Positions 1-64,000 of a stretch of DNA of 64,000 nucleotides are shown here, piece after piece. The notes under the pieces were generated by a model that had not been told where the DNA came from, did not search any database, and saw only the letters and a list, made by a program, of their open reading frames with translations. This DNA is from Acidobacteriota bacterium (GTDB lineage: Bacteria > Acidobacteriota > Thermoanaerobaculia > Gp7-AA8), in assembly GCA_019244185.1 (NCBI GenBank), contig JAFATB010000019.1:248001-312000 (forward strand), written 5' to 3'. A program made the position numbers and the translations under genes. Numbering within the stretch: position 1 is the stretch's first letter; each line of letters begins with the position of its first letter.

Positions 1-1314
1 CGATTTCTCCTTCTTCGCGGCGTCGTCTTCCGCTTTGAGGCGCTGCTGCTTCTCGCGCTTCATCGCCTCGCGCTGCTGCAGGTCGCGCTGGCGATCGAAG
101 ACGATCTCGCCGTCGACGAACGTCGTGTCGACGCGCGCGTACGACGATAGCGGATGCGCGGTCCAGATCGCGAGATCGGCGTCCTTGCCCACTTCGATCG
201 AGCCCATGCGATGGTCGAGGCGCAGCTGCTTGGCCGGATTGATGGTGCAGAGCCGCAACGCCTCGTCTTCACTCAGGCCGCCGTACTTCATCGACTTCGC
301 CGCGTCCTGATTGAGGTGCCGCGCGAGCTCGTCGGAGTCGGAGTTCACCGAGACGATCACGTTGTTCCGCGTCATGAGCGCGACGTTGTACGGGATCGCG
401 TCATACGCCTCGGCTTTGTAGCCCCACCAGTCGATGAACGTGCCGCCGGTGACGCCGTGCGCGGCGATTTCCGGCGCGACCTTATAGCCCTCGAGCACGT
501 GCTGCAGCTCGCGCACTTTGAACCCGAGCTCGTCGGAGAGATTGAGCAGCATCAGGATCTCATCCGCGCGATAGCAGTGCGAGTGGATGTCGACCTTGCC
601 GCGCAGGATGTCCGCCATCTCTTCCATGAGCAGATCGCGGCGCGGCGGGATCGCATCTTCGCCGCGCTTCTTCTTCGCGTCGTACTCGTCCCACGCCGCG
701 AGGTAATCGCGCGCGTCGACGAACGACTTGCGGATCACTTCCTCGACGCCCATGCGCGTGGCCGGATACTGGCGCGGCTGGCCTTCGGGCGGCCGGAAGT
801 TCGCGGATTTCGGGTTCTCGCCGAGCGCGAACTTGATCGTGCGCGGCGCATCGGGGATCGGCCACTCGGAGATCGGATGGCCCCACTTCCACTTCACGAT
901 CTGGCTCTGGCCGCCAATCGAGTTCGCGGAGCCGTGCAGCACGAGCGCGGCGGTCGTGCCGCCGGCGAGCTGGCGATACACGTTGATGTCCGTCGCCGTG
1001 AGTACGTCGGCGATGCGCACGTTGCCGCTGTTCGGCAGCGAGATCTCGTTGACGCTGCCTTCGATCGCGGTGTGGCTGTGCGTGTCGATGATGCCGGGCA
1101 GCACGAACTTGCCGCTCGCGTCGATGACCTGCGCGCCCGCCGGCGCGGCGAGGTCGCGGCCGACCGCGGCGATCTTCGTGCCGCGAATGAGCACCGAGCC
1201 GTTCTCGATCGTGCCGTTGGTGATCGTGAGGATGGTCGCGTTGCGGATGAGCGTGACGCGCTCCTGCGCGAACGCGCTGCAGGCGAACAGCAGAACTGCG
1301 ACGAGCTTTCTCAT
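1..1314 (-). CDS. Secreted metal-dependent amidohydrolase (imidazolonepropionase-like), C-terminus cut by window edge
   Basis: About 438 codons are present and the reading frame runs off the left edge. An N-terminal signal peptide ([16 protein letters not shown]) points to export. A composite beta-sandwich start follows, then the amidohydrolase metal motif [12 protein letters not shown] near residue 75, with further His residues in VDIHSHCY and EIAAHG and a late Asp-rich stretch ([13 protein letters not shown]) that fits the catalytic Asp region. This agrees with the amidohydrolase family seen in Acidobacteria, which acts on cyclic amides or dipeptide-like substrates; the substrate cannot be read from sequence. 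The ATG overlaps the stop of the upstream gene by four bases (ATGA), so the two are translationally coupled and probably form one complex. Confidence 0.88.
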
Positions 1315-2906
1315 TTCGAACGGCTCCCGCTGAATTCGAAATTGCCGAGGGTCGTGCTGACGGTGCCGGAGATCGCATCGCCATCGAGCTTGCCGCGGAA
1401 CGCCCAGTCGGTCGCTTCCGCTCCGTTCTGCGCGTTCGCGGAGATGGTGAAGTCGAACGTCGTGCCGTCGAACGAGCCGCCGCGGATGTCGCCCGAGCCG
1501 CGATCTCCCGCGAACGTGCCGCTGAGATGTCCATCCTCGGAATGCAGCGTCACCGTGATGGCGACGCCGCCCTGCGGCGCGCGCACGGTGAGATTCCACG
1601 TGCCGTCGATCGGCGACGCCGCGCTCGGACCTTCTTTCTTGTCGTCCTTCGGCAGGCGGAGCTCGCGGCCGTCGACGAAGACGTGCGTGAGCTTCGCGTT
1701 CTTGTCGAAGAGCGGCCGGTCGCTGACGATGACGTTCGCGATCTTGCCGCGTTCGAGCGTGCCGAGCTGGCGGTCGACGCCGAAGATGCGCGCCGGCGCG
1801 ATCGTCGTCGCGCGCAATGCGTCGTCGGCGCTGAGGCCGTTCTCGATCGCCTTGCGGATGCCGGGCAGAAAGTCTCCCGCTTTGCCGGAGCCGCTGACGA
1901 GTGCGAACGCGGCGCCGCTCTTCGCCAGCGCGGCGGGCGAAGTCGGCGCGAGCTGGCGGTCGCGGATGATGCGCAGCGGCTGCTCGGCGCGATCGTCCTT
2001 GTCCGCCGGCGCGACCGGCCACTTCACGGAGACGAGCGTCGGAATGCTCTTCAGATCGTTCGCGATCGCATACGCCTGCCGCGCGCCGGAGAGCACGTAG
2101 CGCAGGTTGAACTCGCGCGCGATCGCCTGCGCGCGGCGCATCATCTCTTCGGAGTCGGCGACGAAGACGACCGGCACTTCGCCGCGCAGCACCGGCTGCA
2201 ACGCGTCGAGCGCGGCGTTCTCCGGCGGACGCTGCAGGCCCGCGGGATGACGCTCGTACGTCGCGCGCGCGGCGCCGTGCTGCTGCGCGTCGAGGAAGGT
2301 TTGCCGGATGTACGAGATGACGCCCATCAGGCTGTCCGGATACGTCCACGTCGGCCGCGTGTTGAACGCGATCTGCAGCGCCGCGGGACTCTTCACGACG
2401 CGCGAGTCCGCCGCGCCGCCGAGGTTGAGGACGACCGACTGGCCCTGAAAGATGCCGACGGACGGCGCGGTGACGATGGTCGTGACGCCGGTGGCGCGGC
2501 GCGCGTCGAGCTCGTCGTCGGAGAGCTTGACGTTGCGCATCGCGAGCGAGTCGGGCGACGGCTCCTGCGTGTCGTCGGACGTCTGCGCCGGACGGCGGCG
2601 TCCTTCGCTGCGCGCTGGCGCGGTGAAGCCGGCGGACGTCTGCGCGTCGATCAGGCCGGGATAGACGTGCGCGCCGCGCGCGTCGATCGACGTCGCATCC
2701 GGCGGCACGGCTACGTTCGCGCCGACGGCTTCGATGAGGCCGTTGCGGATGACGATGGTGCCGTTCGGGATGTCAGGACCGGCGACGGGATGGATGGTCG
2801 CGCCGGTGAGCGCGTACACGCCCGGCGCGTCGGCGCGGTCGTGCGGTGCTGCGAGAAGGGTTGCGATGAGAAGAAGCAGGACGGCGACGGTTCGCCGAGT
2901 CGGCAT
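1311..2906 (-). CDS. Secreted amidohydrolase-like protein without metal ligands, with extra C-terminal beta domain
   Basis: 531 residues. The start at 2906 is chosen because a strong GGAGG ribosome site lies just upstream; a longer in-frame start at 2945 would ignore it. A signal peptide (residues 1-22) is followed by the amidohydrolase composite domain, but where the family has GxxDxHxH this protein reads [12 protein letters not shown], and the late catalytic Asp segment reads LVSGSGKAG. The metal site is therefore lost. The last roughly 100 residues form a repetitive beta-rich domain ([20 protein letters not shown] onwards) often appended to secreted acidobacterial amidohydrolases. It is co-translated with the intact amidohydrolase downstream. 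I infer a non-catalytic partner subunit; an independent role is possible. Confidence 0.85.
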
Positions 2907-2941
2907 GCTCACCTCCGGGTCGCGGATTCTATCCGCAACGT

Positions 2942-4657
2942 TCACGGATGCGCGACGCTGCGCCGCTTGACCGAGCCGACCGCGATCAGATGTCCCGCGT
3001 TCTGCGTGTAGATCCGCCCGCGCGCGTCGATCGAAAGCGGCGTGTACGCCGCGCCGAGGGCGACGTCGAGGAAGATGCTCGCGCGCTGGTGCCCGTTCGC
3101 GTCGATCGCGTAGAGCACGCCATCTTCACCATTGACGTAGGTGGTGCCGCTCGCATCGACCGCGGGCGCGTTGATGCACCACTCGAAGCCGTCGGGATGA
3201 TCGTCGACGCACGCGATGGTGCCGTCCGGCTGGCGCTCGCAGGTCCGCGTGTTCGTGCTCTTGAACTGCCACTCGACATGCAGCGACGGCGAGAGTCGCG
3301 TGATGAAGTACTGCTCGGGATCGTCGAGCGTGCGTCCGGCGGGACAGAAGCGCGGGTCGCCGCAGTACGAGCCGGTTTCGCCGTAGTGATTTTCTTTCGT
3401 GATCAGCGAGTAGCTCTGATCGTGCGACCAGATGGCGGGCATCGTGTCCCAGCCGAACGGATACGCGCCGAGGTATTCGCCGGTCGCGCTGAAATGCATC
3501 AGGTGCCCCTGCGAATAGTTGTAGCGCGTGTAGGCGCCGTAAAAGACGGAGCCGTCCGGCGCGACGATCGGACACGACGTCGAGCTGTCGTTGACGGTTC
3601 CCGCGCCCGGCGTGTTGTCGGTCGGATCGACGCCGGTGTGCGCGCCCTGGCGGCAGCCGCCGGGCGCGCCGTTCGGCGGCAGCAGGACGTTGCAGCCGTC
3701 GTTGAAACGGTCGCGCATCGACGTCGTCCACTTCCACGCGAGGTTGGCGCTCAACGCGGTGATGTACGCGTAGCGGCTGTTGAACTGCGCGCGCGACACG
3801 ACGTAGACCGTGCCGTCGCTCCCGAACGCCGGCGCCGTATTCACGCCGGGCCGCTGCGTGCCGCACGGCGCGGAGGGCGGAACCGCGTCGGGCGACGGCG
3901 GCCACGGAAGCGAGGTGGTGAACGCGGTCACGCAAGGAGCGGTCGCCGCGGGCGCACCGACGGCGAGACTGCTGTACGCAACGCGCGCGGTCGCGCCGGA
4001 TTGCGCCACCCGCACGAGCCACGATTGCGGCATGTCGCTCGTCCACGGATGGATGGTGTTGGGCTGCATCGCGTTGTAGTAGATGTCGCCCGCGGGACTG
4101 ATGACGAGCGGCCCCGAAACGTAGATGGTCGGATCGAACGACGGAAACGGATTGATGCGCTCCGCCGCCCCCGTCGCGCGATCGACGCGCAGAATCGTGC
4201 CCCCGGCCGCGGGCAGATAGACGGATTGCGCGGTGAGCGCCGGATGAAACACCGGCTCGAAGAACGGACCGGCACCGCCTTCCGCGGCCGGCACCGGCTT
4301 CCAGTCCGCCGGCGCGATCCACTGCTGCACGAGGTGGCCGTTGATCCAGCGCCGGTCGACGACGTTCCACGACTGCGTCTGCCAGTCGTCCGACGTGTAC
4401 TGGCCGCTCTTCATGACCATGTAGACGTCGTCGCCATCCGTGAGCGGCGCCTGAAAATGCGCGAGCAACGCGCCGCCGCTGTCCTGCAGCTCCGCGTCGA
4501 GGAACGGATCGTAGACGTAGTCGGCGAGGATCGCCGTGAGCGCCTGCCCGACCACGGGAGAGGAGCCGGTATGCTGCGGATCGCGACCCCACTGCGGCCA
4601 CTGCGCGTGCGCGGCGAGCGCGGTGTACACGACGAGGGCGAGCAGGGTTCGTCTCAT
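2942..4657 (-). CDS. Secreted PQQ-like beta-propeller protein
   Basis: 571 residues from the ATG at 4657 (a GTG two codons upstream is the alternative). Residues 1-20 form a signal peptide (MRRTLLALVVYTALAAHA). The mature start WPQWGRDPQHTG is the typical opening of PQQ/outer-membrane-type beta-propellers. Blade-like repeats follow with GTVYVVSRA, GSVFYGAYT, GTTYVNGEDGVLYAIDANG and GRIYTQN. It contains several Cys residues (for example in TRTCERQPDGTIACVDD), consistent with disulfides in an exported protein. No enzymatic residues are recognisable. It could be a substrate-free scaffold or a quinoprotein; sequence does not decide. It lies 35 bases upstream of the amidohydrolase pair on the same strand and may share a transcript. 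Confidence 0.75.
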   Translation of the reverse strand: MRRTLLALVVYTALAAHAQWPQWGRDPQHTGSSPVVGQALTAILADYVYDPFLDAELQDSGGALLAHFQAPLTDGDDVYMVMKSGQYTSDDWQTQSWNVVDRRWINGHLVQQWIAPADWKPVPAAEGGAGPFFEPVFHPALTAQSVYLPAAGGTILRVDRATGAAERINPFPSFDPTIYVSGPLVISPAGDIYYNAMQPNTIHPWTSDMPQSWLVRVAQSGATARVAYSSLAVGAPAATAPCVTAFTTSLPWPPSPDAVPPSAPCGTQRPGVNTAPAFGSDGTVYVVSRAQFNSRYAYITALSANLAWKWTTSMRDRFNDGCNVLLPPNGAPGGCRQGAHTGVDPTDNTPGAGTVNDSSTSCPIVAPDGSVFYGAYTRYNYSQGHLMHFSATGEYLGAYPFGWDTMPAIWSHDQSYSLITKENHYGETGSYCGDPRFCPAGRTLDDPEQYFITRLSPSLHVEWQFKSTNTRTCERQPDGTIACVDDHPDGFEWCINAPAVDASGTTYVNGEDGVLYAIDANGHQRASIFLDVALGAAYTPLSIDARGRIYTQNAGHLIAVGSVKRRSVAHP

Positions 4658-4732
4658 GGCCACGGAATCATACCCTTCGAAAATTGACTCGCCTCCGGCC
4701 CTTCGCTACCCTCATCCTCTCTCGGAGCCACC

Positions 4733-5965
4733 ATGGTCCTCTTCAACTACGCCACTAAAGAGATCACGGCCAAGATCGTCTATTACGGCCCCGGTCTCTG
4801 CGGCAAGACGACGAACCTGCAGTTCGTGTACGACTCGCTGCCGTCGAACAACAAGAGCAAGATGCTCTCGCTGGCGACGAAGACGGACCGCACGCTCTTC
4901 TTCGACTTCCTCCCTCTCGACCTCGGCAAGATCCGCGGCATGCGCACCAAGCTTCAGCTCTACACGGTGCCCGGCCAGGTCTACTACAACTCGACGCGCC
5001 AGCTCGTGCTCAAGGGCGCGGACGGAATCGTATTCGTCGCCGACAGCCAGGATTTTGCGCTCGATGCAAACCTCGAATCGATGCAGAACCTCGAGGACAA
5101 CCTCAAGCGCCAGGGCGTGCGCCTCCGCGAGATGCCGCTCGTCGTGCAGTACAACAAACGCGATCTCCCGAACGCGCTGCCGGTCGCCGAGATCGAGCGC
5201 GAGCTGAACAAGCAGAAGGTGCCGTCGTTCGAGTCGGTGGCGACGTCGGGACTCGGCGTCGAGGAAACGCTCAAAGGCATCACGCAGCTCGTGCTCGCCC
5301 ACCTCGTGAAAAAGTACGGACTCGAAGGCGCCGAGCCGCTCGAGCGCGAGATCCAGATCCTCAACGCACCCACCGCCGCACCCGCAACGTCGGAGTCGCT
5401 GTGGGACGACGACGACGAGCCGTTCGGCGCGCCCGCGACGCCGCCGCCCGCCCCGCGCGCACCCGCGGTATCCGCTGCATCCACCGCACCGGCTGCTGCC
5501 TCGCGACCTGCACCGCCGCCACCACCACCGCCCGCGCCGACGCTCTCGCCGTTCGCTCCCGTGAACGAGCCGGAGTTCGATCTCGACGACGCCGATCACG
5601 CGGCGAACGAGCACATCCCGCTCGTGGCCACGGAGCTCGTCGGCGGCGGCAGCGCGCTTCCCGAGCTTCCGCCGCTCGAGCCGTTCGGCCGCGACGCCGT
5701 CTCGGATTACTTCAACGCGGATCCGGTCGAGGTGCCGACGACGTCCATCGAGATCCCGCTGCCGCAGGGTCTTCTCGACTCGCTGCCGATCCTCGGCGAG
5801 CAACCCGCCGCGACGACCGTCGCCGCGCGTCCGCCGCAGGAACGCCGCGCGAACGACGGCCTCGTGAAGGAAGTAAGCATCCCGCTCAACCTGACGATGG
5901 ACGAGATCCGCCAGCATCGCCGCCTGCGCCTCAAGATCACGCTCGACGTGAATCTTTTGCCGTAG
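4733..5965 (+). CDS. mglA: MglA-type small GTPase with long Pro/Ala-rich C-terminal tail
   Basis: 410 residues. The GTPase domain occupies about residues 1-195: P-loop GPGLCGKTT at 19-27, switch/G3 region LYTVPGQVYYN where MglA-type proteins have TxPGQ, and G4 NKRD near residue 142. Canonical MglA is about 195 residues and controls cell polarity or gliding together with a roadblock-domain GAP (MglB). Here a tail of roughly 215 residues follows: acidic and Pro/Ala-rich, then a conserved-looking end (MDEIRQHRRLRLKITLDVN). No MglB homologue is adjacent. The start is the ATG at 4733, the first in frame; the preceding 70 bases separate it from a divergent gene. The role in polarity is inferred from the family. 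Confidence 0.85.
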   Translation: MVLFNYATKEITAKIVYYGPGLCGKTTNLQFVYDSLPSNNKSKMLSLATKTDRTLFFDFLPLDLGKIRGMRTKLQLYTVPGQVYYNSTRQLVLKGADGIVFVADSQDFALDANLESMQNLEDNLKRQGVRLREMPLVVQYNKRDLPNALPVAEIERELNKQKVPSFESVATSGLGVEETLKGITQLVLAHLVKKYGLEGAEPLEREIQILNAPTAAPATSESLWDDDDEPFGAPATPPPAPRAPAVSAASTAPAAASRPAPPPPPPPAPTLSPFAPVNEPEFDLDDADHAANEHIPLVATELVGGGSALPELPPLEPFGRDAVSDYFNADPVEVPTTSIEIPLPQGLLDSLPILGEQPAATTVAARPPQERRANDGLVKEVSIPLNLTMDEIRQHRRLRLKITLDVNLLP

Positions 5966-6947
5966 CCTGTTGTTCGTCTGCGATCACGGAGGAGTGGTCG
6001 AGTGGTTTAAGGCAGCGGTCTTGAAAACCGCCGTACGGGCAACCGTACCGTGGGTTCGAATCCCACCTCCTCCGCCAATCGCCGGTTTCCGCTGCTTGCT
6101 TGATGAGGTGGAAGGGCGAACGCATTCCAAAGTCGAGACTTCCGTCTCGCACGGTGCAGTTCGAAACGAGCAGTCGCAGCAACTTCGCTCGCTCGGGTGG
6201 TGATTGCGTAAGGTACTCATCACGTGCGGCTTGCAGGAGTTCGAACTGCTCGCGAGCTCGGTCAACCAACTCGTCCGTCGTCACGCACGGCACTTCGATG
6301 GCGAGCTGCGATCGTAGCCTCCGTTCTTCCTTCCGCCAGGCGTCGGAGCGCTCGCGCCAGAAACTCTCTGTGATGCGGCCGGTGAGCTTGTCCTCGTACG
6401 CCTGCGCCTGCAGACATGAAAGCTCCGTCAGGCGCGCCTGGGCGCGCGTGGCGCTTGCTGCTGCGGCGCTCCTCGTCTCGTCGTAGGAGGCCGCGAGGTC
6501 ATCGAGGAGCCAACTGCTCACCGCCTCGTCTACGGTGAGCGTCGTGAGGAGCGCGATGGTTTGCTCCTCGAAGGTGCGCTCCGGGTAGTACGTGCGCCGC
6601 TCGCACCCGGTGCAGAAGTAGTACGTGTACTTCCCCTTCTTCAGATCACCGCTGAGAAGACCGTTGCACGCGGCGCAGCGCAGGAGTCCGGCGAAGGTGA
6701 ACTCGTGCGCTCGCGTCTTGGGCTTGCTCCTGAAGCCGAGCGCGTACTGGACTTGGTCGAAGAGGTCGCGCGTGATGAGCGGCTCGTACTTACCCAGGTA
6801 CGTCGTGCCACCCCACGTGAACTCGCCCACGTACGCGGTGTGCTGGAGGATGCGCGCAAGCGCGCTCTTTTGGATGGGCGCGCCGTAGCGTCCGCGCAGG
6901 CCAAGGTCACGACCGATCTTCGCGTGCCATCGCGCAAGGTTGACCAC
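5937..6947 (-). pseudogene. Remnant of a large serine recombinase lacking its catalytic domain
   Basis: An open frame of 336 codons from a GTG at 6947; an in-frame stop lies four codons upstream (6957-6959). It begins within the recombinase domain (KSALARILQHTAYVGEF) and continues with the zinc beta-ribbon (LLRCAACNGLL ... YYFCTGC) and a coiled coil (residues 155-245), all typical of large serine recombinases. The N-terminal resolvase domain with the nucleophilic Ser is absent, so this is not an active enzyme. The last 45 or so codons read antisense through tRNA-Ser and into the tail of the GTPase gene, so the original C-terminus probably ended near 6080. Its position against the tRNA suggests that this recombinase, or its ancestor, inserted the island here. 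Confidence 0.8.
5988..6077 (+). tRNA. tRNA-Ser (anticodon TGA)
   Basis: A 90-nt class II tRNA. Acceptor GGAGGAG (5988-5994) pairs with CTCCTCC (6067-6073), discriminator G, and CCA is encoded. The anticodon stem GCGGT/ACCGC encloses CTTGAAA, giving anticodon TGA. A long variable arm (GTACGG/CCGTAC) and T arm GTGGG-TTCGAAT-CCCAC are clear. It marks the left boundary of the accessory island. Confidence 0.97.
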
Positions 6948-7183
6948 AGGTGCACCTCAAGGTCAGTGGCCTTGCGGAACTGCTGTGGTGCCGCCTCGTG
7001 AAAGTACTCCTCGAACGTCTCGGGAAGTTCTGTCGCGTCCGCGAGTGCTTCATCCAGGAGGCGCGGATTGAGCGCGTAGAGCTCGCGACGTCGCAGGTGG
7101 CGACGAACGACTTCTGCCTGCTCGTGCCGGGTGGCGATGGCCGCTTTCAGGCGCTCCTGTTTGGTGAGGTGAAACCATGACAT
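6641..7183 (-). pseudogene. Possible broken ORF just upstream of the recombinase remnant
   Basis: From the ATG at 7183 about 80 codons look coding (MSWFHLTKQERLKAAIATRH, then many Arg/Glu/Leu residues with amphipathic pattern, ELPETFEEYFHEAAPQQF). Beyond about 6940 the same frame is only the shadow of the recombinase frame. The two frames meet near 6950. This could be a separate small gene truncated by a deletion, or an unrelated 5' part fused out of frame to the recombinase. I do not recognise the protein. Confidence 0.3.
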
Positions 7184-7288
7184 GACCTCACTATCGCGTG
7201 GGTGCAGGTATATATCCACCACCTGACACACTGGTTACATCCCTCGTCGGGTGCTTTATAAGAACCTGAAGCGTCCCAATCGTGATGA

Positions 7289-8338
7289 ATGATGGGACAC
7301 AAGCACCTGCTGCAATTTCTCGGCATTCTCTACGACTCGCCCAAGGCGATGGGTATCGAGGAGTTTGCACGAACAAATCGGAGGTTCACGGCACGCTCCC
7401 TCTACCGCTGGCAAGCAGAGCTCAGCGACGATCTGCTCTTCTTCCCAAGCGTCGCGTTCCACTCTCTTGGGCTTTCGACCGTTCATCTCTTCATTGATGA
7501 TCCAGGTTCGGCGTGGCTGGAGTTTCCGTATGCGATCCGAGGCGAGTGGGTCGTCTCGCGGCCCGGCCAGCGCACGCTCTACCTGCACTGCCTCGTTCCC
7601 TGCGGCCACGAGCTGGAACTCGCTGGCGTCCTGCGCGACGCAGAAGGCATCACGGCAGCGAAGATCACCAGCATCGAGTCACGTGATGGCTGGCAGGTGC
7701 TGCGCGACTTCGGAAGCAATCCGCTCAGCCGCGCTCCAGCGGTCACTCGTGATCAGCACGTGTGGGACGTCGTAGAACGTCTCCCGCTCCTCATCGCCGT
7801 CATCTTCGAAAGTGTAGAGCACGGCCAGAGTCTGCCGGCGATCTGGGAATCGATCTACCAGCGTCTCGGCAAGCGAACGTGGGAGTACCTGCCACGCTTC
7901 GCCCGTCGGCTTCCGACGAACGGCAAGGCCTACGTGAAGGAATGCTTTGCACTGCTCAACCACACCGGCCTCTTTCGGCAGAACATCATCCGGTATCGGC
8001 CGCTCAACGCCATCGGCACACCCATGTTCCTCCAAGTCGAGGGCGAGTTAAGCGCAATCATCAACGCCTTCGCGCAGCACGCGCCGAGCATCGACGTCTT
8101 CCCCATCACAAATGACTCCGCTCTCCTGCGCGTGGTGAGTACTCACGCACTCACGCAGCACGTCTTCAGCACGCTCCCGAATCTTCCGCGCATCAGCACA
8201 TGGCACTTCGTCGACACTCCACGCAACGAGTGTGAGCCAGTACGGCCGCGATTCGCCTACGAACTACTCTTCGATCCAGCAACCACCGAATGGGTCTTCC
8301 CTACCGAGATGCTCAAGAAGTTCCGAGGTGGACCATGA
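7289..8338 (+). CDS. Unknown 349-residue protein, first gene of the HerA-nuclease operon
   Basis: I do not recognise a family. The first 45 residues look like a winged-helix or HTH segment (LLQFLGILYDSP ... IEEFARTNRRFTARSLYRW). The rest alternates beta strands and helices, with DQHVWDVVERLPLLIAVIF and a second alpha/beta part; the layout resembles two-domain transcriptional regulators but this is a loose impression. It begins with two consecutive ATG codons. Its stop overlaps the start of the next gene (ATGA), so it is translated together with the coiled-coil protein and, one base further on, the HerA-type ATPase. Codon use is more mixed than in flanking chromosomal genes. Likely partner or regulator of the ATPase (inference). 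Confidence 0.7.
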   Translation: MMGHKHLLQFLGILYDSPKAMGIEEFARTNRRFTARSLYRWQAELSDDLLFFPSVAFHSLGLSTVHLFIDDPGSAWLEFPYAIRGEWVVSRPGQRTLYLHCLVPCGHELELAGVLRDAEGITAAKITSIESRDGWQVLRDFGSNPLSRAPAVTRDQHVWDVVERLPLLIAVIFESVEHGQSLPAIWESIYQRLGKRTWEYLPRFARRLPTNGKAYVKECFALLNHTGLFRQNIIRYRPLNAIGTPMFLQVEGELSAIINAFAQHAPSIDVFPITNDSALLRVVSTHALTQHVFSTLPNLPRISTWHFVDTPRNECEPVRPRFAYELLFDPATTEWVFPTEMLKKFRGGP

Positions 8339-8736
8339 CGGAGAAAAAAGAGTTGGGTGCGCAGGCGATGACGGCCGCGCTGCACGGCGAGAAGACGGCC
8401 GTGCTTGAACTACAACACGCGATGATCGGCGAAGAAATCAAGACGCGCGAAGCGATCAAGACGCGCAACCTCGAAAGCATCCATGCAGACGAGGCAACGC
8501 TGCGCGAGGAACTGCAGCAAGTTACGCCCGCGCATGAAGGCGCAGCCGACGATCCGAATGCACGCAAGGAGCGACACCTCCTCGAGCGCCAGGAGACCGA
8601 ACTCCATCGTGAGGAGCGCGCGGAAGAACGCGCCGCATGGACCGATGAGCAACCGCTCACGCGAGAAGACCGCGAGATCCACAAGACCACACTCGAACAG
8701 GAGCAGCGACGCAAGCGCATCGATGAGCTGATGTGA
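8335..8736 (+). CDS. Small charged coiled-coil protein, middle gene of the HerA-nuclease operon
   Basis: 133 residues, start at the ATG that overlaps the preceding stop by four bases; an ORF opening at 8290 would overlap far more. Almost the whole chain is Glu/Arg/Lys-rich heptad-like helix (ELQHAMIGEEIKTREAIKTR; LLERQETELHREERAEERA; TTLEQEQRRKRIDELM). No catalytic motif. Such proteins usually act as adaptors or oligomerisation subunits. It ends one base before the TTG start of the ATPase. Function unknown; association with the ATPase is inferred from coupling. Confidence 0.7.
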   Translation: MTEKKELGAQAMTAALHGEKTAVLELQHAMIGEEIKTREAIKTRNLESIHADEATLREELQQVTPAHEGAADDPNARKERHLLERQETELHREERAEERAAWTDEQPLTREDREIHKTTLEQEQRRKRIDELM

Positions 8737-8737
8737 C

Positions 8738-10669
8738 TTGCTACCCGACCTTTTCCGCAAGCTCAAGCCGTTGTACGGAACAGCGATCGATCTCTTGTGG
8801 ATCGAGTATCAAACCGCCGATGTTGAACGAAAGCGCGAGATCGAGGAGTACCTCACACTCCTCGGCGTCAAGAAGCTCGGCCTCGCGGTTGGTGATGAGA
8901 AGCTTGTCCTCGACGCACCGCCGGCAGCGCTCATCGGTGAAGGCGACTTCACGATCGGGATGGTGAGCTACCCGAGCATCCCACCGTATCCGTTCCGTGT
9001 TAAGCGCAACGAGCTGCTCAGGCACATCTTCATCCTCGGGCCAACAGGAACAGGCAAGAGCACGCTGCTCCTCAACATTCTCGTGCAGATTCAAGCTGCA
9101 CGGATTCCGTTCATGGTCTTCGACTTCAAGCGCAACTATCGCTGCCTCTTGCGTGCTTCAGGCAACGAATCGCTGATTGTGTTCACTGTTGGACGCAATA
9201 CCGCATCGCTGTCGATCAACGCGCTCACACCGCCGCCCGGCGTGGAGTTCGAAGAATGGGCCGAAGCACTCAGCGACATCATCAGCACCAGCTACCTCCT
9301 CCTGCAGGGAGCACGCAACGTGATGAAGGAAGCGTTACTCCAAGCGCATGCGCAACACGGCAACACAGCGACACTGTTGCACGCGCACGCGTTGCTCGCG
9401 CACGAGTTAGACGCAACGAAGAGCGGCAGCCGACGCTACGGGTGGCTGGAGTCGTCCACGCGCAGCTTGGAGGAGCTGACGAAGGGCAGCTTCGGTCGCG
9501 CGTTAAACGCAACGAACGGCACGCCAGTCGCTGACATGCTCACACGTTCTGTCGTGTTCGAGCTACAGGGATTCGGTGATGACCAGAAGCGATTCTTCTG
9601 CCTCCTCTGGCTGGAAATTATCCTGCTCCTGCGCAAGAGCAGCAGCGCGCCCCGCGAGCAACTCCAGCACGCGCTCATCTTCGATGAAGGCCACAACGTG
9701 TTCCCGCGCGAGCGACCTGGCGAAGTGAGCGTCCCGGCGCGGCTCGCGCGTGAGGTGCGCGAGTTCGGCGAAGCAATCATCGCGGCAACGCAGCAGGCCG
9801 ACGTGAGCGAGAGCCTGATCGCGAACAGCGGATTCAAACTCATCCTGCGCTGCGACTACCCGAAGGATGTGACGTTCGCGAGTCAGCTCCTCCAGATCGA
9901 TGCGCGCTGGCTGCCGAAGCTCCCCATCGGCACGGGCATCGCGAGACTTCCCGTCCGGTTCTATTCGCCCATCCTCTTCACCTTTGGCGTGCAACCAATC
10001 AAGAACCTCGCAATTTCTGACGAGGAAGTGCACGCGCAGTGGTTGCGCACACACCTACCCATACCAAACTCCGACGTTACGTCAGCCATCGGGCAGTTGG
10101 GCGACCGCGAGGAGGCGCTCCTGCGCGACGTGGCGCTAACGCCGATCAGTCCGATCACGCATCGCTACCAACGCCTCGGCTGGCACATGGAGGTCGGCAA
10201 CCGCACGAAAGACGCGATCATCAAGCGCGGTCTCGCGCGCTTCGATGCAATCAGCACACCCCGCGGTCAGGTGAAGATCCTTACGCTCACGCCCGACGGC
10301 ACTGCGCTGCTTGCGTCACGCGGCATGACGCTGAAGCAGACACGCGGCGGCGGTGCCGAGCATGAGTTCTGGAAGCATGAACTGCGTACCATCCTCGAAC
10401 GCGCCGACTGGCTGGTCGCAGAGGAGTTTGCGCTCGGCGGTGGCAAGAGTGCTGACCTGCGCGCTGATCGCGGTGATCGTGCGCTCTTCGTCGAAGTCGA
10501 AACGGGACGGTCGGACATCGCTGCGAACGTCGCGAAGTACCCAAGCGACGTTGACCTCGTGATGTTCTTCACGAGCGCCGAGGTCGCGCAGCGCTACCGC
10601 GACCTCGTGCTGCTCGATCGGCCTGGTACGCGCTGCCTGACGCCGGCCGACCTGCACCAACTCACGTAG
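8738..10669 (+). CDS. HerA/VirB4-type DNA-translocating ATPase fused to winged helix and PD-(D/E)XK-like nuclease domain
   Basis: 643 residues from a TTG start one base after the preceding stop. Residues about 60-430 form a HerA/FtsK-superfamily ATPase: Walker A GPTGTGKST at 101-109, FMVFDFKRNYR shortly after, Walker B LIFDEGHN with D316/E317, and the sensor segment IIAATQQADVSESLIANSGF. Residues about 440-530 look like a winged helix (GDREEALLRDVAL ... LTLTPDGTALLASRG). Residues about 540-630 have a nuclease-like pattern: HEFWKHELRTILERA helix, D573, then E586-x-E588 in LFVEVETG, matching D-(X)n-E-X-E/K enzymes with Glu in place of Lys. Known relatives pump or process DNA with NurA-type nucleases; here both functions appear in one chain. 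Role may be defence, conjugation or element maintenance (inference). Confidence 0.82.
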   Translation: MLPDLFRKLKPLYGTAIDLLWIEYQTADVERKREIEEYLTLLGVKKLGLAVGDEKLVLDAPPAALIGEGDFTIGMVSYPSIPPYPFRVKRNELLRHIFILGPTGTGKSTLLLNILVQIQAARIPFMVFDFKRNYRCLLRASGNESLIVFTVGRNTASLSINALTPPPGVEFEEWAEALSDIISTSYLLLQGARNVMKEALLQAHAQHGNTATLLHAHALLAHELDATKSGSRRYGWLESSTRSLEELTKGSFGRALNATNGTPVADMLTRSVVFELQGFGDDQKRFFCLLWLEIILLLRKSSSAPREQLQHALIFDEGHNVFPRERPGEVSVPARLAREVREFGEAIIAATQQADVSESLIANSGFKLILRCDYPKDVTFASQLLQIDARWLPKLPIGTGIARLPVRFYSPILFTFGVQPIKNLAISDEEVHAQWLRTHLPIPNSDVTSAIGQLGDREEALLRDVALTPISPITHRYQRLGWHMEVGNRTKDAIIKRGLARFDAISTPRGQVKILTLTPDGTALLASRGMTLKQTRGGGAEHEFWKHELRTILERADWLVAEEFALGGGKSADLRADRGDRALFVEVETGRSDIAANVAKYPSDVDLVMFFTSAEVAQRYRDLVLLDRPGTRCLTPADLHQLT

Positions 10670-10781
10670 GTGTTTCTTCGCCGACACGCCGCGAGGAGCT
10701 CGATTCTCGCGAGCAGGAGGTGTTTCACATCTCCGATAACGTCCGATGCAAGAAAGAGTGTGAAACCGCTCGCCGCTTGTG

Positions 10782-10827
10782 AAAACCATTACGAGAAGCC
10801 GCTGCATGCAAGGTACGAACAAGCGTG
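10782..10827 (+). repeat. 46-nt upstream repeat, copy 1 (candidate operator/promoter)
   Basis: Aligns without gaps to 11254-11299: the first 20 nt and the block of 15 nt near the end are identical, with 7 variable nt between. It contains two similar half-sites, TACGAGAAG at 10790 and TACGAACAAG at 10814, 24 bp apart. It lies directly at the start of the first S24-fold gene. Likely a shared binding site for an island regulator; a promoter is possible. Confidence 0.6.
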
Positions 10828-11241
10828 CCACGACGAAGCACAGGCGCACGCTCCACCCGACGCACGGCGTCTGGATCAACGATCGTTCAAGCGATCCGCA
10901 TTCTTTCCCAAGGCAAGCCGCTGATCGAGGCCGACGAGTGTGCCATCGTTCCCGCTGACAAGATCGGCCCTGGAGAACTCGTGTTTCGTGTCGCCGGCGA
11001 CATGCCAGACGTCGGACTGGCTGATCGCGACCACCTCATCGTGGAGCCGCGCACCAATGGTGACGCCGCAACCGGCGAGTTCGTCATCGCCACGCTAGGC
11101 AATGACGCGTTCGTCGGCCGGTACTGGAGGAAGCACGGTACACGCTCACTGCTCGACGGCGCGTTCCACGTCATCGCCCAAGGCTCGGCCCTACGGGTGC
11201 TCGGCGCGGTGACGCTCGTGCTCCGCGACGAAACCCACTGA
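10825..11241 (+). CDS. S24/LexA-fold protein lacking both catalytic residues
   Basis: 138 residues from a GTG inside the upstream repeat; the true start may be a little later because no good ribosome site is visible. Residues about 35-135 follow the S24 peptidase (LexA/UmuD) pattern: LVFRVAGDMPDVGLADRDHL where LexA has SGMSMKDIG, and GEFVIATLGNDAFVGRYWRK where LexA has VTVKRL. The nucleophilic Ser position is missing and the Lys is replaced by Gly, so self-cleavage is not expected. There is no HTH domain. It is a stand-alone S24 fold, possibly a dimerisation or inhibitor partner of the longer S24 protein that follows. Confidence 0.68.
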   Translation: MPRRSTGARSTRRTASGSTIVQAIRILSQGKPLIEADECAIVPADKIGPGELVFRVAGDMPDVGLADRDHLIVEPRTNGDAATGEFVIATLGNDAFVGRYWRKHGTRSLLDGAFHVIAQGSALRVLGAVTLVLRDETH

Positions 11242-11253
11242 AAACACGCGCCA

Positions 11254-11299
11254 AAAACCATTACGAGAAGCCGGCTCGATCAAGGTACGAACAAGTGTC
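11254..11299 (+). repeat. 46-nt upstream repeat, copy 2 (candidate operator/promoter)
   Basis: Second copy of the element at 10782-10827, same length, both TACGA-type half-sites conserved at the same 24-bp spacing. It ends about 100 nt before the ATG of the two-domain S24 protein. Presence in front of both S24-fold genes and nowhere else I could find suggests co-regulation. Confidence 0.6.
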
Positions 11300-11398
11300 T
11301 TGAGAGAACCGGTCGACACGCCGTCCTCCTCAGCGCGATTCGCGAAGCATCGACCTTCCTTCTCCCGAGCGCAAACACCCTGCGGAAAGGAATTAGCG

Positions 11399-12403
11399 AT
11401 GGATGATTGCGAATACCTCGGCACGCTCGAACGCGATCCTGATGGGACGGTGCGCATCCGCCGACCGCACATCCCACAAGCACCAGCACGCACGAAACGA
11501 CCAATCCAAGTCCCCTTCAGTGTGGAGCGGCAGATCGCACGCGGCAACGTGTACGCGACCACCGTCATCGGGGACAGCATGCAACCCACCATCCTCGACA
11601 ACGACGTCGTCATCGTCTCCACGAGCCGATCGCCGCGGCAACGGGACATCGTCGTCATCAGGGCCAACGGGCCGCACCCGGTGTACGGCCCCATCGACGG
11701 GTACGTGTGGCGGTACCACGCGCGTGCCGGTGAGACGTACTTAGGCAAGGACAACCCGCGCTACCGCGATCGTCAACCCGTGATGCGCGAGGAGATCGTC
11801 GGTGTCGTCACGCGCATCCTTCCCCGTGCCTACCGCGACGAGCAGGAAAACTACCTGCGCATTCAGCAACACCGCGCGCTCTCACGAGCATGCAACATAA
11901 CCGACCCACGGGACCTCGGGTTCTACCGGGAACGCGATCTACGCGAGCTCCGCGCGATCTTTCAGATCCCCGCAGATGAACTTGTCGACGGGCGGCTTCC
12001 GTGGGGTCTCTTCCGCGCAACCGCGATCACCGATCATCCGCACGTCGGCATCACGACGCAGGAGGTACTGACCGTCGAGCCCACGATCGAGAGCTGTACC
12101 GGACAACTCGTCGTTAAACGCAACGAGGACGGAGAGACGATCCTCGGCGTGCTGCAGCGCGACGGCCTGCGCTCACGGCATCCTGGCGAGTTCTTCATCG
12201 AAACCGAAGAGCGGCGCATCAACGTGTCACGCAACGACGGCCACTATCCCCTCTACCGAGCCATCGCCGTCATCAAGCGCATCCAACGGCGCGGCGTCGT
12301 CATTCGCCTGCCGCAATGGACGGTCAGCGTAACGGCACAGTCGGCGACTCGCCCCCAGGCAGAGGAACGAGCACGCGTGCGCGGCACCGGAGGAAGACGA
12401 TGA
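11399..12403 (+). CDS. Protein with two tandem S24/LexA-like folds
   Basis: 334 residues. The ATG at 11399 is preferred because GGAAAGGA lies just upstream; an in-frame TTG at 11300 lacks this. Domain 1 (about 50-145) keeps the S24 nucleophile motif VIGDSMQPTILDNDVV with Ser60, and the fold continues through DIVVIRANG and GYVWRYHARAGETYLG, but Lys is replaced by Trp104 at the usual dyad site. Domain 2 (about 203-300) repeats the pattern (LFRATAITDHPHVGITTQEV; GQLVVKRNEDGETILGVLQ) without the Ser. No HTH is seen in the N-terminal 45 residues. The stop overlaps the next start (ATGA). Probable regulator of the element, perhaps acting with the HTH protein downstream (inference). Confidence 0.72.
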   Translation: MDDCEYLGTLERDPDGTVRIRRPHIPQAPARTKRPIQVPFSVERQIARGNVYATTVIGDSMQPTILDNDVVIVSTSRSPRQRDIVVIRANGPHPVYGPIDGYVWRYHARAGETYLGKDNPRYRDRQPVMREEIVGVVTRILPRAYRDEQENYLRIQQHRALSRACNITDPRDLGFYRERDLRELRAIFQIPADELVDGRLPWGLFRATAITDHPHVGITTQEVLTVEPTIESCTGQLVVKRNEDGETILGVLQRDGLRSRHPGEFFIETEERRINVSRNDGHYPLYRAIAVIKRIQRRGVVIRLPQWTVSVTAQSATRPQAEERARVRGTGGRR

Positions 12404-12867
12404 GCCACGAGTGCACGCGCCGCAGCCTGCTCCAACTCCTCGGCATCACGATCGGCGCCGCCGCCATCCCCGCACGCGCACGAACCCTAGACGTGGAACC
12501 AAGCCGCGATGAACCGATTGAGGCCGAGCAACCGTTGTCAAGTCCCACACGGTTGGAGCGATTCATCCGGTCACATGGCATCAAGCCCGCGCACCTTGCA
12601 CGCGAGTCGGGCTACTCACGACAACACCTCCTCCGCCTGCGCTTTGGTCGCATGCGCCCATCGCTGACCTGCATTGCTGCACTCGTCGTCGCGCTGCGAC
12701 GGCTCACGCAACGACACATCACCGCTAAAGACCTCTTCGAGCCCGGCGATATTCACCTGGCGTGGCGCGAGGTAAGCGGACAGCACGAGGAGCACGACCA
12801 CGAACAACTGCGGGCCGCATTTGGTCGACGAACGTTGCTCGCATTCCTCAACGGAGCACGATCATGA
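12400..12867 (+). CDS. XRE-type HTH protein with N-terminal Tat-like hydrophobic segment
   Basis: 155 residues, start taken at the ATG that overlaps the preceding stop. The N-terminus CTRRSLLQLLGITIGAAAIP has the twin-Arg plus hydrophobic layout of a Tat signal. Residues about 50-110 form a Cro/C1-type HTH (RLERFIRSHGIKPAHLARES, SRQHLLRLRFGRMRPSL). A DNA-binding domain behind an export-type leader is unexpected; either the segment is a false signal or a membrane anchor. It is coupled to both neighbours by ATGA overlaps, so it probably works with the S24 and ribbon-helix-helix proteins in control of the element. Confidence 0.7.
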   Translation: MSHECTRRSLLQLLGITIGAAAIPARARTLDVEPSRDEPIEAEQPLSSPTRLERFIRSHGIKPAHLARESGYSRQHLLRLRFGRMRPSLTCIAALVVALRRLTQRHITAKDLFEPGDIHLAWREVSGQHEEHDHEQLRAAFGRRTLLAFLNGARS

Positions 12868-12932
12868 GCCGCAAGCATTACGTGTCATTCAAGCGCGGAT
12901 GCGACCTCGGGAGACGACATGAGTCCCGTTGA
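12864..12932 (+). CDS. Very short ORF (22 codons) bridging two regulator genes
   Basis: ATG overlaps the preceding stop (ATGA) and the frame ends 14 nt inside the next gene. The peptide (MSRKHYVSFKRGCDLGRRHE...) is basic. It may only serve translational coupling across the gap, or be chance. No homologue comes to mind. Confidence 0.25.
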   Translation: MSRKHYVSFKRGCDLGRRHESR

Positions 12933-13383
12933 CGCACAGCACATTCGCGAGCTCTTCCTCCACAGGCAACCCTCCTACCGGTTGAGCGAAGCGGCTCGGC
13001 TCCTTAGCATGACGCGCGGTCGGCTAGAGCGCGAAGCACGCGCCGACCAGGAGGACGCGTATCGTGTGAACGGCCGCTGGCGCTTCACGTGGCGACAACT
13101 AGCGTATCTCGCGTTTCGCCGCTGGTCACTGAGCGACATCCACGAGGCGCTCGGCATTGATGCTACTGCAGTGCTGCCGCCACTCCTCGCGCTGCGCACG
13201 ATCTCCATTCGGCTGCCGGAGTACCTCGTGCAGGCCATCGAGCACTTCGCCGTTACCGACGACACCACCGTGGACAACTGGCTGCACCATGAGCTGGTCG
13301 ACTTTGCCGGCACGGTGGTCGATCGGATGGAGAATGTCATCCCTGGTTACCGGCGCGCATACCTCTTTCCGGGTCAGGAGTAA
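12919..13383 (+). CDS. Small DNA-binding protein: HTH plus ribbon-helix-helix-like C-terminus
   Basis: 154 residues. The first 75 residues look like a MerR/excisionase-type HTH (RLSEAARLLSMTRGRLEREA ... VNGRWRFTWRQLAYLAFRRW), in which a DNA-binding winged helix reads one site. Residues 95-135 look like a ribbon-helix-helix (TISIRLPEYLVQAIEHFAV). It is the last gene of the rightward island operon and is convergent with the membrane protein beginning at 15061, with only 16 bases between. An excisionase or copy-control role would suit an integrated element, but this is inference. Confidence 0.6.
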   Translation: MSPVDAQHIRELFLHRQPSYRLSEAARLLSMTRGRLEREARADQEDAYRVNGRWRFTWRQLAYLAFRRWSLSDIHEALGIDATAVLPPLLALRTISIRLPEYLVQAIEHFAVTDDTTVDNWLHHELVDFAGTVVDRMENVIPGYRRAYLFPGQE

Positions 13384-13399
13384 GTTGCGCGATTACGGA

Positions 13400-15061
13400 C
13401 TACGCGGCGGGCTGCTGATTGAACACAATCGCTTCGAAATCACGCAGCGGATCTTCGGCCCGGCCTCCTCGTATCGAATGCATCATGTGCGGAATCTTGT
13501 CGAAGGTGCCGTAGGCAGTTCGGAGTGCGGCCCGATACGCGGCATCTTGCTCCGCATCAAACGGATCGCCTCTGCGTAGCGCTTTCGCCAGCACCTCGGC
13601 GAAGACCGTCTGGTTCAATCGGCGCAGCCTGAAGTACGTGTCGAAGACGAGATGCGACATGCGTGACTTGTAGCTCTCGCTCAACTTGGACGAGGTCAGG
13701 ACATCTAGCAGAATGCGGGCGAGGCAGATGATGGCGCTCTTCGGAATGTTGTGGTTCTCGTACTCATCGTTGTTCTGGATGTTGAAGAGCTCCGCGTCGT
13801 CGGTGAGGCGCTCGACCGCCAGAATCCAATCTCGGCAACGGGACACCATCTCGTAGATGAAGTAGGTGTAACGTGTTTCGTAGAAGCTGTCTGACGGAGT
13901 GTGGCGATCACGCGGATCGTGGTTCTCGATCATGCGAGTCGTGAGCACCTCGTAGTAGAGGAGCCACATGTGATGGCGGATGCGTCCGAACAACGTCGCA
14001 GTCACCATCAGATCGAAAAACACTATCGCGGCGTAGAGCGGCGAGTCCCAACAGCCGTCCTCGCGAAAGTGATCGTCTGCGGTCAGGTTGTTCGGATCGG
14101 AGTCATGCTCCCGGCGCAGCGCCAAGAGTTCTTCGTTTGCGGCATCACCGACCGGCTTGTAGATGCTGAGTCGTTCCGAAACGTGCGGATCATTGAAGAA
14201 GTAACTGAGAAGCGGCTCCCCAGAGGAGAACTGCGCGGCACGTCCATGCCCGGCACCGGGGTTGTCACGAAGCTCGCGATGAAGAACGCTGCCGGAATCA
14301 GCTAACAGCGCCCGCATGTAGTGTTTCAGGAACTCGAACATGTCGCGGTTCGGAGTGGCGAGCAGTTTGAAGGCGAGGTACGGCCGTCCTTTCGCCACTG
14401 CCTCGACGAACTCCCGTGAGCGCTGAATTCGACTGAGGAGTTGTTCTGCGCCCTCCCGCCCCGTTGCGGTTTGCGGCAGATAGCGAACCAAGGGCGACGC
14501 GAGCTTTCTTGCGACCGCTCGTATGCGATGTGGTCGGCGGGCGGCCGCTACCGTGTCCGCGTTCAGTCGAAGAGGTGCAAGTTCTTCGAGGTACTCGGCA
14601 GGAGATGGAGCGATCCAGCGCCGCACTCGTTTCCGCCACGAGTCTGTCCCGGCGAGTCGGCTGAGCCGTTCAAGATGACGGTCGACGACGTGCGCTGCTT
14701 CCGCATAGTTTTGGTTCCAAAGCAACTCCTCCATGAGAGCGTAAAGGCGGGGAACTGCGCGGCGCGACAGCCGTGAGAAGCGAAGGTGCATGCCGACTAC
14801 GGAGACCGTCAGCAGCAGAAGGACGAACGAAGCCCGTTCAGGCGTGAGATTCCACCGGCTCAATCCGAGGCGGGGTGTCAAGCCGAACGCGGCGAAGAAC
14901 GAGTAGAACTGGAGGTAACCGATTCCGATGCCGCCCAAGATCAAGAGCAGCCAATCTGTCGGACGGAAGCGGACACCGAGGTCGAGCTGCCGCGCACGAG
15001 GCATCAGTTGGTACGCAGCGACTGCGAGACCGATGACAGCGACCAAGGTGTCGAGAGTCAT
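13400..15061 (-). CDS. Unknown membrane-anchored protein, 553 residues
   Basis: Three hydrophobic segments lie near the N-terminus (about residues 5-20, 33-58 and 78-100: LVAVIGLAVAAYQLM; WLLLILGGIGIGYLQFYSFF; ASFVLLLLTVSVVGMHL). The remaining 450 residues are predicted soluble and helical, with many Arg, Leu and aromatic residues and no recognised catalytic motif. I do not recognise the family. The organisation (short membrane anchor, large cytoplasmic helical part, accessory island) is common among cell-suicide effectors and among membrane sensors, but nothing here proves either. It is separated from the four-gene operon upstream by 320 bases, so it probably has its own promoter. Lower GC than the chromosome. 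Confidence 0.65.
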   Translation of the reverse strand: MTLDTLVAVIGLAVAAYQLMPRARQLDLGVRFRPTDWLLLILGGIGIGYLQFYSFFAAFGLTPRLGLSRWNLTPERASFVLLLLTVSVVGMHLRFSRLSRRAVPRLYALMEELLWNQNYAEAAHVVDRHLERLSRLAGTDSWRKRVRRWIAPSPAEYLEELAPLRLNADTVAAARRPHRIRAVARKLASPLVRYLPQTATGREGAEQLLSRIQRSREFVEAVAKGRPYLAFKLLATPNRDMFEFLKHYMRALLADSGSVLHRELRDNPGAGHGRAAQFSSGEPLLSYFFNDPHVSERLSIYKPVGDAANEELLALRREHDSDPNNLTADDHFREDGCWDSPLYAAIVFFDLMVTATLFGRIRHHMWLLYYEVLTTRMIENHDPRDRHTPSDSFYETRYTYFIYEMVSRCRDWILAVERLTDDAELFNIQNNDEYENHNIPKSAIICLARILLDVLTSSKLSESYKSRMSHLVFDTYFRLRRLNQTVFAEVLAKALRRGDPFDAEQDAAYRAALRTAYGTFDKIPHMMHSIRGGRAEDPLRDFEAIVFNQQPAA

Positions 15062-15382
15062 AAACCTTGGAATGTTCTAACAGTTGTGGCTGCTCGGACG
15101 TTCCCGCCGGGCTGCGTTAGGCCGCCGAGAGCTCGAAAGTCCCGACCCGGTGCGGTACTAGCCTGATTGGATAGCCGGCGCAAGTGGGGGCGCCACGAGG
15201 CTCGTCGTGCTCGTGGCAAGCTGATACGCTTCGCCAGCGTAGGAGCCGTGTGGTCCATCCTGGAGGAGTACGCGTACAGGCGTCCTGCAGCGCGATACGG
15301 GAGGAGCGACCCGTTCCTGAGTCGGATGGTGTATGCAGCAAGGCCGGAATTCGGATAATGCCATCGGGAATCAAAGCGATGC
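15062..15382. other. Intergenic stretch without a supported gene
   Basis: About 320 bases between the end of the Gfo/Idh/MocA gene and the start of the membrane protein gene. Short ORFs exist in several frames but none has convincing codon use, a ribosome site or a recognisable product. It should contain the terminator of the upstream operon and the promoter of the membrane protein; I could not pick out either with confidence. Confidence 0.5.
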
Positions 15383-16426
15383 CTATTCCGACGGCCCGCG
15401 CTTTTCACGCCCTGCTTTCGCTACCCCATCCTCGCAGTCCGCGGCAATCCGCTCCAATACTTCCAGCACTGGAAGGCTATTCTTAAGGGGCGACTCCGAC
15501 GGTGTGCCGTGTCGCACGCTGTGACAGAAACTATGAAAGGCGTTCGCATAGCCAGCAGCATCCATACCACCTCGAGCCACGGGCAGCGAATACTCCACAT
15601 GGGCCTTGCCGCCGATGGATTCATCACGAATGTTCGCAATGCCCTCGCCGACGAACCGGGCGTCCCGATGATCTTTGACAACACCCAGGATGCCGGCACC
15701 AGTTACAAATTCTGTGCTCGTCTCGAATTTGTTCCAGTAATTACCAAGATCAAGGTCCGCACGAGCGCCGCGACTGAAGTCCAGTCCGACCTGCAAGGCG
15801 AACCGCCCATTCGCAAACAGCGTAATTCCGCTGGTAACACAGCGTGGTGGGCCAAATAGATCCAATGCCATCTCCACAGGATGGACACCGACAGAATAAA
15901 GATAGCTTCTCACTAACGACATGTTCCACATGCTGCTGCGTGGCTTAGCTGTCAAGAATCGAAGCTTCGCATACTGGATCGGACCATATCTCTCCACAAT
16001 CGCCCGCGTCTGCCGATACACCGTGCCGAAGCGGAAGTTATAATCCACAAATATTGTGCACCGCGCTTCTGTCGCGGCCTCTATCGCGGCAAGTTCGCGC
16101 AATTGGCTCGGGTGCTCCGCTGGCGGCTTTTCTATGAATGCATGAAGTCCGCGAAGAAGCGCGTATCGAGCCACGGCAACGTGGAGATGCGGCGGACCTG
16201 CTACCACGATTGCATCAGCCGCGATCGAATCTAAACACGTTTCCCATGATCCAGCATAAGCACGCACGTTGTAACGTTGTTCGAGTCGTTGCGCCTTCTC
16301 TTCGGTTCTGCAACACATCGCCACCATCTGTACCCCGTCAGCCACTTGGAGCATCGGCAACAAGTTCTCTTGCATATGCTCGCCGAGTCCAAGGATGGCT
16401 ACACGAATTGGCGACACGTGGCTCAC
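15383..16426 (-). CDS. Gfo/Idh/MocA-family NAD(P)-dependent oxidoreductase
   Basis: 347 residues. The start is the GTG at 16426, which overlaps the preceding stop (GTGA); a longer frame from 16474 would run 50 bases into that gene. Rossmann motif VAILGLGEHMQENLLPML at the N-terminus, family signature AFIEKPPAEH near residue 105, and the C-terminal alpha/beta domain follow. Members oxidise or reduce hydroxyl or keto groups of sugars, inositols or related metabolites. Last gene of the four-gene leftward operon (MOSC, AurF-like, TIR-PAS-LuxR-PNP, this gene). Substrate unknown; the setting suggests tailoring of a specialised metabolite. Confidence 0.85.
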   Translation of the reverse strand: MSHVSPIRVAILGLGEHMQENLLPMLQVADGVQMVAMCCRTEEKAQRLEQRYNVRAYAGSWETCLDSIAADAIVVAGPPHLHVAVARYALLRGLHAFIEKPPAEHPSQLRELAAIEAATEARCTIFVDYNFRFGTVYRQTRAIVERYGPIQYAKLRFLTAKPRSSMWNMSLVRSYLYSVGVHPVEMALDLFGPPRCVTSGITLFANGRFALQVGLDFSRGARADLDLGNYWNKFETSTEFVTGAGILGVVKDHRDARFVGEGIANIRDESIGGKAHVEYSLPVARGGMDAAGYANAFHSFCHSVRHGTPSESPLKNSLPVLEVLERIAADCEDGVAKAGREKRGPSE

Positions 16427-18936
16427 GTCGCTTCGTCTCCCGCACGGAAGTACGGACTCAGAACGTCCTCGCATATTTTTGTGAGGACGGCCACCTTCGC
16501 CTCCCGAGCACCACTCGACCGATTGACCGACAAGTCAAAACTCACTTCGCGATCTCGCTCGTTCGGCCCGCGTATGTAGTCTGTCGCGAAGTGCAGCGCG
16601 CTAAACGACACGTCGTGATCCTCCATCCGGTTGTGTGTCGCTACGGCGTTCGCCATACGCGAAATTTCGTTGTCGATGGAGTTGGCGGTCAGCTTCGCTG
16701 AGAGATCCCGCTGGTTATAATCCTCCTCAAGGACTGTCGGTACCGACACATGACAACCGCTATCAAGGTGAGGGAACAGCGCCAGCACACCATTACGTGG
16801 CGCTGTGACCGCATGGACCACACGGTCGTGTTGCAATAACAAATACTCGGACGGGCAAAACATCCGCGAGTAGAGATCCTCCGGCGAAGTCAGCGCGCCG
16901 AGCTTTCCAACGTATAGCACTTCACGCGCGCCAAGCTCGCACACGGCACGCACGACTTCTTCGGAGATCGAGCCCCAGTAACTGTATCGAACGCCGAGCA
17001 GAGTTAAGAATCGCCCGCCGGGAAGCGAGTAACGATACGAGCCATAGTATGGCGTCTCGACCGGCGCTCGAACTTGTGTCGCCCAGCGCGCGTCATCGAG
17101 ATATTGCTTGATCGGCTCGACGTAGCCCAATAGTACGCTATCACCACCGTCAACAAGGTGCGCACCAAGTCCGGTTCTTGTCGGCAATCGCCTCTCAGCC
17201 AACGGATACCGAATTATGCTGATCCGCTCGTCGGCATGCGTCGTTTCTTCGAAGACAATATATCGAACGAGCGAGGCGTAATGCATGACGTAGTCGTGGC
17301 CGGGCGTGACGCACACGAGTAGTCCATCGGGCGCGCCCGGATTGCGACGTCGAAAGAACACTGGCCTGATGTGGTTGAATGCTTTGCTCTGGTGCGACTG
17401 TTCGCTTTCAAGCGGCACGAGGCTTCCCCAGCCATGCTGCACGGCCACCTGCGACACATCATCAGGAAAGACTCCGTGGACCTCTATCTGACCTCCGCGC
17501 GTTATTACGTCCTTGATGTCATCGGCCGGCACCTTGCGATGCACGTAGTCGTTCAGCGCACGATACATGGTGTGGTCGAGCGAGCGGCACACCGGCAAGC
17601 CGGACCATCCCTCAATAATTCGGTCGGCATACGCGGCCAATTCCGGACTTGCTGTCCCCGAGAACGCATACGCGCTGTCGGCCCCGGGAACATCGTCTGC
17701 GCTCGTCACGACGTTAGGCTGCGGCTCGGCGTCGAGGTAGCTCGTCCGGCGCGGCCCCGCCGGGACTGCAAACGTTGGCCCAAACAGGGCCAGTGGAAGG
17801 CCGCTTCTGATCGCGGCCGTTATGACGTCATTGTCGTTCGAACACTGCAGCTTCTGCCTAATCGTCTTCATGTGCGCCACTACTACTGCGCGCGCCAGAT
17901 TCGTATGAGTCGCGATTAGATCTGGCGATTGCAGGCTCAGCATGCCCTTCAGTACTTGGACTTCCTCGGACGACAACTGCTCGTTCCCGAACAGCGGCCC
18001 CAACGACAGTCCTTGTGCCGCGCCAGAGCCGAGCGCAGAGCGCGGCACCATGATCTGACCGGATATGTCGACGAAAAACCCTTGCAGGCCGATGCATCGC
18101 CCGCTTGCGTCGAACAGAGGCCGTTCCGTAACAAGAATGTCAGCCATCCGATCGACCATGATTTCTGTCTCTTGCACATTCACTCGCGGCGGCGCGTTGC
18201 CGGAGATCACTTGGCGATCACCCGCTTGAAAAAAAGGCGCGAGTGCGCGCCACGGCATGACATCGTCGGTTTTTCCGAGCATCGCCGCTGGGGAATCGAA
18301 ACCGGCGGCCTGCGCGTACCTCTCGTTGGCGGCGATATAACGGAGACTCGTGTCTTTTGCCCACGTATAGATGTCAGGGATATTCGCGGTGCCGGCGACA
18401 CCGAAGCTGTTCGGCACTCGGGCCACCAAGTGCGTTTCTGCGGACGGCTGCAACGTTGAACGGACTGCGGCGATCACCTGCTGAATTGCTTGTTCGCCGA
18501 TGTAATCCCGTTCGGCTTGCGTCAGATTCGGCGCGTTAGGCGCCAGATCAACATGGAGCGGGCTCGGCCACTTGGCAAGCACGATCTCTGGGATCCAGCG
18601 TGCACCGGCGGGCAGAATGAGTATTGGTGAGAGATCGCCTCGATCTACCCACCAGCGGACACTCCGATACAGGTCATCATCGGTGAATTCATGCATCGCA
18701 CCCGGCGTGCAGACCAGCAACCAAATGCAGGGGGTCCTGTCGCCTAGGTCGAGGACACCTCGTAGCGCCCTGGCAGCCGGCACGCCCGATCCAGGCCGGA
18801 CGGAGAGCACAAATGATTCTCTTGACGTGCCTCCGCTGACAACCACGGTGCGTCCTTGCAATGAATCATTAAGCCAGTCCGCTACTCGCTGACCATCATC
18901 CGCGCGATAGACGATGAAGACTGGCAATTCCAACAT
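16423..18936 (-). CDS. Multidomain TIR-like / PAS / LuxR-HTH / nucleoside-phosphorylase-like protein
   Basis: 837 residues. Residues 5-160 resemble a TIR fold: VFIVYRADDGQRVADWL opening strand-helix, IWLLVCTPGAM core strand, then YRSVRWWVDRG and PILILPAG. The usual catalytic Glu is not obvious. Residues 186-292 are a PAS domain (DIYTWAKDTSLRYIAANERY ... VTERPLFDASGRCIGLQGFF). Residues 320-380 match a LuxR/GerE HTH (LSSEEVQVLKGMLSLQSPDL ... VVAHMKTIRQKLQ). Residues about 600-830 look like a nucleoside phosphorylase fold: EVVRAVCELGAREVLYVGKL, VSVPTVLEED, and SIDNEISRMANAV where that family has a DMEtxxxA motif. Six bases separate it from the AurF-like gene; its stop overlaps the next start. 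A sensor-regulator or nucleotide-cleaving effector is plausible. Confidence 0.75.
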   Translation of the reverse strand: MLELPVFIVYRADDGQRVADWLNDSLQGRTVVVSGGTSRESFVLSVRPGSGVPAARALRGVLDLGDRTPCIWLLVCTPGAMHEFTDDDLYRSVRWWVDRGDLSPILILPAGARWIPEIVLAKWPSPLHVDLAPNAPNLTQAERDYIGEQAIQQVIAAVRSTLQPSAETHLVARVPNSFGVAGTANIPDIYTWAKDTSLRYIAANERYAQAAGFDSPAAMLGKTDDVMPWRALAPFFQAGDRQVISGNAPPRVNVQETEIMVDRMADILVTERPLFDASGRCIGLQGFFVDISGQIMVPRSALGSGAAQGLSLGPLFGNEQLSSEEVQVLKGMLSLQSPDLIATHTNLARAVVVAHMKTIRQKLQCSNDNDVITAAIRSGLPLALFGPTFAVPAGPRRTSYLDAEPQPNVVTSADDVPGADSAYAFSGTASPELAAYADRIIEGWSGLPVCRSLDHTMYRALNDYVHRKVPADDIKDVITRGGQIEVHGVFPDDVSQVAVQHGWGSLVPLESEQSHQSKAFNHIRPVFFRRRNPGAPDGLLVCVTPGHDYVMHYASLVRYIVFEETTHADERISIIRYPLAERRLPTRTGLGAHLVDGGDSVLLGYVEPIKQYLDDARWATQVRAPVETPYYGSYRYSLPGGRFLTLLGVRYSYWGSISEEVVRAVCELGAREVLYVGKLGALTSPEDLYSRMFCPSEYLLLQHDRVVHAVTAPRNGVLALFPHLDSGCHVSVPTVLEEDYNQRDLSAKLTANSIDNEISRMANAVATHNRMEDHDVSFSALHFATDYIRGPNERDREVSFDLSVNRSSGAREAKVAVLTKICEDVLSPYFRAGDEAT

Positions 18937-18942
18937 ACGGTC

Positions 18943-19887
18943 TCACCGCGCGGCCATCTCTTCGTGAAGCCTTGCTCGCTCAGCGGTCAACGCCGCAGCG
19001 AAGGACACGTACTGGTCGACACCCAGGTCGCTGAGAAACGACCACGTTGGACGCGCGGAGACCTGTAGCTCCTCTATCTGTACGTCCTCCGTGTATAGCG
19101 AGTGAACCAACGATTCACTCTCCGCCGGTGTGCGGCCTGTCGCCTGCGCGAAATACCTGGATAGCCTTTCGACGTCAGGCAGGTTGCGAGCGATGGCCGA
19201 TGCCGTGAAGGCTTTGGCAGCAGCGGCGCGCGCACCCTCGTCAAATTCTTCCCAGAGCCACCGGCCGAGCGCCTTGAACTGTGACGCGTGAATCGATTCA
19301 TCGTCTGCGTGCGTTCGGCATATTGTGCGCACCGATTCGGCCAGGCGACTATCGCCGGCAAACTTGCCAAGCTCAATCGAGATGCGCGTCTCCGTGACAA
19401 CACCGTTAAGCACTGTCACGATCTCACGCTGCGAGGCATCCGGCTCCTGGGAGCGCTGGCTTGCAAGCCGTCGTAAGAACAACGGCCCGGTGCGGTCAGG
19501 TGGGCGACCTAATCCAAACTGCGATCGAAGATCGGTAAGAAAGCGTTGGGACTGCTCGGCGTGAAAGCCTTCATCTGTTGCCAACCGGTACAGATCTTGT
19601 TCAGCGCGTTCAGGGATGTCGTACGGCAAACGTCGCACCGACGCGATGGCGGGAATCACCAGACAGTGTTCAACTTCAACGGTGTCTTCCAGGAACCCAC
19701 AGAAACACGCTGCTCCGAAGCGTCGGCTTTCATCGATGGAGCTGAAGTGGGGCTCGAGCAACGTATTCGGTGGATAGTAAATGTCGCCCGTGTCGACGCG
19801 AGGCCGCGGCAGTTCCTGCGATAGCAGTGAAGGCGTTCTCCCGGCACTCTCGTATGTGCTGTATCGTGGGTAGCTCGTGCTGGGCAT
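18943..19887 (-). CDS. AurF-like non-heme diiron N-oxygenase
   Basis: 314 residues, ATG at 19887 with AGGAAG upstream. The metal-ligand set of AurF (p-aminobenzoate N-oxygenase: Glu101, Glu136, His139, Glu196, His223, Glu227, His230) is matched here at E71, E106, H109, E166, H193, E197, H200, all shifted by exactly 30 residues. Segments seen: EDTVEVEHC, ATDEGFHAEQS, VTETRIS, THADDESIH. The family oxidises amines to hydroxylamine, nitroso or nitro groups; some relatives act on other substrates. It sits between a MOSC protein and the TIR-PAS-LuxR-PNP protein in one operon (24 and 6 base gaps). The substrate is unknown. Confidence 0.88.
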   Translation of the reverse strand: MPSTSYPRYSTYESAGRTPSLLSQELPRPRVDTGDIYYPPNTLLEPHFSSIDESRRFGAACFCGFLEDTVEVEHCLVIPAIASVRRLPYDIPERAEQDLYRLATDEGFHAEQSQRFLTDLRSQFGLGRPPDRTGPLFLRRLASQRSQEPDASQREIVTVLNGVVTETRISIELGKFAGDSRLAESVRTICRTHADDESIHASQFKALGRWLWEEFDEGARAAAAKAFTASAIARNLPDVERLSRYFAQATGRTPAESESLVHSLYTEDVQIEELQVSARPTWSFLSDLGVDQYVSFAAALTAERARLHEEMAAR

Positions 19888-19911
19888 GATGCAGCTTCCT
19901 AAATTCGACGA

Positions 19912-20721
19912 CTAAGGATTCACGCCGACCTTATCGTCCAATCGAAGTTGATCGCCTACGTTGACGTGCTTCCCGCCTTCGGACATGTCGAGTCGTGTAT
20001 TGACAGCGACCCGATAGTAGAGCGGCCCGAAACGTGCGCGCGTCGACCAGTCAGGAAGCGTTTCCAATCGCTTCGCGATGAAACGCTTTTCAAAGTCTGG
20101 CGTGGGCTGTCCAGTGATCGAGTCGCGCACCGGTACAACGCAGCGCTTGCAAGGCCCCACGCCATACAGGTGAACGTCGCCGAGGGAGAAGCCGACGTCG
20201 TCGCCGCGCTTGCCGAACAGCCGGTCTTCCCAGAACGCGGTGTCTGCGGATACTTCGACATTCGCTCTGAAGCGTCTTCTCGTTTCATCGAGATCTGACA
20301 ACGCATACCACGAGCTCATTTCGGCGATCGTCCCGGAGCTAATTACCGTTGGCCCCTGCGCATGCGAGTCGTCCGGAAATCCCGAATGCGTATCTCGTTT
20401 TATATGAACAGCCTTTGCGAGCGTGTCCGAGAACCACTCCTCTAAGACGGCCAGGTTTCCGACGAGATCGAATGTACGCGCCTCGGGAGAAGCGGGTGAT
20501 GTCAACGTAACGGCGAGGTTGGCGAGGTCGTACGTCGCCCTGATGTTATTCAGCCGCGCTTCGCTCTTGCCATTGATCCAGCGGTCGGCGTCGTCGTACA
20601 GCGCAAACTCGCGGTCGTGCTCCAGAGCGCCGCTGGGCAAGACAGCAGCAGCGTTGACGGAGATGCCATCAAGAGACTTGATCGGGAAGAGGACAATCTT
20701 GGAAACACGAATCTCCACCAT
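19912..20721 (-). CDS. MOSC-domain protein (mARC/YcbX-like molybdenum cofactor protein)
   Basis: 269 residues with GAGGAAG just ahead of the ATG. Residues 1-105 match the MOSC N-terminal beta-barrel (VSKIVLFPIKSLDGISVNAA ... HDREFALYDD). Residues about 110-265 match MOSC, including the GPCKRCVVPVRD motif with C191 and C194, equivalent to the PCxRC stretch of YcbX and mARC that holds the Mo-binding Cys. mARC-type enzymes reduce N-hydroxylated compounds, so pairing with an AurF-type N-oxygenase points to N-oxygen chemistry. First gene of the four-gene operon; the promoter must lie in 20722-20870. Confidence 0.88.
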   Translation of the reverse strand: MVEIRVSKIVLFPIKSLDGISVNAAAVLPSGALEHDREFALYDDADRWINGKSEARLNNIRATYDLANLAVTLTSPASPEARTFDLVGNLAVLEEWFSDTLAKAVHIKRDTHSGFPDDSHAQGPTVISSGTIAEMSSWYALSDLDETRRRFRANVEVSADTAFWEDRLFGKRGDDVGFSLGDVHLYGVGPCKRCVVPVRDSITGQPTPDFEKRFIAKRLETLPDWSTRARFGPLYYRVAVNTRLDMSEGGKHVNVGDQLRLDDKVGVNP

Positions 20722-21999
20722 AGCTTCCTCATGAAGACGCGGCTGCAGTCACCGATCTCTACTCTGTTATGGAGTGTCAGCAGCGACGGATTCCCTACCT
20801 CCTTGAACAAAAAATCGGAGATTCATTCGAGAACGCCTGTACGATGGGCTCTCGTCCGACGTCATGGTCGATGGCGATTCGAGGCCTCTCGCGGCCGCGA
20901 ACGCACGATCACGTGTCAGCTTGAATGGCAGCGGGATGCAGCAGAACGAGAGCGATTGTCCGCGAGTGGCACTGCGGAAACGACTGCTTGCGATAGCACG
21001 GAGAGCACAACGAAACTCGTGTACCGCTGTCGTGACGATAGCCGCTTGGAGGCATGCGAACTGGCTTCCGAGATGTGCTTGGGCGAAGCCACCACTCTTG
21101 ATCGCCGATGAATCAGGGAGAGTTCGCGTCTTCGAGGAGGGATGTGCTTGCGGCCAATTCGACATACCTGCTGCGACAATCTTGGTGCGCGATTCAAGGC
21201 CGAGCGGCATAGTCGAACTAGATGGACTGGACTCCGGGCAGTTGGCGTGCCTCGAAGCTGGAGATGGCGTCCGAAAGTTGCGAAGAGAATTAGCATGGCA
21301 AGTCGCCGAATCAAAGCGGGTTGAGGCGATACTTCGTTAGTCTGATCCGGATCGAACCGCCGATGCCGCTCGTCGGCGGTTCAATGTCGCCAACTTCCGT
21401 GGTCCTTGCATCACTTTTTTTTGCGGCGGCGAGCGCGCCGGGCGATTCGCGGCCTCAACGTCACGCTCCGTGCGCATCTTCTTCAGCGTCTCGCGTTGAC
21501 CTGTGGGCAGATGCCCGGATGAGCCCCGAGAAGCGCAAGCCGAGACGCCCTTCGCGATTCGGCTGCCGTCGCGCGCGTGCTGGCGCACCCGCGGGGTTGG
21601 TGGAGGCGGAGGCGGTGGCTGGATGCCAACACTACCTGTGTGAAAACCGTCCGAGTTCTGCGCGAAAACCCGTCCCAATCCACCCGGCTTGACGCCGACT
21701 CGCGTAAGGAGAAACACTTGTAACAGTTGACGTTAGGCGAAACCAGTCGATCGCGCTTGTCGACACCTGAACTCCTCACTACTGAAGGTCGCTGCGTCAC
21801 GCCACAGCGAGCAGAGCGGTTCGAAAATCGTCTCGGATACCCCGCCAGGCGGGCGGCAACGTGCCGCTGCGCTGGTTGGCCCAGCCTTCTTCAGGGTTTT
21901 CATTCTGAAGATCGTGCGCTGCGAGACTCGGTCGAAGTAGAATGCGCGCCGCGCGGAATTTCGATTTCGCGTTTCTGCTTAGTGGATTGCGCTTCAGCC
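20722..21999. other. Sparse, probably decayed right end of the island
   Basis: No gene here is well supported. The best candidate is the + frame 20864-21340; its second half (RVRVFEEGCACGQFDIPAAT ... LRRELAWQVAESKRVEAIL) looks coding while its first half looks better in a neighbouring frame ending near 21111, as if a gene had suffered a frameshift around 21100. A 9-bp perfect hairpin (AACCGCCGA/TCGGCGGTT) lies at 21355-21381, followed 35 nt later by a run of T. Between 21400 and 21860 I see only short ORFs with poor codon use. A dispersed repeat lies at 21867-21896. Confidence 0.45.
21867..21896 (+). repeat. Dispersed 30-nt intergenic repeat, copy A
   Basis: The stretch starting CTGCGCTGGTTGGCCCAG and ending CTTCTTCAGGG recurs, inverted and with two mismatches, at 59232-59261; similarity continues weakly beyond. 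It resembles the conserved part of intergenic repeats tied to RAYT-type transposases, but no transposase is in the window. Confidence 0.55.
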
Positions 22000-22093
22000 G
22001 GAGAGATGGGTGAGTGGCTGAAACCAACGGTTTGCTAAACCGTCGTAGGGCCTTAAAGCTCTACCGAGGGTTCGAATCCCTCTCTCTCCGCCA
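22000..22093 (+). tRNA. tRNA-Ser (anticodon GCT)
   Basis: A 94-nt class II tRNA. Acceptor GGAGAGA (22000-22006) pairs with TCTCTCC (22083-22089), discriminator G and encoded CCA. Anticodon stem ACGGT/ACCGT encloses TTGCTAA, anticodon GCT. Long variable arm and T arm GAGGG-TTCGAAT-CCCTC are clear. It marks the right side of the accessory island; the opposite border is also a tRNA-Ser. Confidence 0.97.
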
Positions 22094-22120
22094 CCGGGCG
22101 CCAGATGCGCGGCGTTCCGC

Positions 22121-22159
22121 TTCTCAATTCTTCATTCTGCGTTCTGCATTCTTCATTCA
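22121..22159 (+). repeat. Heptad-periodic dispersed repeat, copy 1
   Basis: 39 nt identical, in inverted orientation, to 50861-50899. Read on the minus strand it is a run of 7-nt units GAATGAA, GAATGCA, GAACGCA, GAATGAA, GAATTGA. It overlaps the last codons and stop of the FAD/Rieske gene. Confidence 0.8.
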
Positions 22160-23655
22160 AGCTCCACCGGCGCCAGCGCCTCGCGTGCCGGTCCGTTCAA
22201 CACGTCTCCATCCGGCGTGAACCTCGACCCGTGGCACGGGCAGTCCCATGTGCGCTCGGCGACGTTCCACGCGACGTCGCACTTCATGTGCGTGCAGACG
22301 GGTGAGACGGCGTGCAGCGCGCCGCTCGGGTCCCGATACGCGGCGACTTTTTTGCCGTTGACCGAGAGAATTTTTGCCTCGCCGGCGCGGACGTCCGCGG
22401 TTTCTTTTCCTTCCACGTCGTGAGGCGTGAGGCGATCGGCAACGAGCCGCTTCGGGAACTCCATGTTCTCGGTGAGGAACTCGCGCACGGTCATGTGCGC
22501 GTGCACGCGGTTCGGGCGGAAGGTCTCCGCCCACGGGTTCTCGACGTCGGTCAGAAGATCGGTGCAGATCATCGCGCCGAGGGTGCCCATGGTCATGCCC
22601 TGGCCGGAGTAGCCGGTGGCGATGCAGAGATTGCCGGAGCGGCCGATGAGCGCGAGGCCGCCGTGCGGCTCGATGACCTGTCCCGACCAGCGGTAGCGCA
22701 CCGGACGCGCGCCGAACATCTCGCGCGCGTACGCTTCCACCTTCGCGAACGACGCCTCGGTGTCGTCGTTCTCGCCGACGCGGTGATCTTCGCCGCCGAC
22801 GATGAGAAACGTCCCGGAGTCGGTCTCCTGCCAGCGCGTGTAGTGATACGGATCGGCCGTATCCCAGAACAAACCGTCGGGATGCTCGCCGTCGACGGCC
22901 ATCGCGATCGCGTACGTGCGGTACGGCGCGGCTTTCGTCAGCACGACGGTGAAGCCGGAGATGGGGACGTTCGTGGCCATGATCGCGCCGCGGGCGCGGA
23001 CGGTGCCGCCTTCGCTCTCGATGATGCACGGCGTGCCGTCGTGCACGCCCGTCACCTGCGTGCGCTCGTAGATCTTGCCGCCGCGCGCCACGACCTGCGC
23101 CGCGAGACCGGCCAGGTACTCGCGCGGGTGGAACTGCGCCTGATCGCGGAAGACGACCGCGCCGCGCGTAGCGAATGGCAGCGGCACGTTGTCGGTCCAC
23201 TCGACGTCGAGCCCCGCCTCGCGCGCGGCGGCGAGCTCGTTTTTCAGCTCCCCGACGTACTTCCGCCTTTCCGTGTAGAGGTAGCCCGGCACTTTCCGGA
23301 AATGACACTCGATGGAATGGCGGGAGATCAGCTCCTCGATCTGCGCCATCGCCGCGCGGTTCGCATCGGCCACCGCCCGCGCCTCCTCCACGCTGTATTT
23401 GCGACGGAGGAAGTGATAGCGCGCGTCGACGGCGGCGGTGATGTGCGCGGTGGTGTTGCCCGTCTCGCCGCCGCCGATGACTTCCTTCTCCAGCACGGCC
23501 ACGGTCTGGCCGCGCTCGAGGAGCAGCAGCGCCGCGGTGAGGCCGGTGATGCCGGCGCCGATGACGGCCACGTCGACGTCGATTTCTCCGCGCAGAGGAT
23601 CGAAGCGCGGCGCGGCGGCGGTGGCGTCCCAGAGGGAAGTCGAACGTTGATGCAT
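22153..23655 (-). CDS. FAD-dependent oxidoreductase with C-terminal Rieske domain
   Basis: 500 residues; the ATG at 23655 is chosen for GGAAAGGA upstream, rather than the in-frame ATG at 23688. A DAO-type FAD domain starts with DVDVAVIGAGITGLTAALLL (dinucleotide-binding GxGxxG) and includes GYSGQGMTMGTLGAMI near residue 360. The last 100 residues are a Rieske [2Fe-2S] domain with CTHMKC and CPCHGSRF giving the Cys/His ligands. This fusion is common in soil bacteria and is annotated as glycine/D-amino-acid oxidase-like; it probably oxidises an amine or amino acid and passes electrons through the Rieske centre. The exact substrate is unknown. The final codons fall in a dispersed repeat. Confidence 0.9.
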   Translation of the reverse strand: MHQRSTSLWDATAAAPRFDPLRGEIDVDVAVIGAGITGLTAALLLLERGQTVAVLEKEVIGGGETGNTTAHITAAVDARYHFLRRKYSVEEARAVADANRAAMAQIEELISRHSIECHFRKVPGYLYTERRKYVGELKNELAAAREAGLDVEWTDNVPLPFATRGAVVFRDQAQFHPREYLAGLAAQVVARGGKIYERTQVTGVHDGTPCIIESEGGTVRARGAIMATNVPISGFTVVLTKAAPYRTYAIAMAVDGEHPDGLFWDTADPYHYTRWQETDSGTFLIVGGEDHRVGENDDTEASFAKVEAYAREMFGARPVRYRWSGQVIEPHGGLALIGRSGNLCIATGYSGQGMTMGTLGAMICTDLLTDVENPWAETFRPNRVHAHMTVREFLTENMEFPKRLVADRLTPHDVEGKETADVRAGEAKILSVNGKKVAAYRDPSGALHAVSPVCTHMKCDVAWNVAERTWDCPCHGSRFTPDGDVLNGPAREALAPVELE

Positions 23656-23824
23656 GCGATGGAATCCTTTCCGCGCGTCGCCGAGCAAGTTCTGTGCGCG
23701 CGCACGTTTTGCGCTAAATGCAAAGCGGGCCCGGCACGCTTCGTGCTCGGCCTTAAAGCCACCTCATGGAGGTGCCGGCAGTACCGAAACGACTGATTCT
23801 GCGAACCCGAAGGAGACACACCAA

Positions 23825-24277
23825 ATGGCAACGAGCAAGCGCGGTTTTGCGTCGATGGACGCGTTGAAGCAGCGCGAGATCGCCAGCAAGGGCGGTCGCG
23901 CCGCACACGCGAAAGGAACGGCCCACGAGTTCACGTCGGACGAGGCACGCGTCGCCGGCCGCAAGGGCGGCGAGGCGGTGAGCCGCGATCGCGCGCACAT
24001 GGCCGCGATCGGACGGGAAGGTGGCCACAGCCGTGGAGCGCGTGCACGCGCCGCCGCGGGCAGCGGCAACGACATCGCCAGCAGCAACGACTCGCAGCCG
24101 TTCGTCCGCCAAGCGAACGAAGAGCGCGGCGGCTTCGAATCCTCGAGCGGCGGCCGCGGCGCGGCGACCGGCGGCGGCTTCGGCTCGAACGAGCGCCCGG
24201 GAACCTCGCGTTCCGAACGCCCCAGCAACGACAACGCGAACGACGGCGGTCCGCTCTCGAATCGCGACCGCATCTGA
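23825..24277 (+). CDS. KGG-repeat stress-induced protein
   Basis: 150 residues; ATG at 23825 with GGAGAC nine bases upstream. The first 70 residues contain Gly/Lys-rich KGG-type repeats (IASKGGRAAHAKGTAHEF; VAGRKGGEAVS; IGREGGHSRGARA), as in Con-10/YciG/GsiB-type general stress proteins. The C-terminal half is low-complexity Gly/Ser/Asn/Arg and probably disordered. Expected cytoplasmic, induced by stress or stationary phase. A small CACCT/AGGTG hairpin lies in the 135-base leader. Confidence 0.85.
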   Translation: MATSKRGFASMDALKQREIASKGGRAAHAKGTAHEFTSDEARVAGRKGGEAVSRDRAHMAAIGREGGHSRGARARAAAGSGNDIASSNDSQPFVRQANEERGGFESSSGGRGAATGGGFGSNERPGTSRSERPSNDNANDGGPLSNRDRI

Positions 24278-24321
24278 CGAGTGCTTCCTGAGGGACGGGT
24301 CACGCGACTCGTCCCTCACCC

Positions 24322-27261
24322 TCACCCTTCCATCGCCATCCGCACGACCTGTGCGAAGTGCAGCGTCTCGCGCCCCGTGGCCTGCTCGATCTGCTCGCGG
24401 CAACTGAAGCCGTCCGCGAGGATGAGCGTCTCCGGACCGGCCGCGCGCACGAGCGGCAGGATCACCCGCTCGCCGATCTCCATCGACATCCCGTAGTGCC
24501 GCTCCTCGAATCCGAACGCGCCGGCCATGCCGCAGCAGCCGGAGTCGGGATGCTCGAGATCGAGTTGCATCCGCCGCAGCACCGCCTCCTCGGCATCGAA
24601 GCGCATGACGGCCTTGTGATGACAGTGCGCCTGCACGAGCGCCTTCCGGTGCAGCGCCGGCAACGGAAATGCGTCGCCTTCCGCGGCGATGAACTCACTG
24701 AGCGTCACCACGCTGCGCGAAAGCTGCAACGCCGTTGCATCACGTGGAAAGAGATTCGGCAACTCGTCGCGGAAGACCGACACGCAGCTCGGCTCGAGTC
24801 CGATGATGGTGAGGTTCTCGTCGAGCTCCGGCCGCAGCACCTCCATCGTCGTGCGCAGCACTTTTTTCGCGCGATCGAGGAAGCCCCAGTCGTACAGCGG
24901 CCTCCCGCAGCAGACGCGCCGCCGCGGAATCGTGACGCCGTAGCCGGCCGCTTCGAGCACGTCCGCCGCCGCACACGCGGTGTCGGGGCGGAAGTGGTTG
25001 TTGAACGTGTCCGGCCAGAGCACGACGCGCTTTTTCCCGCGCGACGCGCCGCGCTCGCGGAACTGCGCGCGGAATGATTTCGGCGCGAAGCGCGGCATCT
25101 GCCGGTGCTTCGAGACGCCGCCGATGCGCCGCGCGAACGGCAGCCGCATCATCGCGTTCGCCAGACGTGGCGTTTTCGATGCGAGTCCCGCCCACCAGTA
25201 GATGAGCCCCATCGTGTAGGCGGGCATCGGCCGTCTACGATTTTCATAGTAGTGAGACAGGAACTCGGCCTTGTACGTGGCCATGTCGACCTGCGTCGGG
25301 CAGTCGCCCTTGCAGCCCTTGCACGACAGGCAGAGGTCGAGCGAGTCCTTGACGGCCTGGTTGTCCCACGAGTCGGGCACGGTCTGGCCCGCGAACATCT
25401 CGAAGAGCAGCCGCGCGCGGCCGCGCGTCGAATGCTCCTCCTCGCGCGTGGCCTGATAGCTCGGGCACATCGTGCCGCCGTCGAGACGGCGGCAGCGGCC
25501 GACGCCGACGCAGCGCAGCACGGCGTGGTTCATCCGGCCGTGGTCTTCTTCGAACGCAAAATGCGTCGGCGGCGACCACGGACTCCAGTCGGCGCCGAGG
25601 CGGAGGTTCTCGTCCGGCATGTACGGCGAGACGAGTTTGCCGGGGTTCATCTTGCCGTCGGGATCCCACAGCGCCTTGAACTCGCGGAAGGCCTGCATGA
25701 GCTCCGGACCGAACATCTTCTCCAGCAGTGCCGCGCGCGCCTGGCCGTCGCCGTGCTCACCGGAGAACGATCCGCCGTGCGATGCCACGAGATCCGCCGC
25801 GTCGTCGAGAAACGCGCGGAACTTCGCGATGCCGGGCGCGGACGTGAGATCGAAGTTCGTGCGCGTGTGCACGCAGCCGTCGCCGAAGTGGCCGTAGAAA
25901 TCGCCGCCGTAGCCGTAGCGCTCGAGGAGCGCGCGCAGCTCGCGCAGATAGCGGCCGAGCTTCTCCGGCGCGACCGCGGCGTCTTCCCACCCTTCCCACA
26001 TGAGCGGCTTGCCGGGAACGTGTCCGGTCGCGCCGAGTCCGGATTCGCGCACGGCCCAGACGAAGCGCGCTTCCTTCGAGTTGTTGTCGAAGAGGCGCGT
26101 CCGCGCGGAGTCGAGCGTCGCCGCGAGCCGCCGCGCTTTCTCCTTCGCCTCGCCGATCGCCTCGCCGCCGAATTCGACGAGGAGCCACCCGCCGCCCGGC
26201 GGCAGGAGCGCGATGCCGTGCGGGTTCATGCGCTTGTGCTCCTGGTCGCGCACGAGGAGATCGTCGAAGCCTTCGAGGCCGATCGGGCCGTAGCCGAGAA
26301 CGCGCGGCACGTCGTCGGCGGCCTCGTAGACGCTTGGATATCCAACGATCAGCAAGGCGCGCGCGGGCGGGCTGTAGACGAGCTTCGCCGTCGCCTCGAG
26401 CACGAGCGCGCACGTCGATTCGGAACCGACGAGAGCGCGCGCGACGTGGAAGCCGTTTTCGGGAAGCAGCTCGTCGAGGTTGTAGCCGGAGACGCGGCGC
26501 GGGATTCGCGGGAAACGCTGGCGGATGAGGTCCGCGTAGCGATCGCGAATGCTCGCCAGGCCGGCGTAGATCGCGCCGCGGCGGCCGCCGTCCGCGATGA
26601 TGCGTCGAAGCTCGTCCTCGCTCGTCGCGCCGACGCGCATCCGGGTGCCGTCGTAGGTCAGCACGTCGAGCGCCTCGATGTTGTCGACCGTCTTGCCGGC
26701 CATGATCGAGTGCACGCCGCAGGAGTTGTTGCCGATCATGCCGCCGAGCGTGCATTGCGCGTGCGTCGCGGGATCGGGCGCGAACGTCAGCGTGTGGCGT
26801 TCGGCCGCGGCGCGCAGATCGTCGAGCACGATGCCCGGCTGCACGCGCGCGAAGCGCTGCGCGGGATTCATCTCCACGACCGCGTGCATGTACTTCGACA
26901 TGTCGAGGATCACCGCGATGTTGCAGCACTGGCCGGCGAGGCTCGTCCCCGCGCCGCGGCCGAGGATCGGCGCGCCGTACTTGCGCGCGAGGGAGACGGC
27001 GGTGATGACGTCGTTCGCGTCACGCGGCAGGACCACGCCGATCGGGACCTGGCGGTAGTTCGACGCGTCGGTCGAATAGAGCGCGCGAGAGCCGTCGTCG
27101 AAGCGCACTTCGCCGAGGATCGACGCGCGGAGCTCGGCCGCGAGCGCGGCGGCGTCGATGTCGAGCGACTGCACGCGGTCGCGATGTTCGATGCGTGCGC
27201 GCACGGAGCGTTCCTCGTGCGGGAACGGCACGGGCGCGGGGCGGTGGAACTCGCGGCTCAC
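24322..27261 (-). CDS. FAD-linked oxidase fused to 4Fe-4S oxidoreductase (GlcD/GlcF-type, YdiJ-like)
   Basis: 979 residues from a GTG. The N-terminal half is a PCMH-type FAD domain (LARKYGAPILGRGAGTSLAG; TLGGMIGNNSCG) and FAD-oxidase C-terminal domain (GDFYGHFGDGCVHTR; SGEHGDGQAR). The C-terminal half carries two cluster-binding Cys stretches (CVGVGRCR...MCPSY; CLSCKGCKGDCP) and two CCG modules (RRVCCGRPLYDWG; SGCCGMAGAFGFE). Such fusions oxidise D-2-hydroxy acids such as D-lactate, glycolate or 2-hydroxyglutarate and feed electrons to the membrane. No separate subunits are needed. The substrate is not resolvable from sequence. Confidence 0.92.
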   Translation of the reverse strand: MSREFHRPAPVPFPHEERSVRARIEHRDRVQSLDIDAAALAAELRASILGEVRFDDGSRALYSTDASNYRQVPIGVVLPRDANDVITAVSLARKYGAPILGRGAGTSLAGQCCNIAVILDMSKYMHAVVEMNPAQRFARVQPGIVLDDLRAAAERHTLTFAPDPATHAQCTLGGMIGNNSCGVHSIMAGKTVDNIEALDVLTYDGTRMRVGATSEDELRRIIADGGRRGAIYAGLASIRDRYADLIRQRFPRIPRRVSGYNLDELLPENGFHVARALVGSESTCALVLEATAKLVYSPPARALLIVGYPSVYEAADDVPRVLGYGPIGLEGFDDLLVRDQEHKRMNPHGIALLPPGGGWLLVEFGGEAIGEAKEKARRLAATLDSARTRLFDNNSKEARFVWAVRESGLGATGHVPGKPLMWEGWEDAAVAPEKLGRYLRELRALLERYGYGGDFYGHFGDGCVHTRTNFDLTSAPGIAKFRAFLDDAADLVASHGGSFSGEHGDGQARAALLEKMFGPELMQAFREFKALWDPDGKMNPGKLVSPYMPDENLRLGADWSPWSPPTHFAFEEDHGRMNHAVLRCVGVGRCRRLDGGTMCPSYQATREEEHSTRGRARLLFEMFAGQTVPDSWDNQAVKDSLDLCLSCKGCKGDCPTQVDMATYKAEFLSHYYENRRRPMPAYTMGLIYWWAGLASKTPRLANAMMRLPFARRIGGVSKHRQMPRFAPKSFRAQFRERGASRGKKRVVLWPDTFNNHFRPDTACAAADVLEAAGYGVTIPRRRVCCGRPLYDWGFLDRAKKVLRTTMEVLRPELDENLTIIGLEPSCVSVFRDELPNLFPRDATALQLSRSVVTLSEFIAAEGDAFPLPALHRKALVQAHCHHKAVMRFDAEEAVLRRMQLDLEHPDSGCCGMAGAFGFEERHYGMSMEIGERVILPLVRAAGPETLILADGFSCREQIEQATGRETLHFAQVVRMAMEG

Positions 27262-27285
27262 GGGGCGAGTGTATCCGCGGGCTGC

Positions 27286-28380
27286 TTACCGGCTGATGAG
27301 TTTCGAGAAGCGGCTGTTCCTCTTGTCCTGATAGAGGAACGCGAGCCGGTCGCGGTCGAACCACTCGAACCAGGTGTCCCAGTCGATGCGCTCGAGCGTG
27401 TCGGTGCCGCTGAAGCCGGGATAGTCGATGCGCAGCACGCCCGGATCGCCTTTGCGGCTGCCGGTGCGTTTGACGTGCGCGGGGAAGCCGCCGCGCGCCT
27501 CGACCCACTGGCGGATCTCGTCGTGGTTGGTGGTGGTAATGGAGGCGGAGGAGGAGCGCTTCGACGTGGACGAGCGTTTCGCGGGGGTTCGTTTCGCGGA
27601 GCTTTGTTTGCTGGATGACGCTCCGCGCTTCGCGGTGCTGCCGCGCTTTGCGCTGCTGCTGGCTTTCGCGCTGCTGCTGCCCTTTGCGGACGAGCCGCGG
27701 CCGGAGCTCGCGCTGCGTTTGGTGCTCGTGCCGCCGCCGCGTTTCGTGGAGGCGCTGCGCTTCGAGGATGTGCTGCTCTTCGACGACGTACTGCGCTTCG
27801 TGCTGCCGCCGCGTTTCGCGCTGGTGCTGCTCGCGCTGCGCGTCGCGGTCGACTTCGACGCGGCCTTCTTCGATCCGCTCTTCTTCGATGCGGATTTTTT
27901 CGACGAACCTGACGACGTGCTCGCGCGCTTCGTGGACGACGACGCCTTCTTCGCGCTCGAGCCCTTCTTCGCGCTCGACTTCGATCCGCTCGACTTCGAT
28001 GCGCTCTTCTTCGCGGAAGACTTCGACGATGACGATGACGACTTCGACGCCGAGCCCCCGCGCTTCGCGGAGCTCGCACGCTTCCGCGACGAAGACGACG
28101 AACCGCCGCGCGCATTGCCGCGCGCGACGAACTTGTTGAAGCGGTTCCCCTTCTCATCGGACAACAGCAGCGCGAGGCGGTCGCGGTCGAACCATTCGAA
28201 GAATTCGTCCCACTCGATCTCCTCGAGCGTGTCTTCGCCGCTGAAGCCGGGGAAGTCGATGCGCAGGATGCCGGGATCCTTGCGCGAGCCGGTGCGCTTC
28301 ACGCGCGCGGGATGTCCGCCGCGCGTCTCGACCCACTGGCGAATCTCATCGTGATCCGTCGTCGCTTGTGCAGTTGCCAT
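27286..28380 (-). CDS. Histone-H1-like Ser/Lys/Ala-rich protein capped by two copies of a DHDEIRQW-type domain
   Basis: 364 residues from the ATG at 28380. Residues about 8-80 and 297-360 are two copies of one domain (first: DHDEIRQWVETRGGHPARVK, GILRIDFPGFSG, EEIEWDEFFEWFDRDRLALL; second: NHDEIRQWVEARGGFPAHVK, GVLRIDYPGFSG, WFEWFDRDRLAFL). This domain is known from many soil bacteria as a short conserved protein of unknown function. Between them lie about 210 residues made almost only of Ser, Lys, Ala, Thr, Arg, Gly, like bacterial H1/HC1-type DNA-binding tails. The layout suggests a nucleoid-binding bridge with two identical ends; DNA binding is inferred from composition. Confidence 0.82.
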   Translation of the reverse strand: MATAQATTDHDEIRQWVETRGGHPARVKRTGSRKDPGILRIDFPGFSGEDTLEEIEWDEFFEWFDRDRLALLLSDEKGNRFNKFVARGNARGGSSSSSRKRASSAKRGGSASKSSSSSSKSSAKKSASKSSGSKSSAKKGSSAKKASSSTKRASTSSGSSKKSASKKSGSKKAASKSTATRSASSTSAKRGGSTKRSTSSKSSTSSKRSASTKRGGGTSTKRSASSGRGSSAKGSSSAKASSSAKRGSTAKRGASSSKQSSAKRTPAKRSSTSKRSSSASITTTNHDEIRQWVEARGGFPAHVKRTGSRKGDPGVLRIDYPGFSGTDTLERIDWDTWFEWFDRDRLAFLYQDKRNSRFSKLISR

Positions 28381-28423
28381 GCTGCCGGACGCGTGCACAA
28401 CGATTGCCAAATAGAATTGCGCC

Positions 28424-29818
28424 ATGCGCAACGGACTTCTCGCGCGCGCCGGCATGCGCATCGCCGACGCGTGCGAACGCTTTTTCCCGGACGCTTTCGT
28501 CTTCGCGCTCGCCGCGATCGTGCTCGTCTTCCTCGGCGGACTGGCGATCGGCGTCCCCGCGCCGAAGCTCGCCTCCGAGTTCGGCGGCGGCTTCTGGTCG
28601 CTCGTGAATTTCACGATGCAGATGGCGCTGGTGATCATCGGCGGCTTCGTCGTCGCGTCGTCGCCGCCGGTCGCGCGACTGACCGCACGCCTCGCCGCGG
28701 TTCCGAAGAGCGGCCGCGGCGCCGTCGCCTTCGTGGCCGCGTTCGCAATGCTGTCGTCGCTGCTGTCGTGGGGACTCTCGCTGATCTTCACGGGCCTGCT
28801 CGTGCGCGAGATCACGCGCCGCTTCGACGCGAGCCATCGCCGCGTCGACTATCGCGCGATCGGCGCCGCCGCGTACCTCGGCCTCGGCAGCGTCTGGGCG
28901 CTCGGCCTCTCGTCGTCCGCCGCGCTGCTGCAGGCGACGAAGTCGTCGATCCCAGCGTCGCTCCTGCCGATCACCGGCGTCATTCCGCTGACGCAGACGA
29001 TCTTCCTCTGGCAGAACGCGGTCACGGCGATCGTGCTGATCAGCGTGTCCGTGATCGTTGCCTACGTCTCCGCGCCGCGCGACGAAGACGCGCGGACCGC
29101 GCAGTCGCTCGGCGTCGTCTTCGAGCCGGTCGCGGACGACGCGCCGGAGCTGCGCACGCCCGGCGATCGCGCGGAGAACAATCCGATCCTCAGCGTCGTC
29201 ATCGCGCTGCTGATGTTCTGGTACCTCGGGCAGCAGTTCGTCGAGAAAGGCGGCCTCGCCGCGCTCGACCTCAACAACTTCAACTTCGCCTTTCTCGCCG
29301 CGGGTCTGCTGCTGCACTGGCGTCCGCGCTCGTTTCTGCGCGCGGTCGCGAAGTCGGTGCCCGCGACCGCGGGCGTGCTCATCCAGTTCCCGTTCTACGG
29401 CGGCATCTTCGGGATGATCTCGAAGACGCCGATCGCGCAGCGGCTCGCGGAGCTGTTCCTGCTCGTCAGCTCGCGCACGACGTTTCCGCTGTTCGTCGCG
29501 CTCTACTCCGCGCTCCTCGGCATGTTCGTGCCGTCCGGCGGCGGCAAGTGGGTGATCGAGGCGCCGTACGTGATGGCCGCGGCGAACGCGTTCCATCTGC
29601 ACCTCGGCTGGACGGTGCAGATCTACAACGCGGCCGAGGCGCTGCCGAATCTCATCAATCCTTTCTGGATGCTGCCGCTGATGGGCATTCTCGGCGTGAA
29701 GGCGCGCGATCTCGCGGGGTACTCGATCCTGCAGCTACTGTTTCACGTCCCGCTCGTATTGCTGTTGTGCTGGCTATTCGCGGAGACGCTGCCGTATCTT
29801 GCTCCAGTTACCCAGTAA
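28424..29818 (+). CDS. atoE: AtoE-type short-chain fatty acid transporter
   Basis: 464 residues with about 12 hydrophobic segments (for example AFVFALAAIVLVFLGGLAIG; TMQMALVIIGGFVVASSPP; AVAFVAAFAMLSSLLSWGL). The order and motifs, including VPSGGGKWVIEAPYVM and NPFWMLPLMGILGVKARDL, match the AtoE family of inner-membrane short-chain fatty acid permeases (usual length about 440-470). Divergent from the histone-like gene with a 43-base gap, so promoters for both must overlap there. No ato degradation genes are adjacent. Confidence 0.9.
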   Translation: MRNGLLARAGMRIADACERFFPDAFVFALAAIVLVFLGGLAIGVPAPKLASEFGGGFWSLVNFTMQMALVIIGGFVVASSPPVARLTARLAAVPKSGRGAVAFVAAFAMLSSLLSWGLSLIFTGLLVREITRRFDASHRRVDYRAIGAAAYLGLGSVWALGLSSSAALLQATKSSIPASLLPITGVIPLTQTIFLWQNAVTAIVLISVSVIVAYVSAPRDEDARTAQSLGVVFEPVADDAPELRTPGDRAENNPILSVVIALLMFWYLGQQFVEKGGLAALDLNNFNFAFLAAGLLLHWRPRSFLRAVAKSVPATAGVLIQFPFYGGIFGMISKTPIAQRLAELFLLVSSRTTFPLFVALYSALLGMFVPSGGGKWVIEAPYVMAAANAFHLHLGWTVQIYNAAEALPNLINPFWMLPLMGILGVKARDLAGYSILQLLFHVPLVLLLCWLFAETLPYLAPVTQ

Positions 29819-29867
29819 CGCCCGCGAAACCTAACGTTCCCACGAACGTAACCGTACATATAGAGAT

Positions 29868-30716
29868 ATGAAGGGTCTTCTTCTCGCCGTCTCGCTGCTC
29901 GCCGGAGCGATCACCGGCCACAACACGTGGCAGCGCCAGATCATCGGCGCCGAGCAGGATCATTCGCTCGCGCAGGAAGGTAGCGACTGCGAGCACTTCT
30001 ACTCGACGACCTTCACGAGCTTCCCGGTGCAGATCGACGATCAGGAACAGCGCGAGCTCCCGCTGACGAACATCGAGCAACTGCACGTCGTCACCGGGCA
30101 GGAAGGCAGCGTCTCGATCCGCGGCTGGAACAAGCCGTTCGCGCGTCTCATCGTCTGCCGCCACGCCGTCGGCCAGACACGCGAGCAGACGCGGCGCATC
30201 CTCGAGTCGATTACGGTCTCGCACGCGGAAGGGGAGATCGTCGCGCACGGCCCCGACCTCGACGAGACGCAGGCGTGGTGGGCGAATGTGATCCTTTACG
30301 TGCCGCGCAAGACGAACATCGACGTCCACGCGGCGAACGGCGGCGTCGCGATCCGCAACGTCGAAGGACACGTGACCGCGTCGGCGACGCGCGGCGGCAT
30401 CTCGGTCGCGCAGTCGACAGGCCGCTACGACATCACGACGCAGAGCGGCGGCATCACGCTCGACCGCGTCTCAGGACGCGTCAGCGCGGCCTCGCACGAA
30501 GGTCCGATCGCGCTCAAGCTCGCGCCGCCGGACGTGCCCTCGCTCGAGGTGAAAGCCGAGCGCACGGGCGACATCGTCTGCCGGCTCGACGCGTGCGGCA
30601 ATCGCGGCGCGAGCACGTGGACGGCGAACCGCCGGCTGCTGCGCATCGGCGGCGGCGCGCCCGACTACCGGCTCTCCACGACCGGCGCGCGAATCCTCAT
30701 CGATTACCTGCGCTAA
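29868..30716 (+). CDS. Exported DUF4097-type beta-helix protein
   Basis: 282 residues. Signal peptide MKGLLLAVSLLAGAITG. The second half has the repeated short beta strands of the DUF4097/putative adhesin family (IDVHAANGGVAIRNVEGHVT; ITTQSGGITLDRVSGRVSA). Function of the family is not known; it occurs in envelopes and beside sigma/anti-sigma genes. A short inverted repeat (ACGTT/AACGT) lies 20-35 nt before the ATG and could be an operator. A related protein is encoded at 53383-54195. Confidence 0.78.
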   Translation: MKGLLLAVSLLAGAITGHNTWQRQIIGAEQDHSLAQEGSDCEHFYSTTFTSFPVQIDDQEQRELPLTNIEQLHVVTGQEGSVSIRGWNKPFARLIVCRHAVGQTREQTRRILESITVSHAEGEIVAHGPDLDETQAWWANVILYVPRKTNIDVHAANGGVAIRNVEGHVTASATRGGISVAQSTGRYDITTQSGGITLDRVSGRVSAASHEGPIALKLAPPDVPSLEVKAERTGDIVCRLDACGNRGASTWTANRRLLRIGGGAPDYRLSTTGARILIDYLR

Positions 30717-30807
30717 CTCGTTCCGCGCCAGCTCTTTTCCGGGGCATGGATGCTGCACTTTCGGACGTGCCCGCAGCGAACCCGTGCGGCGCAGAAAGAG
30801 TGACGCA

Positions 30808-31611
30808 ATGGCAGCACTGGCACCGGTCCTCGACGAGAGCACGATCCGTTTCTACCGGCAGGCCTTGTCCATCCTCGAAGAGGCGAACGTTCCCACCCTC
30901 GTCGGCGGTGCGTACGCGTACGCGCGCTACACCGGCATCGAGCGCCACACCAAAGACTTCGACGTGTTCATCCGCCGCGAAGACTTCCAGCGCGCGGCGT
31001 GGGCGTTTCAGAAAGCAGGCTTCAAGGCCGAGCTGACGTTTCCGCACTGGCTCGGCAAGGCGTTCAAGGGCGACGATTTCGTCGATCTGATTTTCAGCGC
31101 CGGCAACGGCGTGGCCGTCGTCGACGACCGCTGGTTCGAGTACGCGGTGCGCGATCAGGTGTTCGGCGTCGCCGTGCAGCTCATCCCCGCCGAAGAGATG
31201 ATCTGGTCGAAAGGGCTGATCATGGAGCGCGAGCGCTTCGATGGCGCCGACGTCGCGCACGTCATCCGCGCGGTCGGCGACAAGCTCGACTGGAAACGCC
31301 TTCTCGAACGCTACGGCAAATACTGGCGCGCGCTGTACGCGCACCTCGTGCTCTTCGGCTTCATCTATCCCTCGGACCGCGACAAGGTGCCGGGCTGGGT
31401 GGTCAACGAGTTGACCAATCGCCTGCGCGAGGAGACCGAGCAGGGAAACGCGAACGAGAAGGTCTGCTACGGCACGATCATCTCGCGGCAGCAGTACCTC
31501 AAAGACATCGGCGAGTGGGGCTACGAAGACGCGCGGCTCCACGAGGCGACGATGAATCAGGAAGAGATCGATCACTGGACCGCGGGCATTTCGGTCGACG
31601 GAGCGAAGTGA
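30808..31611 (+). CDS. Nucleotidyltransferase-fold protein
   Basis: 267 residues from the ATG at 30808 (AGAAAGAG upstream). The pattern LVGGAYAYARYTG ... TKDFDVFIRRED matches the GG-(x)n-DxD core of polymerase-beta-like nucleotidyltransferases, here in the KNTase/UTase-like group that often binds but may not catalyse. A helical C-terminal half follows (WKRLLERYGKYWRALYAHL). The gene ends two bases before the metallophosphoesterase start, so both are one operon. Specific substrate unknown. Confidence 0.78.
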   Translation: MAALAPVLDESTIRFYRQALSILEEANVPTLVGGAYAYARYTGIERHTKDFDVFIRREDFQRAAWAFQKAGFKAELTFPHWLGKAFKGDDFVDLIFSAGNGVAVVDDRWFEYAVRDQVFGVAVQLIPAEEMIWSKGLIMERERFDGADVAHVIRAVGDKLDWKRLLERYGKYWRALYAHLVLFGFIYPSDRDKVPGWVVNELTNRLREETEQGNANEKVCYGTIISRQQYLKDIGEWGYEDARLHEATMNQEEIDHWTAGISVDGAK

Positions 31612-31613
31612 CG

Positions 31614-32399
31614 ATGGCCGGACCGGAAACGCTCCGCATCGCCGCCGTCGCCGACATCCACGTCAAGAAGACCGCGCAGGGCGCGCTGCAGCCGCTCTTC
31701 ACGCAGATCACCGAACAGGCGGACGTTCTGCTGCTCTGCGGCGATCTCACCGACTACGGCGCTGTCGACGAGGCGAAGATCCTCGCGAAGGACATCACCT
31801 CCGCGCTGCGTATCCCCGCCATCGGCGTCCTCGGCAATCACGACTTCGAGTCGGGACACGAGAAGGACGTCGTTGACATACTCACCGACGCGGGCGTGGT
31901 GATGCTCGACGGCGACTCGTACGAATTCCGCGGCGTCGGCTTCGCCGGCGTGAAGGGCTTCGCGGGCGGCTTCGGCCGCCGCGCGCTCGGCGCGTGGGGC
32001 GAGAAGATCATCAAGGACTTCGTGCACGAGACGATCAACGAGGCGCTGAAGCTCGAGGCCGCGCTGGCGCGCCTGCGCACGCCGCAGAAGATCGGCGTGC
32101 TGCATTACTCGCCGATCCAGGCCACGGTCAACGGCGAGCCGCCGGAGATCATCGCCTTCCTCGGCTCGAGCCGGCTCGAAGAGCCGCTCGACCGCTATCG
32201 CGTGAACGCCGTCTTCCACGGCCACGCGCATCGCGGGACGGCCGAGGGGCGCACGAAGGGGAACGCGCCGGTCTACAACGTGGCCATGCCGGTGCTGGCC
32301 ACGACCTATCCCGATCGTCCGCCGTTCCGCGTGGTGGAAGTGCCGGTGGAGACGGCGGTCGAAAGCCCTGTCGCAAGCAACGCCCTCGCCGCGCACTGA
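31614..32399 (+). CDS. Calcineurin-like metallophosphoesterase
   Basis: 261 residues. Metal motifs in order: AVADIHVKKT (D-x-H), LLCGDLTDYG (GDxxD), GVLGNHDFESG (GNHD), GVLHYSP (H) and VFHGHAHRGT (GHxH). All five motifs of the family are present, so a two-metal phosphatase or phosphodiesterase is expected. Close operon partner of the upstream nucleotidyltransferase (2-base gap), which may mean opposing roles on the same nucleotide modification (inference). Confidence 0.9.
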   Translation: MAGPETLRIAAVADIHVKKTAQGALQPLFTQITEQADVLLLCGDLTDYGAVDEAKILAKDITSALRIPAIGVLGNHDFESGHEKDVVDILTDAGVVMLDGDSYEFRGVGFAGVKGFAGGFGRRALGAWGEKIIKDFVHETINEALKLEAALARLRTPQKIGVLHYSPIQATVNGEPPEIIAFLGSSRLEEPLDRYRVNAVFHGHAHRGTAEGRTKGNAPVYNVAMPVLATTYPDRPPFRVVEVPVETAVESPVASNALAAH

Positions 32400-32443
32400 T
32401 CGCGCCGCCGCTTCATGCTCTTCTGTGGTATTACGAAGAGCAA

Positions 32444-32974
32444 GTGACGGAGCTCGAATACTGCGTTCTCGGGATCGTATGGGAAGGCGGACCGCTCACC
32501 GCGTATGAAGTGGCGAAGCCGTTCGCGGAGTCGCCGTCGTCGTACTGGAGCGGCAGCGCGGGCGCGATCTATCCGCTCGTGCGGCGGCTCGAGGAGAAAG
32601 GGTTCCTGCGCGGCAAGAGCGCGCAGTGGAACTCGCGCCGCAAGCGTGTGCTGACGATCACCGAACAGGGACTCGCCGCGTTGCGCGAATGGCTCGCGCC
32701 GCCGTTTCCGCCGTCGGCCGGCGCGGCGAGCTTCGATCCGATCCGCACGCGCGTCGTCTTCATCAACGCGTTGCCCGCGAAGGCGCGCGCACGCTTCTTC
32801 GACGACGCCGAGCGGGTCGTGCGCGAACAGCTCACCGGACTCGAAGAGCTCTACGCCGCGCAGCGCGAGACAGGCACGATGGCGCTCGACGCGCTGAGCA
32901 CGCTCGGCGGCATGCACGAGCTGCGCGCGCGCCTGGCGTGGCTCAGCGAAGTCCGTCGCGAGCTGTCGTCGTGA
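32444..32974 (+). CDS. PadR-family transcriptional regulator
   Basis: 176 residues from a GTG preceded by GAAGAG. Residues 1-80 are the PadR winged helix (TELEYCVLGIVWEGGPLTAY; GAIYPLVRRLEEKGFLRGK; KRVLTITEQGLAALREWL). The C-terminal half is a helical dimerisation region (ARFFDDAERVVREQLTGL). Members repress nearby stress or efflux genes until a ligand binds. The EgtB-like gene starts 19 bases downstream and is the likely local partner. Confidence 0.88.
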   Translation: MTELEYCVLGIVWEGGPLTAYEVAKPFAESPSSYWSGSAGAIYPLVRRLEEKGFLRGKSAQWNSRRKRVLTITEQGLAALREWLAPPFPPSAGAASFDPIRTRVVFINALPAKARARFFDDAERVVREQLTGLEELYAAQRETGTMALDALSTLGGMHELRARLAWLSEVRRELSS

Positions 32975-32993
32975 TCGCCGCTAGAATCCGGAC

Positions 32994-34265
32994 ATGCGTC
33001 ACCACGCATTTCCGGACGGCGTCACACGCGAGGGGCTGATCGACTGGTATCGCGCCACGCGCCGCCGCACGCGCGCGTTGTTCGACCTCATCCAGCCCGA
33101 CGCGTACTACGACCGCCCGATCGCCCTGCGCAATCCGGTCGTGTTCTACGAAGGCCACCTGCCGGCGTTCGCCGTCAACACGCTGATCAAGCTAGCGCTC
33201 AAACGCGACGGCATCGACGAGCGGCTCGAAACGCTGTTCGCGCGCGGCATCGATCCCGAGGACGAGGCGGCGGTGAAGAACCCGACCGATCTGTGGCCGT
33301 CACGCGATGACGTGCAGGCGTACGGTGCGCGCGCGGATGCGATGATCGAAGACGCGCTCGGCAACGCGACGCTCGAGCGCGACGACGTCCCGGAGCTGCG
33401 CGGCGGCGAGGCGGTGTTCACGGTGCTCGAGCACGAGCTCATGCATCAGGAGACGCTGCTCTACATGCTGCACAACCTGCCGTACGCGAAGAAGCGCACG
33501 ACGTCCGCGCCGGACGTCGACACGCGCGCCGCCGCGCCGCAGCAGCGCATCGCGATTCCGGCAGGACGCGCGACGCTCGGCGCCGCGCGCGATTCCGCGT
33601 TCGGCTGGGACAACGAGTTCGCGCGCATCACCGTCGACGTCGACGCGTTCTCCATCGACGCGCGCAACGTCACGAACGGCGACTACCTCGAATTCATGCA
33701 CGCCACCGGCGCGAACGCGCCGCACTTCTGGATGCGCGGCGACAACGGCGAATGGCTCTGGCGCGGATTGCTCGCGCCCGTGCCGCTGCCGCTCGACGCG
33801 CCGGTGTACGCGACGCACGACGAAGCCGCCGCGTACGCGCGGTGGAAGGGCGCGCGCCTGCCGACGGAAGCGGAGTATCACCGCGCGGCGTACGGCTCGC
33901 CCGACGGCGACGAACGCGCGCAGCCGTGGGGCGACGATGCGCCCGACGCCACGCGCGGCAACTTCGACTTCGCGAGCTACGAGCCGTTGGCGGCGGGCGC
34001 GCATCCGCGCGGCGCGAGCGCGTGGGGCGTGCTCGATCTCGTCGGCAACGGCTGGGAGTGGACGTCGACGACGTTCGACGCGTTCCCCGGCTTTCAGGCG
34101 ATGCCGTCGTATCTGCCGTACTCGACCGACTTCTTCGATGGCGCGCATTACGTGATGAAAGGCGCCTCGCCCGTCACCGCGCGCGAGCTCGTCCGCCGCA
34201 GCTTCCGCAACTGGTTCCGCCCGAACTACCCGTTTGTGTACGCGACGTTCCGCTGCGTGTATTAG
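32994..34265 (+). CDS. EgtB-like sulfoxide synthase / DinB plus formylglycine-generating-enzyme fold protein
   Basis: 423 residues. The N-terminal DinB-like half contains the iron triad H-x3-H-x-E as HELMHQETL near residue 149 and an earlier His in FYEGHLPAF. The C-terminal half is the FGE-sulfatase fold (RIAIPAGRATLGA; WKGARLPTEAEYHRAAYGS; VLDLVGNGWEWTST; RSFRNWFRPNYPF). This layout is that of EgtB (ergothioneine C-S bond formation) and of SenA (selenoneine). No egtD-like methyltransferase is in the window, so EgtB is a family-level call only. Confidence 0.82.
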   Translation: MRHHAFPDGVTREGLIDWYRATRRRTRALFDLIQPDAYYDRPIALRNPVVFYEGHLPAFAVNTLIKLALKRDGIDERLETLFARGIDPEDEAAVKNPTDLWPSRDDVQAYGARADAMIEDALGNATLERDDVPELRGGEAVFTVLEHELMHQETLLYMLHNLPYAKKRTTSAPDVDTRAAAPQQRIAIPAGRATLGAARDSAFGWDNEFARITVDVDAFSIDARNVTNGDYLEFMHATGANAPHFWMRGDNGEWLWRGLLAPVPLPLDAPVYATHDEAAAYARWKGARLPTEAEYHRAAYGSPDGDERAQPWGDDAPDATRGNFDFASYEPLAAGAHPRGASAWGVLDLVGNGWEWTSTTFDAFPGFQAMPSYLPYSTDFFDGAHYVMKGASPVTARELVRRSFRNWFRPNYPFVYATFRCVY

Positions 34266-34301
34266 GCGCGTCAGGTGCGTGTTATGCACGCACCGCCCTT
34301 C

Positions 34302-34934
34302 ATGGAAACGAAGGTCTACAAACCCAAAACGTTCAACCTTTCCGGCCTCAACGGCATCTCCGACAAGACGCTGGAGATGCACTTCAAGCTCTACGAAGGC
34401 TACGTCTCGAACACGAACGTGCTGACGGAGAAGATCGCCGCGATTCTCTCCGACGGCCAAGTCGATCAGGACGAGATGCCGGCGTACTCCGAGCTCACGC
34501 GCCGCCTCGGCTTCGAGTACAACGGCATGGTCCTGCACGAGTACTACTTCGGGAACATGAAGCCGCAGGGCGGCGATGAGGCGCCGAAAGGCTCGCGCTT
34601 CCGCGCGGCGGTCGAGAAGAGCTTCCCGAGCTACGACATCTGGAAGACGGACTTCGTCGGCGTCGGCAAGATGCGCGGCGTCGGCTGGGCGATCTGCTTC
34701 CTCGATCCCGCGACCGGCAACGTCTCGAACCACTGGATCACGCTGCACGAGACCGGCAACGTCGCGGGCTTCGTTCCGCTCGTGGTGATGGACGTCTGGG
34801 AACACGCGTTCCTGCTCGACTACAAACCGGCCGAGCGGCCGAAGTACATCGAAGCGTTCCTCTCGAACATGGACTGGGACGCGGTGGAGTCGCGACTCGC
34901 GCAGCACGTGCCGGAGACGGCCGGCGCGCGCTGA
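34302..34934 (+). CDS. sodB: Iron/manganese superoxide dismutase
   Basis: 210 residues if started at the ATG at 34302 (34284 is the alternative). Fe/Mn-SOD segments are in order: LEMHFKLYEGYVSNTN (metal His), MVLHEYYFGNM (second metal His), and DVWEHAFLLDY matching the DxWEHAY signature with Asp and His ligands. Slightly divergent from classical SodB in the middle. No signal peptide, so cytoplasmic. Converts superoxide to peroxide. Confidence 0.88.
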   Translation: METKVYKPKTFNLSGLNGISDKTLEMHFKLYEGYVSNTNVLTEKIAAILSDGQVDQDEMPAYSELTRRLGFEYNGMVLHEYYFGNMKPQGGDEAPKGSRFRAAVEKSFPSYDIWKTDFVGVGKMRGVGWAICFLDPATGNVSNHWITLHETGNVAGFVPLVVMDVWEHAFLLDYKPAERPKYIEAFLSNMDWDAVESRLAQHVPETAGAR

Positions 34935-34976
34935 CCCGCGAAAACATTTCGCCCCGAGGCCTCGTATCTTGTTCCC

Positions 34977-35924
34977 ATGACGACGCTGATCGAGGTCTCG
35001 GGCCTCCGCAAGCAATACCGGTCGTCGTTCGGCAAGCCGCCGATCACGGCGCTCGACGGCATCGACTTCACGGTCGGTGAAGGCGAGCTGTTCGGCCTGC
35101 TCGGCCCCAACGGCGCCGGAAAAACGACAACCGTCAAAATTCTCCTCGGCCTCACGCGCGCGACCACCGGCCGCGCCGCGGTGTGCGGGCTTCCGGTCAG
35201 CGATCCCGAGTCGCGCCGCCGCGTCGGCTATCTGCCGGAAGGGCACAAGATCCCGAACTACCTCACCGCGCGCCAGGCGCTGTCGATCTTCGGCCGCATG
35301 TCGGGGATGGATTCCGGGGCGATCAAGGCGCGCATCCCGATGCTGCTCGAGCGCGTGCGCCTCTCGCAGTGGATCGACGTGCGCATCAAGAAGTTCTCGA
35401 AAGGCATGACTCAGCGCCTCGGGCTGGCGTGCGCGCTCATCCACTCGCCGCGGGTGCTGCTGCTCGACGAGCCGACCGACGGCGTCGATCCGGTCGGACG
35501 CCGCGAGATCCGCGATCTGCTGCGCGAGGAAGCGAAGCGCGGGGCGACCGTGCTGCTCAACTCGCACCTGCTCTCCGAAATCGAGCTGACCTGCGATCGC
35601 GTGGCGGTGCTGCGTAACGGCAAGGTCGCGGCGTTCGGCACCGTGGACGAGCTGACGCGCAAGAGCGCGTCCTACAAGATGGTCGCGACGCCGATCGACG
35701 ACAGCCTCGTGGCGGCGTTCCGCGAAACCGGTGCCGGCGTCGAGCGCGTCAACGGACACGTCGTGCTCTCCGTCACCGACCTCGCGCATCTCAACGCGCT
35801 CGTCGATCGCCTCCGCGCGAACGGCGGCGTCCTCAGCGAGCTGTCGCCGATGCGCTCGACGCTCGAGGACGTGTTCGTCGATCTCATTCGCGCGGAAGGC
35901 CGCGCCGAGGAGGTGCACCCGTGA
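34977..35924 (+). CDS. ABC transporter ATP-binding protein (ABC-2/CcmA type)
   Basis: 315 residues. Walker A GPNGAGKTT near 46-54, signature FSKGMTQRLGLA, Walker B RVLLLDEPTDGVDPVGRRE, and H-loop LNSHLLSEI. The last 90 residues are a substrate-type extension of the NosF/CcmA class. ATGA-type overlap with the permease downstream (35921). Energises export by the membrane partner. Confidence 0.94.
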   Translation: MTTLIEVSGLRKQYRSSFGKPPITALDGIDFTVGEGELFGLLGPNGAGKTTTVKILLGLTRATTGRAAVCGLPVSDPESRRRVGYLPEGHKIPNYLTARQALSIFGRMSGMDSGAIKARIPMLLERVRLSQWIDVRIKKFSKGMTQRLGLACALIHSPRVLLLDEPTDGVDPVGRREIRDLLREEAKRGATVLLNSHLLSEIELTCDRVAVLRNGKVAAFGTVDELTRKSASYKMVATPIDDSLVAAFRETGAGVERVNGHVVLSVTDLAHLNALVDRLRANGGVLSELSPMRSTLEDVFVDLIRAEGRAEEVHP

Positions 35925-36778
35925 AGGCGCTGGCCGCGAACATCGAAGACGTCTTCCGCGAGGCGGCAGCCCGCTGGACGTTAATCGCCTACTTTTTTCT
36001 GTCGACGATATTCATCATCATTTTTGCGTCTGCAATCAATCTCGATATTGTCAACGGGGCGCTCGCCGGAGCGAAGCTGTTCGGCAAGGAAGTGCAGATG
36101 GGCGGCGACAGCGGCCTCTCCATCGAGAAGCTCGTGCTCGGCTTCGAGGCCGGCTTCTCGGGCTTCCTCTACTTCCTGGCGACGTTCCTGGCGATCTTCG
36201 CCACGGCGCATCTCGTGCCGCGCATGCAGGAGAAGGGCACCATCGATCTCTACCTCTCGCGCCCAGTCGGACGCGTGAAGCTCCTGCTCTCGCGTTACAT
36301 CGCCGGGCTGCTGCTCGCGGGGAGCAATCTCGTTTATCTGATCGGCGCGATCTGGCTGATCGTCGCGTGGAAGACGCACGTGCTGCACGCTCGTTTTCTG
36401 CTCGGCGGCGCGATCATCTTTCTCGTGATCGCGGTGCTGCTCGCGTTCGCGTTCTTCATCGGCGTGTTCACGTCGTCGACCGCGGTCTCGATCATGGCCT
36501 CGTACGGCATCTTCTTCTTCGGCCTCATGCTGGCGGCGCACGAGCGCATCGCGGCGGCGGTGTCGAAGGAGTGGCAGGCCGCGCTCATCAACGGTTTGTA
36601 CTGGATCTTTCCCAAGACCGCGGAGCTGATGCAGGCGGTCGTGGCATTCGTCGGCGGCGAGCAGATGCCGGAGCAACTGCTGCGCAATCTAACTCCCGCT
36701 CCGTTCATCACCACCGCCGCGTTCGGCGTGGTCTGTCTCGTTCTGGCCTCGTGGCTCTTCACCCGAAAGGAGTTCTGA
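35921..36778 (+). CDS. ABC-2 type permease
   Basis: 285 residues with six or so transmembrane segments (WTLIAYFFLSTIFIIIFASA; FSGFLYFLATFLAIFATAHL; FLVIAVLLAFAFFIGVFTSS) and the ABC-2 pattern MQEKGTIDLYLSRPVGR. GTG start overlaps the ATPase gene by four bases. Partner of the ATP-binding protein. Substrate unknown; related NosFY-type systems act in envelope or copper handling. Confidence 0.9.
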   Translation: MKALAANIEDVFREAAARWTLIAYFFLSTIFIIIFASAINLDIVNGALAGAKLFGKEVQMGGDSGLSIEKLVLGFEAGFSGFLYFLATFLAIFATAHLVPRMQEKGTIDLYLSRPVGRVKLLLSRYIAGLLLAGSNLVYLIGAIWLIVAWKTHVLHARFLLGGAIIFLVIAVLLAFAFFIGVFTSSTAVSIMASYGIFFFGLMLAAHERIAAAVSKEWQAALINGLYWIFPKTAELMQAVVAFVGGEQMPEQLLRNLTPAPFITTAAFGVVCLVLASWLFTRKEF

Positions 36779-36783
36779 ACCTC

Positions 36784-37776
36784 ATGAACCGCAAACCGTT
36801 CCTCCGCCTGTCTCTCGCTCTCGCCGCGACGGCCGCGCTGGCGCTTCCCGCGCTGGCGAGTCCGGACGCGCTCGGACTCGTACCGCCGAACGCCGCCTCG
36901 GTCGGGATGGTGAAGCTGCGCGACATGCGCAGCAGCCCGCTCTCGTCGATGCTCTTCCAGCAGACCGACAAGATGTCCACCGACGGTGAAGCCGAGAAGT
37001 TCCTCACCGACGCCGGCCTCGCGCCGTCGAAGGACATCGACGTGCTCGTGGTCTCCACGACGCCGCGCACGAACCTCGGCTCGGACGCCGACGTGCTCGT
37101 CGCCGCCGAAGGCCGCTTCAACGCACAGCGCCTCACCAGCGCGCTCCTCTCGCGCGGCGCGGTGAAGAAGGGCGCGTACCTCCTGCTGCCGGACGATCAC
37201 GACGGCGACGCCAGCGACAGCGGCGCGGTGGCGTTCCCGAGCTCCTCGCTCGTGCTGGCGGGCAATGAGCGCGCGGTCGCCGCGGCGCTCGCCGCGTACG
37301 CGAACGGCGGCAGCGGCTTCCGTTCCGCCGGCGCGCTGGCGATGGACCTCAATCGCATCGACCGCAACGCCACGGCGTGGGCGCTCGTCGACGTCGCGCG
37401 CGCATCGCGTTTGGCCAAGACGAACGCGACGCCGACCGGCCACGGCCCCCAGGGCGCGGCGCTCGCGTCGGCGCTCAAGAGCCTCTCCACGATGGCCGTC
37501 TGGGCCACCGACACCGGCGACGCGCTGCAGCTCGGCGCGATCGGTCTCTCCAGCGACGGCGAGACGCTGCAGCTCATCGAAGACACCGTCCGCGGCGCGC
37601 TCTCCGCGCTGCGTCTCGCGGCGCAGGACAAGGCGCCGGAGATGGTCACCGTGCTGCGCCGCTTCGACGTCACGCGCAAGGACGACTCGATCCGCATCGA
37701 AGGCTCGATTCCCGCGAGCACGCTGCGCGACGTGATGGCGAAGAAGCACGCCAGCGTCAGCACCGGCACGAACTGA
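36784..37776 (+). CDS. Exported protein of unknown function following the ABC exporter
   Basis: 330 residues. Signal peptide MNRKPFLRLSLALAATAALALPALA. The rest resembles DUF3352-like periplasmic proteins: alternating strands and helices, several near-repeats (VLVAAEGRFNAQRLTSALLS; LVLAGNERAVAAALAAYA; EMVTVLRRFDVTRKDDSI). No catalytic motif. The start is five bases after the permease stop, suggesting a three-gene operon and a role as periplasmic partner of the transporter (inference). Confidence 0.75.
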   Translation: MNRKPFLRLSLALAATAALALPALASPDALGLVPPNAASVGMVKLRDMRSSPLSSMLFQQTDKMSTDGEAEKFLTDAGLAPSKDIDVLVVSTTPRTNLGSDADVLVAAEGRFNAQRLTSALLSRGAVKKGAYLLLPDDHDGDASDSGAVAFPSSSLVLAGNERAVAAALAAYANGGSGFRSAGALAMDLNRIDRNATAWALVDVARASRLAKTNATPTGHGPQGAALASALKSLSTMAVWATDTGDALQLGAIGLSSDGETLQLIEDTVRGALSALRLAAQDKAPEMVTVLRRFDVTRKDDSIRIEGSIPASTLRDVMAKKHASVSTGTN

Positions 37777-37798
37777 GTCTGCTCATCGACCAAGCCTG

Positions 37799-37829
37799 CG
37801 AGCTGTCGCGCATCGCGCGCGGCAGCTCG
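37799..37829. terminator. Bidirectional hairpin between convergent genes
   Basis: Arms CGAGCTGTCGCGC and GCGCGGCAGCTCG form a 13-bp stem with one G-T pair and a 5-nt loop, sited between the ends of the exported protein gene (+) and the esterase gene (-). No T-run, which is usual in GC-rich genomes. Confidence 0.6.
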
Positions 37830-37840
37830 GGGGCACGCGG

Positions 37841-38548
37841 TCAAACGAAGCGCTTGAGGTGCTCGCGCCACCACGGCCAGTCGTGGCCGAAGACACCCGG
37901 CCAGACCTCGAGCACGTTCGGAATCCCCTTCGACCAGAGCAGCGCCGAGAAGTCGCGGTTCTCCTGAATCAGCGAGTCGTGTTCGCCGGTCGCGATGACC
38001 CAGCCGACACGCGAGAGCTTGCCCACCCATTCCGCGTTCATGTTCGGGATGTACGACACGGGATTGTGGAAGTAGCAGTTGTCGTCCCAGTAGCCGTCGA
38101 GGAACGAGCGGATGTCGTAGACGCCGGAGAAGCAGATGGCGCGGCTGACGACGTCCGGATAGCGCGCGGCGAAGTTCGCGGCGTGATACGCGCCGAAGCT
38201 CGCCCCGTAGACGACCAGATCTCCGCGCTGCGCGCGGTTGTAGATGTACGGCACCATCTCGTGGCGCAGGTACGCGTCGTACTGCGTGTGGCGCGCCGCA
38301 CGCACGGCGGGGTGGACGCTCTTGTTGTACCAGCTCTCGTTGTTGACGGTGTCAACCAGGACGAGCTGGATCTCGCCGGCGTCGACTTTCTCCGCCAGCG
38401 AGCCGGCCAGATGAAAGTCCTCGTTCTCGTAGTAGCGTCCGGACGACGTCGGAAACAGCAGCACCGGCCGGCCGAACTTCCCGAACCAGAGCGCCTCCAT
38501 GTCGCGTCCGAGGGAGGGTGAGTACCACTTCACGTATTCGCGATACAT
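37841..38548 (-). CDS. Alpha/beta-hydrolase (esterase family)
   Basis: 235 residues. Nucleophile elbow GASFGAYHA (Gly-x-Ser-x-Gly) near residue 115, oxyanion region VLLFPTSSGRYYEN, and late acid/His candidates (VWPGVFGHDWPWWREH). It belongs to the esterase family close to S-formylglutathione hydrolase and Fes-type enzymes. Divergent from the ATP-grasp gene at 38603, and conserved beside ATP-grasp/GCS2 ligase clusters in other genomes, so it may hydrolyse a product or intermediate of that pathway (inference). Confidence 0.82.
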   Translation of the reverse strand: MYREYVKWYSPSLGRDMEALWFGKFGRPVLLFPTSSGRYYENEDFHLAGSLAEKVDAGEIQLVLVDTVNNESWYNKSVHPAVRAARHTQYDAYLRHEMVPYIYNRAQRGDLVVYGASFGAYHAANFAARYPDVVSRAICFSGVYDIRSFLDGYWDDNCYFHNPVSYIPNMNAEWVGKLSRVGWVIATGEHDSLIQENRDFSALLWSKGIPNVLEVWPGVFGHDWPWWREHLKRFV

Positions 38549-38602
38549 AGATTGCCCGGAAGCGGGCGGATTCTATACGATCGCCCCCTTTTGGGAGACG
38601 AC

Positions 38603-39562
38603 ATGAGCAAGAAACGCATCGGCATCATCTTCGGTATGGAAGACACGTTCCCGTGGGCGCTGATCGAAGCGATCAACGCGCGCGGCGGAGACGATGTCGA
38701 GGCGGGACCCGCGGAGCTGTCCTTCCTGAAAGACGACGGCATCTTTCCGTACGACCTCATCCTCGACCGCATCAGCCACGAGGTGCCGTTCTACCGCACG
38801 TATCTGAAGTGCGCCGCGGCGTCGGGCGTGCGCGTCGTCAACAACCCGATCTGGTGGTCGGCCGACGACAAGTTCTTCGACAACCTCGTCGCGAAATCCG
38901 TCAATGTCGCGGTGCCGAAGACGGTGCTGCTCCCGCACAAACAGCATCCGCCCAACACCGAGGCGAAGTCGTTCCGCAACATGCGCTTCGTCAACTGGGA
39001 CGACGTCTTCGCGTACCTCGGCTGGCCGATCTTCATGAAGCCCGCGTACGGCGGCGGCTGGAAGGACGTGTACAAGGTGCACGACCCCGAGGAGTTCTTC
39101 GCCGCGTACGATCAGACCCGCGACCTCACGATGATGGCGCAGGAAGCGATCGAGTTCGAGCTCTACTACCGCTGCTACGTCCTCGGCCGCTCGCGCGTGC
39201 GCATCATGGCCTACGACCCGAAGGCGCCGTTCCACGAGCGCTACGTCAAGAATCCGCCGCCGATGAATCCGGAGTTCGAGGCGCGGATCCATCGCGACGC
39301 GCTCGCGCTCTGCGAGGGACTCGGCTACGACATGAACACCGTCGAGTTCGCGGTGCGCGGCGGCGTGCCGTACGCGATCGACTTCATGAACGCCGCGCCG
39401 GACGCCGACGTGCATTCCGTCGGCCAGGAAAACTTCGACTGGATGGTCACCAACATGGCCGAGGTGTTGCTGGAGATGGTGCGGGGCGAAAAGAAGTTCG
39501 AGCTGACCGGCAACTGGCCGCAGACGCTCAATGTGACCAAGGACGTCGCGACGCCCGTGTAA
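38603..39562 (+). CDS. ATP-grasp ligase (RimK-like)
   Basis: 319 residues, ATG at 38603 after GGGAGACGAC. N-terminal GIIFGMEDTFPWALIEAI region and a C-terminal ATP-grasp fold: IFMKPAYGGGWKDVYKV (glycine-rich loop), AQEAIEFELYYRCYV (hinge), and NTVEFAVRGGVPYAIDFMNA (Glu/Asp/Asn metal ligands). These enzymes join a carboxylate to an amine via acylphosphate. First of three co-directional genes (gap 9 bases to the next), with a GCS2-type ligase and a glutamine amidotransferase. Substrate unknown. Confidence 0.85.
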   Translation: MSKKRIGIIFGMEDTFPWALIEAINARGGDDVEAGPAELSFLKDDGIFPYDLILDRISHEVPFYRTYLKCAAASGVRVVNNPIWWSADDKFFDNLVAKSVNVAVPKTVLLPHKQHPPNTEAKSFRNMRFVNWDDVFAYLGWPIFMKPAYGGGWKDVYKVHDPEEFFAAYDQTRDLTMMAQEAIEFELYYRCYVLGRSRVRIMAYDPKAPFHERYVKNPPPMNPEFEARIHRDALALCEGLGYDMNTVEFAVRGGVPYAIDFMNAAPDADVHSVGQENFDWMVTNMAEVLLEMVRGEKKFELTGNWPQTLNVTKDVATPV

Positions 39563-39571
39563 ACTGCCGCC

Positions 39572-40678
39572 ATGCCACAGCCGACGTTCACTCTCGGGAT
39601 CGAGGAAGAGTTCCAGGTCATCGACCCCGTCACGCGCGAGCTGAAGTCGCACATTCAGGAGCTCTTCGCGGAAGGCGAGAAGCGCCTCAAGGAAGAGATC
39701 AAGCGGGAGATGCACGATCCCGTGATCGAGGTCGGCACGCCCATCTGCCGCAACGTGGCCGAGGCGCGGCGCGAGATCACGCGGCTGCGCAAGGAGATCA
39801 TCACGCTGACGCGCGACGCCGGACTGCGCATCGCGTCGGCGGGCACGCATCCGATCTCGCACTGGGCGAACGTGGCCATGACGTCGGCGCCGCGCTACGA
39901 CCAGATCCTGTACGAGCTGCAGATGCTCGCGCGCGCGAACCTCATCTTCGGCCTGCACGTGCACGTCGCGGTGGAAGACCCCGAAACGCGCATCGCGCTC
40001 ATGAACATGGCCAGCTACTTCCTGCCGCACGTCTTCGCGCTGTCGGTGAACTCGCCGTTCTGGTGCGGACACAACACCGGCTGGAAGAGCTATCGCGCGA
40101 AAGTGTTCGAACGCTTCCCGCGCACCGGCCTGCCCGATCACTTCGACCGCCTCAGCGACTACGAGGCGTACGTCGAGATGCTCGTGCAGACGAACTGCAT
40201 CGACAACCCGAAGAAGATCTGGTGGGACGTGCGTCCGCATCCCTTCTTCCCGACGCTCGAGTACCGCATTTGCGACGTGCCGATGCGCGTCGACGAGACG
40301 ATCTGCTTCGCCGCGCTCTTCCAGGCCATCACGGTCAAGCTCTACAAGCTCTACAAGCAGAACCTCGGCTGGCGCGAGTACCGCCGCTCGCTGCTCAACG
40401 AGAACAAGGCGCGCGCGGCGCGGTTCGGCACGGGCGGCAAGCTGATCGACTTCGGCCGCCGCGCGGAAGTGCCGTTCGGCGAGCTGCTCGACGAACTGCT
40501 CGCGTTCATCGACGACGTCGTCGACGAGCTCGGCTCGCGCGACGAGGTCTACTACGCGCGCGAGATCGTGCGGCGAGGTCCGGGCGCCGACCGCCAGATC
40601 GCCGTCTACAACCAGCGCAACGACCTGCGCGATGTGGTGGACTACATCGTGAACGAGACGGAACACGGGGTCATCTGA
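39572..40678 (+). CDS. GCS2-family carboxylate-amine ligase (YbdK-like)
   Basis: 368 residues. Family motifs: FTLGIEEEFQVIDPVTREL at the N-terminus, EVGTPICRNVAEARREI, GTHPISHWANV, LIFGLHVHVAVED, ARRFGTGGK-like region ARFGTGGKLIDFGRRAEVPF. GCS2/YbdK proteins form gamma-glutamyl or other peptide bonds with ATP. Placed 9 bases after the ATP-grasp gene and 8 before the amidotransferase, giving two amide-forming enzymes in one operon. Confidence 0.92.
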   Translation: MPQPTFTLGIEEEFQVIDPVTRELKSHIQELFAEGEKRLKEEIKREMHDPVIEVGTPICRNVAEARREITRLRKEIITLTRDAGLRIASAGTHPISHWANVAMTSAPRYDQILYELQMLARANLIFGLHVHVAVEDPETRIALMNMASYFLPHVFALSVNSPFWCGHNTGWKSYRAKVFERFPRTGLPDHFDRLSDYEAYVEMLVQTNCIDNPKKIWWDVRPHPFFPTLEYRICDVPMRVDETICFAALFQAITVKLYKLYKQNLGWREYRRSLLNENKARAARFGTGGKLIDFGRRAEVPFGELLDELLAFIDDVVDELGSRDEVYYAREIVRRGPGADRQIAVYNQRNDLRDVVDYIVNETEHGVI

Positions 40679-40686
40679 CGCGAGCG

Positions 40687-41664
40687 ATGCAAGGCCACGA
40701 ACTTCATCATCCGACGGACTTTTTCGAGTACATCCGGCTCGAAGACAACTCGCTCCCCGCCGCCTCACGCGACCGCATCGACGTCGCGCTGCTCGACATG
40801 AACCATTCGTGGCCGAACGTCGGTCACGACGCGCTCGTGCGCGTGGTGCTCGATGCCGCCGAGTCGCTGCAGGACGAGCTGCGCGCGATCGGCGCGAAAG
40901 TGCGCGTGCTGTCGTTCGACGTGCGGCAGCGCGAGCTCATCCCCGAATCTCCGAACGGCCGTTTCCGGCTCTACGTCGGCACGGGCGGTCCCGGCCATCT
41001 CGATCCGCGTCAGAACGACGGCGTCGCGGAATGGAGCCAGGGCATCACCGAGACGACGAGCTGGGAAGCGCCGCTCTTCCGCCTCTTCGACGACATCCTC
41101 GGCTACGAGCGCGCGGCGCTCTTCGCCGTCTGCCATTCGTTCGGCCTCGTCTGCCGCTGGTCGGGCGTGGCGCAGCCGCAGCTGCGCGCCGAGAAGAGCA
41201 GCGGCATGCCGGTGAATCGCCTCTCGCGCGAGGCGCTGCGGCATCCGTGGTTCGAGCAGTTCGCGCGCGCGCTGCCGGACGGCCAGCATTTCCGCGTCAT
41301 CGACAACCGCCTTTTCGATCTCGTGCTCGAGAGCGAAGGCAAGAGCCTGCCGATCGCGTTCGAGGCCGCGGGCAGTCCCGCGCTGACGATGATCGAGCTC
41401 GCGCGCGATGCGGGCGGCGCGATGCCGCGCTTCCTCGGCGTCAACCATCATCCCGAGATCATCGACCGCGAGCACATCATGCGCGTGCTCGACGAGAAGC
41501 GCGACCACGGCGAAGTCAGCGACCAGTGGTACCGCGAGCGCGCCGACACGATGCGCGATCTCTTCCACGGCGAGAACGAGCGGCAGAGCCGCCTCACGTC
41601 GCACTACACGCTGCTGGAACCGCTGCGGCACCAGCTCGCGCGCATCGTCGAAGAGCGGCGCTGA
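40687..41664 (+). CDS. Class I glutamine amidotransferase-like protein
   Basis: 325 residues. Class I glutaminase core: strand-turn nucleophile ALFAVCHSFGLVCRW with the Cys in CHSFG, oxyanion GTGGPGHLDPR, and the His-Glu pair in FLGVNHHPEIIDRE. The extra N-terminal 50 residues and C-terminal helical tail (DRFG-free, YRERADTMRDLFHG) are unusual. It may supply ammonia to, or transfer gamma-glutamyl groups in, the ligase pathway of the two preceding genes. Confidence 0.85.
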   Translation: MQGHELHHPTDFFEYIRLEDNSLPAASRDRIDVALLDMNHSWPNVGHDALVRVVLDAAESLQDELRAIGAKVRVLSFDVRQRELIPESPNGRFRLYVGTGGPGHLDPRQNDGVAEWSQGITETTSWEAPLFRLFDDILGYERAALFAVCHSFGLVCRWSGVAQPQLRAEKSSGMPVNRLSREALRHPWFEQFARALPDGQHFRVIDNRLFDLVLESEGKSLPIAFEAAGSPALTMIELARDAGGAMPRFLGVNHHPEIIDREHIMRVLDEKRDHGEVSDQWYRERADTMRDLFHGENERQSRLTSHYTLLEPLRHQLARIVEERR

Positions 41665-41692
41665 CGGCGCGCGGCGTAGAATCGCGCCGCGC

Positions 41693-42745
41693 ATGAGCAG
41701 CGGCCTCGACATCGTCGCCATCGGCGGCGGCACCGGACTCTCGACGCTGCTGCGCGGTCTCAAAACCTACGTCGCCGCCGACGGCGGCTGGACGATCAAC
41801 CACCTCGGCGCGATCGTCACGGTCACCGACGAAGGCGGCAGCTCCGGCGTGCTGCGCAAGGAGTTCGGCGTGCTGCCGCCGGGCGACATCCGCAACTGCA
41901 TCGTCGCGCTCGCCGAAGAAGAACAGCTTCTCTCGCGGCTGTTCGCGTACCGGTTCGACACCGACTCCGCGCTCAAAGGCCACTCCCTCGGCAACCTGCT
42001 GCTGATGGCCATGACCGACATCACCGGCAGCTTCGACGAGGCCATTCTCGCCGCGGCGGAAGTCCTCGCCATCCGCGGCTCGATCTATCCGTCGACGCTC
42101 GACGACGTGCGCCTCCGCGCGACGCTCGAAGACGGCGCGGAGCTCGTCGGCGAAGTCGCGATCAGCGGCTCGGTCATCGGCGAGGCGCCGCGCACGACCA
42201 GCCGCCACGCGCGCATCACGCACCTCGCCATCGAGCCGCCCGACGCGCAGCCGACGGCGCGCGCGATGGAAGCGCTCGAAGCCGCGGACCTCATCATCAT
42301 CGGCCCCGGCTCGCTCTACACCTCCGTGCTGCCGAACCTCGTCATCGAGCCGCTGGCGAACGCGCTGCGTGCCGCGCGCGCGCTGCGCGTCTACATCTGC
42401 AACGTGATGACGCAGCCGAACGAGACCGACGGCTACACCGCGTCCGACCACCTGCGCGCGATCGTCGAGCACGCGGGGCTCGTCGTCGACGTGATGGTGA
42501 TGAACGGCCGGCGTCCGTCGGAATCGATCCTCGACGCGTACGCGGCGATGAATCAGGTGCCGGTCGAATGCGACGTCGACGCGGTGCGCGAGCTCGGCGT
42601 CACGCCGTTCTTCGGCGACATCATCGCGGAAGAAAACTACGTGCGTCACGAGCCCGCGGCGCTGGCGCAGACGATCTTCCGGCTGTACGAGACCTACGGC
42701 CGTTCCGTGGAGCGGATGCGGCGCGCGAGTCCTCCGACCGTCTGA
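41693..42745 (+). CDS. yvcK: YvcK/CofD-like protein (gluconeogenesis factor family)
   Basis: 350 residues from the ATG at 41693. N-terminal DIVAIGGGTGLSTLLRGLK, VTVTDEGGSSGVLRKEFG, LPPGDIRNCIVAL, KGHSLGNLLLMAM and later IIIGPGSLYTSVLPNLV are the hallmarks of YvcK/CofD. In Bacillus YvcK binds UDP-GlcNAc and is needed for growth on gluconeogenic carbon and for cell shape. It is close to glmU (44271), which makes UDP-GlcNAc. Its 3' end overlaps the convergent membrane gene by 125 bases. Confidence 0.92.
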   Translation: MSSGLDIVAIGGGTGLSTLLRGLKTYVAADGGWTINHLGAIVTVTDEGGSSGVLRKEFGVLPPGDIRNCIVALAEEEQLLSRLFAYRFDTDSALKGHSLGNLLLMAMTDITGSFDEAILAAAEVLAIRGSIYPSTLDDVRLRATLEDGAELVGEVAISGSVIGEAPRTTSRHARITHLAIEPPDAQPTARAMEALEAADLIIIGPGSLYTSVLPNLVIEPLANALRAARALRVYICNVMTQPNETDGYTASDHLRAIVEHAGLVVDVMVMNGRRPSESILDAYAAMNQVPVECDVDAVRELGVTPFFGDIIAEENYVRHEPAALAQTIFRLYETYGRSVERMRRASPPTV

Positions 42746-43631
42746 AGCGCGTCAGCAGCGCGGTCAGCCCGATCGACATCACCGCCGCCGCGATGACCAG
42801 CCACAGCTCGAACTTCTGCTCGTGTCGCATCACCTCGAGCAGCGCGCGCACATCGCTCGAGTAGACCTTCACGGTGAACGTCAGCAGAAACGCGAGCGCA
42901 AACGTGAACGGAATGAAGCTCGCGCGTTCCTCGTCGCGCGGCACCGGTTGCGTCCAGAACAGCCGCGCGACGATGTACAGCGCCACGCACGACGCCGCGG
43001 CGATCGTGGCGAACGCCCGCGGCACGTCGAGCCGGTGCATGACGCCGAGGAGATCGACCAGCGCGAGCACGAGACTCACGCACGCCGCGAGCGCCGCGAG
43101 CACGCGCCGCCGCGTCTCCTGCTCCACGACAGAGAGCGTCGCATAGACGAGCAGCACGACGGCGGCGCCGAACGCCGCGATCACGATCGACGCCGGATGC
43201 CCGATGAACGCGAGGACCTCGCGCGGCGTGACGGCGCGCAACGCGACCGTCAGCGACGCCGCGATCATCAGCCAGGCACCGTACGCGCGGCGCCGCTCCG
43301 ACCACACGCCTTCCCAGAAGAACGCGCCCGAACACTGCACGACGAGCAGCAGAAACATCCCCGTTTCGAGCAGGCCGAGGAAACGGTGCCGCGTCGGCAC
43401 GAGCAGCAGCTCGCAAACCGCGGCCGCGGGCAACAGATGCGAGAGCATTCTGCCGACCAGCGGCCCACCACCCACGAGCGTCACGCCGGCGTAGTCGATC
43501 GCGATCAGGACCATCAGCAGCGCATACAGGCAGGCGTGCACGATGGTCGCGATCACGGAGAGCCTGCTCAGCTCGAGCAGCGCGATCACCGCGAGTGCAA
43601 AGAGGAGGTCGCGCAGCGTCGTGATCGTCAT
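42621..43631 (-). CDS. Polytopic membrane protein of unknown function
   Basis: 336 residues with about eight hydrophobic segments (LLFALAVIALLELSRL; TIVHACLYALLMVLIAIDY; IVIAAFGAAVVLLVYATLSV; WLVIAAAVMSIGLTALL). The last 45 residues are Arg/Ser-rich and overlap the convergent yvcK gene, so the natural stop may be this one or the tail may be a run-on. ATG overlaps the stop of the preceding gene (ATGA). No family recognised. Confidence 0.7.
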   Translation of the reverse strand: MTITTLRDLLFALAVIALLELSRLSVIATIVHACLYALLMVLIAIDYAGVTLVGGGPLVGRMLSHLLPAAAVCELLLVPTRHRFLGLLETGMFLLLVVQCSGAFFWEGVWSERRRAYGAWLMIAASLTVALRAVTPREVLAFIGHPASIVIAAFGAAVVLLVYATLSVVEQETRRRVLAALAACVSLVLALVDLLGVMHRLDVPRAFATIAAASCVALYIVARLFWTQPVPRDEERASFIPFTFALAFLLTFTVKVYSSDVRALLEVMRHEQKFELWLVIAAAVMSIGLTALLTRFRRSEDSRAASAPRNGRRSRTAGRSSAPAPRARDARSFLPR

Positions 43632-44215
43632 TGCCCGTTCTTCCCGAGGAGTTGCCCGACGATCCGTGCGCTGAGGATCTGCTCCTCCGTTTTCGGCGGC
43701 ACGGACTGTCCCACGAGATAACGCGCGGCGACGCGGCGGAGCTCCTGATCCTCACGATCGTTCGCGGCCACGGCCGTGGCCAGGTCGACCAGCTCGCGCC
43801 CCTTCACGCGGTCGAACGCGTCGTAGACGTACGCGGGATAGTGGCCGGTGCGGTCGCGGCGCCGGTGCGCGACGAAGTCGACGAAGTCGTCCGTGTGCAT
43901 GGCGAAGATGTCCGCCTGCACGTTGCGGCCGCGGTAGTCCGCCGCATGCGCGACGTACGTCTGCCAGAACGCCTTGTCGAACGCGACGCGCATGTCGCTG
44001 GTGAGCTTGCGGTCGTCGATGTGATCTTCCGCGTAGCGGCGCACCTCGGCGTTGCGCGAATGCACGTACACGCTCGCGAGCGCGTCATGTCCGGCGACGT
44101 CCTTCGGCACGAGGCTCCGCCAGCCGAGGCCGAGCGAGAGGAGCATCGACGCCATCAGCAGAAACAGCGTGAAGGCGACGCGGAGCAGGGCCAGAAGACG
44201 GCGCAGGCGATCCAT
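43628..44215 (-). CDS. Membrane-anchored protein of unknown function
   Basis: 195 residues from the ATG at 44215. One N-terminal transmembrane helix (LLRVAFTLFLLMASMLLSLG) then a soluble, charged helical domain (SVYVHSRNAEVRRYAEDHID; YVYDAFDRVKGRELVDLATA). Divergent from glmU with a 55-base gap. Translationally coupled to the polytopic protein downstream. Function unknown. Confidence 0.7.
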   Translation of the reverse strand: MDRLRRLLALLRVAFTLFLLMASMLLSLGLGWRSLVPKDVAGHDALASVYVHSRNAEVRRYAEDHIDDRKLTSDMRVAFDKAFWQTYVAHAADYRGRNVQADIFAMHTDDFVDFVAHRRRDRTGHYPAYVYDAFDRVKGRELVDLATAVAANDREDQELRRVAARYLVGQSVPPKTEEQILSARIVGQLLGKNGQ

Positions 44216-44270
44216 TTTTAAGGAAGTATACCTGAGACGTTGCGCGTGTCCGGCATATGCTTCCCGCCGC

Positions 44271-45659
44271 ATGAACGAGAACCTCGAAGTGATCATCCTC
44301 GCCGCGGGCCTCGGCACGCGCATGAAGTCGAAGACGATCAAGATCCTTCACCGCGCCGCCGGCCGCCCGATCGTCGACTACGTCCTCGATCTCGCCGCCG
44401 AGCTGACGCAGCGGCGGCCGGTCATGGTCGTCGGCCATCAGCGCGACGCCGTGCAGCAGTCGGTCGGCGACCGCGCGCGCTACGCCGTCCAGGAAGAGCA
44501 GCTCGGCACCGGACACGCGGTGCTGCAGGCCGCCGCGCTCGTCGAAGCGGACGGCATCGACGGCAAGCGCATCCTCGTGCTCTCGGGCGACGTGCCGCTC
44601 ACGCGCGCGGAGACGCTGCGCCGATTACTCGATGAACATGCGCGCGCCGGCAACGCGCTCACGCTGCTGACGATGAAGCCGGACGATCCGGCGATGTACG
44701 GCCGCATCGTGCGCGACGACGCCGGCGCCGTGCAGCGCATCGTCGAGGCGAAGGACGCGTCCGATGACGAGAAGCGCATCGGCGAGGTGAACGCCGGCAT
44801 CTACGTCTTCGACGGTGAGCATCTCTTCGACAACCTGCGCAATCTGAAAACCGACAACGCGCAGAAGGAGTACTACCTCACCGATCTGCTGCAGGTGCTG
44901 CGCGAGCGCGGACATCGCGTGGGCGCCGTCGTCGCCGAGCCGATCGAAGCCCTCGGCGTGAACTCGCGCTCCGAGCTCGCGCAGGTCGAGTCCGAGATCC
45001 AGCGCCGCGTCATCGCGAAGCTCATGTCCGACGGCGTCACGTTCCGCAATCCCGCAACCGTCGTCATCGACTCGACCGTGCGCATCGGCGCCGACACCGT
45101 CGTCTATCCGTTCGTCACGCTCGAAGGAACGACGACGATCGGCGAAGGCTGCGTCATCGATCCCGGCGTGCATCTCATGAACGTGCGCGTCGGCGACAAC
45201 GTGCATCTCAAGACCGGCACCGTCGCCGACGACGCGGTGATCGAGGACGACGCGAACGTCGGTCCGTACGCGCATCTCCGCCCCGGCTCGCACCTCGGCA
45301 AACACGTGAAGGTCGGGAACTTCGTCGAGACGAAGAAGGCGGTGTTCGGCGACGGCGCGAAGGCGTCGCATCTGTCGTACATCGGCGACGCGGAGGTCGG
45401 CGCGGACGTGAACATCGGCGCGGGCACGATCACCTGCAACTACGACGGCGTGCACAAGCACAAGACGATCATCGAAGACGGCGCGTTCATCGGCTCGGAC
45501 ACGCAGCTCGTCGCGCCGGTGCGAGTCGGCCGCGGCGCGTACGTCGGCGCGGGCTCGACGATCACGAAGGACGTGCCGGCCGAATCGCTCGCGCTGAGCC
45601 GCACGCCGCAGCGCATCGTCGACGGCTGGGCGCGCCGCAAGCAGAAGAAGAGCGAGTGA
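44271..45659 (+). CDS. glmU: Bifunctional UDP-N-acetylglucosamine pyrophosphorylase / glucosamine-1-phosphate N-acetyltransferase
   Basis: 462 residues, the usual length. Uridyltransferase domain: EVIILAAGLGTRMKSK, EEQLGTGHAVLQAA, LVLSGDVPLTRAETL, IVEAKDASDDEKRI and EVNAGIYVFD. C-terminal left-handed beta-helix acetyltransferase: HLRPGSHLGKHVKVGNFVET, AKASHLSYIGDAEVG and NIGAGTITCNYDG. It makes UDP-GlcNAc for peptidoglycan and LPS. Neighbouring yvcK is also tied to this metabolite. Confidence 0.96.
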   Translation: MNENLEVIILAAGLGTRMKSKTIKILHRAAGRPIVDYVLDLAAELTQRRPVMVVGHQRDAVQQSVGDRARYAVQEEQLGTGHAVLQAAALVEADGIDGKRILVLSGDVPLTRAETLRRLLDEHARAGNALTLLTMKPDDPAMYGRIVRDDAGAVQRIVEAKDASDDEKRIGEVNAGIYVFDGEHLFDNLRNLKTDNAQKEYYLTDLLQVLRERGHRVGAVVAEPIEALGVNSRSELAQVESEIQRRVIAKLMSDGVTFRNPATVVIDSTVRIGADTVVYPFVTLEGTTTIGEGCVIDPGVHLMNVRVGDNVHLKTGTVADDAVIEDDANVGPYAHLRPGSHLGKHVKVGNFVETKKAVFGDGAKASHLSYIGDAEVGADVNIGAGTITCNYDGVHKHKTIIEDGAFIGSDTQLVAPVRVGRGAYVGAGSTITKDVPAESLALSRTPQRIVDGWARRKQKKSE

Positions 45660-45665
45660 CGCGCG

Positions 45666-46979
45666 TCAGCGCCGCTGCAGGTCGACGCGCATGCGGCCGA
45701 AGTCGATCACGACGTTGAAGTTCTGGAGGAAGTTCTCGCCGAGAATTCCGACGTCTTCTTCCTTCACGTCGTTCTCGTACATCGGCAGCGTCTTGAACGT
45801 CCCCGCCCAGCGGTCGATGCCGACTTCCACGTTCTCGACTTTGCCGCCGTGCTTCATCGCGCCGCCCAGTCCCTGCAGAGTCGCGCTGTGGGCGCCGGAG
45901 CCGAACATCTGGATCGGCAGGGTCGCGAGCCGCGCCTGATTGAGGAACGTGATCTCCGAGCCGGTGTCGAGCACGAAGAGGAACCAGCCCTTGCGATTCA
46001 CCGCGCCGCGCACGTGCGGCCGGAAGTTTTCGATGAAGAGGTTCTGATCGCGGTCGGCAACGTGATCTTTCGCCGTGAGGCGCGTGAAGCGCGCGTGTTT
46101 GCGGTCGAACCGCAGCTCGAGCCGGAACTCCTTGAGCAGGTTCGAGCCGAGGAGGAAGTCGATGTTGAGCTGCGTTCCTTCTTTCTTGTTGACGAGGAAC
46201 TTCATCTTGTCGTCCGGCATGATCGCGACCGGAACGTTCTCGATCACGATGGCGCCGAGCTCGAGTCGTTGCAGCAGCGCGAACTGCACCTGAATCGGCT
46301 CGCCGAGCAGGCCGAAGAACGTTCCCTCGCTCGGCGAGATCGCCTGCAGTCCGAGCTCGTTCGCGACGCGCCGCGAGACGATCGACAGCACGGCGCCGGA
46401 GTCGATCACCGCTTCGATCTGATGCGTGCCGTTCGCGCGCACGTTGATGCGCGGCACGACCGGATGCTCGAACTTGAACGGGATGTCGTCGCTCGGCGCG
46501 CCGCTGAAGCGGTACGCCTGCACGTTGGACATGGCGCGCAGAAAGTCGGTGTGCCACTGGCGCACGTTGACGCCGTGGTCGACGGCGATCTCCGCCCACT
46601 CGAGGCTGGCGTCGTAGTTGTTCTGCAGGTACTCGAGCTGCGCGAGGTCCCACGCCACCTGCGCGTGCGTCGCTCGGAACGGCTTGAGATCGAGCGCGTC
46701 GCGCAGGATCTTGCGGGCGTCGTCGTAGCGTCCCGCCGCGAGATACGCCTCGCCGAGCGACGCGAGGTCGACCGGATTCGGATGCTCGCGCTTCGTGATC
46801 GTGTCCGTGAGATCGATCGCGCGCAGGTAGTCGGCCTTGCGCAGCATCGACTGGATGTCGGAGCCGCGCTCGATGTTCGACGGCAACAGATTCAGCGGAC
46901 CGACGGTGACGTCGTTGTAGAGCGAGCAGCCCGCGAGGGCGAGCAGTAGCAGCGGCGCGAGGATGGATTTCCGGCGCAT
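45666..46979 (-). CDS. Lipoprotein with TPR-like helices and two retropepsin-like aspartyl protease domains
   Basis: 437 residues from the ATG at 46979. Lipobox LLLLALAGC near residue 18. Residues about 45-150 are TPR-like (DLASLGEAYLAAGRYDDARK; AQLEYLQNNYDASLEWAEIA). Residues about 175-285 form a first retropepsin-like domain (IEAVIDSGAVLSIVSRRVAN) and about 315-430 a second (FLFVLDTGSEITFLNQARL), each with a single catalytic Asp in D-S/T-G. Two half-sites in one chain could build a single active site. Convergent with glmU, 6 bases apart. Confidence 0.82.
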   Translation of the reverse strand: MRRKSILAPLLLLALAGCSLYNDVTVGPLNLLPSNIERGSDIQSMLRKADYLRAIDLTDTITKREHPNPVDLASLGEAYLAAGRYDDARKILRDALDLKPFRATHAQVAWDLAQLEYLQNNYDASLEWAEIAVDHGVNVRQWHTDFLRAMSNVQAYRFSGAPSDDIPFKFEHPVVPRINVRANGTHQIEAVIDSGAVLSIVSRRVANELGLQAISPSEGTFFGLLGEPIQVQFALLQRLELGAIVIENVPVAIMPDDKMKFLVNKKEGTQLNIDFLLGSNLLKEFRLELRFDRKHARFTRLTAKDHVADRDQNLFIENFRPHVRGAVNRKGWFLFVLDTGSEITFLNQARLATLPIQMFGSGAHSATLQGLGGAMKHGGKVENVEVGIDRWAGTFKTLPMYENDVKEEDVGILGENFLQNFNVVIDFGRMRVDLQRR

Positions 46980-47026
46980 TCGCCCCGATTGTACGGGGAT
47001 CGCGGAGCTCGGTTGTGACGGACCGC

Positions 47027-50000
47027 TTACGCTCTGACGAGAATTCCGAGCTCGCGGATCTGATACGCGAGCGCCTGCCGCGACATCTTGAGGAGCGACG
47101 CGGCGCGGTTCTGATTGCCGCGCGCCTCGAGGAGCGAGCGCTCGATGAGATCGCGCTTGAAGCGCGCCACCGCGTCCTGATACGAGCCGGCGGCGACGCG
47201 CGCGGGGGCGACGTTGCGCAGCCGCTCGGGCAGATGCTCGACGTCGATCTGCTTCGCGTCGCCGGCCATCGCGTGCGCGGCGCGGATCGCGTTCTGCAGC
47301 TCGCGCACGTTGCCCGGCCACGCGTACGCGGTGAAGATCGCCTCGACGTCGGGCGCGAGCAACGCCGGTCCGCCGCGGTGCTTCTCGCGCTCGGATGCGA
47401 GGAAATGCGCCGCGAGCAGCAGCACGTCCGTGCCGCGCTCGCGCAGTGGCGGAAGCGCGAGCTCGACGCCGCGGATGCGGTAGTAGAGATCGTCGCGGAA
47501 GCGTCCTTCTTCGACCGCCGCTTCGAGTTTGCGATTCGTCGCGCTGACGATGCGCACGTCGGCGGAGCGGTTCACGGTGTCGCCGACGCGGCGAAACTCG
47601 CCTTCCTGCAGAAAGCGCAGCAGCTTCGCCTGCGCCGCCAGCGGCAGCTCGCCGATCTCGTCGAGGAAGAGCGTGCCGCCATCGGTCGTCTCGATGAGCC
47701 CCGCGCGATCGCGATCGGCGCCGGTGAATGCGCCGCGCACGTGGCCGAAGAGCTCACTCTCGATGAGGTTCTCGGGAAGCGCGGCGCAGTTGACCGCTGT
47801 GAACGTCTTCGTGCGGCGCGTCGAGTTGCGGTGGATCGCGCGCGCGGCGAGCTCCTTCCCGGTGCCGGACTCGCCGAGGATGCAGACCGGGACGTCGCGG
47901 CGCGCGACGCGCGCGATGAGCGCGTAAATGTCGCGCATCAGCGGCGACTGCCCGACGATGCCGTCGACCATGTCCGCACGCGCGGGCTTCGCCGCTGCTT
48001 CCTCCTGTTCGAGCACCCGGCGCAGGCGCTGGTTGTCGGCACGCGTGCGAAAGAGCGCGGCCACGGCGTCGCGGCCGTCGGTGCTCCAGCGCGCGCAGCC
48101 GTCGAGGAAGAGCAGCTCGCGCTCGCTACAGGCGATCCAGTCGTTCGCCCCCGACGCGAGGATCGCGTCGAACGTCGCGGCATCGAACGTCTGCGAGCCG
48201 ATGGCGTTCCACTGCCCGAGGCGGTTGCGCGTGGCGAAACACCATGCGAGATCGAAGTCGTGCGGCGCGAACGGGAACTCGCGCGTGGCCGCGAGGCGCA
48301 GAATGCGCAGCTCGGACTCGACCGGCGCGGGCGCGGCGTCGAAGACGAGCGCGTATTCGGCGGCGAGCGCGCGTGCGGCCGCGTCGTCGCGCGTGGCGAC
48401 GGCGAGGCGGAAACGCTGCAAGGCGCCGGGAACGCCGTCGCTCGTCGACGTCGCGTCATGGCGCTGGATCCGTTCGTGGCGGCGCGTGAGCTCCGCGTTG
48501 CCGGACCGGCCGTTGGACCGTAACGTCGAGCGCGCGCCTTCCATCCAATCGAGCTCGTCGAGGATCAGTGCGGCGGCTTCGCGAATCTGGTCGTGCGCGT
48601 CGCGCGCGGCGTACACCGCTTCGGCGGCGCGGCGCGCGTCGGCGAAGCGGCCGCGCGAGAAGTCGAGATGCGCGGTGAGCAGGTCGATCTCGCCGAGCCG
48701 GATCGCGTCGTTCGTGCCGGCGTAGTAGCGGCGGAGGCGCGCGATGCGCTGCGACGCGTGCGCCCACTGCCCTTCGTCCGCCGCGAGATACGCGAGCGTG
48801 AAGAGGATGCCGCCGGCAGCGCGGTCGCCCTGCGTCTCCTCGACTTCCTGCAGCGCCTCGACGGCGATCGCGCGCGCGAGGTCCCACGAGCCGGCGGAGA
48901 ACGCCGCGAAGACGCGGTCGAGCGACGCGTCGACGCGCTCGGTCATCGTGCGCGCACGAGCGTGCGACTCCCGCGCGCTCCGCGCCGCGCGGTCGTAGTC
49001 GCCGCGTTCGAGCGCGCGATACGTGTCGAGACGCGCGGCGAGGTAATACGTCTCCGGAAGCACGACGTCGACGCCGTGCAGCGCGCGTTCGTAGTCAAGC
49101 CGCGTGCGTTCTTCGTCGTTCGCGGGCTGCAACGCGTCGAGCAGGCGTTGCGCGTCGGATTCGCGATTCGTGAGGCGCAGCAGCTCGGCGCGGAGGAGCT
49201 CCGCGTCGAATGAGCGAGCCTCGATTCGTTCGAGACGCGCCAGCGCCGTCGCGTAGTCGCCGGTGTGACGCTCCGCGCGCGCGAGGACAAAGTCGGCCTC
49301 GCCCGGCGCGACGTCTCGCGCGTCGCGATAACGCCCGCAGTCGACGAGCGCGTGCGCGTAACGCGTCGCGAGCTCCGGCGTGAGGATCGCGCGCGGCACG
49401 CGCCGCAGCGCCTGCACGGTCTCGTTCGCGTCGCTCCACGCGGTCCGCTCCAGCGCCTCGGTTGCCCGCGCCGGCTCGCCCGCGTCGAGCCAGAGCAGCG
49501 CCGCGCGGACGCCGTCCGCGTGCGACGCCGCGACGCGGCAGATCGCGGGGCGCGACGCGGTCGCAATGCGGCGCGCGGCTTCCTCGCGCGCGGCGTCGCT
49601 CACAAAGACGAACGTCTCGCCGTCGAGCGACGTCACGCCGTCGACGACCAGCTCTTCGAGCGCGCCGCGGAAGAGAAAGTCGCCGAGAAAATCCGACGCG
49701 AGCTTGCGCGGAATGCGCGTGCCGAGGAGCGCGAGCGCGCCGATGAAGGACCGCGCGGGCTCGGCGAGCGCGGGCAGCGACGTCGCCGGCGGCGGCACGT
49801 CGCCGTGCGCGAGATAGGCGGCGAACGCGCCCGAGTCGACGAAGGCTTCGAGCGCGCCAGGATCGAGCGAGGCGCGCAACTGCGCGGCGCTCGCGAGCCG
49901 CGGCGCGACGATGAACGGTTGCGCATCCGGCAGACGGTTCTCGTCCGACGGCAAGAGCCAGGTGCCGTGACGCGCGTGCGCGAGCAGCTCCACGACTTCC

Positions 50001-50803
50001 GCCGACGCCGCGTCGAACGCCTCGCGCTCCGCGACGACGAAGAGATGCCGCGCGTGCGCCGTCTTGGCGAGCACGCGCTCCGCCGCCGCCGCGGGATCGA
50101 GCGTGCGATCGCTCACGAGCGCGCCGAACGCGGAGTAGCGTTCAAGCGGCGACGCGCCGCGCAATACGACGACGCGCAGCGAGCCGTCGAGCTCCGCGAA
50201 ACGCTCAACCGCCGCGATGCACGCGTCATCGCTGTAGCCGAAGCGGCCTCCGTCCGACGCGAGCATGCGCAGTCCTTCCGGACCGGGCGCCGCGATGGCA
50301 CCGCACGCCGCGCGGCGCGCCCAGCGCAAGTCCGCCGCGACGTCGCCCGTGAGCCGCGCGAACGCTTCCGTGTAGATCGCGTCCGCGCGCGCCCACGACT
50401 GCTGCAGGATGTCGAGCTCCGCGCCGACGAGCTCCGCGAACTGCTGCGCGAGCGTGAGCGCGGGCGGCGCGGACGAGACGTCGCACGCGCGCGCCGCGAC
50501 GCGCACGAGGCGCACGTCCGAGCCGCGCTTCTGCACCACCGCCCACTCCGCCGGATCGAGCTCGCCGTCCGCGATGCCCGCGAACTGCAGCAGCGCCGCG
50601 TGCGCCGCGAACTGCGCGAGCAGCGACAGGCGGTCGCGCGGACCCGTTTCGCGCAGCTCCGCGAGCGGCGTCGCGGCGAGCGACTCGCCGAACGGCAGCG
50701 ACGCGTGGCGCAGCGTCGCCAGCAGCGCGCGATCCCAGCGGAACGCGTCCGCGCAGATCCGCACCGCGTCGCGCCCGCGACGGGTAGGAACCCTCATGCT
50801 CAT
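47027..50803 (-). CDS. Very large sigma-54-dependent transcriptional activator
   Basis: About 1,258 residues; the ATG at 50803 is chosen because a promoter-like element covers the longer in-frame start at 50845 (ATG at 50797 is the alternative). The first 880 residues are helical repeats of TPR type with Ala/Arg-rich repeats ([40 protein letters not shown]). The last 380 residues are the AAA+ domain: [15 protein letters not shown] (Walker A), [19 protein letters not shown] (GAFTGA loop), [13 protein letters not shown] (Walker B), then a Fis-type HTH ([20 protein letters not shown]). There is no receiver domain. It must activate sigma-54 promoters in response to a signal sensed by the repeat region. 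Confidence 0.88.
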
Positions 50804-50817
50804 TGGATGTGCGCAGG

Positions 50818-50845
50818 ATAGTAACTTAAACGCGTCTTTATGCAA
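50818..50845 (-). promoter_or_regulatory. Candidate promoter of the sigma-54 activator gene
   Basis: On the minus strand TTGCAT (50845-50840) and TACTAT (50823-50818) are separated by 16 nt, close to a sigma-70 promoter. The transcript would start about 8-15 nt before the preferred ATG. Confidence 0.4.
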
Positions 50846-50860
50846 ATCGCGCTACAAAGC

Positions 50861-50899
50861 TGAATGAAGAATGCAGAACGCAGAATGAAGAATTGAGAA
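50861..50899 (-). repeat. Heptad-periodic dispersed repeat, copy 2
   Basis: 39 nt identical to 22121-22159 in inverted orientation, made of 7-nt units such as GAATGAA and GAATGCA. It lies between divergent genes, just upstream of the suhB-like gene. Confidence 0.8.
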
Positions 50900-50927
50900 A
50901 GCCGCCTTCCCCTAAAATGCCGCGCCA

Positions 50928-51752
50928 ATGACCGACGTCGACATCGCCATCGCCGCCGCACGCGCCGGCGCGCGCGTCCTGCTTCACTATTGGGAACGCC
51001 TCAACAAGGACGACGCCGATCTCAAGGCGCGCAACGACTGGGTCTCCGACGCCGACCGTGAAAGCGAGCAGGCGATCGTCGCCGCCATCCGCGAGCATTG
51101 CGCCGACGACGCGTTCCTCGGCGAAGAGAGCGGCCGCAGCGCCGGCTCGTCCACGCGCACGTGGGTCATCGATCCGCTCGACGGCACGTCGAACTACCTG
51201 CAGCACTTTCCGGTGTGGTCCGTCTCCATCGCGCTGCGCCGCGAAGTCGAGACCATCGCCGGCGTGATCTACGAGCCGCTGCGCGATCTCTTCTTCACCG
51301 CCGAGCGAGGCGCGGGCGCGTTCCGCAACGGCGAGCGGATGCGCGTCTCGTCGCACGACCGCGTCGAAGCATCGTTCCTCGCGACCGGCTTCCCGTTCCG
51401 CGCGCAGGAGTACGTCGAAAGCTACGTCGCGATCTTCACCGACATCATCCGCGTCTCGAAGGGCGTGCGTCGCGCCGGCTCCGCCGCGCTCGATCTCGCG
51501 TACACCGCGGCGGGCGTCTTCGACGGCTTCTTCGAAATGCATCTCGCGCCGTGGGACGTCGCCGCGGGCGCGCTGCTCGTCACGGAAGCCGGCGGCGTGG
51601 TCACCGATTTCTCCGGCGGCCAGCGCTGGCTCGAGCGCGGCAACATCGTCGGCGCCACGCCCGGCGTGCATGCGGAGCTGCTGCGCGTGATCGCGCGGCA
51701 CACCAACGAAGACGCGCTTGATCACCGCAAAGGGTCGCGGTCGAATCTGTGA
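50928..51752 (+). CDS. suhB: Inositol monophosphatase family protein
   Basis: 274 residues. Metal-binding motifs FLGEESGRSAGSS (GEE) and WVIDPLDGTSNYLQHFPVW (DPLDGTxN), and late WDVAAGALLVTEAGGVV (WDxAAG). Usual length for SuhB-type magnesium-dependent phosphatases acting on inositol-1-phosphate or related sugar phosphates; some SuhB proteins also join ribosomal antitermination complexes. Its stop overlaps the GTG start of the glycosylase gene. Confidence 0.93.
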   Translation: MTDVDIAIAAARAGARVLLHYWERLNKDDADLKARNDWVSDADRESEQAIVAAIREHCADDAFLGEESGRSAGSSTRTWVIDPLDGTSNYLQHFPVWSVSIALRREVETIAGVIYEPLRDLFFTAERGAGAFRNGERMRVSSHDRVEASFLATGFPFRAQEYVESYVAIFTDIIRVSKGVRRAGSAALDLAYTAAGVFDGFFEMHLAPWDVAAGALLVTEAGGVVTDFSGGQRWLERGNIVGATPGVHAELLRVIARHTNEDALDHRKGSRSNL

Positions 51753-52363
51753 AACCGAAGAAGCTCGCGCGCGAGTTCTATCTGCAGGACACCGTCGGCG
51801 CCGCGCGCGCGCTGCTCGGCTGCACGCTCTGGCGCCGGCTCGACGACGGCATGCTCCTCGCCGCGCGCCTCGTCGAAGTCGAGGCCTACCTCGGCGCGAA
51901 CGACATGGCCAGCCACGCGCGGCGCGGCCTGCGCTCGCCGCGCAACGAGTCGATGTATCTCGAAGGCGGACACGCGTACGTCTACTTCACGTACGGCATG
52001 CACTGGTGCTGCAACGTCGTCATGCAGGAAGCGGACATCGCCGAGGCGGTGCTGCTGCGCGGCGCGGAGCCGGTGCTCGGCGTCGAGGTCATGCGCGAGC
52101 GGCGGCCGAAGGCGAAGAAAGACCACGAGCTGATGAACGGCCCCGGAAAGCTGTGCAGCGCGCTCGACATCGACAAGCGGCTCAACGGCGCGAGCCTGCG
52201 CGGCGACTCGCTCTGGCTCACCGCGCGCGACGTCGCGATCTCCGACGACGACATCGCCGTCAGCGCGCGCATCGGCGTCGAAGGCGCGGGCGAGCCGCAC
52301 GCGTCGTGGCCGCTGCGTTTTTATCTGCGCGGCAACCGCCACGTGTCGCAGTACCGCAAATGA
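51749..52363 (+). CDS. DNA-3-methyladenine glycosylase (AAG/MPG type)
   Basis: 204 residues from a GTG overlapping the preceding stop. Family segments: LLGCTLWRRLDDGMLLAARL, EVEAYLGANDMASHARRG, SMYLEGGHAYVYFTYGMHW (the Tyr used for base flipping lies here), GPGKLCSALDI. Excises alkylated purines; cytoplasmic. Part of a three-gene operon with overlapping ends. Confidence 0.92.
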   Translation: MKPKKLAREFYLQDTVGAARALLGCTLWRRLDDGMLLAARLVEVEAYLGANDMASHARRGLRSPRNESMYLEGGHAYVYFTYGMHWCCNVVMQEADIAEAVLLRGAEPVLGVEVMRERRPKAKKDHELMNGPGKLCSALDIDKRLNGASLRGDSLWLTARDVAISDDDIAVSARIGVEGAGEPHASWPLRFYLRGNRHVSQYRK

Positions 52364-52953
52364 ACGATCACTACCGGACGCTCGCCGCGCGCGCCGAGTT
52401 CCGGCAGAAGATCGAGCGCTCCGAGTTCCTCGGCATCGCGTTTCCCGTGACGAGCGAAGACGCATTCTTCGCCGAGCTCGCGGCCGCGCAGAAGCGCGAC
52501 TTCGACGCGACGCATCATTGCTGGGCGTTTCGCCTCTTCCACGACGCGCGCACGCGCAGCTCCGACGCGGGCGAGCCGTCAGGCACCGCAGGCAAGCCGA
52601 TCCTCGCCGCGATCGAAGGCGCCGCGCTCTACGACGCCGGCGTGATCGTCGTGCGCTGGTACGGCGGCATCAAGCTCGGCACCGGCGGACTCGCGCGCGC
52701 GTATCGCGAGACCGCGGCGGAAACGCTGCGCGGCGCGCAACTCGCCGATCGCTACGTTTACGCGCGCGTCCGCGTCATCGTGCCGTTCGACGCGTTGAGC
52801 GTCGTCTACCGGCTCGTCGAGCCGCCGCACGTCGTGCTCGCGGAGGAGCGCTACGGCGACGAGAACGAGTTTCTCTTCGACGTGCGCGCGTCGCGCGTGA
52901 ACGCGTTCGCCGCGCAGCTGACCGAGCGCCGGCTGCGCTTCATTCTTCCGTGA
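52360..52953 (+). CDS. yigZ: YigZ/IMPACT-family protein
   Basis: 197 residues. ATG overlaps the stop of the glycosylase gene. Motifs: HHCWAFRLFHDARTRSSDAG, GEPSGTAGKPILAAIEG, VVRWYGGIKLGTGGLARAY, the YigZ/Impact signature. Family members bind ribosome-associated or RNA partners; the bacterial function is uncertain. The last bases overlap the convergent RDD gene. Confidence 0.93.
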   Translation: MNDHYRTLAARAEFRQKIERSEFLGIAFPVTSEDAFFAELAAAQKRDFDATHHCWAFRLFHDARTRSSDAGEPSGTAGKPILAAIEGAALYDAGVIVVRWYGGIKLGTGGLARAYRETAAETLRGAQLADRYVYARVRVIVPFDALSVVYRLVEPPHVVLAEERYGDENEFLFDVRASRVNAFAAQLTERRLRFILP

Positions 52954-53338
52954 CGTTCGTGCGCGCGAGGCGGTCGCCCGTGCGTGCCTTGCCGGCGACG
53001 ATCAGCACGACCTCGAGCAGGTTCCACGCGGGAATCACGAGCGGCAGGTTGCGCGCGACCGAACGTCCCCAGCCGCATCCTTCGCCGCGCGGCGTCAGCA
53101 GGCGGAGGCCGAGGAGCTGCTTGCCGATCGAGCGGCCGCGGAAACCGTCGCGGAAGAGCATGGCGATCGTGAGGATCCCGAGCGCGGACCACCAGACGAA
53201 CTGAATGCCGCGCGGCGAGCCGGCCCAGGTGAGGCCGTAGCTGACCGCGGACGCGGGAAGGATGAGCACGACGGCGATCGTGAGCGCGTCGACGAGAAAG
53301 GCGGCGATGCGTAGGAGTTTGGTCTGGGACCCGTCCAT
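52940..53338 (-). CDS. RDD-family membrane protein
   Basis: 132 residues from the ATG at 53338 (an ORF from 53401 has an unlikely Cys-rich leader). Two or three transmembrane helices (LLRIAAFLVDALTIAVVLIL; VWWSALGILTIAMLFRD) and RDD-type polar residues (GFRGRSIGKQLLGLRLL). RDD proteins often accompany transporters; role here unknown. Convergent with yigZ, overlapping by 14 bases. Confidence 0.82.
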   Translation of the reverse strand: MDGSQTKLLRIAAFLVDALTIAVVLILPASAVSYGLTWAGSPRGIQFVWWSALGILTIAMLFRDGFRGRSIGKQLLGLRLLTPRGEGCGWGRSVARNLPLVIPAWNLLEVVLIVAGKARTGDRLARTNVTEE

Positions 53339-53382
53339 GAAACCTCTCCGCGCGATTGTCGTACAACCGCAGCAGGTGTCGT

Positions 53383-54195
53383 ATGAACAGGCGCAACCCA
53401 AAGCTTTATTTGCTCGCCGCGATGATGTTGGCGGCGGCGTGCGGCGGCGGCGAGCGGCGCCATCACTTCGGTGACGGCGGCGCGACCGCGCAGGTCACGC
53501 GCTCCTGGCCGGCATCGTCCATCCACACGCTGCGCGTCCGCGAAGTCGACGGCAGCGTGACCGTCGAAGCCTCGCCGACGAACGAGATCACCCTCACCGC
53601 CAGCGCGCGCGGCGATCTGCAGATCGACAAGAAGGCCGAGAACTCCGGCCTCTTTCAGACCGAAGTCGACGGCGACGTGCTGCGCATCGGCCGCAAGGAA
53701 CGGCACCGCGGCCACTTCAACTTCAACTTCATCTTCGGCAACGACGACGTGCGCATCGACTACGTCCTGCGCGTGCCGCCGAGCGTCGAGCTCGACATCG
53801 GCACGGTCAACGGACGCATCGCGCTGCACGGCGGCGAAGGACGCACGGCGGCGACGACGGTGAACGGCACGATCGACATCGAGACCGCGGGCACCGAGGA
53901 GCTGCAGGCGACGACGGTGAACGGGCGGGTGCGGGCGAAGTTCCTGCGATCGTTCAGCGGCGCGCGCTTCAAGACGGTGAACGGCGGTGTGGAAGCGCTG
54001 CTGCCGGAAGGCGCCTCGTTCAGCGTCGATCTCGCGCAGGTGAACGGCGACTTCGAGGCCTCGTTCCCGCTGAGCATCCACTCGAACCCGGGAACGCGAC
54101 GCGTGTCGGGCGACATCAACGGCGGGCAGCACGAGCTGAAGATCGTCACCGTGAACGGCGACGTCGAGCTCGGAAAGCTGCAGGCCGCGCGGTAA
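53383..54195 (+). CDS. DUF4097-type lipoprotein
   Basis: 270 residues from the ATG at 53383. Lipobox LYLLAAMMLAAAC. Repeated short beta strands with VNG turns (IGTVNGRIALHGGEG; TTVNGTIDIETAG; TTVNGRVRAKF; QVNGDFEASFPL; GDINGGQHEL) typical of the putative-adhesin/DUF4097 family. Paralogue of the 29868 protein in architecture. Probably an outer-surface or periplasmic beta-helix. Confidence 0.82.
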   Translation: MNRRNPKLYLLAAMMLAAACGGGERRHHFGDGGATAQVTRSWPASSIHTLRVREVDGSVTVEASPTNEITLTASARGDLQIDKKAENSGLFQTEVDGDVLRIGRKERHRGHFNFNFIFGNDDVRIDYVLRVPPSVELDIGTVNGRIALHGGEGRTAATTVNGTIDIETAGTEELQATTVNGRVRAKFLRSFSGARFKTVNGGVEALLPEGASFSVDLAQVNGDFEASFPLSIHSNPGTRRVSGDINGGQHELKIVTVNGDVELGKLQAAR

Positions 54196-54205
54196 GCTCT
54201 CGCGC

Positions 54206-55576
54206 GTGCCGCGCGCGTATCGCCTGCTCGTCTTCCTGATCCTCGCGCTCGCGGCGATCGCTCCGCTCCGCAACTACGATCTCTTCTGGCACCTGGCGAC
54301 CGGTCGCTGGATCGTCGAGCATCGCGCGCTGCCGCTGCACGATCCGTTCGCGCTGGCGAGCGCGCGCGTGCCGTGGATCAACGGCGAGTGGCTGTTCGAG
54401 CTCGTCGCGTACGCGTTGCATGCGGTCGTGGGACTGGCGGGACTGTCGGTCGCGCGCGGCGTGCTGATGGCGCTCGTCTTCGCGCTCGCGTCCGACGGCA
54501 CGCCGGCGTCGCTGCTGCTGTCGGCGATCGGCTTCGCCGGCGCGATGCCGTTGTTCGACTTTCGTCCGGCGTCGTTCGCGGCGCTGTTGGTGGTGCTGGC
54601 GATGCGCGCGAAGACGCCGCTCGCGCATGCGCTGGTCGCGCTGGTGTGGATCAACGTGCATCCGTCGGCGCTGCTCGCGCCGGTGATCGCGTTGTGTTTG
54701 ACGCGCAACGCGAAGACGACGCTGGCGAGCTTCGCGGCGCTGTTCGTGAATCCGTTCGGGTACCGCGCGCTGCTCGCACCGCTGTCGCTGGCGTCCTTCG
54801 TGAGCGGCGGCGGATTCGTGAACGCGGAATGGCTTCCGAGTCCGCCGCTCGTCTTTCCGCTGCTCTACGTCAGCATCGTCGTCGCGCTGGTCGTCTTCGC
54901 GACGGCTGAGACGCGCGACGCGGGGCGACTGCTGCTGTTCGCGCTCTTCGCGTTTCTCGCCGTGCGCTACGCGCGCAACCAGCCGCTGTACTTTGCGGCG
55001 TTTCCGCTGCTCGTCGCGCCGCACGTGCGGCGCATTCCGGCGAAGCTCGCGTATGCCGCGGCGGCCGTCGTCGTCGCGTTTGCGGCGCTGGTGAGCGAGC
55101 ATCGGCCGGGACTGATGCGCGGGCGTTTTCCGGTCGACGCGGTTGCACGTTTGAAAGCCTCGCCGCTGCGCGGGAACTTCTATAACGCCGACCAGTTCGG
55201 CGGATACCTGATCTGGTCGTTCTATCCGCAGCGGCGCGCGCTCGTCGACGGGCGCAACGAGCTGTATCGCGCGTTTCTCCCCGAGTACGCGCGTGCGCGA
55301 GAGGATCAGCGCGCGTGGAACGCGTTGCTGCGGAAGTACCGCGTCGATCTCGCCGTCGACGAATATCTCCCACCGCTGCACGTCATCGACGCGGGCAGCG
55401 GACGCGCGCGCGATCTGCCGGCGTCGCTTGCGTATTGGCCGCGCCGCGACTGGGCGCTCGTCGCGTACGACGACGCGGCGATGGTGTTCGCGCGGCGCGC
55501 GGCGTTCGGTGCGGAGTTGTCGAAGTGCGAGATCCGCGGCGTCGTGCCCGACGCGCGCGCGGAGCGAGATCGTTAA
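54206..55576 (+). CDS. Polytopic membrane protein, GT-C-like
   Basis: 456 residues from GTG. About nine hydrophobic segments, with the opening FLILALAAIAPLRNYDLFWH and a periplasmic C-terminal part containing NFYNADQFGGYLIWSF and RRALVDGRNELYR, a layout found in GT-C-type glycosyltransferase-like proteins of Acidobacteria. The catalytic Asp pair of GT-C enzymes cannot be assigned with certainty (NYDLFWH is a candidate). Role unknown; possibly envelope glycan. Confidence 0.68.
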   Translation: MPRAYRLLVFLILALAAIAPLRNYDLFWHLATGRWIVEHRALPLHDPFALASARVPWINGEWLFELVAYALHAVVGLAGLSVARGVLMALVFALASDGTPASLLLSAIGFAGAMPLFDFRPASFAALLVVLAMRAKTPLAHALVALVWINVHPSALLAPVIALCLTRNAKTTLASFAALFVNPFGYRALLAPLSLASFVSGGGFVNAEWLPSPPLVFPLLYVSIVVALVVFATAETRDAGRLLLFALFAFLAVRYARNQPLYFAAFPLLVAPHVRRIPAKLAYAAAAVVVAFAALVSEHRPGLMRGRFPVDAVARLKASPLRGNFYNADQFGGYLIWSFYPQRRALVDGRNELYRAFLPEYARAREDQRAWNALLRKYRVDLAVDEYLPPLHVIDAGSGRARDLPASLAYWPRRDWALVAYDDAAMVFARRAAFGAELSKCEIRGVVPDARAERDR

Positions 55577-55879
55577 CTAGTTGACCATCTCGTGCGGCGA
55601 GGTGTAGCGCAGCTCTTCATCGGGCCAGCGCTGCTGCAGCACGCGGTCGAAGTGGGGACGCACGACGTTCTCGTAGCGGCGCTCGAAGCCGGGGAAGAGC
55701 TCGAGCACGGCCTTGCGCGCGCATTCGACCAGGCAGCGCGCCTCACGGTGCGAAACCGTGCGGTCGCTGCTGATGAGATTGAGGGTGAGCTCGACGATCA
55801 TGCGAACACGGCGCATTCTGCGGCGCTCGAAGAACGCGGAGGGATCCTCCGTGTGCGATTCGTGTTCGAATTTGGGCAT
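55577..55879 (-). CDS. Small conserved-looking protein of unknown function
   Basis: 100 residues from the ATG at 55879. Charged, helical (RRMRRVRMIVELTLNLISSD; RYENVVRPHFDRVLQQRWPD), no recognised domain. Convergent with the upstream membrane gene with no gap. Confidence 0.5.
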   Translation of the reverse strand: MPKFEHESHTEDPSAFFERRRMRRVRMIVELTLNLISSDRTVSHREARCLVECARKAVLELFPGFERRYENVVRPHFDRVLQQRWPDEELRYTSPHEMVN

Positions 55880-55954
55880 CGTAGTCACCCGCCACAAACC
55901 GGGCTTGCACGCGTTGCATTCCGGCAGTCAAAAAAGCAACTGCGCGCGTGCGAA

Positions 55955-56593
55955 TCAGGCGTGCTCGCGGTCGCCGTCGGCCCAGATCTCTTCGGCCACG
56001 ACGTCGTCGACAAGTGACTCGTAGTAGCGGATCGCGCCGCGCGCGACGGCGTGCACGGAGACGTAGTTGAGCGCTCCGCCGGAAATCGCGCCGACGAACG
56101 GCACGAACTTCGTGAGGCGCTCGCGCAGGAAGCGCGCGCCGATCTTCTCCGCGATCATGCCGCCGTCGATCGTCGCCGAGCCGAGCATCGCCGCCACGCC
56201 CTGCTTCCCGATCCCCACGCCCGAGCCGAACGCGAGACACGACAGCGCCTCGGTGAACCGCTCGCGCCCATTCGGCTCGTGTCCATAGATCGTGGCGATG
56301 CCGACGACGAGGCGGAACTGCTGGTAGACGAGATAGGCGAGGTCGGCGCCGAGCGTGCCGATCGCGGCGAATCCGAGCGGCAGTCCGGTCACCGCGCCGG
56401 CCGCGGCGCAGCGGATGGCCGTGCGGCGCGCGAGCATGCGCGCGTGCTGCGCGGCGTCGAAGTCGGGCGCGGTGTCGCGCAGGTCGTCGATCTCGCGGCG
56501 CAGCTTCTCCATGTCGATCTCTTCGAAGAGAGACCGGAACACTTCTTCGAGCACGCCGTCCGCGCGGCGTTTCAGTTTCCGTGCGCTGACCAT
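55955..56593 (-). CDS. EcsC-like protein
   Basis: 212 residues from the ATG at 56593. Gly/Ala-rich amphipathic helices of EcsC type (AAAGAVTGLPLGFAAIGTLG; TKFVPFVGAISGGALNYVSV) preceded by a charged helix (LEEVFRSLFEEIDMEKLRRE). EcsC-family proteins associate with membranes and stress systems; function here unclear. A longer frame runs 100 codons upstream, over the FmdB gene, but it is not supported. Confidence 0.75.
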   Translation of the reverse strand: MVSARKLKRRADGVLEEVFRSLFEEIDMEKLRREIDDLRDTAPDFDAAQHARMLARRTAIRCAAAGAVTGLPLGFAAIGTLGADLAYLVYQQFRLVVGIATIYGHEPNGRERFTEALSCLAFGSGVGIGKQGVAAMLGSATIDGGMIAEKIGARFLRERLTKFVPFVGAISGGALNYVSVHAVARGAIRYYESLVDDVVAEEIWADGDREHA

Positions 56594-56610
56594 GGAGAGA
56601 ACCGCGCTGC

Positions 56611-56916
56611 TCAATCGGCCGCCTTGCCGCCGCCGTCGCTCTTCGACTCGGACTTCGTCTCGCTCTTCGTTTCCGGCTTCGCGTCGCTCTTCGATTCGCT
56701 CTTGGACTCGCCCTTCGACGAGGACGCCTTCGAGCTCGAGCTCGCGTAGTCGGTCTTGTAGAACCCCGAGCCCTTGAACTGGATCGCGGGCGAGGAGATC
56801 AGCTTCTTCATCGTGCCGCCGCATTTCGGACAGTGCTCCAGCGGCGCATCGGAGATCGACTGCAGGATCTCCTGCCGCTCGCGGCAATCGTTGCACTGGT
56901 ATTCGTAGATCGGCAT
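56611..56916 (-). CDS. FmdB-family zinc-ribbon protein with long Ser/Lys tail
   Basis: 101 residues. N-terminal MPIYEYQCNDCRERQEILQS with CxxC, second pair HCPKCGGTMKKL, matching the FmdB zinc ribbon (about 45-70 residues usual). The last 45 residues are low-complexity Ser/Lys/Glu. Function of FmdB proteins is regulatory or RNA-related and not settled. Confidence 0.85.
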   Translation of the reverse strand: MPIYEYQCNDCRERQEILQSISDAPLEHCPKCGGTMKKLISSPAIQFKGSGFYKTDYASSSSKASSSKGESKSESKSDAKPETKSETKSESKSDGGGKAAD

Positions 56917-56964
56917 CGCGATGGAGTAAACGTTGTGCGGAGGGTCTGCGATTTCAGCGCGGAT

Positions 56965-57567
56965 TCAAGAACCGAGCCGCCCGACGCGCGCGTCCGACGA
57001 CTCTTCGGCAGCGAGCACTTTCCCGTCGCGGAAGTAGACGCCGGCGATGCCGCCGTCGCGCGTCCGGTAATACCACGCTTCCATCGTCGCCTCGCCGCGC
57101 TCGCGGCGCACGGACCAGCCGGGCAGCGGCTTGCCGAGGAGCGAGGCTACTTCGTGCTGGGACATGCCTTTGGCGAGCGCGAGGAGCTTCGCGTGGGTCA
57201 CGGCGAGCCGGTCGGCCGCGAGGGCCATGCCGCGGCGCGCGACGTCGTTGGCCGGATCGTGCGTGAGGATCGACGAGTAGAGGCGGATCGCATCCTGATA
57301 GCGACCCATCGCGGCGAGGTCGCCCGCGAACTCGAGCTGCATGCGGATCCACACCTCGCGTGCGCGGCTGTGATTCGGATGCTTGACGACGAACGCGCGC
57401 AGCGAGTCGGCGTAGAGCTGCTTGTGCGCGTTGGTCGCGCCCGGCGCGGCGGCGGCCTTCTTCTGATCGAGCACGGTCCGCCACTCGGCCTGATGATCCG
57501 GCTGCGCGGCGTCATTGCCGCAGCGAAGCGCGACCAGAACGACACAAGCGAACGCGAACCGACGCAT
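56965..57567 (-). CDS. Exported TPR-type protein
   Basis: 200 residues from the ATG at 57567. Hydrophobic leader FAFACVVLVALRC ends in a lipobox-like Cys. The middle is TPR-like (AREVWIRMQLEFAGDLAAMG; GRYQDAIRLYSSILTHDPAN), the end a small beta domain (EAWYYRTRDGGIAGVYFRDG). Function unknown. Confidence 0.62.
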   Translation of the reverse strand: MRRFAFACVVLVALRCGNDAAQPDHQAEWRTVLDQKKAAAAPGATNAHKQLYADSLRAFVVKHPNHSRAREVWIRMQLEFAGDLAAMGRYQDAIRLYSSILTHDPANDVARRGMALAADRLAVTHAKLLALAKGMSQHEVASLLGKPLPGWSVRRERGEATMEAWYYRTRDGGIAGVYFRDGKVLAAEESSDARVGRLGS

Positions 57568-57653
57568 TGACGGACAAGGTAGCACAGGTGAATAATCGCT
57601 GAGCTTTGCGACCGCCCGTTCGGGCGCGTCAACCCATAGCAACCGGAGGATTT

Positions 57654-59195
57654 ATGGCCGTGCGGGGCGAGGAAGTCGCGGGCTCGATCGACGCTCAGGT
57701 GCGCGAGTCGATCGAGAGGATGGTGTCCGAGATCCGCTCGTCCATCGAGGACGTCCGCGTCGCCGTCGACCAGCAGTTGAAGGCCGCCCTGCAAAGCGTC
57801 CAGGCCGACGTCAACTCGATCTCCTTCCTCCCGCAGATCCAGAAATCCATCACCGACCTCGAAGAGGCGATTGAAGCGGATCGCCCGCCCGTCGCCGCGG
57901 CCGCACCCGCGCAGGCGCCCGGCTCGGCCCGCGTGAAGAGCGCCGTGCAGGCCATCGAGCGCGGCAAGTCGCAGGTCGACGTGCTCAACGGCCTGCTCGA
58001 ACAGGCGCTCGGCTTCGGCTCGCGCGCCGCGCTGCTCATCCTCCGCGGCGAGACCTTCAGCGGCTGGAAGGGCGTCGGCTTCTCCGCCTCCGGCGGCAAC
58101 GACGAAATGGTGAAGCGCTTCAACGCCGCGCCCGGCCTCATCCCCGAGCTCGACCGCGTGCTGCGCAGCGAACAGGTCGTCTCCTGGGACGGCGCCAACC
58201 TCTCCACGCGCCTCGGCGTCCCCGCATCCGCGCAGGCGGTCCTCGTGCCGATGGTGATCAAGGACAAGGTCGCCGCCGCCGTCTACGTCGACGCGGTCGA
58301 AACGGACGCGGAGAAGTTCGACCGCGCGTCGATCGAGCTGCTCGTCTTCACGACCGGTCTCCTCGTCGACACGCTCGCGATCCGCAAGAAGACGCCGTCG
58401 CCGAGCCTGTCGGATTCCGACGCGGAGCCGACCATCACCGGCAACGCGAACGCAACGCGCATCGCGGCGTCACCCGTGCAGGCGCCCGCGCCTGCGCCTG
58501 CTCCAACTCCGGCACCCGCACCCGCTCCGCAACCCGCCGCTCCTGCTACACCGCCGCCCGCACCACCCACGCCTCCGCCCCCCGCGCCCGCGCGCGACGC
58601 CGCGGCGATTCCGACGCGCACGGATCCGGGCACGGTCGCGATCAACGCCGCGCAACTGCGCGAGCTGATGGCGGCGCAGCGTCCCGGCTTCAACGTTCCG
58701 TCCGCGGAAGACTTCGGCGGCGGAACGCCCGCGACCGCGAAGATGCCGGTCGCCGAACCGCCGCGTCCGACGCCTCCGCCGGCCGCTCCGACACCCGCAC
58801 CCGCACCCGCACCCGCTCCCGCTCCCGCCGCCGCCGCGAGCGCCGCACCCGCGGCGGCGGAAGAACGCCCGTCGACGCAGTACATCCCGCCGCCGAATCT
58901 CGCGCGCGGCGGCGCGGGCGCCGGCGGCGCGGCGAGCGACGATGCGAAGAAGCACGACGAGGCGCGCCGCTTCGCGCGCCTGCTCGTCTCCGAGATCAAG
59001 CTCTACAACGAGACGAAGGTCGAGCAGGGACGCCGCAACAACGATCTCTACGAGCGACTCAAGGAAGACATCGACCGCAGCCGCCAGATGTACGACGAGC
59101 GCATCAGCGACGACGTGCGCAAGGTGTCGAACTACTTCTACGACGAGCTGGTGCGCATCCTCGCCGACGGCCGCGCCGAGGCGCTCGGCCTGTAA
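57654..59195 (+). CDS. GAF-like domain protein with Pro/Ala-rich linker and coiled-coil end
   Basis: 513 residues; ATG at 57654 after a clear GGAGGA. Residues 1-75 are helical (DVRVAVDQQLKAALQSVQAD). About 95-260 looks like a GAF domain (NGLLEQALGFGSRAALLILR; VLVPMVIKDKVAAAVYVDAV). Then about 150 residues of Pro/Ala repeats, and a C-terminal helix (FARLLVSEIKLYNETKVEQG; DDVRKVSNYFYDELVRIL). The tail resembles that of MglA-associated or signalling scaffold proteins; no enzyme motif. Function unknown. Confidence 0.75.
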   Translation: MAVRGEEVAGSIDAQVRESIERMVSEIRSSIEDVRVAVDQQLKAALQSVQADVNSISFLPQIQKSITDLEEAIEADRPPVAAAAPAQAPGSARVKSAVQAIERGKSQVDVLNGLLEQALGFGSRAALLILRGETFSGWKGVGFSASGGNDEMVKRFNAAPGLIPELDRVLRSEQVVSWDGANLSTRLGVPASAQAVLVPMVIKDKVAAAVYVDAVETDAEKFDRASIELLVFTTGLLVDTLAIRKKTPSPSLSDSDAEPTITGNANATRIAASPVQAPAPAPAPTPAPAPAPQPAAPATPPPAPPTPPPPAPARDAAAIPTRTDPGTVAINAAQLRELMAAQRPGFNVPSAEDFGGGTPATAKMPVAEPPRPTPPPAAPTPAPAPAPAPAPAAAASAAPAAAEERPSTQYIPPPNLARGGAGAGGAASDDAKKHDEARRFARLLVSEIKLYNETKVEQGRRNNDLYERLKEDIDRSRQMYDERISDDVRKVSNYFYDELVRILADGRAEALGL

Positions 59196-59231
59196 GTAGC
59201 CGCTCGCGGCAATCGCGCCTTCAGCCACAAC

Positions 59232-59278
59232 CCCTGAAGAAGCCTGGGGCAACCAGCGCAGCCGGCCGCGCCGGCCCG
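59232..59278 (-). repeat. Dispersed 30-nt repeat, copy B, joined to a GC-palindrome block
   Basis: 59232-59261 is the inverted counterpart of 21867-21896. It is directly followed by GCCGGCCGCGCCGGCCCG (59261-59278), which is also an exact part of the right arm of the 61618-61761 palindrome. A 6-bp hairpin CACAGT/ACTGTG at 59295-59312 follows and covers the start codon of the next gene. Confidence 0.55.
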
Positions 59279-59309
59279 GCTGGCGTAGGGCTCGCACAGT
59301 GCCCAGACT

Positions 59310-61616
59310 GTGTTGCAGTTGCTGCGCGGCCGGCGGTGGATCGTGCTCGTCGTGGTGCTGGTGGTCATCGCCGGCATCGGCGTCGTCACGTTCCTGCAGC
59401 GCGGACGCCTCGTCAGCCCGCGCAAGGAAGCGAACGTCCCGCAGAAGCCGGAGGCGCCGCCCGATCTCGCGAAGCTGCGCGACGCGTTCACCGCGGGCGT
59501 CGAAGCGATGGCGCACGACGACGGCGCGGAAGCGGTCAAGCGCTTCTCGTCATTCACCTTCGGCAACCGCGCGGTCGAGGAGTACCGTCTCTACTATCTC
59601 GCAAACGCGTATCAGCTGACCGGCGACAGCGAACGCGCGCGCGTCACGCTGGCGGCGCTCTGGCGCCGCGATCCGCAACTCATCTACGCGCACGACGCCG
59701 CATTCAACCTCGCGAACCTCTACACCGCACTGGGCGACCGCGATCACGCCGCAGACGTCTACGCGACGCTGGCGCGACGCGCCGGCGAGCCCGCGGTGGC
59801 CGCGTCCGCGCGCTGGGCGACGACGGTCGCGCGCGTGCAGACCGGCGACGTCTCCGGCGCGTTCTTCGCCGCGCGCAACATCCTCATCGAGAGCCCGCGC
59901 GCGCCGGAGGCGGCGAACGCCGTCGCGTTCGTCCACGCCATCACCGGCACGACCGACAACGACCCGCTGCCGCTCACGCCGAGCGAGCGTGTCACGCGCG
60001 GCGTGGCATTCCTCGCCGCGGGCGATCCGCAGAACGCGCTCGATGAACTGAACCTCGTCGCGCCGTCCGCGCCGGCGTCGCTGCATCTGCAGGTCGAGCT
60101 GCAACGCGGCCTCGCGCTCAGTCAGCTGCGCCGCTACGAGGACTCGAACAAGATCCTCGAGCCGCTGACGTCCGTCTACTTCAAGTACTCGATCCCCGCG
60201 CTGCGCTGCGCCGCGCGCAACTACGCGATCCTCTCCGCGTCAATCGATCCGAATGTCAACAAAGTCATCAAGGAGAAGAAGCAGGTCGGCACGACGAAGG
60301 TGCGCGTCGGCAAAGGCAAAGCGAAGAAGACCGTCACGAAGCCGAAGTTCCAGACGGTCTCGAAGACCGTGAAGCTGGTCGATCTCGCGAAGAAGAAAAA
60401 GAAGGACGAATACGACCGCCTCGCGAGCGAGCGGCTCAAGGACCTGCTCTCGCTGCCGATCGACGACGACGTGCGCTTTGAGACGCTGAACGCGCTCGCC
60501 GACCGCGCCATCGCGAAAAACCAGATCGACTATCTCCAGCAGGTCGTGCCACAGATCGTGAAGCTCGACACGTTCGCCGATCCCGCGCTGCAGTATCTGT
60601 GGGACCGCGCCTGGGCCGCGTACACGCGCAGCGATCTCGCCGGCGCGCGCACGCAGTTCCGCTTCATCGCCGATACCTACACGCAGGCCAACGTCCGCCG
60701 CCAATCCGAATACTGGTACGCGCGCACCGTCGAGCGCCTCGGCGGCAAGGCCGAAGCGGCGGCGATCTACCAGAAGCTCGCCAACGGGCCGTACGTCGAT
60801 CTCTACGCGCGGCACTCCATCGCCCGCGGTGCGAAACGCGTGGATATCAAATCAAATCCGCTCGAGAAGCAGGGGGCCGACTGGCGCGAGATCGCCGAGA
60901 AGCAGATGCCGCGCGAGCTCGAGCTCGCGTACGAGCTGACCGCGCTCTCGTCGATGCGCGACGCGCTGCTCGAGACGCGCAAGAACACGAACCGCTCGAA
61001 CACGCGCTTCGCCGAAGCGCTCATGGCCGACTACTACAACAGCACCAGCGACGAGCAGCTGATGTACCGCTCCCTCAAACGCGCGTGGCCGCAGCTCGCG
61101 ACCGTCGATCAGGACACGGTGCCCGCCTACTTTTTGCGCATGTACTACCCGCTGCGCTACGGCGACGACATCGAGAAGTATTCGAAGAAGAACGGCGTCG
61201 ATCCGAACGTCGTGCGCGGCCTCATCCTGCAGGAGAGCTACTACAACCCCGAGGCAAAGTCGGGCGTCGGCGCGACAGGCCTCATGCAACTTATGCCCGC
61301 CACCGCCGCTGAACACGCGCGCCATCTGCACGTGCCGTTCGCGACGTCACGTCTCGAGAATCCCACGGTCAACGTGGAGCTCGGCACCTACCACCTGCGC
61401 ATGCTGATGAATCTCTTCGGCGGCAACGTCGATCTCGCCGTCGCGTCCTACAACGCGGGGCAGGGCAACGTGATGAAGTGGCGCCGCGCCGCGCCGCACA
61501 AGCCGATGGACGAGTTCCTCGAGTCGATCCCGTTCCCCGAAACCCGCAACTACGTGAAACGCGTGCGCATGCTGCAGAGTTCGTACGCTCGGATCAACGG
61601 AGAGGGAACGACGTAG
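59310..61616 (+). CDS. Membrane-anchored lytic transglycosylase with TPR-like helices
   Basis: 768 residues from a GTG (downstream TTG/GTG codons are possible starts; the GTG lies in a small hairpin). N-terminal anchor WIVLVVVLVVIAGIGVVTFL. Long TPR-like region (AHDAAFNLANLYTALGDRDH; TRSDLAGARTQFRFIADTYT). The C-terminal SLT domain has the catalytic Glu in GLILQESYYNPEAKSGVGAT, then GLMQLMPATA and NVELGTYHLRMLMNLFGGN. Soluble lytic transglycosylase (Slt70-like) architecture: cleaves peptidoglycan strands. Confidence 0.92.
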   Translation: MLQLLRGRRWIVLVVVLVVIAGIGVVTFLQRGRLVSPRKEANVPQKPEAPPDLAKLRDAFTAGVEAMAHDDGAEAVKRFSSFTFGNRAVEEYRLYYLANAYQLTGDSERARVTLAALWRRDPQLIYAHDAAFNLANLYTALGDRDHAADVYATLARRAGEPAVAASARWATTVARVQTGDVSGAFFAARNILIESPRAPEAANAVAFVHAITGTTDNDPLPLTPSERVTRGVAFLAAGDPQNALDELNLVAPSAPASLHLQVELQRGLALSQLRRYEDSNKILEPLTSVYFKYSIPALRCAARNYAILSASIDPNVNKVIKEKKQVGTTKVRVGKGKAKKTVTKPKFQTVSKTVKLVDLAKKKKKDEYDRLASERLKDLLSLPIDDDVRFETLNALADRAIAKNQIDYLQQVVPQIVKLDTFADPALQYLWDRAWAAYTRSDLAGARTQFRFIADTYTQANVRRQSEYWYARTVERLGGKAEAAAIYQKLANGPYVDLYARHSIARGAKRVDIKSNPLEKQGADWREIAEKQMPRELELAYELTALSSMRDALLETRKNTNRSNTRFAEALMADYYNSTSDEQLMYRSLKRAWPQLATVDQDTVPAYFLRMYYPLRYGDDIEKYSKKNGVDPNVVRGLILQESYYNPEAKSGVGATGLMQLMPATAAEHARHLHVPFATSRLENPTVNVELGTYHLRMLMNLFGGNVDLAVASYNAGQGNVMKWRRAAPHKPMDEFLESIPFPETRNYVKRVRMLQSSYARINGEGTT

Positions 61617-61617
61617 A

Positions 61618-61761
61618 GGCCTCCGGCGGGCCGGCGCGGCCGGCGGCGCTAAGGGCCTAGCCCAGACGGACGTGCGGCTGCGCTGAACGTGCTGACTGCA
61701 GCCGCACGTGCGTACTGGCTATGCCCTTAGCGCTGCCGGCCGCGCCGGCCCGCCGGAGGCC
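61618..61761. repeat. 144-bp palindromic element (terminator/MITE-like)
   Basis: Arms of 39 nt (61618-61656 and 61723-61761) match at 38 of 39 positions as inverted repeats. Inside lies a second perfect 12-bp inverted repeat (ACGTGCGGCTGC/GCAGCCGCACGT). Sited between convergent genes, where it can terminate both transcripts. The size and nested arms resemble REP/MITE-type elements. Confidence 0.85.
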
Positions 61762-61773
61762 CCTCGGTCGTCC

Positions 61774-62370
61774 TTACGGTCGTCCACTCTTGTACTTGAT
61801 CGAGCAGCCGAACTCGCGCGTCACGGGCGTGGCGACTTCGCGGCCGTCGAGGATTGCGGTGAGCGCGTTCGTGAGACCCGTCGTCTTCCGTTCCTCGGGG
61901 CGCGCGGAATCGTCGACGTAGCCGCGGTAGCGGACCACGCCGGTGCCGTCGACGACGTACACGTGCGGCGTCACGCGTGCGCCGTACGCGCGGGCGATCG
62001 CGCTGTCGGCGTCCTTGAGGTACGGATACGGATACGACTTCGCCGTCGCGCGCGACTTCATGTTCGCGAGCGTCTCCTCGGGATACGCCATGTCGTCGTT
62101 CGAGTCGATCGCGTAGAAGCGCACGCCCTTCTGCTGGAACTGCTGCGCGATCTCGATGAGGCGCGGCTCGAACGCCTTCGCGAACGGGCACTGATTGCAG
62201 GTGAAGAAGACCACTTTCAGCTGCCCGTCGTCGGGCTTCATCGCGACGGTCTTGCCGTCGATGGCGTTCACGAGCGAGAAGCGCGGCGCTTGGGCGCCGA
62301 CGGCGAGTTGTTCCTGCGCGCAAGCGGCGCCGGCGACGAGCAGCAGGGAAAGCAGCAGAGCGTTTTTCAT
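61774..62370 (-). CDS. Exported thioredoxin-fold protein with CNQC motif
   Basis: 198 residues. Signal peptide LLLSLLLVAGAACA. Redoxin/AhpC-TSA pattern KVVFFTCNQCPFAKAFEPRL with one CxxC, and ARVTPHVYVVDGTGVVRYRG (cis-Pro loop TPH). Likely an extracytoplasmic thiol enzyme. ATGA overlap with the TlpA-like gene upstream. Confidence 0.85.
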   Translation of the reverse strand: MKNALLLSLLLVAGAACAQEQLAVGAQAPRFSLVNAIDGKTVAMKPDDGQLKVVFFTCNQCPFAKAFEPRLIEIAQQFQQKGVRFYAIDSNDDMAYPEETLANMKSRATAKSYPYPYLKDADSAIARAYGARVTPHVYVVDGTGVVRYRGYVDDSARPEERKTTGLTNALTAILDGREVATPVTREFGCSIKYKSGRP

Positions 62371-62858
62371 CGAGTCCTCCTCAGCAGATCGCGCAGTCGC
62401 GCGATGAAGGCGTTACGTGCGACGGGTCCTTGATTGCGCCACAGCTCGTGGCCGGCGCGGTCGTAGACGATCGTGATCGGAATCTCGCCGGTGATGTGCA
62501 GGTGTTCGCCGAGGGCGTCGGCGTTGCCGGTGTAGTAGATATTGGGATAGCTGATTTTCTGCGCGTCGAGGAACGACGCGACCGGCTTCGGCGTCGAATC
62601 GGGGAGCATGTCGTCGAGCGAGATGCCGGCGAAGGCGATCTCGTCGCCGAAGGCCGCGTCGGCGGCGCGGAGGTCCGGCATCTCCGCGACGCACGGCGCG
62701 CACCATGTCGCCCAGACGTTCAGCACGCGCAGCTTCGCGTTCGCGCGAAAGACGCTCGCCAGCTTCGCCGGATCCTTCATCGGGCGCAGATCGGCCGCGT
62801 GCAGCGATGCCGCGCAGAGCACGGCGGCGAGCAGCGTCGCGTTACGGGATGTAGCCAT
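62367..62858 (-). CDS. TlpA-like exported thioredoxin
   Basis: 163 residues. Signal peptide TLLAAVLCAASLHA; VLNVWATWCAPCVAEMPDLR with catalytic WCAPC; GEIPITIVYDRAG with cis-Pro. TlpA/ResA-type proteins reduce disulfides for cytochrome maturation or related processes. Overlaps the VWA gene upstream by 17 bases. Confidence 0.9.
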   Translation of the reverse strand: MATSRNATLLAAVLCAASLHAADLRPMKDPAKLASVFRANAKLRVLNVWATWCAPCVAEMPDLRAADAAFGDEIAFAGISLDDMLPDSTPKPVASFLDAQKISYPNIYYTGNADALGEHLHITGEIPITIVYDRAGHELWRNQGPVARNAFIARLRDLLRRTR

Positions 62859-64000
62859 GGATCGTTCTCACGCGGGCGTCGGCGCGGTTCACCTTCACCT
62901 CGATCGTGCGGTACGCCTGATCCTTCTTCGAGCTCTCGGCGAGATAGCTGAGGAGATACTGCGAGCGGAGCTCCTTCTCGAGCTGCTTGTACGTCTCGCC
63001 GAGCTGGTTCACGTTGCGGATGAAGTACGCGACGCCGCCGGTCTCCGCGGCGAGACTCTTCATCGGGCCGCCGCCGAGGGAGAGGCCGATGCCGACGAAA
63101 TAGAGCGGCACGCGTGCGGCGCGGGCGTAGGCGAGCATGTCGTTGTATGCGATGCGCGAGGTCGTGTCCTCGCCGTCGGTGATGACGACGAGCGCCTTGC
63201 GTCCCTGAATGTTGCGGAAGCGATAGAGCCCGGTGACGATCGCGTCGTAGAGCGCGGTGCCGCCGCCCGCTTTCGGGATCGCGTTGACCTGCGACTCGAG
63301 CGAGCTCACGTCGGAGACGAACGGCGCGTTCCTGGTCGGATCGCTCGCGAACGCGGCGATGAACGCGCGGTCGGTCGGCTTGATGATGTCGCGGAAGAAC
63401 TCGACCGCGGCCGCTTTCGCCGCATCCATGCGCGGCTCCATGCTGCCGGAGTGATCGAGCAGCACGCCGACGGTGAGCGGCAGGTTCGACGCGAAATTGA
63501 AATCGGAGAGCGTCTGCGGCTTGCCGTTCTCGTTGACCGTGAAGTCGCTCCGCGTGAGGTTCGCGATCGGATTGCCGGACGCGTCGCTGACGGACACCGG
63601 CAGCTCGACGAGGTTCACCTCGACTTCTTCCATGAGGCGATCGCCGTTGAGGAACAGCAAGTCGCTGGCCTCGTAGCCGCTGTCGTCGATGACCGACGCG
63701 CGCACGAATTCCTCGCCGCCGAGGCGCGCGGTGGGAAGGTCGAGCGCGTACGGCGGATGCGCCCACTCGTAGATCTTCTTCTGTCCCGCGAAGAGCGCCG
63801 CGCTCTTGATGCCGGCGCCGCGCGGGTTCTGCAACGACAGCTTGAAGTGCGACACGCCATCGGGGGTTTGCGTGCGCGTGATCTTCACCTCGAGCTGCGC
63901 GTCTCGCTCGCTGACGACGAACGCGTCGGCGTCGACGTAGCGTCCCGCGGCGTCGAAGCCGACGGCGCGCACTTCGACGCGCTTCGGCAGCTTGCCGAGG
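62842..64000 (-). CDS. VWFA-related protein of acidobacterial type, N-terminus cut by window edge
   Basis: The frame is open to the right edge; at least 385 codons are present. The last 230 residues form a von Willebrand A domain with an intact MIDAS: TVGVLLDHSGSMEPRMD (DxSxS), later AGGGTALYDAIVTGL (Thr) and ALVVITDGEDTTSRI (Asp). A preceding beta domain (LVELPVSVSDASGNPIANLT; FTVNENGKPQTLSDFNF) matches the opening of the acidobacterial VWFA-related family. Such proteins are secreted and bind metal-dependent partners. It supports the phylum call. Confidence 0.88.
   Translation of the reverse strand, partial: LGKLPKRVEVRAVGFDAAGRYVDADAFVVSERDAQLEVKITRTQTPDGVSHFKLSLQNPRGAGIKSAALFAGQKKIYEWAHPPYALDLPTARLGGEEFVRASVIDDSGYEASDLLFLNGDRLMEEVEVNLVELPVSVSDASGNPIANLTRSDFTVNENGKPQTLSDFNFASNLPLTVGVLLDHSGSMEPRMDAAKAAAVEFFRDIIKPTDRAFIAAFASDPTRNAPFVSDVSSLESQVNAIPKAGGGTALYDAIVTGLYRFRNIQGRKALVVITDGEDTTSRIAYNDMLAYARAARVPLYFVGIGLSLGGGPMKSLAAETGGVAYFIRNVNQLGETYKQLEKELRSQYLLSYLAESSKKDQAYRTIEVKVNRADARVRTIHGYIP

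What the first reader, a model, noticed from the sequence alone, without database searches (positions are those of the whole stretch)
7289..10669. HerA-type ATPase fused to winged helix and PD-(D/E)XK-like nuclease, in a three-gene operon
Seen: Walker A/B motifs of a HerA-type ATPase, then winged helix, then D573...E586xE588 in one protein, coupled to a coiled-coil protein and an unknown 349-residue protein by an ATGA overlap and a one-base gap. Known: HerA works with NurA nuclease, and HerA-type ATPases are found in several anti-phage systems and in conjugation. Inference: a self-contained DNA-processing machine that could be defensive or serve element transfer. The Glu in the usual Lys place of the nuclease motif is notable.
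Basis: partly seen in the sequence, partly recalled or inferred. Interest (0 to 1): 0.72.

Follow-up and report, generated by a model that had tools for sequence, protein, structure and literature searches.

The report
Motor-nuclease from an integrating mobile element
A bacterium carries two copies of an operon for a ring-type DNA pump with a DNA-reading and a DNA-cutting domain in one protein; complete copies belong to mobile DNA that inserts into tRNA genes, so it probably handles the mobile DNA or its competitors, though which is untested.

Summary
Window 7289-10669 encodes 349-aa, 133-aa coiled-coil and 643-aa proteins, joined by ATGA and a one-base gap. The 643-aa protein has a HerA/FtsK-type motor (Walker lysine is K107, not K108) and a confidently modelled MarR-like winged helix plus PD-(D/E)XK core (pLDDT 86.5). 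The 'odd' Glu is not conserved; a lysine in the next helix (K600), a known lysine migration, probably replaces the missing one.

The operon is not free-standing. A second copy in the same genome lies in a 38-kb element inserted in tRNA-Met (47-bp att repeat, one mismatch). That element, one in another acidobacterium and one on a metagenomic contig share a cassette, tyrosine recombinase - DNA methyltransferase <> 349 - coiled coil - motor-nuclease, plus a second motor-nuclease paralogue. The window copy has lost recombinase and methyltransferase. No relaxase or type IV secretion genes were found. Archaeal relatives sit beside tyrosine recombinases, once also beside DISARM genes. Between the two copies the motor is 90-98% identical, but the winged helix (63%), nuclease (72%) and 349-aa protein (54%) have diverged.

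Best reading: a sequence-addressed DNA translocase-nuclease of an integrative element. Own-DNA processing versus attack on invaders is unresolved.

The parts
6641..7231 (-). Truncated copy of the divergent 146-aa gene (intact at C6:174076-174516); homology ends near 6927, where the 3' part of a serine recombinase follows
   Evidence: 82.6% aa over 86 residues to the C6 gene; DNA homology 6927-7184
7289..8338 (+). 349-aa protein; HTH-like N terminus; weak model suggests two HTH plus beta-alpha-beta-beta-alpha-beta units (Lrp-like repeat, inference only); fast-diverging, probable DNA-recognition or sensor partner
   Evidence: ORF; 53/32/33% identity to C6, G027 and viral-contig homologues; AF2 pLDDT 46.7, not reliable; no Pfam, PADLOC or PHROG match
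8335..8736 (+). 133-aa charged coiled-coil-like linker protein
   Evidence: ATGA overlap with the 349-aa gene; 92% identical to the C6 copy, 43% to G027; dN/dS 0.06
8738..10669 (+). 643-aa HerA/FtsK-type ATPase - winged helix - PD-(D/E)XK nuclease, TTG start
   Evidence: DUF87 5.5e-7; PADLOC mad8 9.2e-16, HerA, DndH; AF2 and Foldseek
9038..9064 (+). Walker A, GPTGTGKST, residues 101-109, K107
   Evidence: sequence; G104, G106, K107 invariant in 5 diverse homologues including archaea
9674..9688 (+). Walker B, LIFDE, residues 313-317
   Evidence: D316 and E317 invariant
10103..10318 (+). Winged helix, residues about 456-527, MarR-like
   Evidence: AF2 secondary structure H16-27, H33-40, H44-56, E60-67, E70-77, H79-87 of residues 441-643; MarR structures among Foldseek hits
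10352..10666 (+). PD-(D/E)XK-like nuclease domain, residues 539-643: H542 (helix 1), D573 (strand 2), E586 (strand 3), K600 (end of helix 2)
   Evidence: AF2 topology; Foldseek VC1899, Can2, Cdn1, AF1548, Bax1, EndoMS; H542, D573 and E586 invariant in 5 diverse homologues
10825..11241 (+). LexA/UmuD-type S24 protein (138 aa), downstream gene shared with C6 only
   Evidence: lexA model 2.2e-4; 88% aa to C6
11300..12403 (+). S24 peptidase-domain protein
   Evidence: PF00717 3.1e-15; PHROG repressor and UmuD matches
12316..12867 (+). HTH_26 protein (183 aa)
   Evidence: PF13443 4e-4; about 80% aa to C6
12919..13383 (+). 154-aa HTH-like protein; homology to the C6 element ends at its stop
   Evidence: homology to 13382

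Best explanation
The 643-aa protein is a DNA motor of the HerA/FtsK superfamily that carries its own winged-helix DNA reader and PD-(D/E)XK nuclease. Together with a rapidly evolving partner (349 aa) and a coiled-coil linker it forms a sequence-addressed dsDNA translocase-nuclease. It belongs to the backbone of an integrating mobile element, and most likely acts on the element's own DNA alongside its tyrosine recombinase and methyltransferase: loading at a specific site, pumping duplex DNA and cutting it during excision, resolution or transfer. Shown: genes, conservation, predicted fold of the C-terminal module, element membership of the full copies, absence of recombinase and methyltransferase from the window copy. 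Inferred: hexameric pumping, the active site, the partner's role, and own DNA as substrate.
For: Second copy inside a 38-kb tRNA-Met element with a 47-bp att repeat, one mismatch. Same cassette in G027 and on a metagenomic contig with different cargo. All three full elements also carry a second, ancient motor-winged-helix-nuclease paralogue, beside a tRNA-proximal integrase in C6 and G027. Tyrosine recombinase next to family members in separate lineages: Halobiforma, G626 and G399, where the genes overlap by 8 bp. The recombinase's closest plasmid relatives are haloarchaeal. Divergence is concentrated in the DNA-reading and DNA-cutting parts while the motor is kept. AF2/Foldseek nuclease core.
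Against: The window copy keeps an intact operon although it has no recombinase 2, methyltransferase or second motor nearby, which suits a function independent of mobility. One archaeal relative lies directly downstream of DISARM genes drmA, drmB, drmC in a defence island. No convincing membrane segment in the three proteins and no relaxase or type IV secretion gene found, so direct transfer by this protein is doubtful. No activity has been shown.
Confidence: 0.43

Rival explanations
1. Anti-invader machine carried by the element: the winged helix and 349-aa protein recognise sites on phages or competing elements, the HerA-type ring captures and pumps that DNA, and the fused nuclease destroys it. 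Recognition is by sequence rather than by methylation.
For: Motor closest to defence HerA/DndH/mad8 models and to solved anti-phage HerA structures. Recognition parts diversify while the motor is conserved. DISARM and SspE-like genes next to a haloarchaeal relative. Operon intact in the window without the mobility genes. [quoted passage not shown]
Against: Every complete cassette is with a tyrosine recombinase and a second motor paralogue, i.e. element backbone, not a mobile defence cassette shuffled among islands. Very rare: the 349-aa family is in 2 of 396 phylum genomes, none of 72,556 plasmids and one viral contig. In the window locus only the motor, plus a weak capH match to a neighbouring HTH protein, hits a defence model.
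Confidence: 0.36
2. Restriction-modification proper: the cassette's beta-class methyltransferase marks self DNA, and the motor-nuclease complex cuts unmarked DNA at the same site.
For: The methyltransferase is adjacent in all three complete copies, 69% and 51% identical, and matches type II methyltransferase models.
Against: The window operon has no methyltransferase of its own; the only match to this family in the genome is in the C6 element, while the window's recognition parts have diverged from those of C6.
Confidence: 0.12
3. Relic: the window copy is a decaying fragment with no present function.
For: Truncated serine recombinase (no N-terminal resolvase domain), truncated 146-aa gene, no recombinase 2 or methyltransferase.
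Against: All seven genes of the block are open; dN/dS 0.06-0.28 against the C6 copy, though this mostly reflects history before any recent loss.
Confidence: 0.09

Closest known systems
HerA-NurA / anti-phage HerA-DUF4297 and HerA-SIR2 type complexes
   Same: HerA-type motor coupled to a nuclease or effector; best solved-structure relatives are HerA/DUF87 proteins (8yho, 4d2i, 8xau)
   Different: Here the nuclease is fused through a winged helix on the same chain, is of the PD-(D/E)XK rather than NurA type, and comes with a coiled-coil protein, a 349-aa partner, a methyltransferase and a recombinase
'HerA-FtsK capture' systems and their mobile-operon ancestors (PMC10853773)
   Same: HerA/FtsK motor with HTH and REase domains; clade-1 mobile operons also carry a tyrosine recombinase
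   Different: No Orc/Cdc6 or D5 helicase in the cassette; fusion order motor-winged helix-nuclease and methyltransferase neighbour are not described in the passages read
Archaeal dark-matter families arCOG00280 (HerA-like helicase) and arCOG03166 (AAA+ ATPase fused to HTH and RecB nuclease), PMC4158269
   Same: arCOG00280 is common in archaeal islands rich in integrases; arCOG03166 has the same plan ATPase-HTH-nuclease, 'likely involved in defense (or some plasmid gene)'
   Different: arCOG03166 is AAA+, not HerA/FtsK; membership of our protein in arCOG00280 was not testable here
MADS mad8 ATPase
   Same: Best PADLOC match of the motor (9.2e-16; 9.3e-26 for the G626 relative)
   Different: mad8 covers the motor only (314 aa); no other mad gene in the window operon
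FtsK-XerCD and Streptomyces TraB (from general knowledge)
   Same: FtsK-superfamily motor plus winged helix reading DNA sites; FtsK acts with tyrosine recombinases, TraB moves dsDNA of integrative elements
   Different: No N-terminal membrane anchor in the 643-aa protein; fused nuclease present; coupling to the recombinase is only inferred from gene order

Membership tests
HerA/FtsK-superfamily motor | Walker A and B of the HerA clade, DUF87 profile above cut-off | tested here: met
   DUF87 30.3 bits against cut-off 23.2; motifs invariant in diverse homologues
HerA/FtsK-superfamily motor | Hexameric ring and DNA translocation | not testable with these tools
   needs biochemistry
[quoted passage not shown]
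   AF2 pLDDT 86.5, D573 and E586 placed so; Foldseek to VC1899, Can2, AF1548; E-values modest, best 9.5e-5
PD-(D/E)XK nuclease | Catalytic lysine in motif III or migrated to the following helix | tested here: inconclusive
   Motif III position is Glu; K600 after the helix is conserved in the 5 closest sequences but not in two more distant archaeal ones
HerA-NurA | NurA nuclease partner | tested here: not met
   no NurA match in any operon protein or in the C-terminal module
MADS | mad1-mad8 gene set | tested here: not met
   only mad8 matches, on the motor; no other mad gene among 8 proteins scanned
DndFGH | DndF and DndG next to DndH | tested here: not met
   only a weak DndH motor match
DISARM | drmA, drmB, drmC | tested here: not met
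   none in the window operon proteins; they flank one haloarchaeal relative only
Integrative mobile element | Integrase and att repeats at a tRNA gene | tested here: inconclusive
   Met for the C6 copy; for the window copy no att repeat was found and its recombinase is truncated; G027 has the integrase at a tRNA but no att repeat was found in the stretch held
Conjugative element | Relaxase and type IV secretion genes | tested here: not met
   none among the C6 element proteins scanned with Pfam; no MobA/MobL in the genome; not every relaxase family was searched
Type II restriction-modification | Dedicated methyltransferase with the same specificity as the nuclease | tested here: inconclusive
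   adjacent in three complete copies but absent from the window copy; specificity not testable

The most novel reading that the evidence does not exclude
A portable FtsK-Xer-like machine shared by archaea and bacteria: a soluble HerA/FtsK motor whose winged helix reads sites on the element and drives or gates its zinc-ribbon tyrosine recombinase, with a built-in nuclease and a methyltransferase marking the element's DNA; each element carries two such motors.
Probability: 0.18. Interest if true: 0.75.

Novelty: new variant of a known kind. Interest (0 to 1): 0.5.

Why it matters
HerA/FtsK motors are shared by chromosome segregation, plasmid transfer, virus packaging and several bacterial immune systems, and how one became another is open. 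Here one protein joins motor, DNA reader and nuclease and sits, across archaea and bacteria, next to tyrosine recombinases, and once next to DISARM genes. That makes it a usable case for asking whether such machines began as mobile-element DNA processors or as defences. Two copies in one genome that share a motor but differ in the reading and cutting parts give a ready domain-swap test of specificity.

Tried and rejected
Free-standing three-gene defence cassette: rejected as a description, because complete copies have recombinase and methyltransferase attached and a second motor paralogue in the same element. Odd Glu as a new active site: rejected, E588 is not conserved (Ala in Halobiforma). 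Phage origin: no match in 50,697 phage records, and only one viral-collection contig, which carries ParB, SSB and ERF-like genes (by inspection). att repeat of tRNA-Ser in the window: none of 14 nt or more found. AF2 model of the 349-aa protein: pLDDT 46.7, unusable, so not searched. Solved-structure search for the 349-aa family: nothing meaningful. Repeats of the clt kind in the C6 element by 10-mer counting: nothing striking. Plasmid search with the second motor: no match. Distant motor relatives on E. coli, Lactococcus and Photobacterium plasmids lie with dynamin, HNH or DUF2357 genes and were judged too remote.

Full report
1. What is there. Window 7289-8338, 8335-8736 and 8738-10669 (+) encode 349, 133 and 643 residues with an ATGA overlap and a one-base gap. 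The 643-aa protein has Walker A GPTGTGKST at 101-109 (K107) and Walker B LIFDE at 313-317. It passes the DUF87 cut-off and matches HerA, DndH and mad8 models over the motor only; the best solved-structure relatives are HerA proteins. The 349-aa and coiled-coil proteins match nothing above chance in Pfam, PADLOC, NCBIfam or PHROGs.

2. The C-terminal module. AF2 on residues 441-643 with an alignment of four sequences gave pLDDT 86.5 and pTM 0.79: a winged helix (about 456-527), then helix 539-555, strands 559-567, 570-578, 581-588, helix 594-599, strand 606-611. This is the PD-(D/E)XK topology with D573 on strand 2 and E586 on strand 3. Foldseek against the PDB returned VC1899 (E 9.5e-5), the CRISPR ancillary nucleases Can2 and Cdn1, AF1548, the R2 retrotransposon protein, Bax1, EndoMS and many MarR proteins. 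Single members matched PadR, MmcB-like and REase_AHJR-like Pfam models weakly. H542, D573 and E586 are invariant in five diverse homologues, four of them archaeal or archaeal-type. E588 is Ala in Halobiforma; K600 is present in all five of the closest alignment but not in the two most distant. Migration of the motif III lysine to the next helix is documented for this superfamily (PMC1913061). I therefore read K600 as the probable catalytic lysine; this is not proven.

3. Where it lives. The same genome has a second copy at C6:174690-178079, 85% identical in the motor protein. The block window 6927-13382 is homologous to C6:174260-180798, about 81% identical in DNA over most of its length. The C6 copy lies in an element inserted in tRNA-Met: the 3' end of the tRNA (C6:152398-152474) recurs at C6:190533-190580 as a repeat of 47 matching bases with one mismatch. 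A second element, on RHKY01000013.1 (G027, another acidobacterium), shares integrase 1, a 735/756-aa motor-nuclease paralogue, a small secreted-type protein, a zinc-ribbon tyrosine recombinase 2, a methyltransferase and the three-gene operon. A third, on IMGVR_UViG_3300036781_000821, has recombinase 2, methyltransferase, the 349-aa gene and the motor in the same order, and the second motor about 15 kb away. The conserved unit is recombinase 2 - methyltransferase <> 349 - coiled coil - motor-nuclease. The window copy lacks recombinase 2, methyltransferase and the second motor; its 146-aa divergent gene is cut and followed by the C-terminal part of a serine recombinase next to tRNA-Ser. No att repeat of that tRNA was found.

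4. Distribution. Conserved-peptide scans with the motor protein found only G027 and Halobiforma in a collection of 84,980 species. The 349-aa family is in 2 of 396 genomes of the phylum. The broader motor-winged-helix-nuclease family reaches archaea. Family members lie beside tyrosine recombinases in Halobiforma, G626 and G399, where the two genes overlap by 8 bp. In G626 the gene order on one strand is drmA, drmB, drmC, motor-nuclease, recombinase, with SspE-like and TGT-like genes nearby. A motor-domain tree puts the first and second element motors in separate clades (support 1.0 and 0.9), both apart from the haloarchaeal clade.

5. Evolution of the two copies. DNA identity steps from about 0.6 in the 349-aa gene to 0.83-0.88 across the coiled coil and motor, falls to 0.65-0.73 across the winged helix and nuclease, and rises again to 0.84-0.94 over most of the S24 genes. 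By protein: motor segments 90-98%, winged helix 63%, nuclease 72%, 349-aa protein 54%. The same C-terminal part is faster against G027 too, but by about 2-fold in dN, against about 6-fold between the two resident copies. This fits selection or recombination that changes target recognition while keeping the engine; it does not say what the target is.

6. Mechanism. Established by family: HerA/FtsK motors pump duplex DNA, winged helices read it, PD-(D/E)XK domains cut it. Inferred: the three act in one ring, addressed by the winged helix and perhaps the 349-aa protein, whose weak model looks like two HTH plus ferredoxin-like units (not reliable). For own-DNA processing: element backbone, repeated recombinase linkage, two motors per element. 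For defence: an intact operon without the mobility genes, diversified recognition, DISARM neighbourhood in one archaeon, motor similarity to immune HerA proteins. A methylation-guided restriction system is less likely for the window copy, since the only methyltransferase of that family in the genome is in the C6 element. I put own-DNA processing slightly ahead (0.43 against 0.36).

7. Novelty. HerA/FtsK motors with HTH and REase domains, and mobile operons with HerA/FtsK plus tyrosine recombinase, are described (PMC10853773), as is an AAA+ ATPase-HTH-nuclease fusion in archaeal islands (PMC4158269). I found no description of this motor-winged helix-nuclease fusion with this five-gene cassette; the literature search was limited to open-access papers. 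I rate it a new variant of a known kind.

Noticed in passing
window 10782-10826 and 11254-11298; C6:178201 and 178667: A 45-bp repeat (AAAACCATTACGAGAAGCC...CAAGGTACGAACAAG) lies at the start of each of the two S24 genes in both genomic copies: probable shared operator or promoter of LexA/UmuD-like proteins.
   Followed up: partly
C6:154710-160135; G27 C96:26838-31294; viral contig 69110-72976: The second motor-winged-helix-nuclease paralogue (735-756 aa) has a small hydrophobic protein gene just upstream in all three elements, with further membrane or secreted-type genes: a possible membrane DNA-pump module without type IV secretion genes.
   Followed up: partly
C6:182312-184472 (L019 14312-16472): Element cargo with DUF6527, a JAB-ThiF fusion and an E2-family protein, i.e. 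a prokaryotic ubiquitin-like conjugation set; E2 and ThiF genes also lie near an integrase and a DUF87 gene on a Salinigranum plasmid.
   Followed up: partly
L057 (G626) 9043-17396: Haloarchaeal drmA-drmB-drmC followed on the same strand by a motor-winged-helix-nuclease gene and a tyrosine recombinase; possible extra DISARM component or element boundary.
   Followed up: partly
window 5937-6947: Serine recombinase reduced to its C-terminal domains, reading into the antisense of tRNA-Ser (5988-6077); N-terminal resolvase domain missing.
   Followed up: partly
L067 12238-12900: A SRAP (HMCES/YedK) gene follows the motor gene on the metagenomic contig, where the window and C6 copies have UmuD/LexA-like genes: both are SOS-type functions.
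   Followed up: no

Follow-up and report, generated by a model that had tools for sequence, protein, structure and literature searches.

A repeated two-block element ahead of two S24-like genes as a candidate control site in an Acidobacteriota genomic island

Results and discussion

Within a 64,000-nt stretch of an Acidobacteriota bacterium genome (the window), a 46-nt sequence occurs twice in the same orientation, once ahead of each of two neighbouring S24-like genes, here called S24#1 and S24#2. Our leading explanation, to which we give about an even chance, is that the sequence works directionally as a bipartite DNA control site, either promoter-type or an operator that overlaps a promoter, with one site per S24-like gene. 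The sequence comparisons show its presence, conservation, spacing, orientation and position directly; we infer that it acts as DNA, starting or gating transcription, and that its ligand is encoded by the island, with a protein of the HTH_26 family as the first candidate. The initial annotation of this DNA had proposed shared control of the two genes through paired half-sites, and shared control is still the best reading, given one apparently selected bipartite element per S24-like gene with blocks identical in two loci. The half-site model is not; the element most likely provides ordinary on/off control in cis.

Copies and layout of the element

The two copies, E1 (10782-10827) and E2 (11254-11299), start 472 nt apart and share 35 of 46 bases, arranged as identical blocks of 20 and 15 with 7 variable nucleotides between them, which bears out the location and the two-block layout first assigned to the repeat, with exact coordinates. 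TACGAGAAG (at 10790 and 11262) and TACGAACAAG (at 10814 and 11286) are 24 apart in each copy. When up to three mismatches were allowed, the two-block pattern was found within the 64 kb at E1 and E2 only, and it was present in none of 100 dinucleotide shuffles. Outside the element, ten-base blocks compared at this offset of 472 nt agree at 0-6 of 10 positions; the likeness of E1 and E2 thus ends at the edges of the element, and the two copies do not mark the ends of a longer duplicated stretch. The features are collected in Table 1, where C6 is a second contig of the same genome.

Table 1 Coordinates of the element, its surroundings and the module genes in the window
Feature	Position	Strand	Observation
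HerA-like ATPase gene, upstream of E1, in duplicated module	8738..10669	+	Pfam DUF87 E 5e-7; 85% identical protein in C6
Upstream array: GGTGTTTC at 10669 and 10719, GATAA at 10735, GTGAAAC at 10760	10669..10766	+	Same order and spacing in C6
E1 block 1, AAAACCATTACGAG	10782..10795	+	14/14 against E2 and both C6 copies
E1 variable centre, 13 nt	10796..10808	+	5/13 against C6; equal length in 4/4 copies
E1 block 2, CAAGGTACGAACAAG	10809..10823	+	15/15 in 4/4 copies
S24#1, LexA/UmuD C-terminal-like, no HTH, 138 aa, GTG start	10825..11241	+	LexA profile E 2e-4
E2 block 1	11254..11267	+	14/14 in 4/4 copies
E2 variable centre, 13 nt	11268..11280	+	11/13 against C6 E2
E2 block 2	11281..11295	+	15/15 in 4/4 copies
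Leader from E2 to the ATG of S24#2	11296..11398	+	Noncoding by indels; 94/103 identical (91%) against C6
S24#2, S24-fold, 334 aa, no HTH	11399..12403	+	Pfam Peptidase_S24 E 3e-15 (longer ORF)
HTH_26 (Cro/C1-type) protein	12400..12867	+	Pfam HTH_26 E 4e-4, narrowly below the cut-off
Small putative DNA-binding protein	12919..13383	+	75% identical in C6

A paralogous locus elsewhere in the genome

Searching the genome's own assembly at up to three mismatches gave four sites: E1 and E2 in the window and another pair on C6, 466 nt apart. The C6 stretch (L005) is 81% identical to the window over 5.7 kb and has the same gene order, namely a 349-aa-type protein, a short charged protein, the HerA-like ATPase, S24#1, S24#2, the HTH_26 protein and the small putative DNA-binding protein. 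This module extends from about 6926 to 13383 in the window and is copied on C6 as a whole, both elements included. It is flanked in the window by a serine-recombinase remnant at a tRNA-Ser gene, and on C6 by a tyrosine recombinase, a DNA methylase, an E1/JAB (ThiF/JAB, E1-like) protein and a Schlafen AlbA_2 protein, an arrangement that suggests one module carried on two different islands of one genome. The serine recombinase (5937-6947), which lies at the tRNA-Ser gene at 5988-6077, covers no more than the C-terminal part of the integrase profile in its match and is probably a truncated remnant.

Read across both loci, the core of the element is best written as AAAACCATTACGAG, 13 variable nucleotides and CAAGGTACGAACAAG (14 + 13 + 15). 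The two conserved blocks of the first description are thereby kept, but not AAGCC to the right of block 1, which is missing from one copy, E1 of C6. All four copies have both blocks, the 13-nt spacing and the same orientation before an S24-like gene. Searched singly in the genome, block 2 gave four exact matches and two with two mismatches (five forward, one reverse; controls 1 and 2), and block 1 gave four exact matches and 32 that differ at two positions, together 22 forward and 14 reverse (controls 8 and 14); only the forward matches of block 1 are in excess. These half-element searches of the genome found no place with both blocks beyond the four copies.

Comparison of the two loci gives a footprint at E1, where the blocks are identical (29/29) while the centre (5/13) and the upstream spacer (59/112, about 53%) have diverged, and on these alignments the element looks selected. 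E2 agrees with its counterpart at 14/14, 11/13 and 15/15, and as its surroundings are about 91% identical throughout, the footprint evidence comes from E1 only. In simulations over 140 positions, a 14-base run of identity arose in 0.8% of cases at 53% identity, 4% at 60%, 24% at 70% and 73% at 80%, so that at 70-80% local identity such a run is unremarkable; how much weight the footprint bears therefore depends on how far the spacer has diverged.

These comparisons bear on two further explanations. We think it very unlikely that the element is a functionless by-product of duplication or gene conversion. Its confinement to one genome speaks for such an origin, but the likeness is limited to the element, the blocks are identical while the centres and the upstream flank diverge, and tracts of gene conversion would homogenise the centres. 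Gene duplication, which the initial annotation had named as the alternative that would undo its own reading, fails for the same reason, the similarity of E1 and E2 being confined to the element. A role as recombination sites, with the direct repeats framing an excisable or exchangeable 472-bp S24#1 cassette, is extremely unlikely. The repeats do bracket exactly one gene at both loci; against this, an inverted core is absent, E1 and E2 lack the common centre that a crossover would need, S24#1 sits between the elements at both loci, and the similarity of the loci runs on downstream of E2. Integron attC sites are direct repeats with conserved ends and a variable centre around a single gene. The element is laid out in the same way, as direct repeats with conserved ends and a variable centre around one gene, but differs in having no inverted-repeat ends, a centre of constant length and no evidence of mobility.

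Position relative to the start codons and a promoter-type reading

The description of the element as lying in front of both genes is correct, although the distances differ: the last bases of E1 are the GTG start codon of S24#1 (10825), whereas E2 ends about 100 nt ahead of the ATG of S24#2 (11399). An alternative TTG at 11300 is unlikely as a start because C6 has insertions of 4 nt and 1 nt between E2 and the ATG. Past GTG 10825, the differences between the loci include one in-frame 6-nt deletion, and five of ten substitutions fall at third positions, a pattern that is consistent with translation of S24#1 from this GTG. The ATG of S24#2 is preceded by GGAAAGG. The GTG of S24#1 has no clear Shine-Dalgarno sequence; its homologue in a related genome, G014, has GGGGAGG.

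Under the promoter-type reading, the two blocks, 13 nt apart, would be contacted together at a fixed helical spacing by RNA polymerase, a regulator or both, and S24#1 and S24#2 would be separate transcription units under the same control, each through its own element. Transcription of S24#1 would start at or beside the GTG to yield a leaderless mRNA, while the transcript of S24#2 would carry a leader of about 100 nt and its own ribosome-binding site. The asymmetry of the element, its fixed spacing and its uniform direction in all four copies make it more promoter-like than repressor-operator-like. A sigma-70 scan of 10500-11450 (-35/-10 hexamers at 16-18 nt) found no promoter-like site in that region, so the element may itself supply the promoter. 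A terminator scan gave two terminator-like sites, with 0.9 expected. Several findings speak against the leading explanation: the blocks match no known promoter consensus, a conserved -35 hexamer at 16-18 nt is lacking, block 2 is able to form an RNA hairpin at both copies, and the element has been seen in one genome only.

In leaderless bacterial genes, TA-like signals sit some 12 nt ahead of the start codon, and leaderless-type signals of this kind occur in three of three Acidobacteria genomes, as described in a survey of such genes (PMC3160421). As far as the TANNNT promoters described there can be compared, E1 is similar in that a TA-containing block begins 11 nt before the GTG, in a phylum with leaderless genes. 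It differs in that this sequence, TACGAA in block 2, ends in A instead of the final T of TANNNT, and in that a further conserved block of 14 nt is present. Of other known sites, the sigma-54, ECF and sigma-28 consensus sequences and the dif and attC sites were rejected on sequence.

A second conserved array lies upstream of E1 (Table 1), and its motifs recur at 8087, 8137, 8153 and 8178 on C6, where the spacer is about 53% identical to that of the window. The GGTGTTTC pair, at exactly 50 nt, is the only 8-mer pair common to both spacers, and the last motif of the array reads GYGAAAC across the two loci. The array may serve S24#1 as an additional operator or promoter. By inspection of the window sequence, no such array stands ahead of E2.

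An RNA reading of the element

The main alternative, which we consider unlikely, is that the element acts in the mRNA, with block 2 forming a hairpin (loop AACAAG/GAACAA) and block 1 serving as a single-stranded recognition tract. At E1 the GUG start codon would then lie within the stem, and translation of S24#1 would be gated. The 3' flanks of E1 and E2 differ in sequence and yet both pair with block 2, giving a stem of GGUACG/CGUGCC at E1 (MFE -8.8) and of UCAAGGUAC/GUGUCUUGA at E2 (MFE -9.1). Random 12-mer flanks from the island fold as well in 1.9% (E1) and 0.9% (E2) of 5000 draws each, and the upstream array could hold a promoter that places E1 inside a leader. Against these points, the hairpin test was chosen after the fold had been seen, and the independent flanks number only two, those of C6 being identical. 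Folding z-scores of the whole element (-0.8 to -1.75) are unremarkable. In an Rfam search of 5900-16000, the hits were confined to the tRNA and, below threshold, to two further matches in its region, with none for the element. The E2 hairpin is about 100 nt away from the start codon of S24#2, and a spacer constant in length (13 nt) but free in sequence fits a DNA site more naturally.

Half-sites, symmetry and the operator model

The initial annotation had proposed that one of the island's HTH proteins binds the element. As a classical operator, the element would be bound by an island-encoded repressor (the HTH_26 protein or the small protein at 12919-13383, the 12919 protein), with the promoter elsewhere, a model that we consider unlikely. 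In its favour, the regulator genes lie within the same module at both loci, and each locus has two sites with conserved blocks and a variable centre. A palindrome is absent, however: the best self-complementarity of E1 and E2 is about 50-55% over 11-16 positions. The TACGA repeated in both blocks is within chance, as a shared 5-mer occurs in 22% of shuffles and 14% of random island pairs, and the extended TACGARxAAG pair that was thought to mark the half-sites is not general, being broken in E1 of C6, which reads TACGAGCCG. With neither a palindrome nor a significant repeated half-site (TACGA, P 0.14-0.22), the dimer-of-dimers interpretation is weak; nor was a promoter found nearby.

Module proteins and candidate ligands

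Judged from its sequence, the HTH_26 protein is the better of two candidates for binding the element, since its HTH region is near-identical between the loci and different in G014, which has no element. C1-type HTH dimers usually bind palindromes, and the absence of one from the element counts against this protein as the ligand. It also has a twin-arginine-like hydrophobic start (TRRSLLQLLGITIGAA) and a similar motif at its end (GRRTLLAFLNGARS), which is unusual for a DNA-binding protein. The second candidate would be the 12919 protein, for which profile searches, including Pfam and PHROGs, gave no significant family match.

S24#1 scores below the cut-off against Pfam S24 (E 0.0086) and matches LexA from the PDB with E 5e-4 (3-row profile), the catalytic Ser falling opposite a gap and the Lys opposite Gly, so neither catalytic residue of an S24 autoprotease is present in the LexA alignments. 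S24#2 matches PHROGs repressor/UmuD-like families (E 3e-12 and 5e-11) and keeps GDSM; its PDB alignment ends before the lysine. Structure models were too poor to use, with a mean pLDDT of 34 for S24#2 and 54 for the 12919 protein.

Distribution beyond the genome

At up to three mismatches, the element is absent from the 195 other genomes among 196 relatives and from the 147 others among 148 class genomes, two sets that overlap. On the other half of the initial annotation's refuting condition, a lack of conservation in relatives, the element is conserved at the paralogous locus in its own genome and has no instance in any other genome examined. S24#2 itself has matches in two of 196 relatives (its own genome and G014, at 36-37%) and in two of 396 phylum genomes (its own and G428, the latter over 40-140 only). 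In G014 (L009) the HTH homologue, S24#1 and S24#2 form one tight operon in which the S24 frames overlap and the element is absent; the element could account for the two genes being controlled separately here. Divergent from that operon, at 6394-7762 of L009, are two tandem similar HTH-like genes of 206 and 208 aa.

HerA has matches in four of 396 genomes, including G026 of the window's class at 59%. It also has matches at two loci in a genome collection; in the closer of these, from Acidobacteria bacterium ACB1 (58%), the ORFs downstream of HerA, read by eye, look unrelated to the S24 pair. HerA is preceded by a 349-aa protein of no assigned family and a short charged one at 7289-8736 in the window and at 6503-7983 in L010, and with HerA they make up a conserved three-gene unit in the window, C6 and ACB1.

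Viral contigs had no match to the element pattern and no relatives of the module proteins (0 of 2 stretches for HerA, 0 of 55 for S24#2 and 0 of 33 for the 12919 protein). Plasmids had no match to the DNA of 10600-12400 or to S24#2, and only distant matches to HerA, in 25 records; phages had none to S24#2. In the literature, the listed matches to the TACGAACAAG string were unrelated by title, a search on LexA-binding motifs and Acidobacteria gave nothing on this element, and the combination of S24, XRE and operator gave no matches. As far as the viral-contig, literature and class-genome searches can tell, the motif is new.

Comparison with CI/LexA-type switches

The module resembles the CI/LexA-type repressor operons of phages and integrative elements in that a single mobile module encodes S24-fold and Cro/C1-type HTH proteins and carries repeated sites ahead of regulator genes. 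It is unlike them in dividing HTH and S24 between different polypeptides, in having an S24#1 without either catalytic position, and in the asymmetry of a site that would otherwise be palindromic. A more far-reaching proposal, which we regard as improbable and more so than the RNA or operator models, is that the element is a new asymmetric bipartite site of a split CI-type switch, with a per-gene response and, at S24#1, either leaderless initiation or a hairpin over the start codon. The HTH_26 protein would be the DNA-binding half and the S24-like proteins, at least one of them protease-dead, the other halves, all as separate proteins of the module. If the control-site reading is right, the element would be a defined cis site for an uncharacterised regulator module on two different islands of one genome, and the module a testable CI/LexA-like switch in which one protein binds DNA and others have the S24 fold; taken only as a control site, the element is ordinary. 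Downstream of the module, 13400-15061 encodes a protein of 553 aa that strongly matches phrog_13820, an uncharacterised phage family (E 2e-36).
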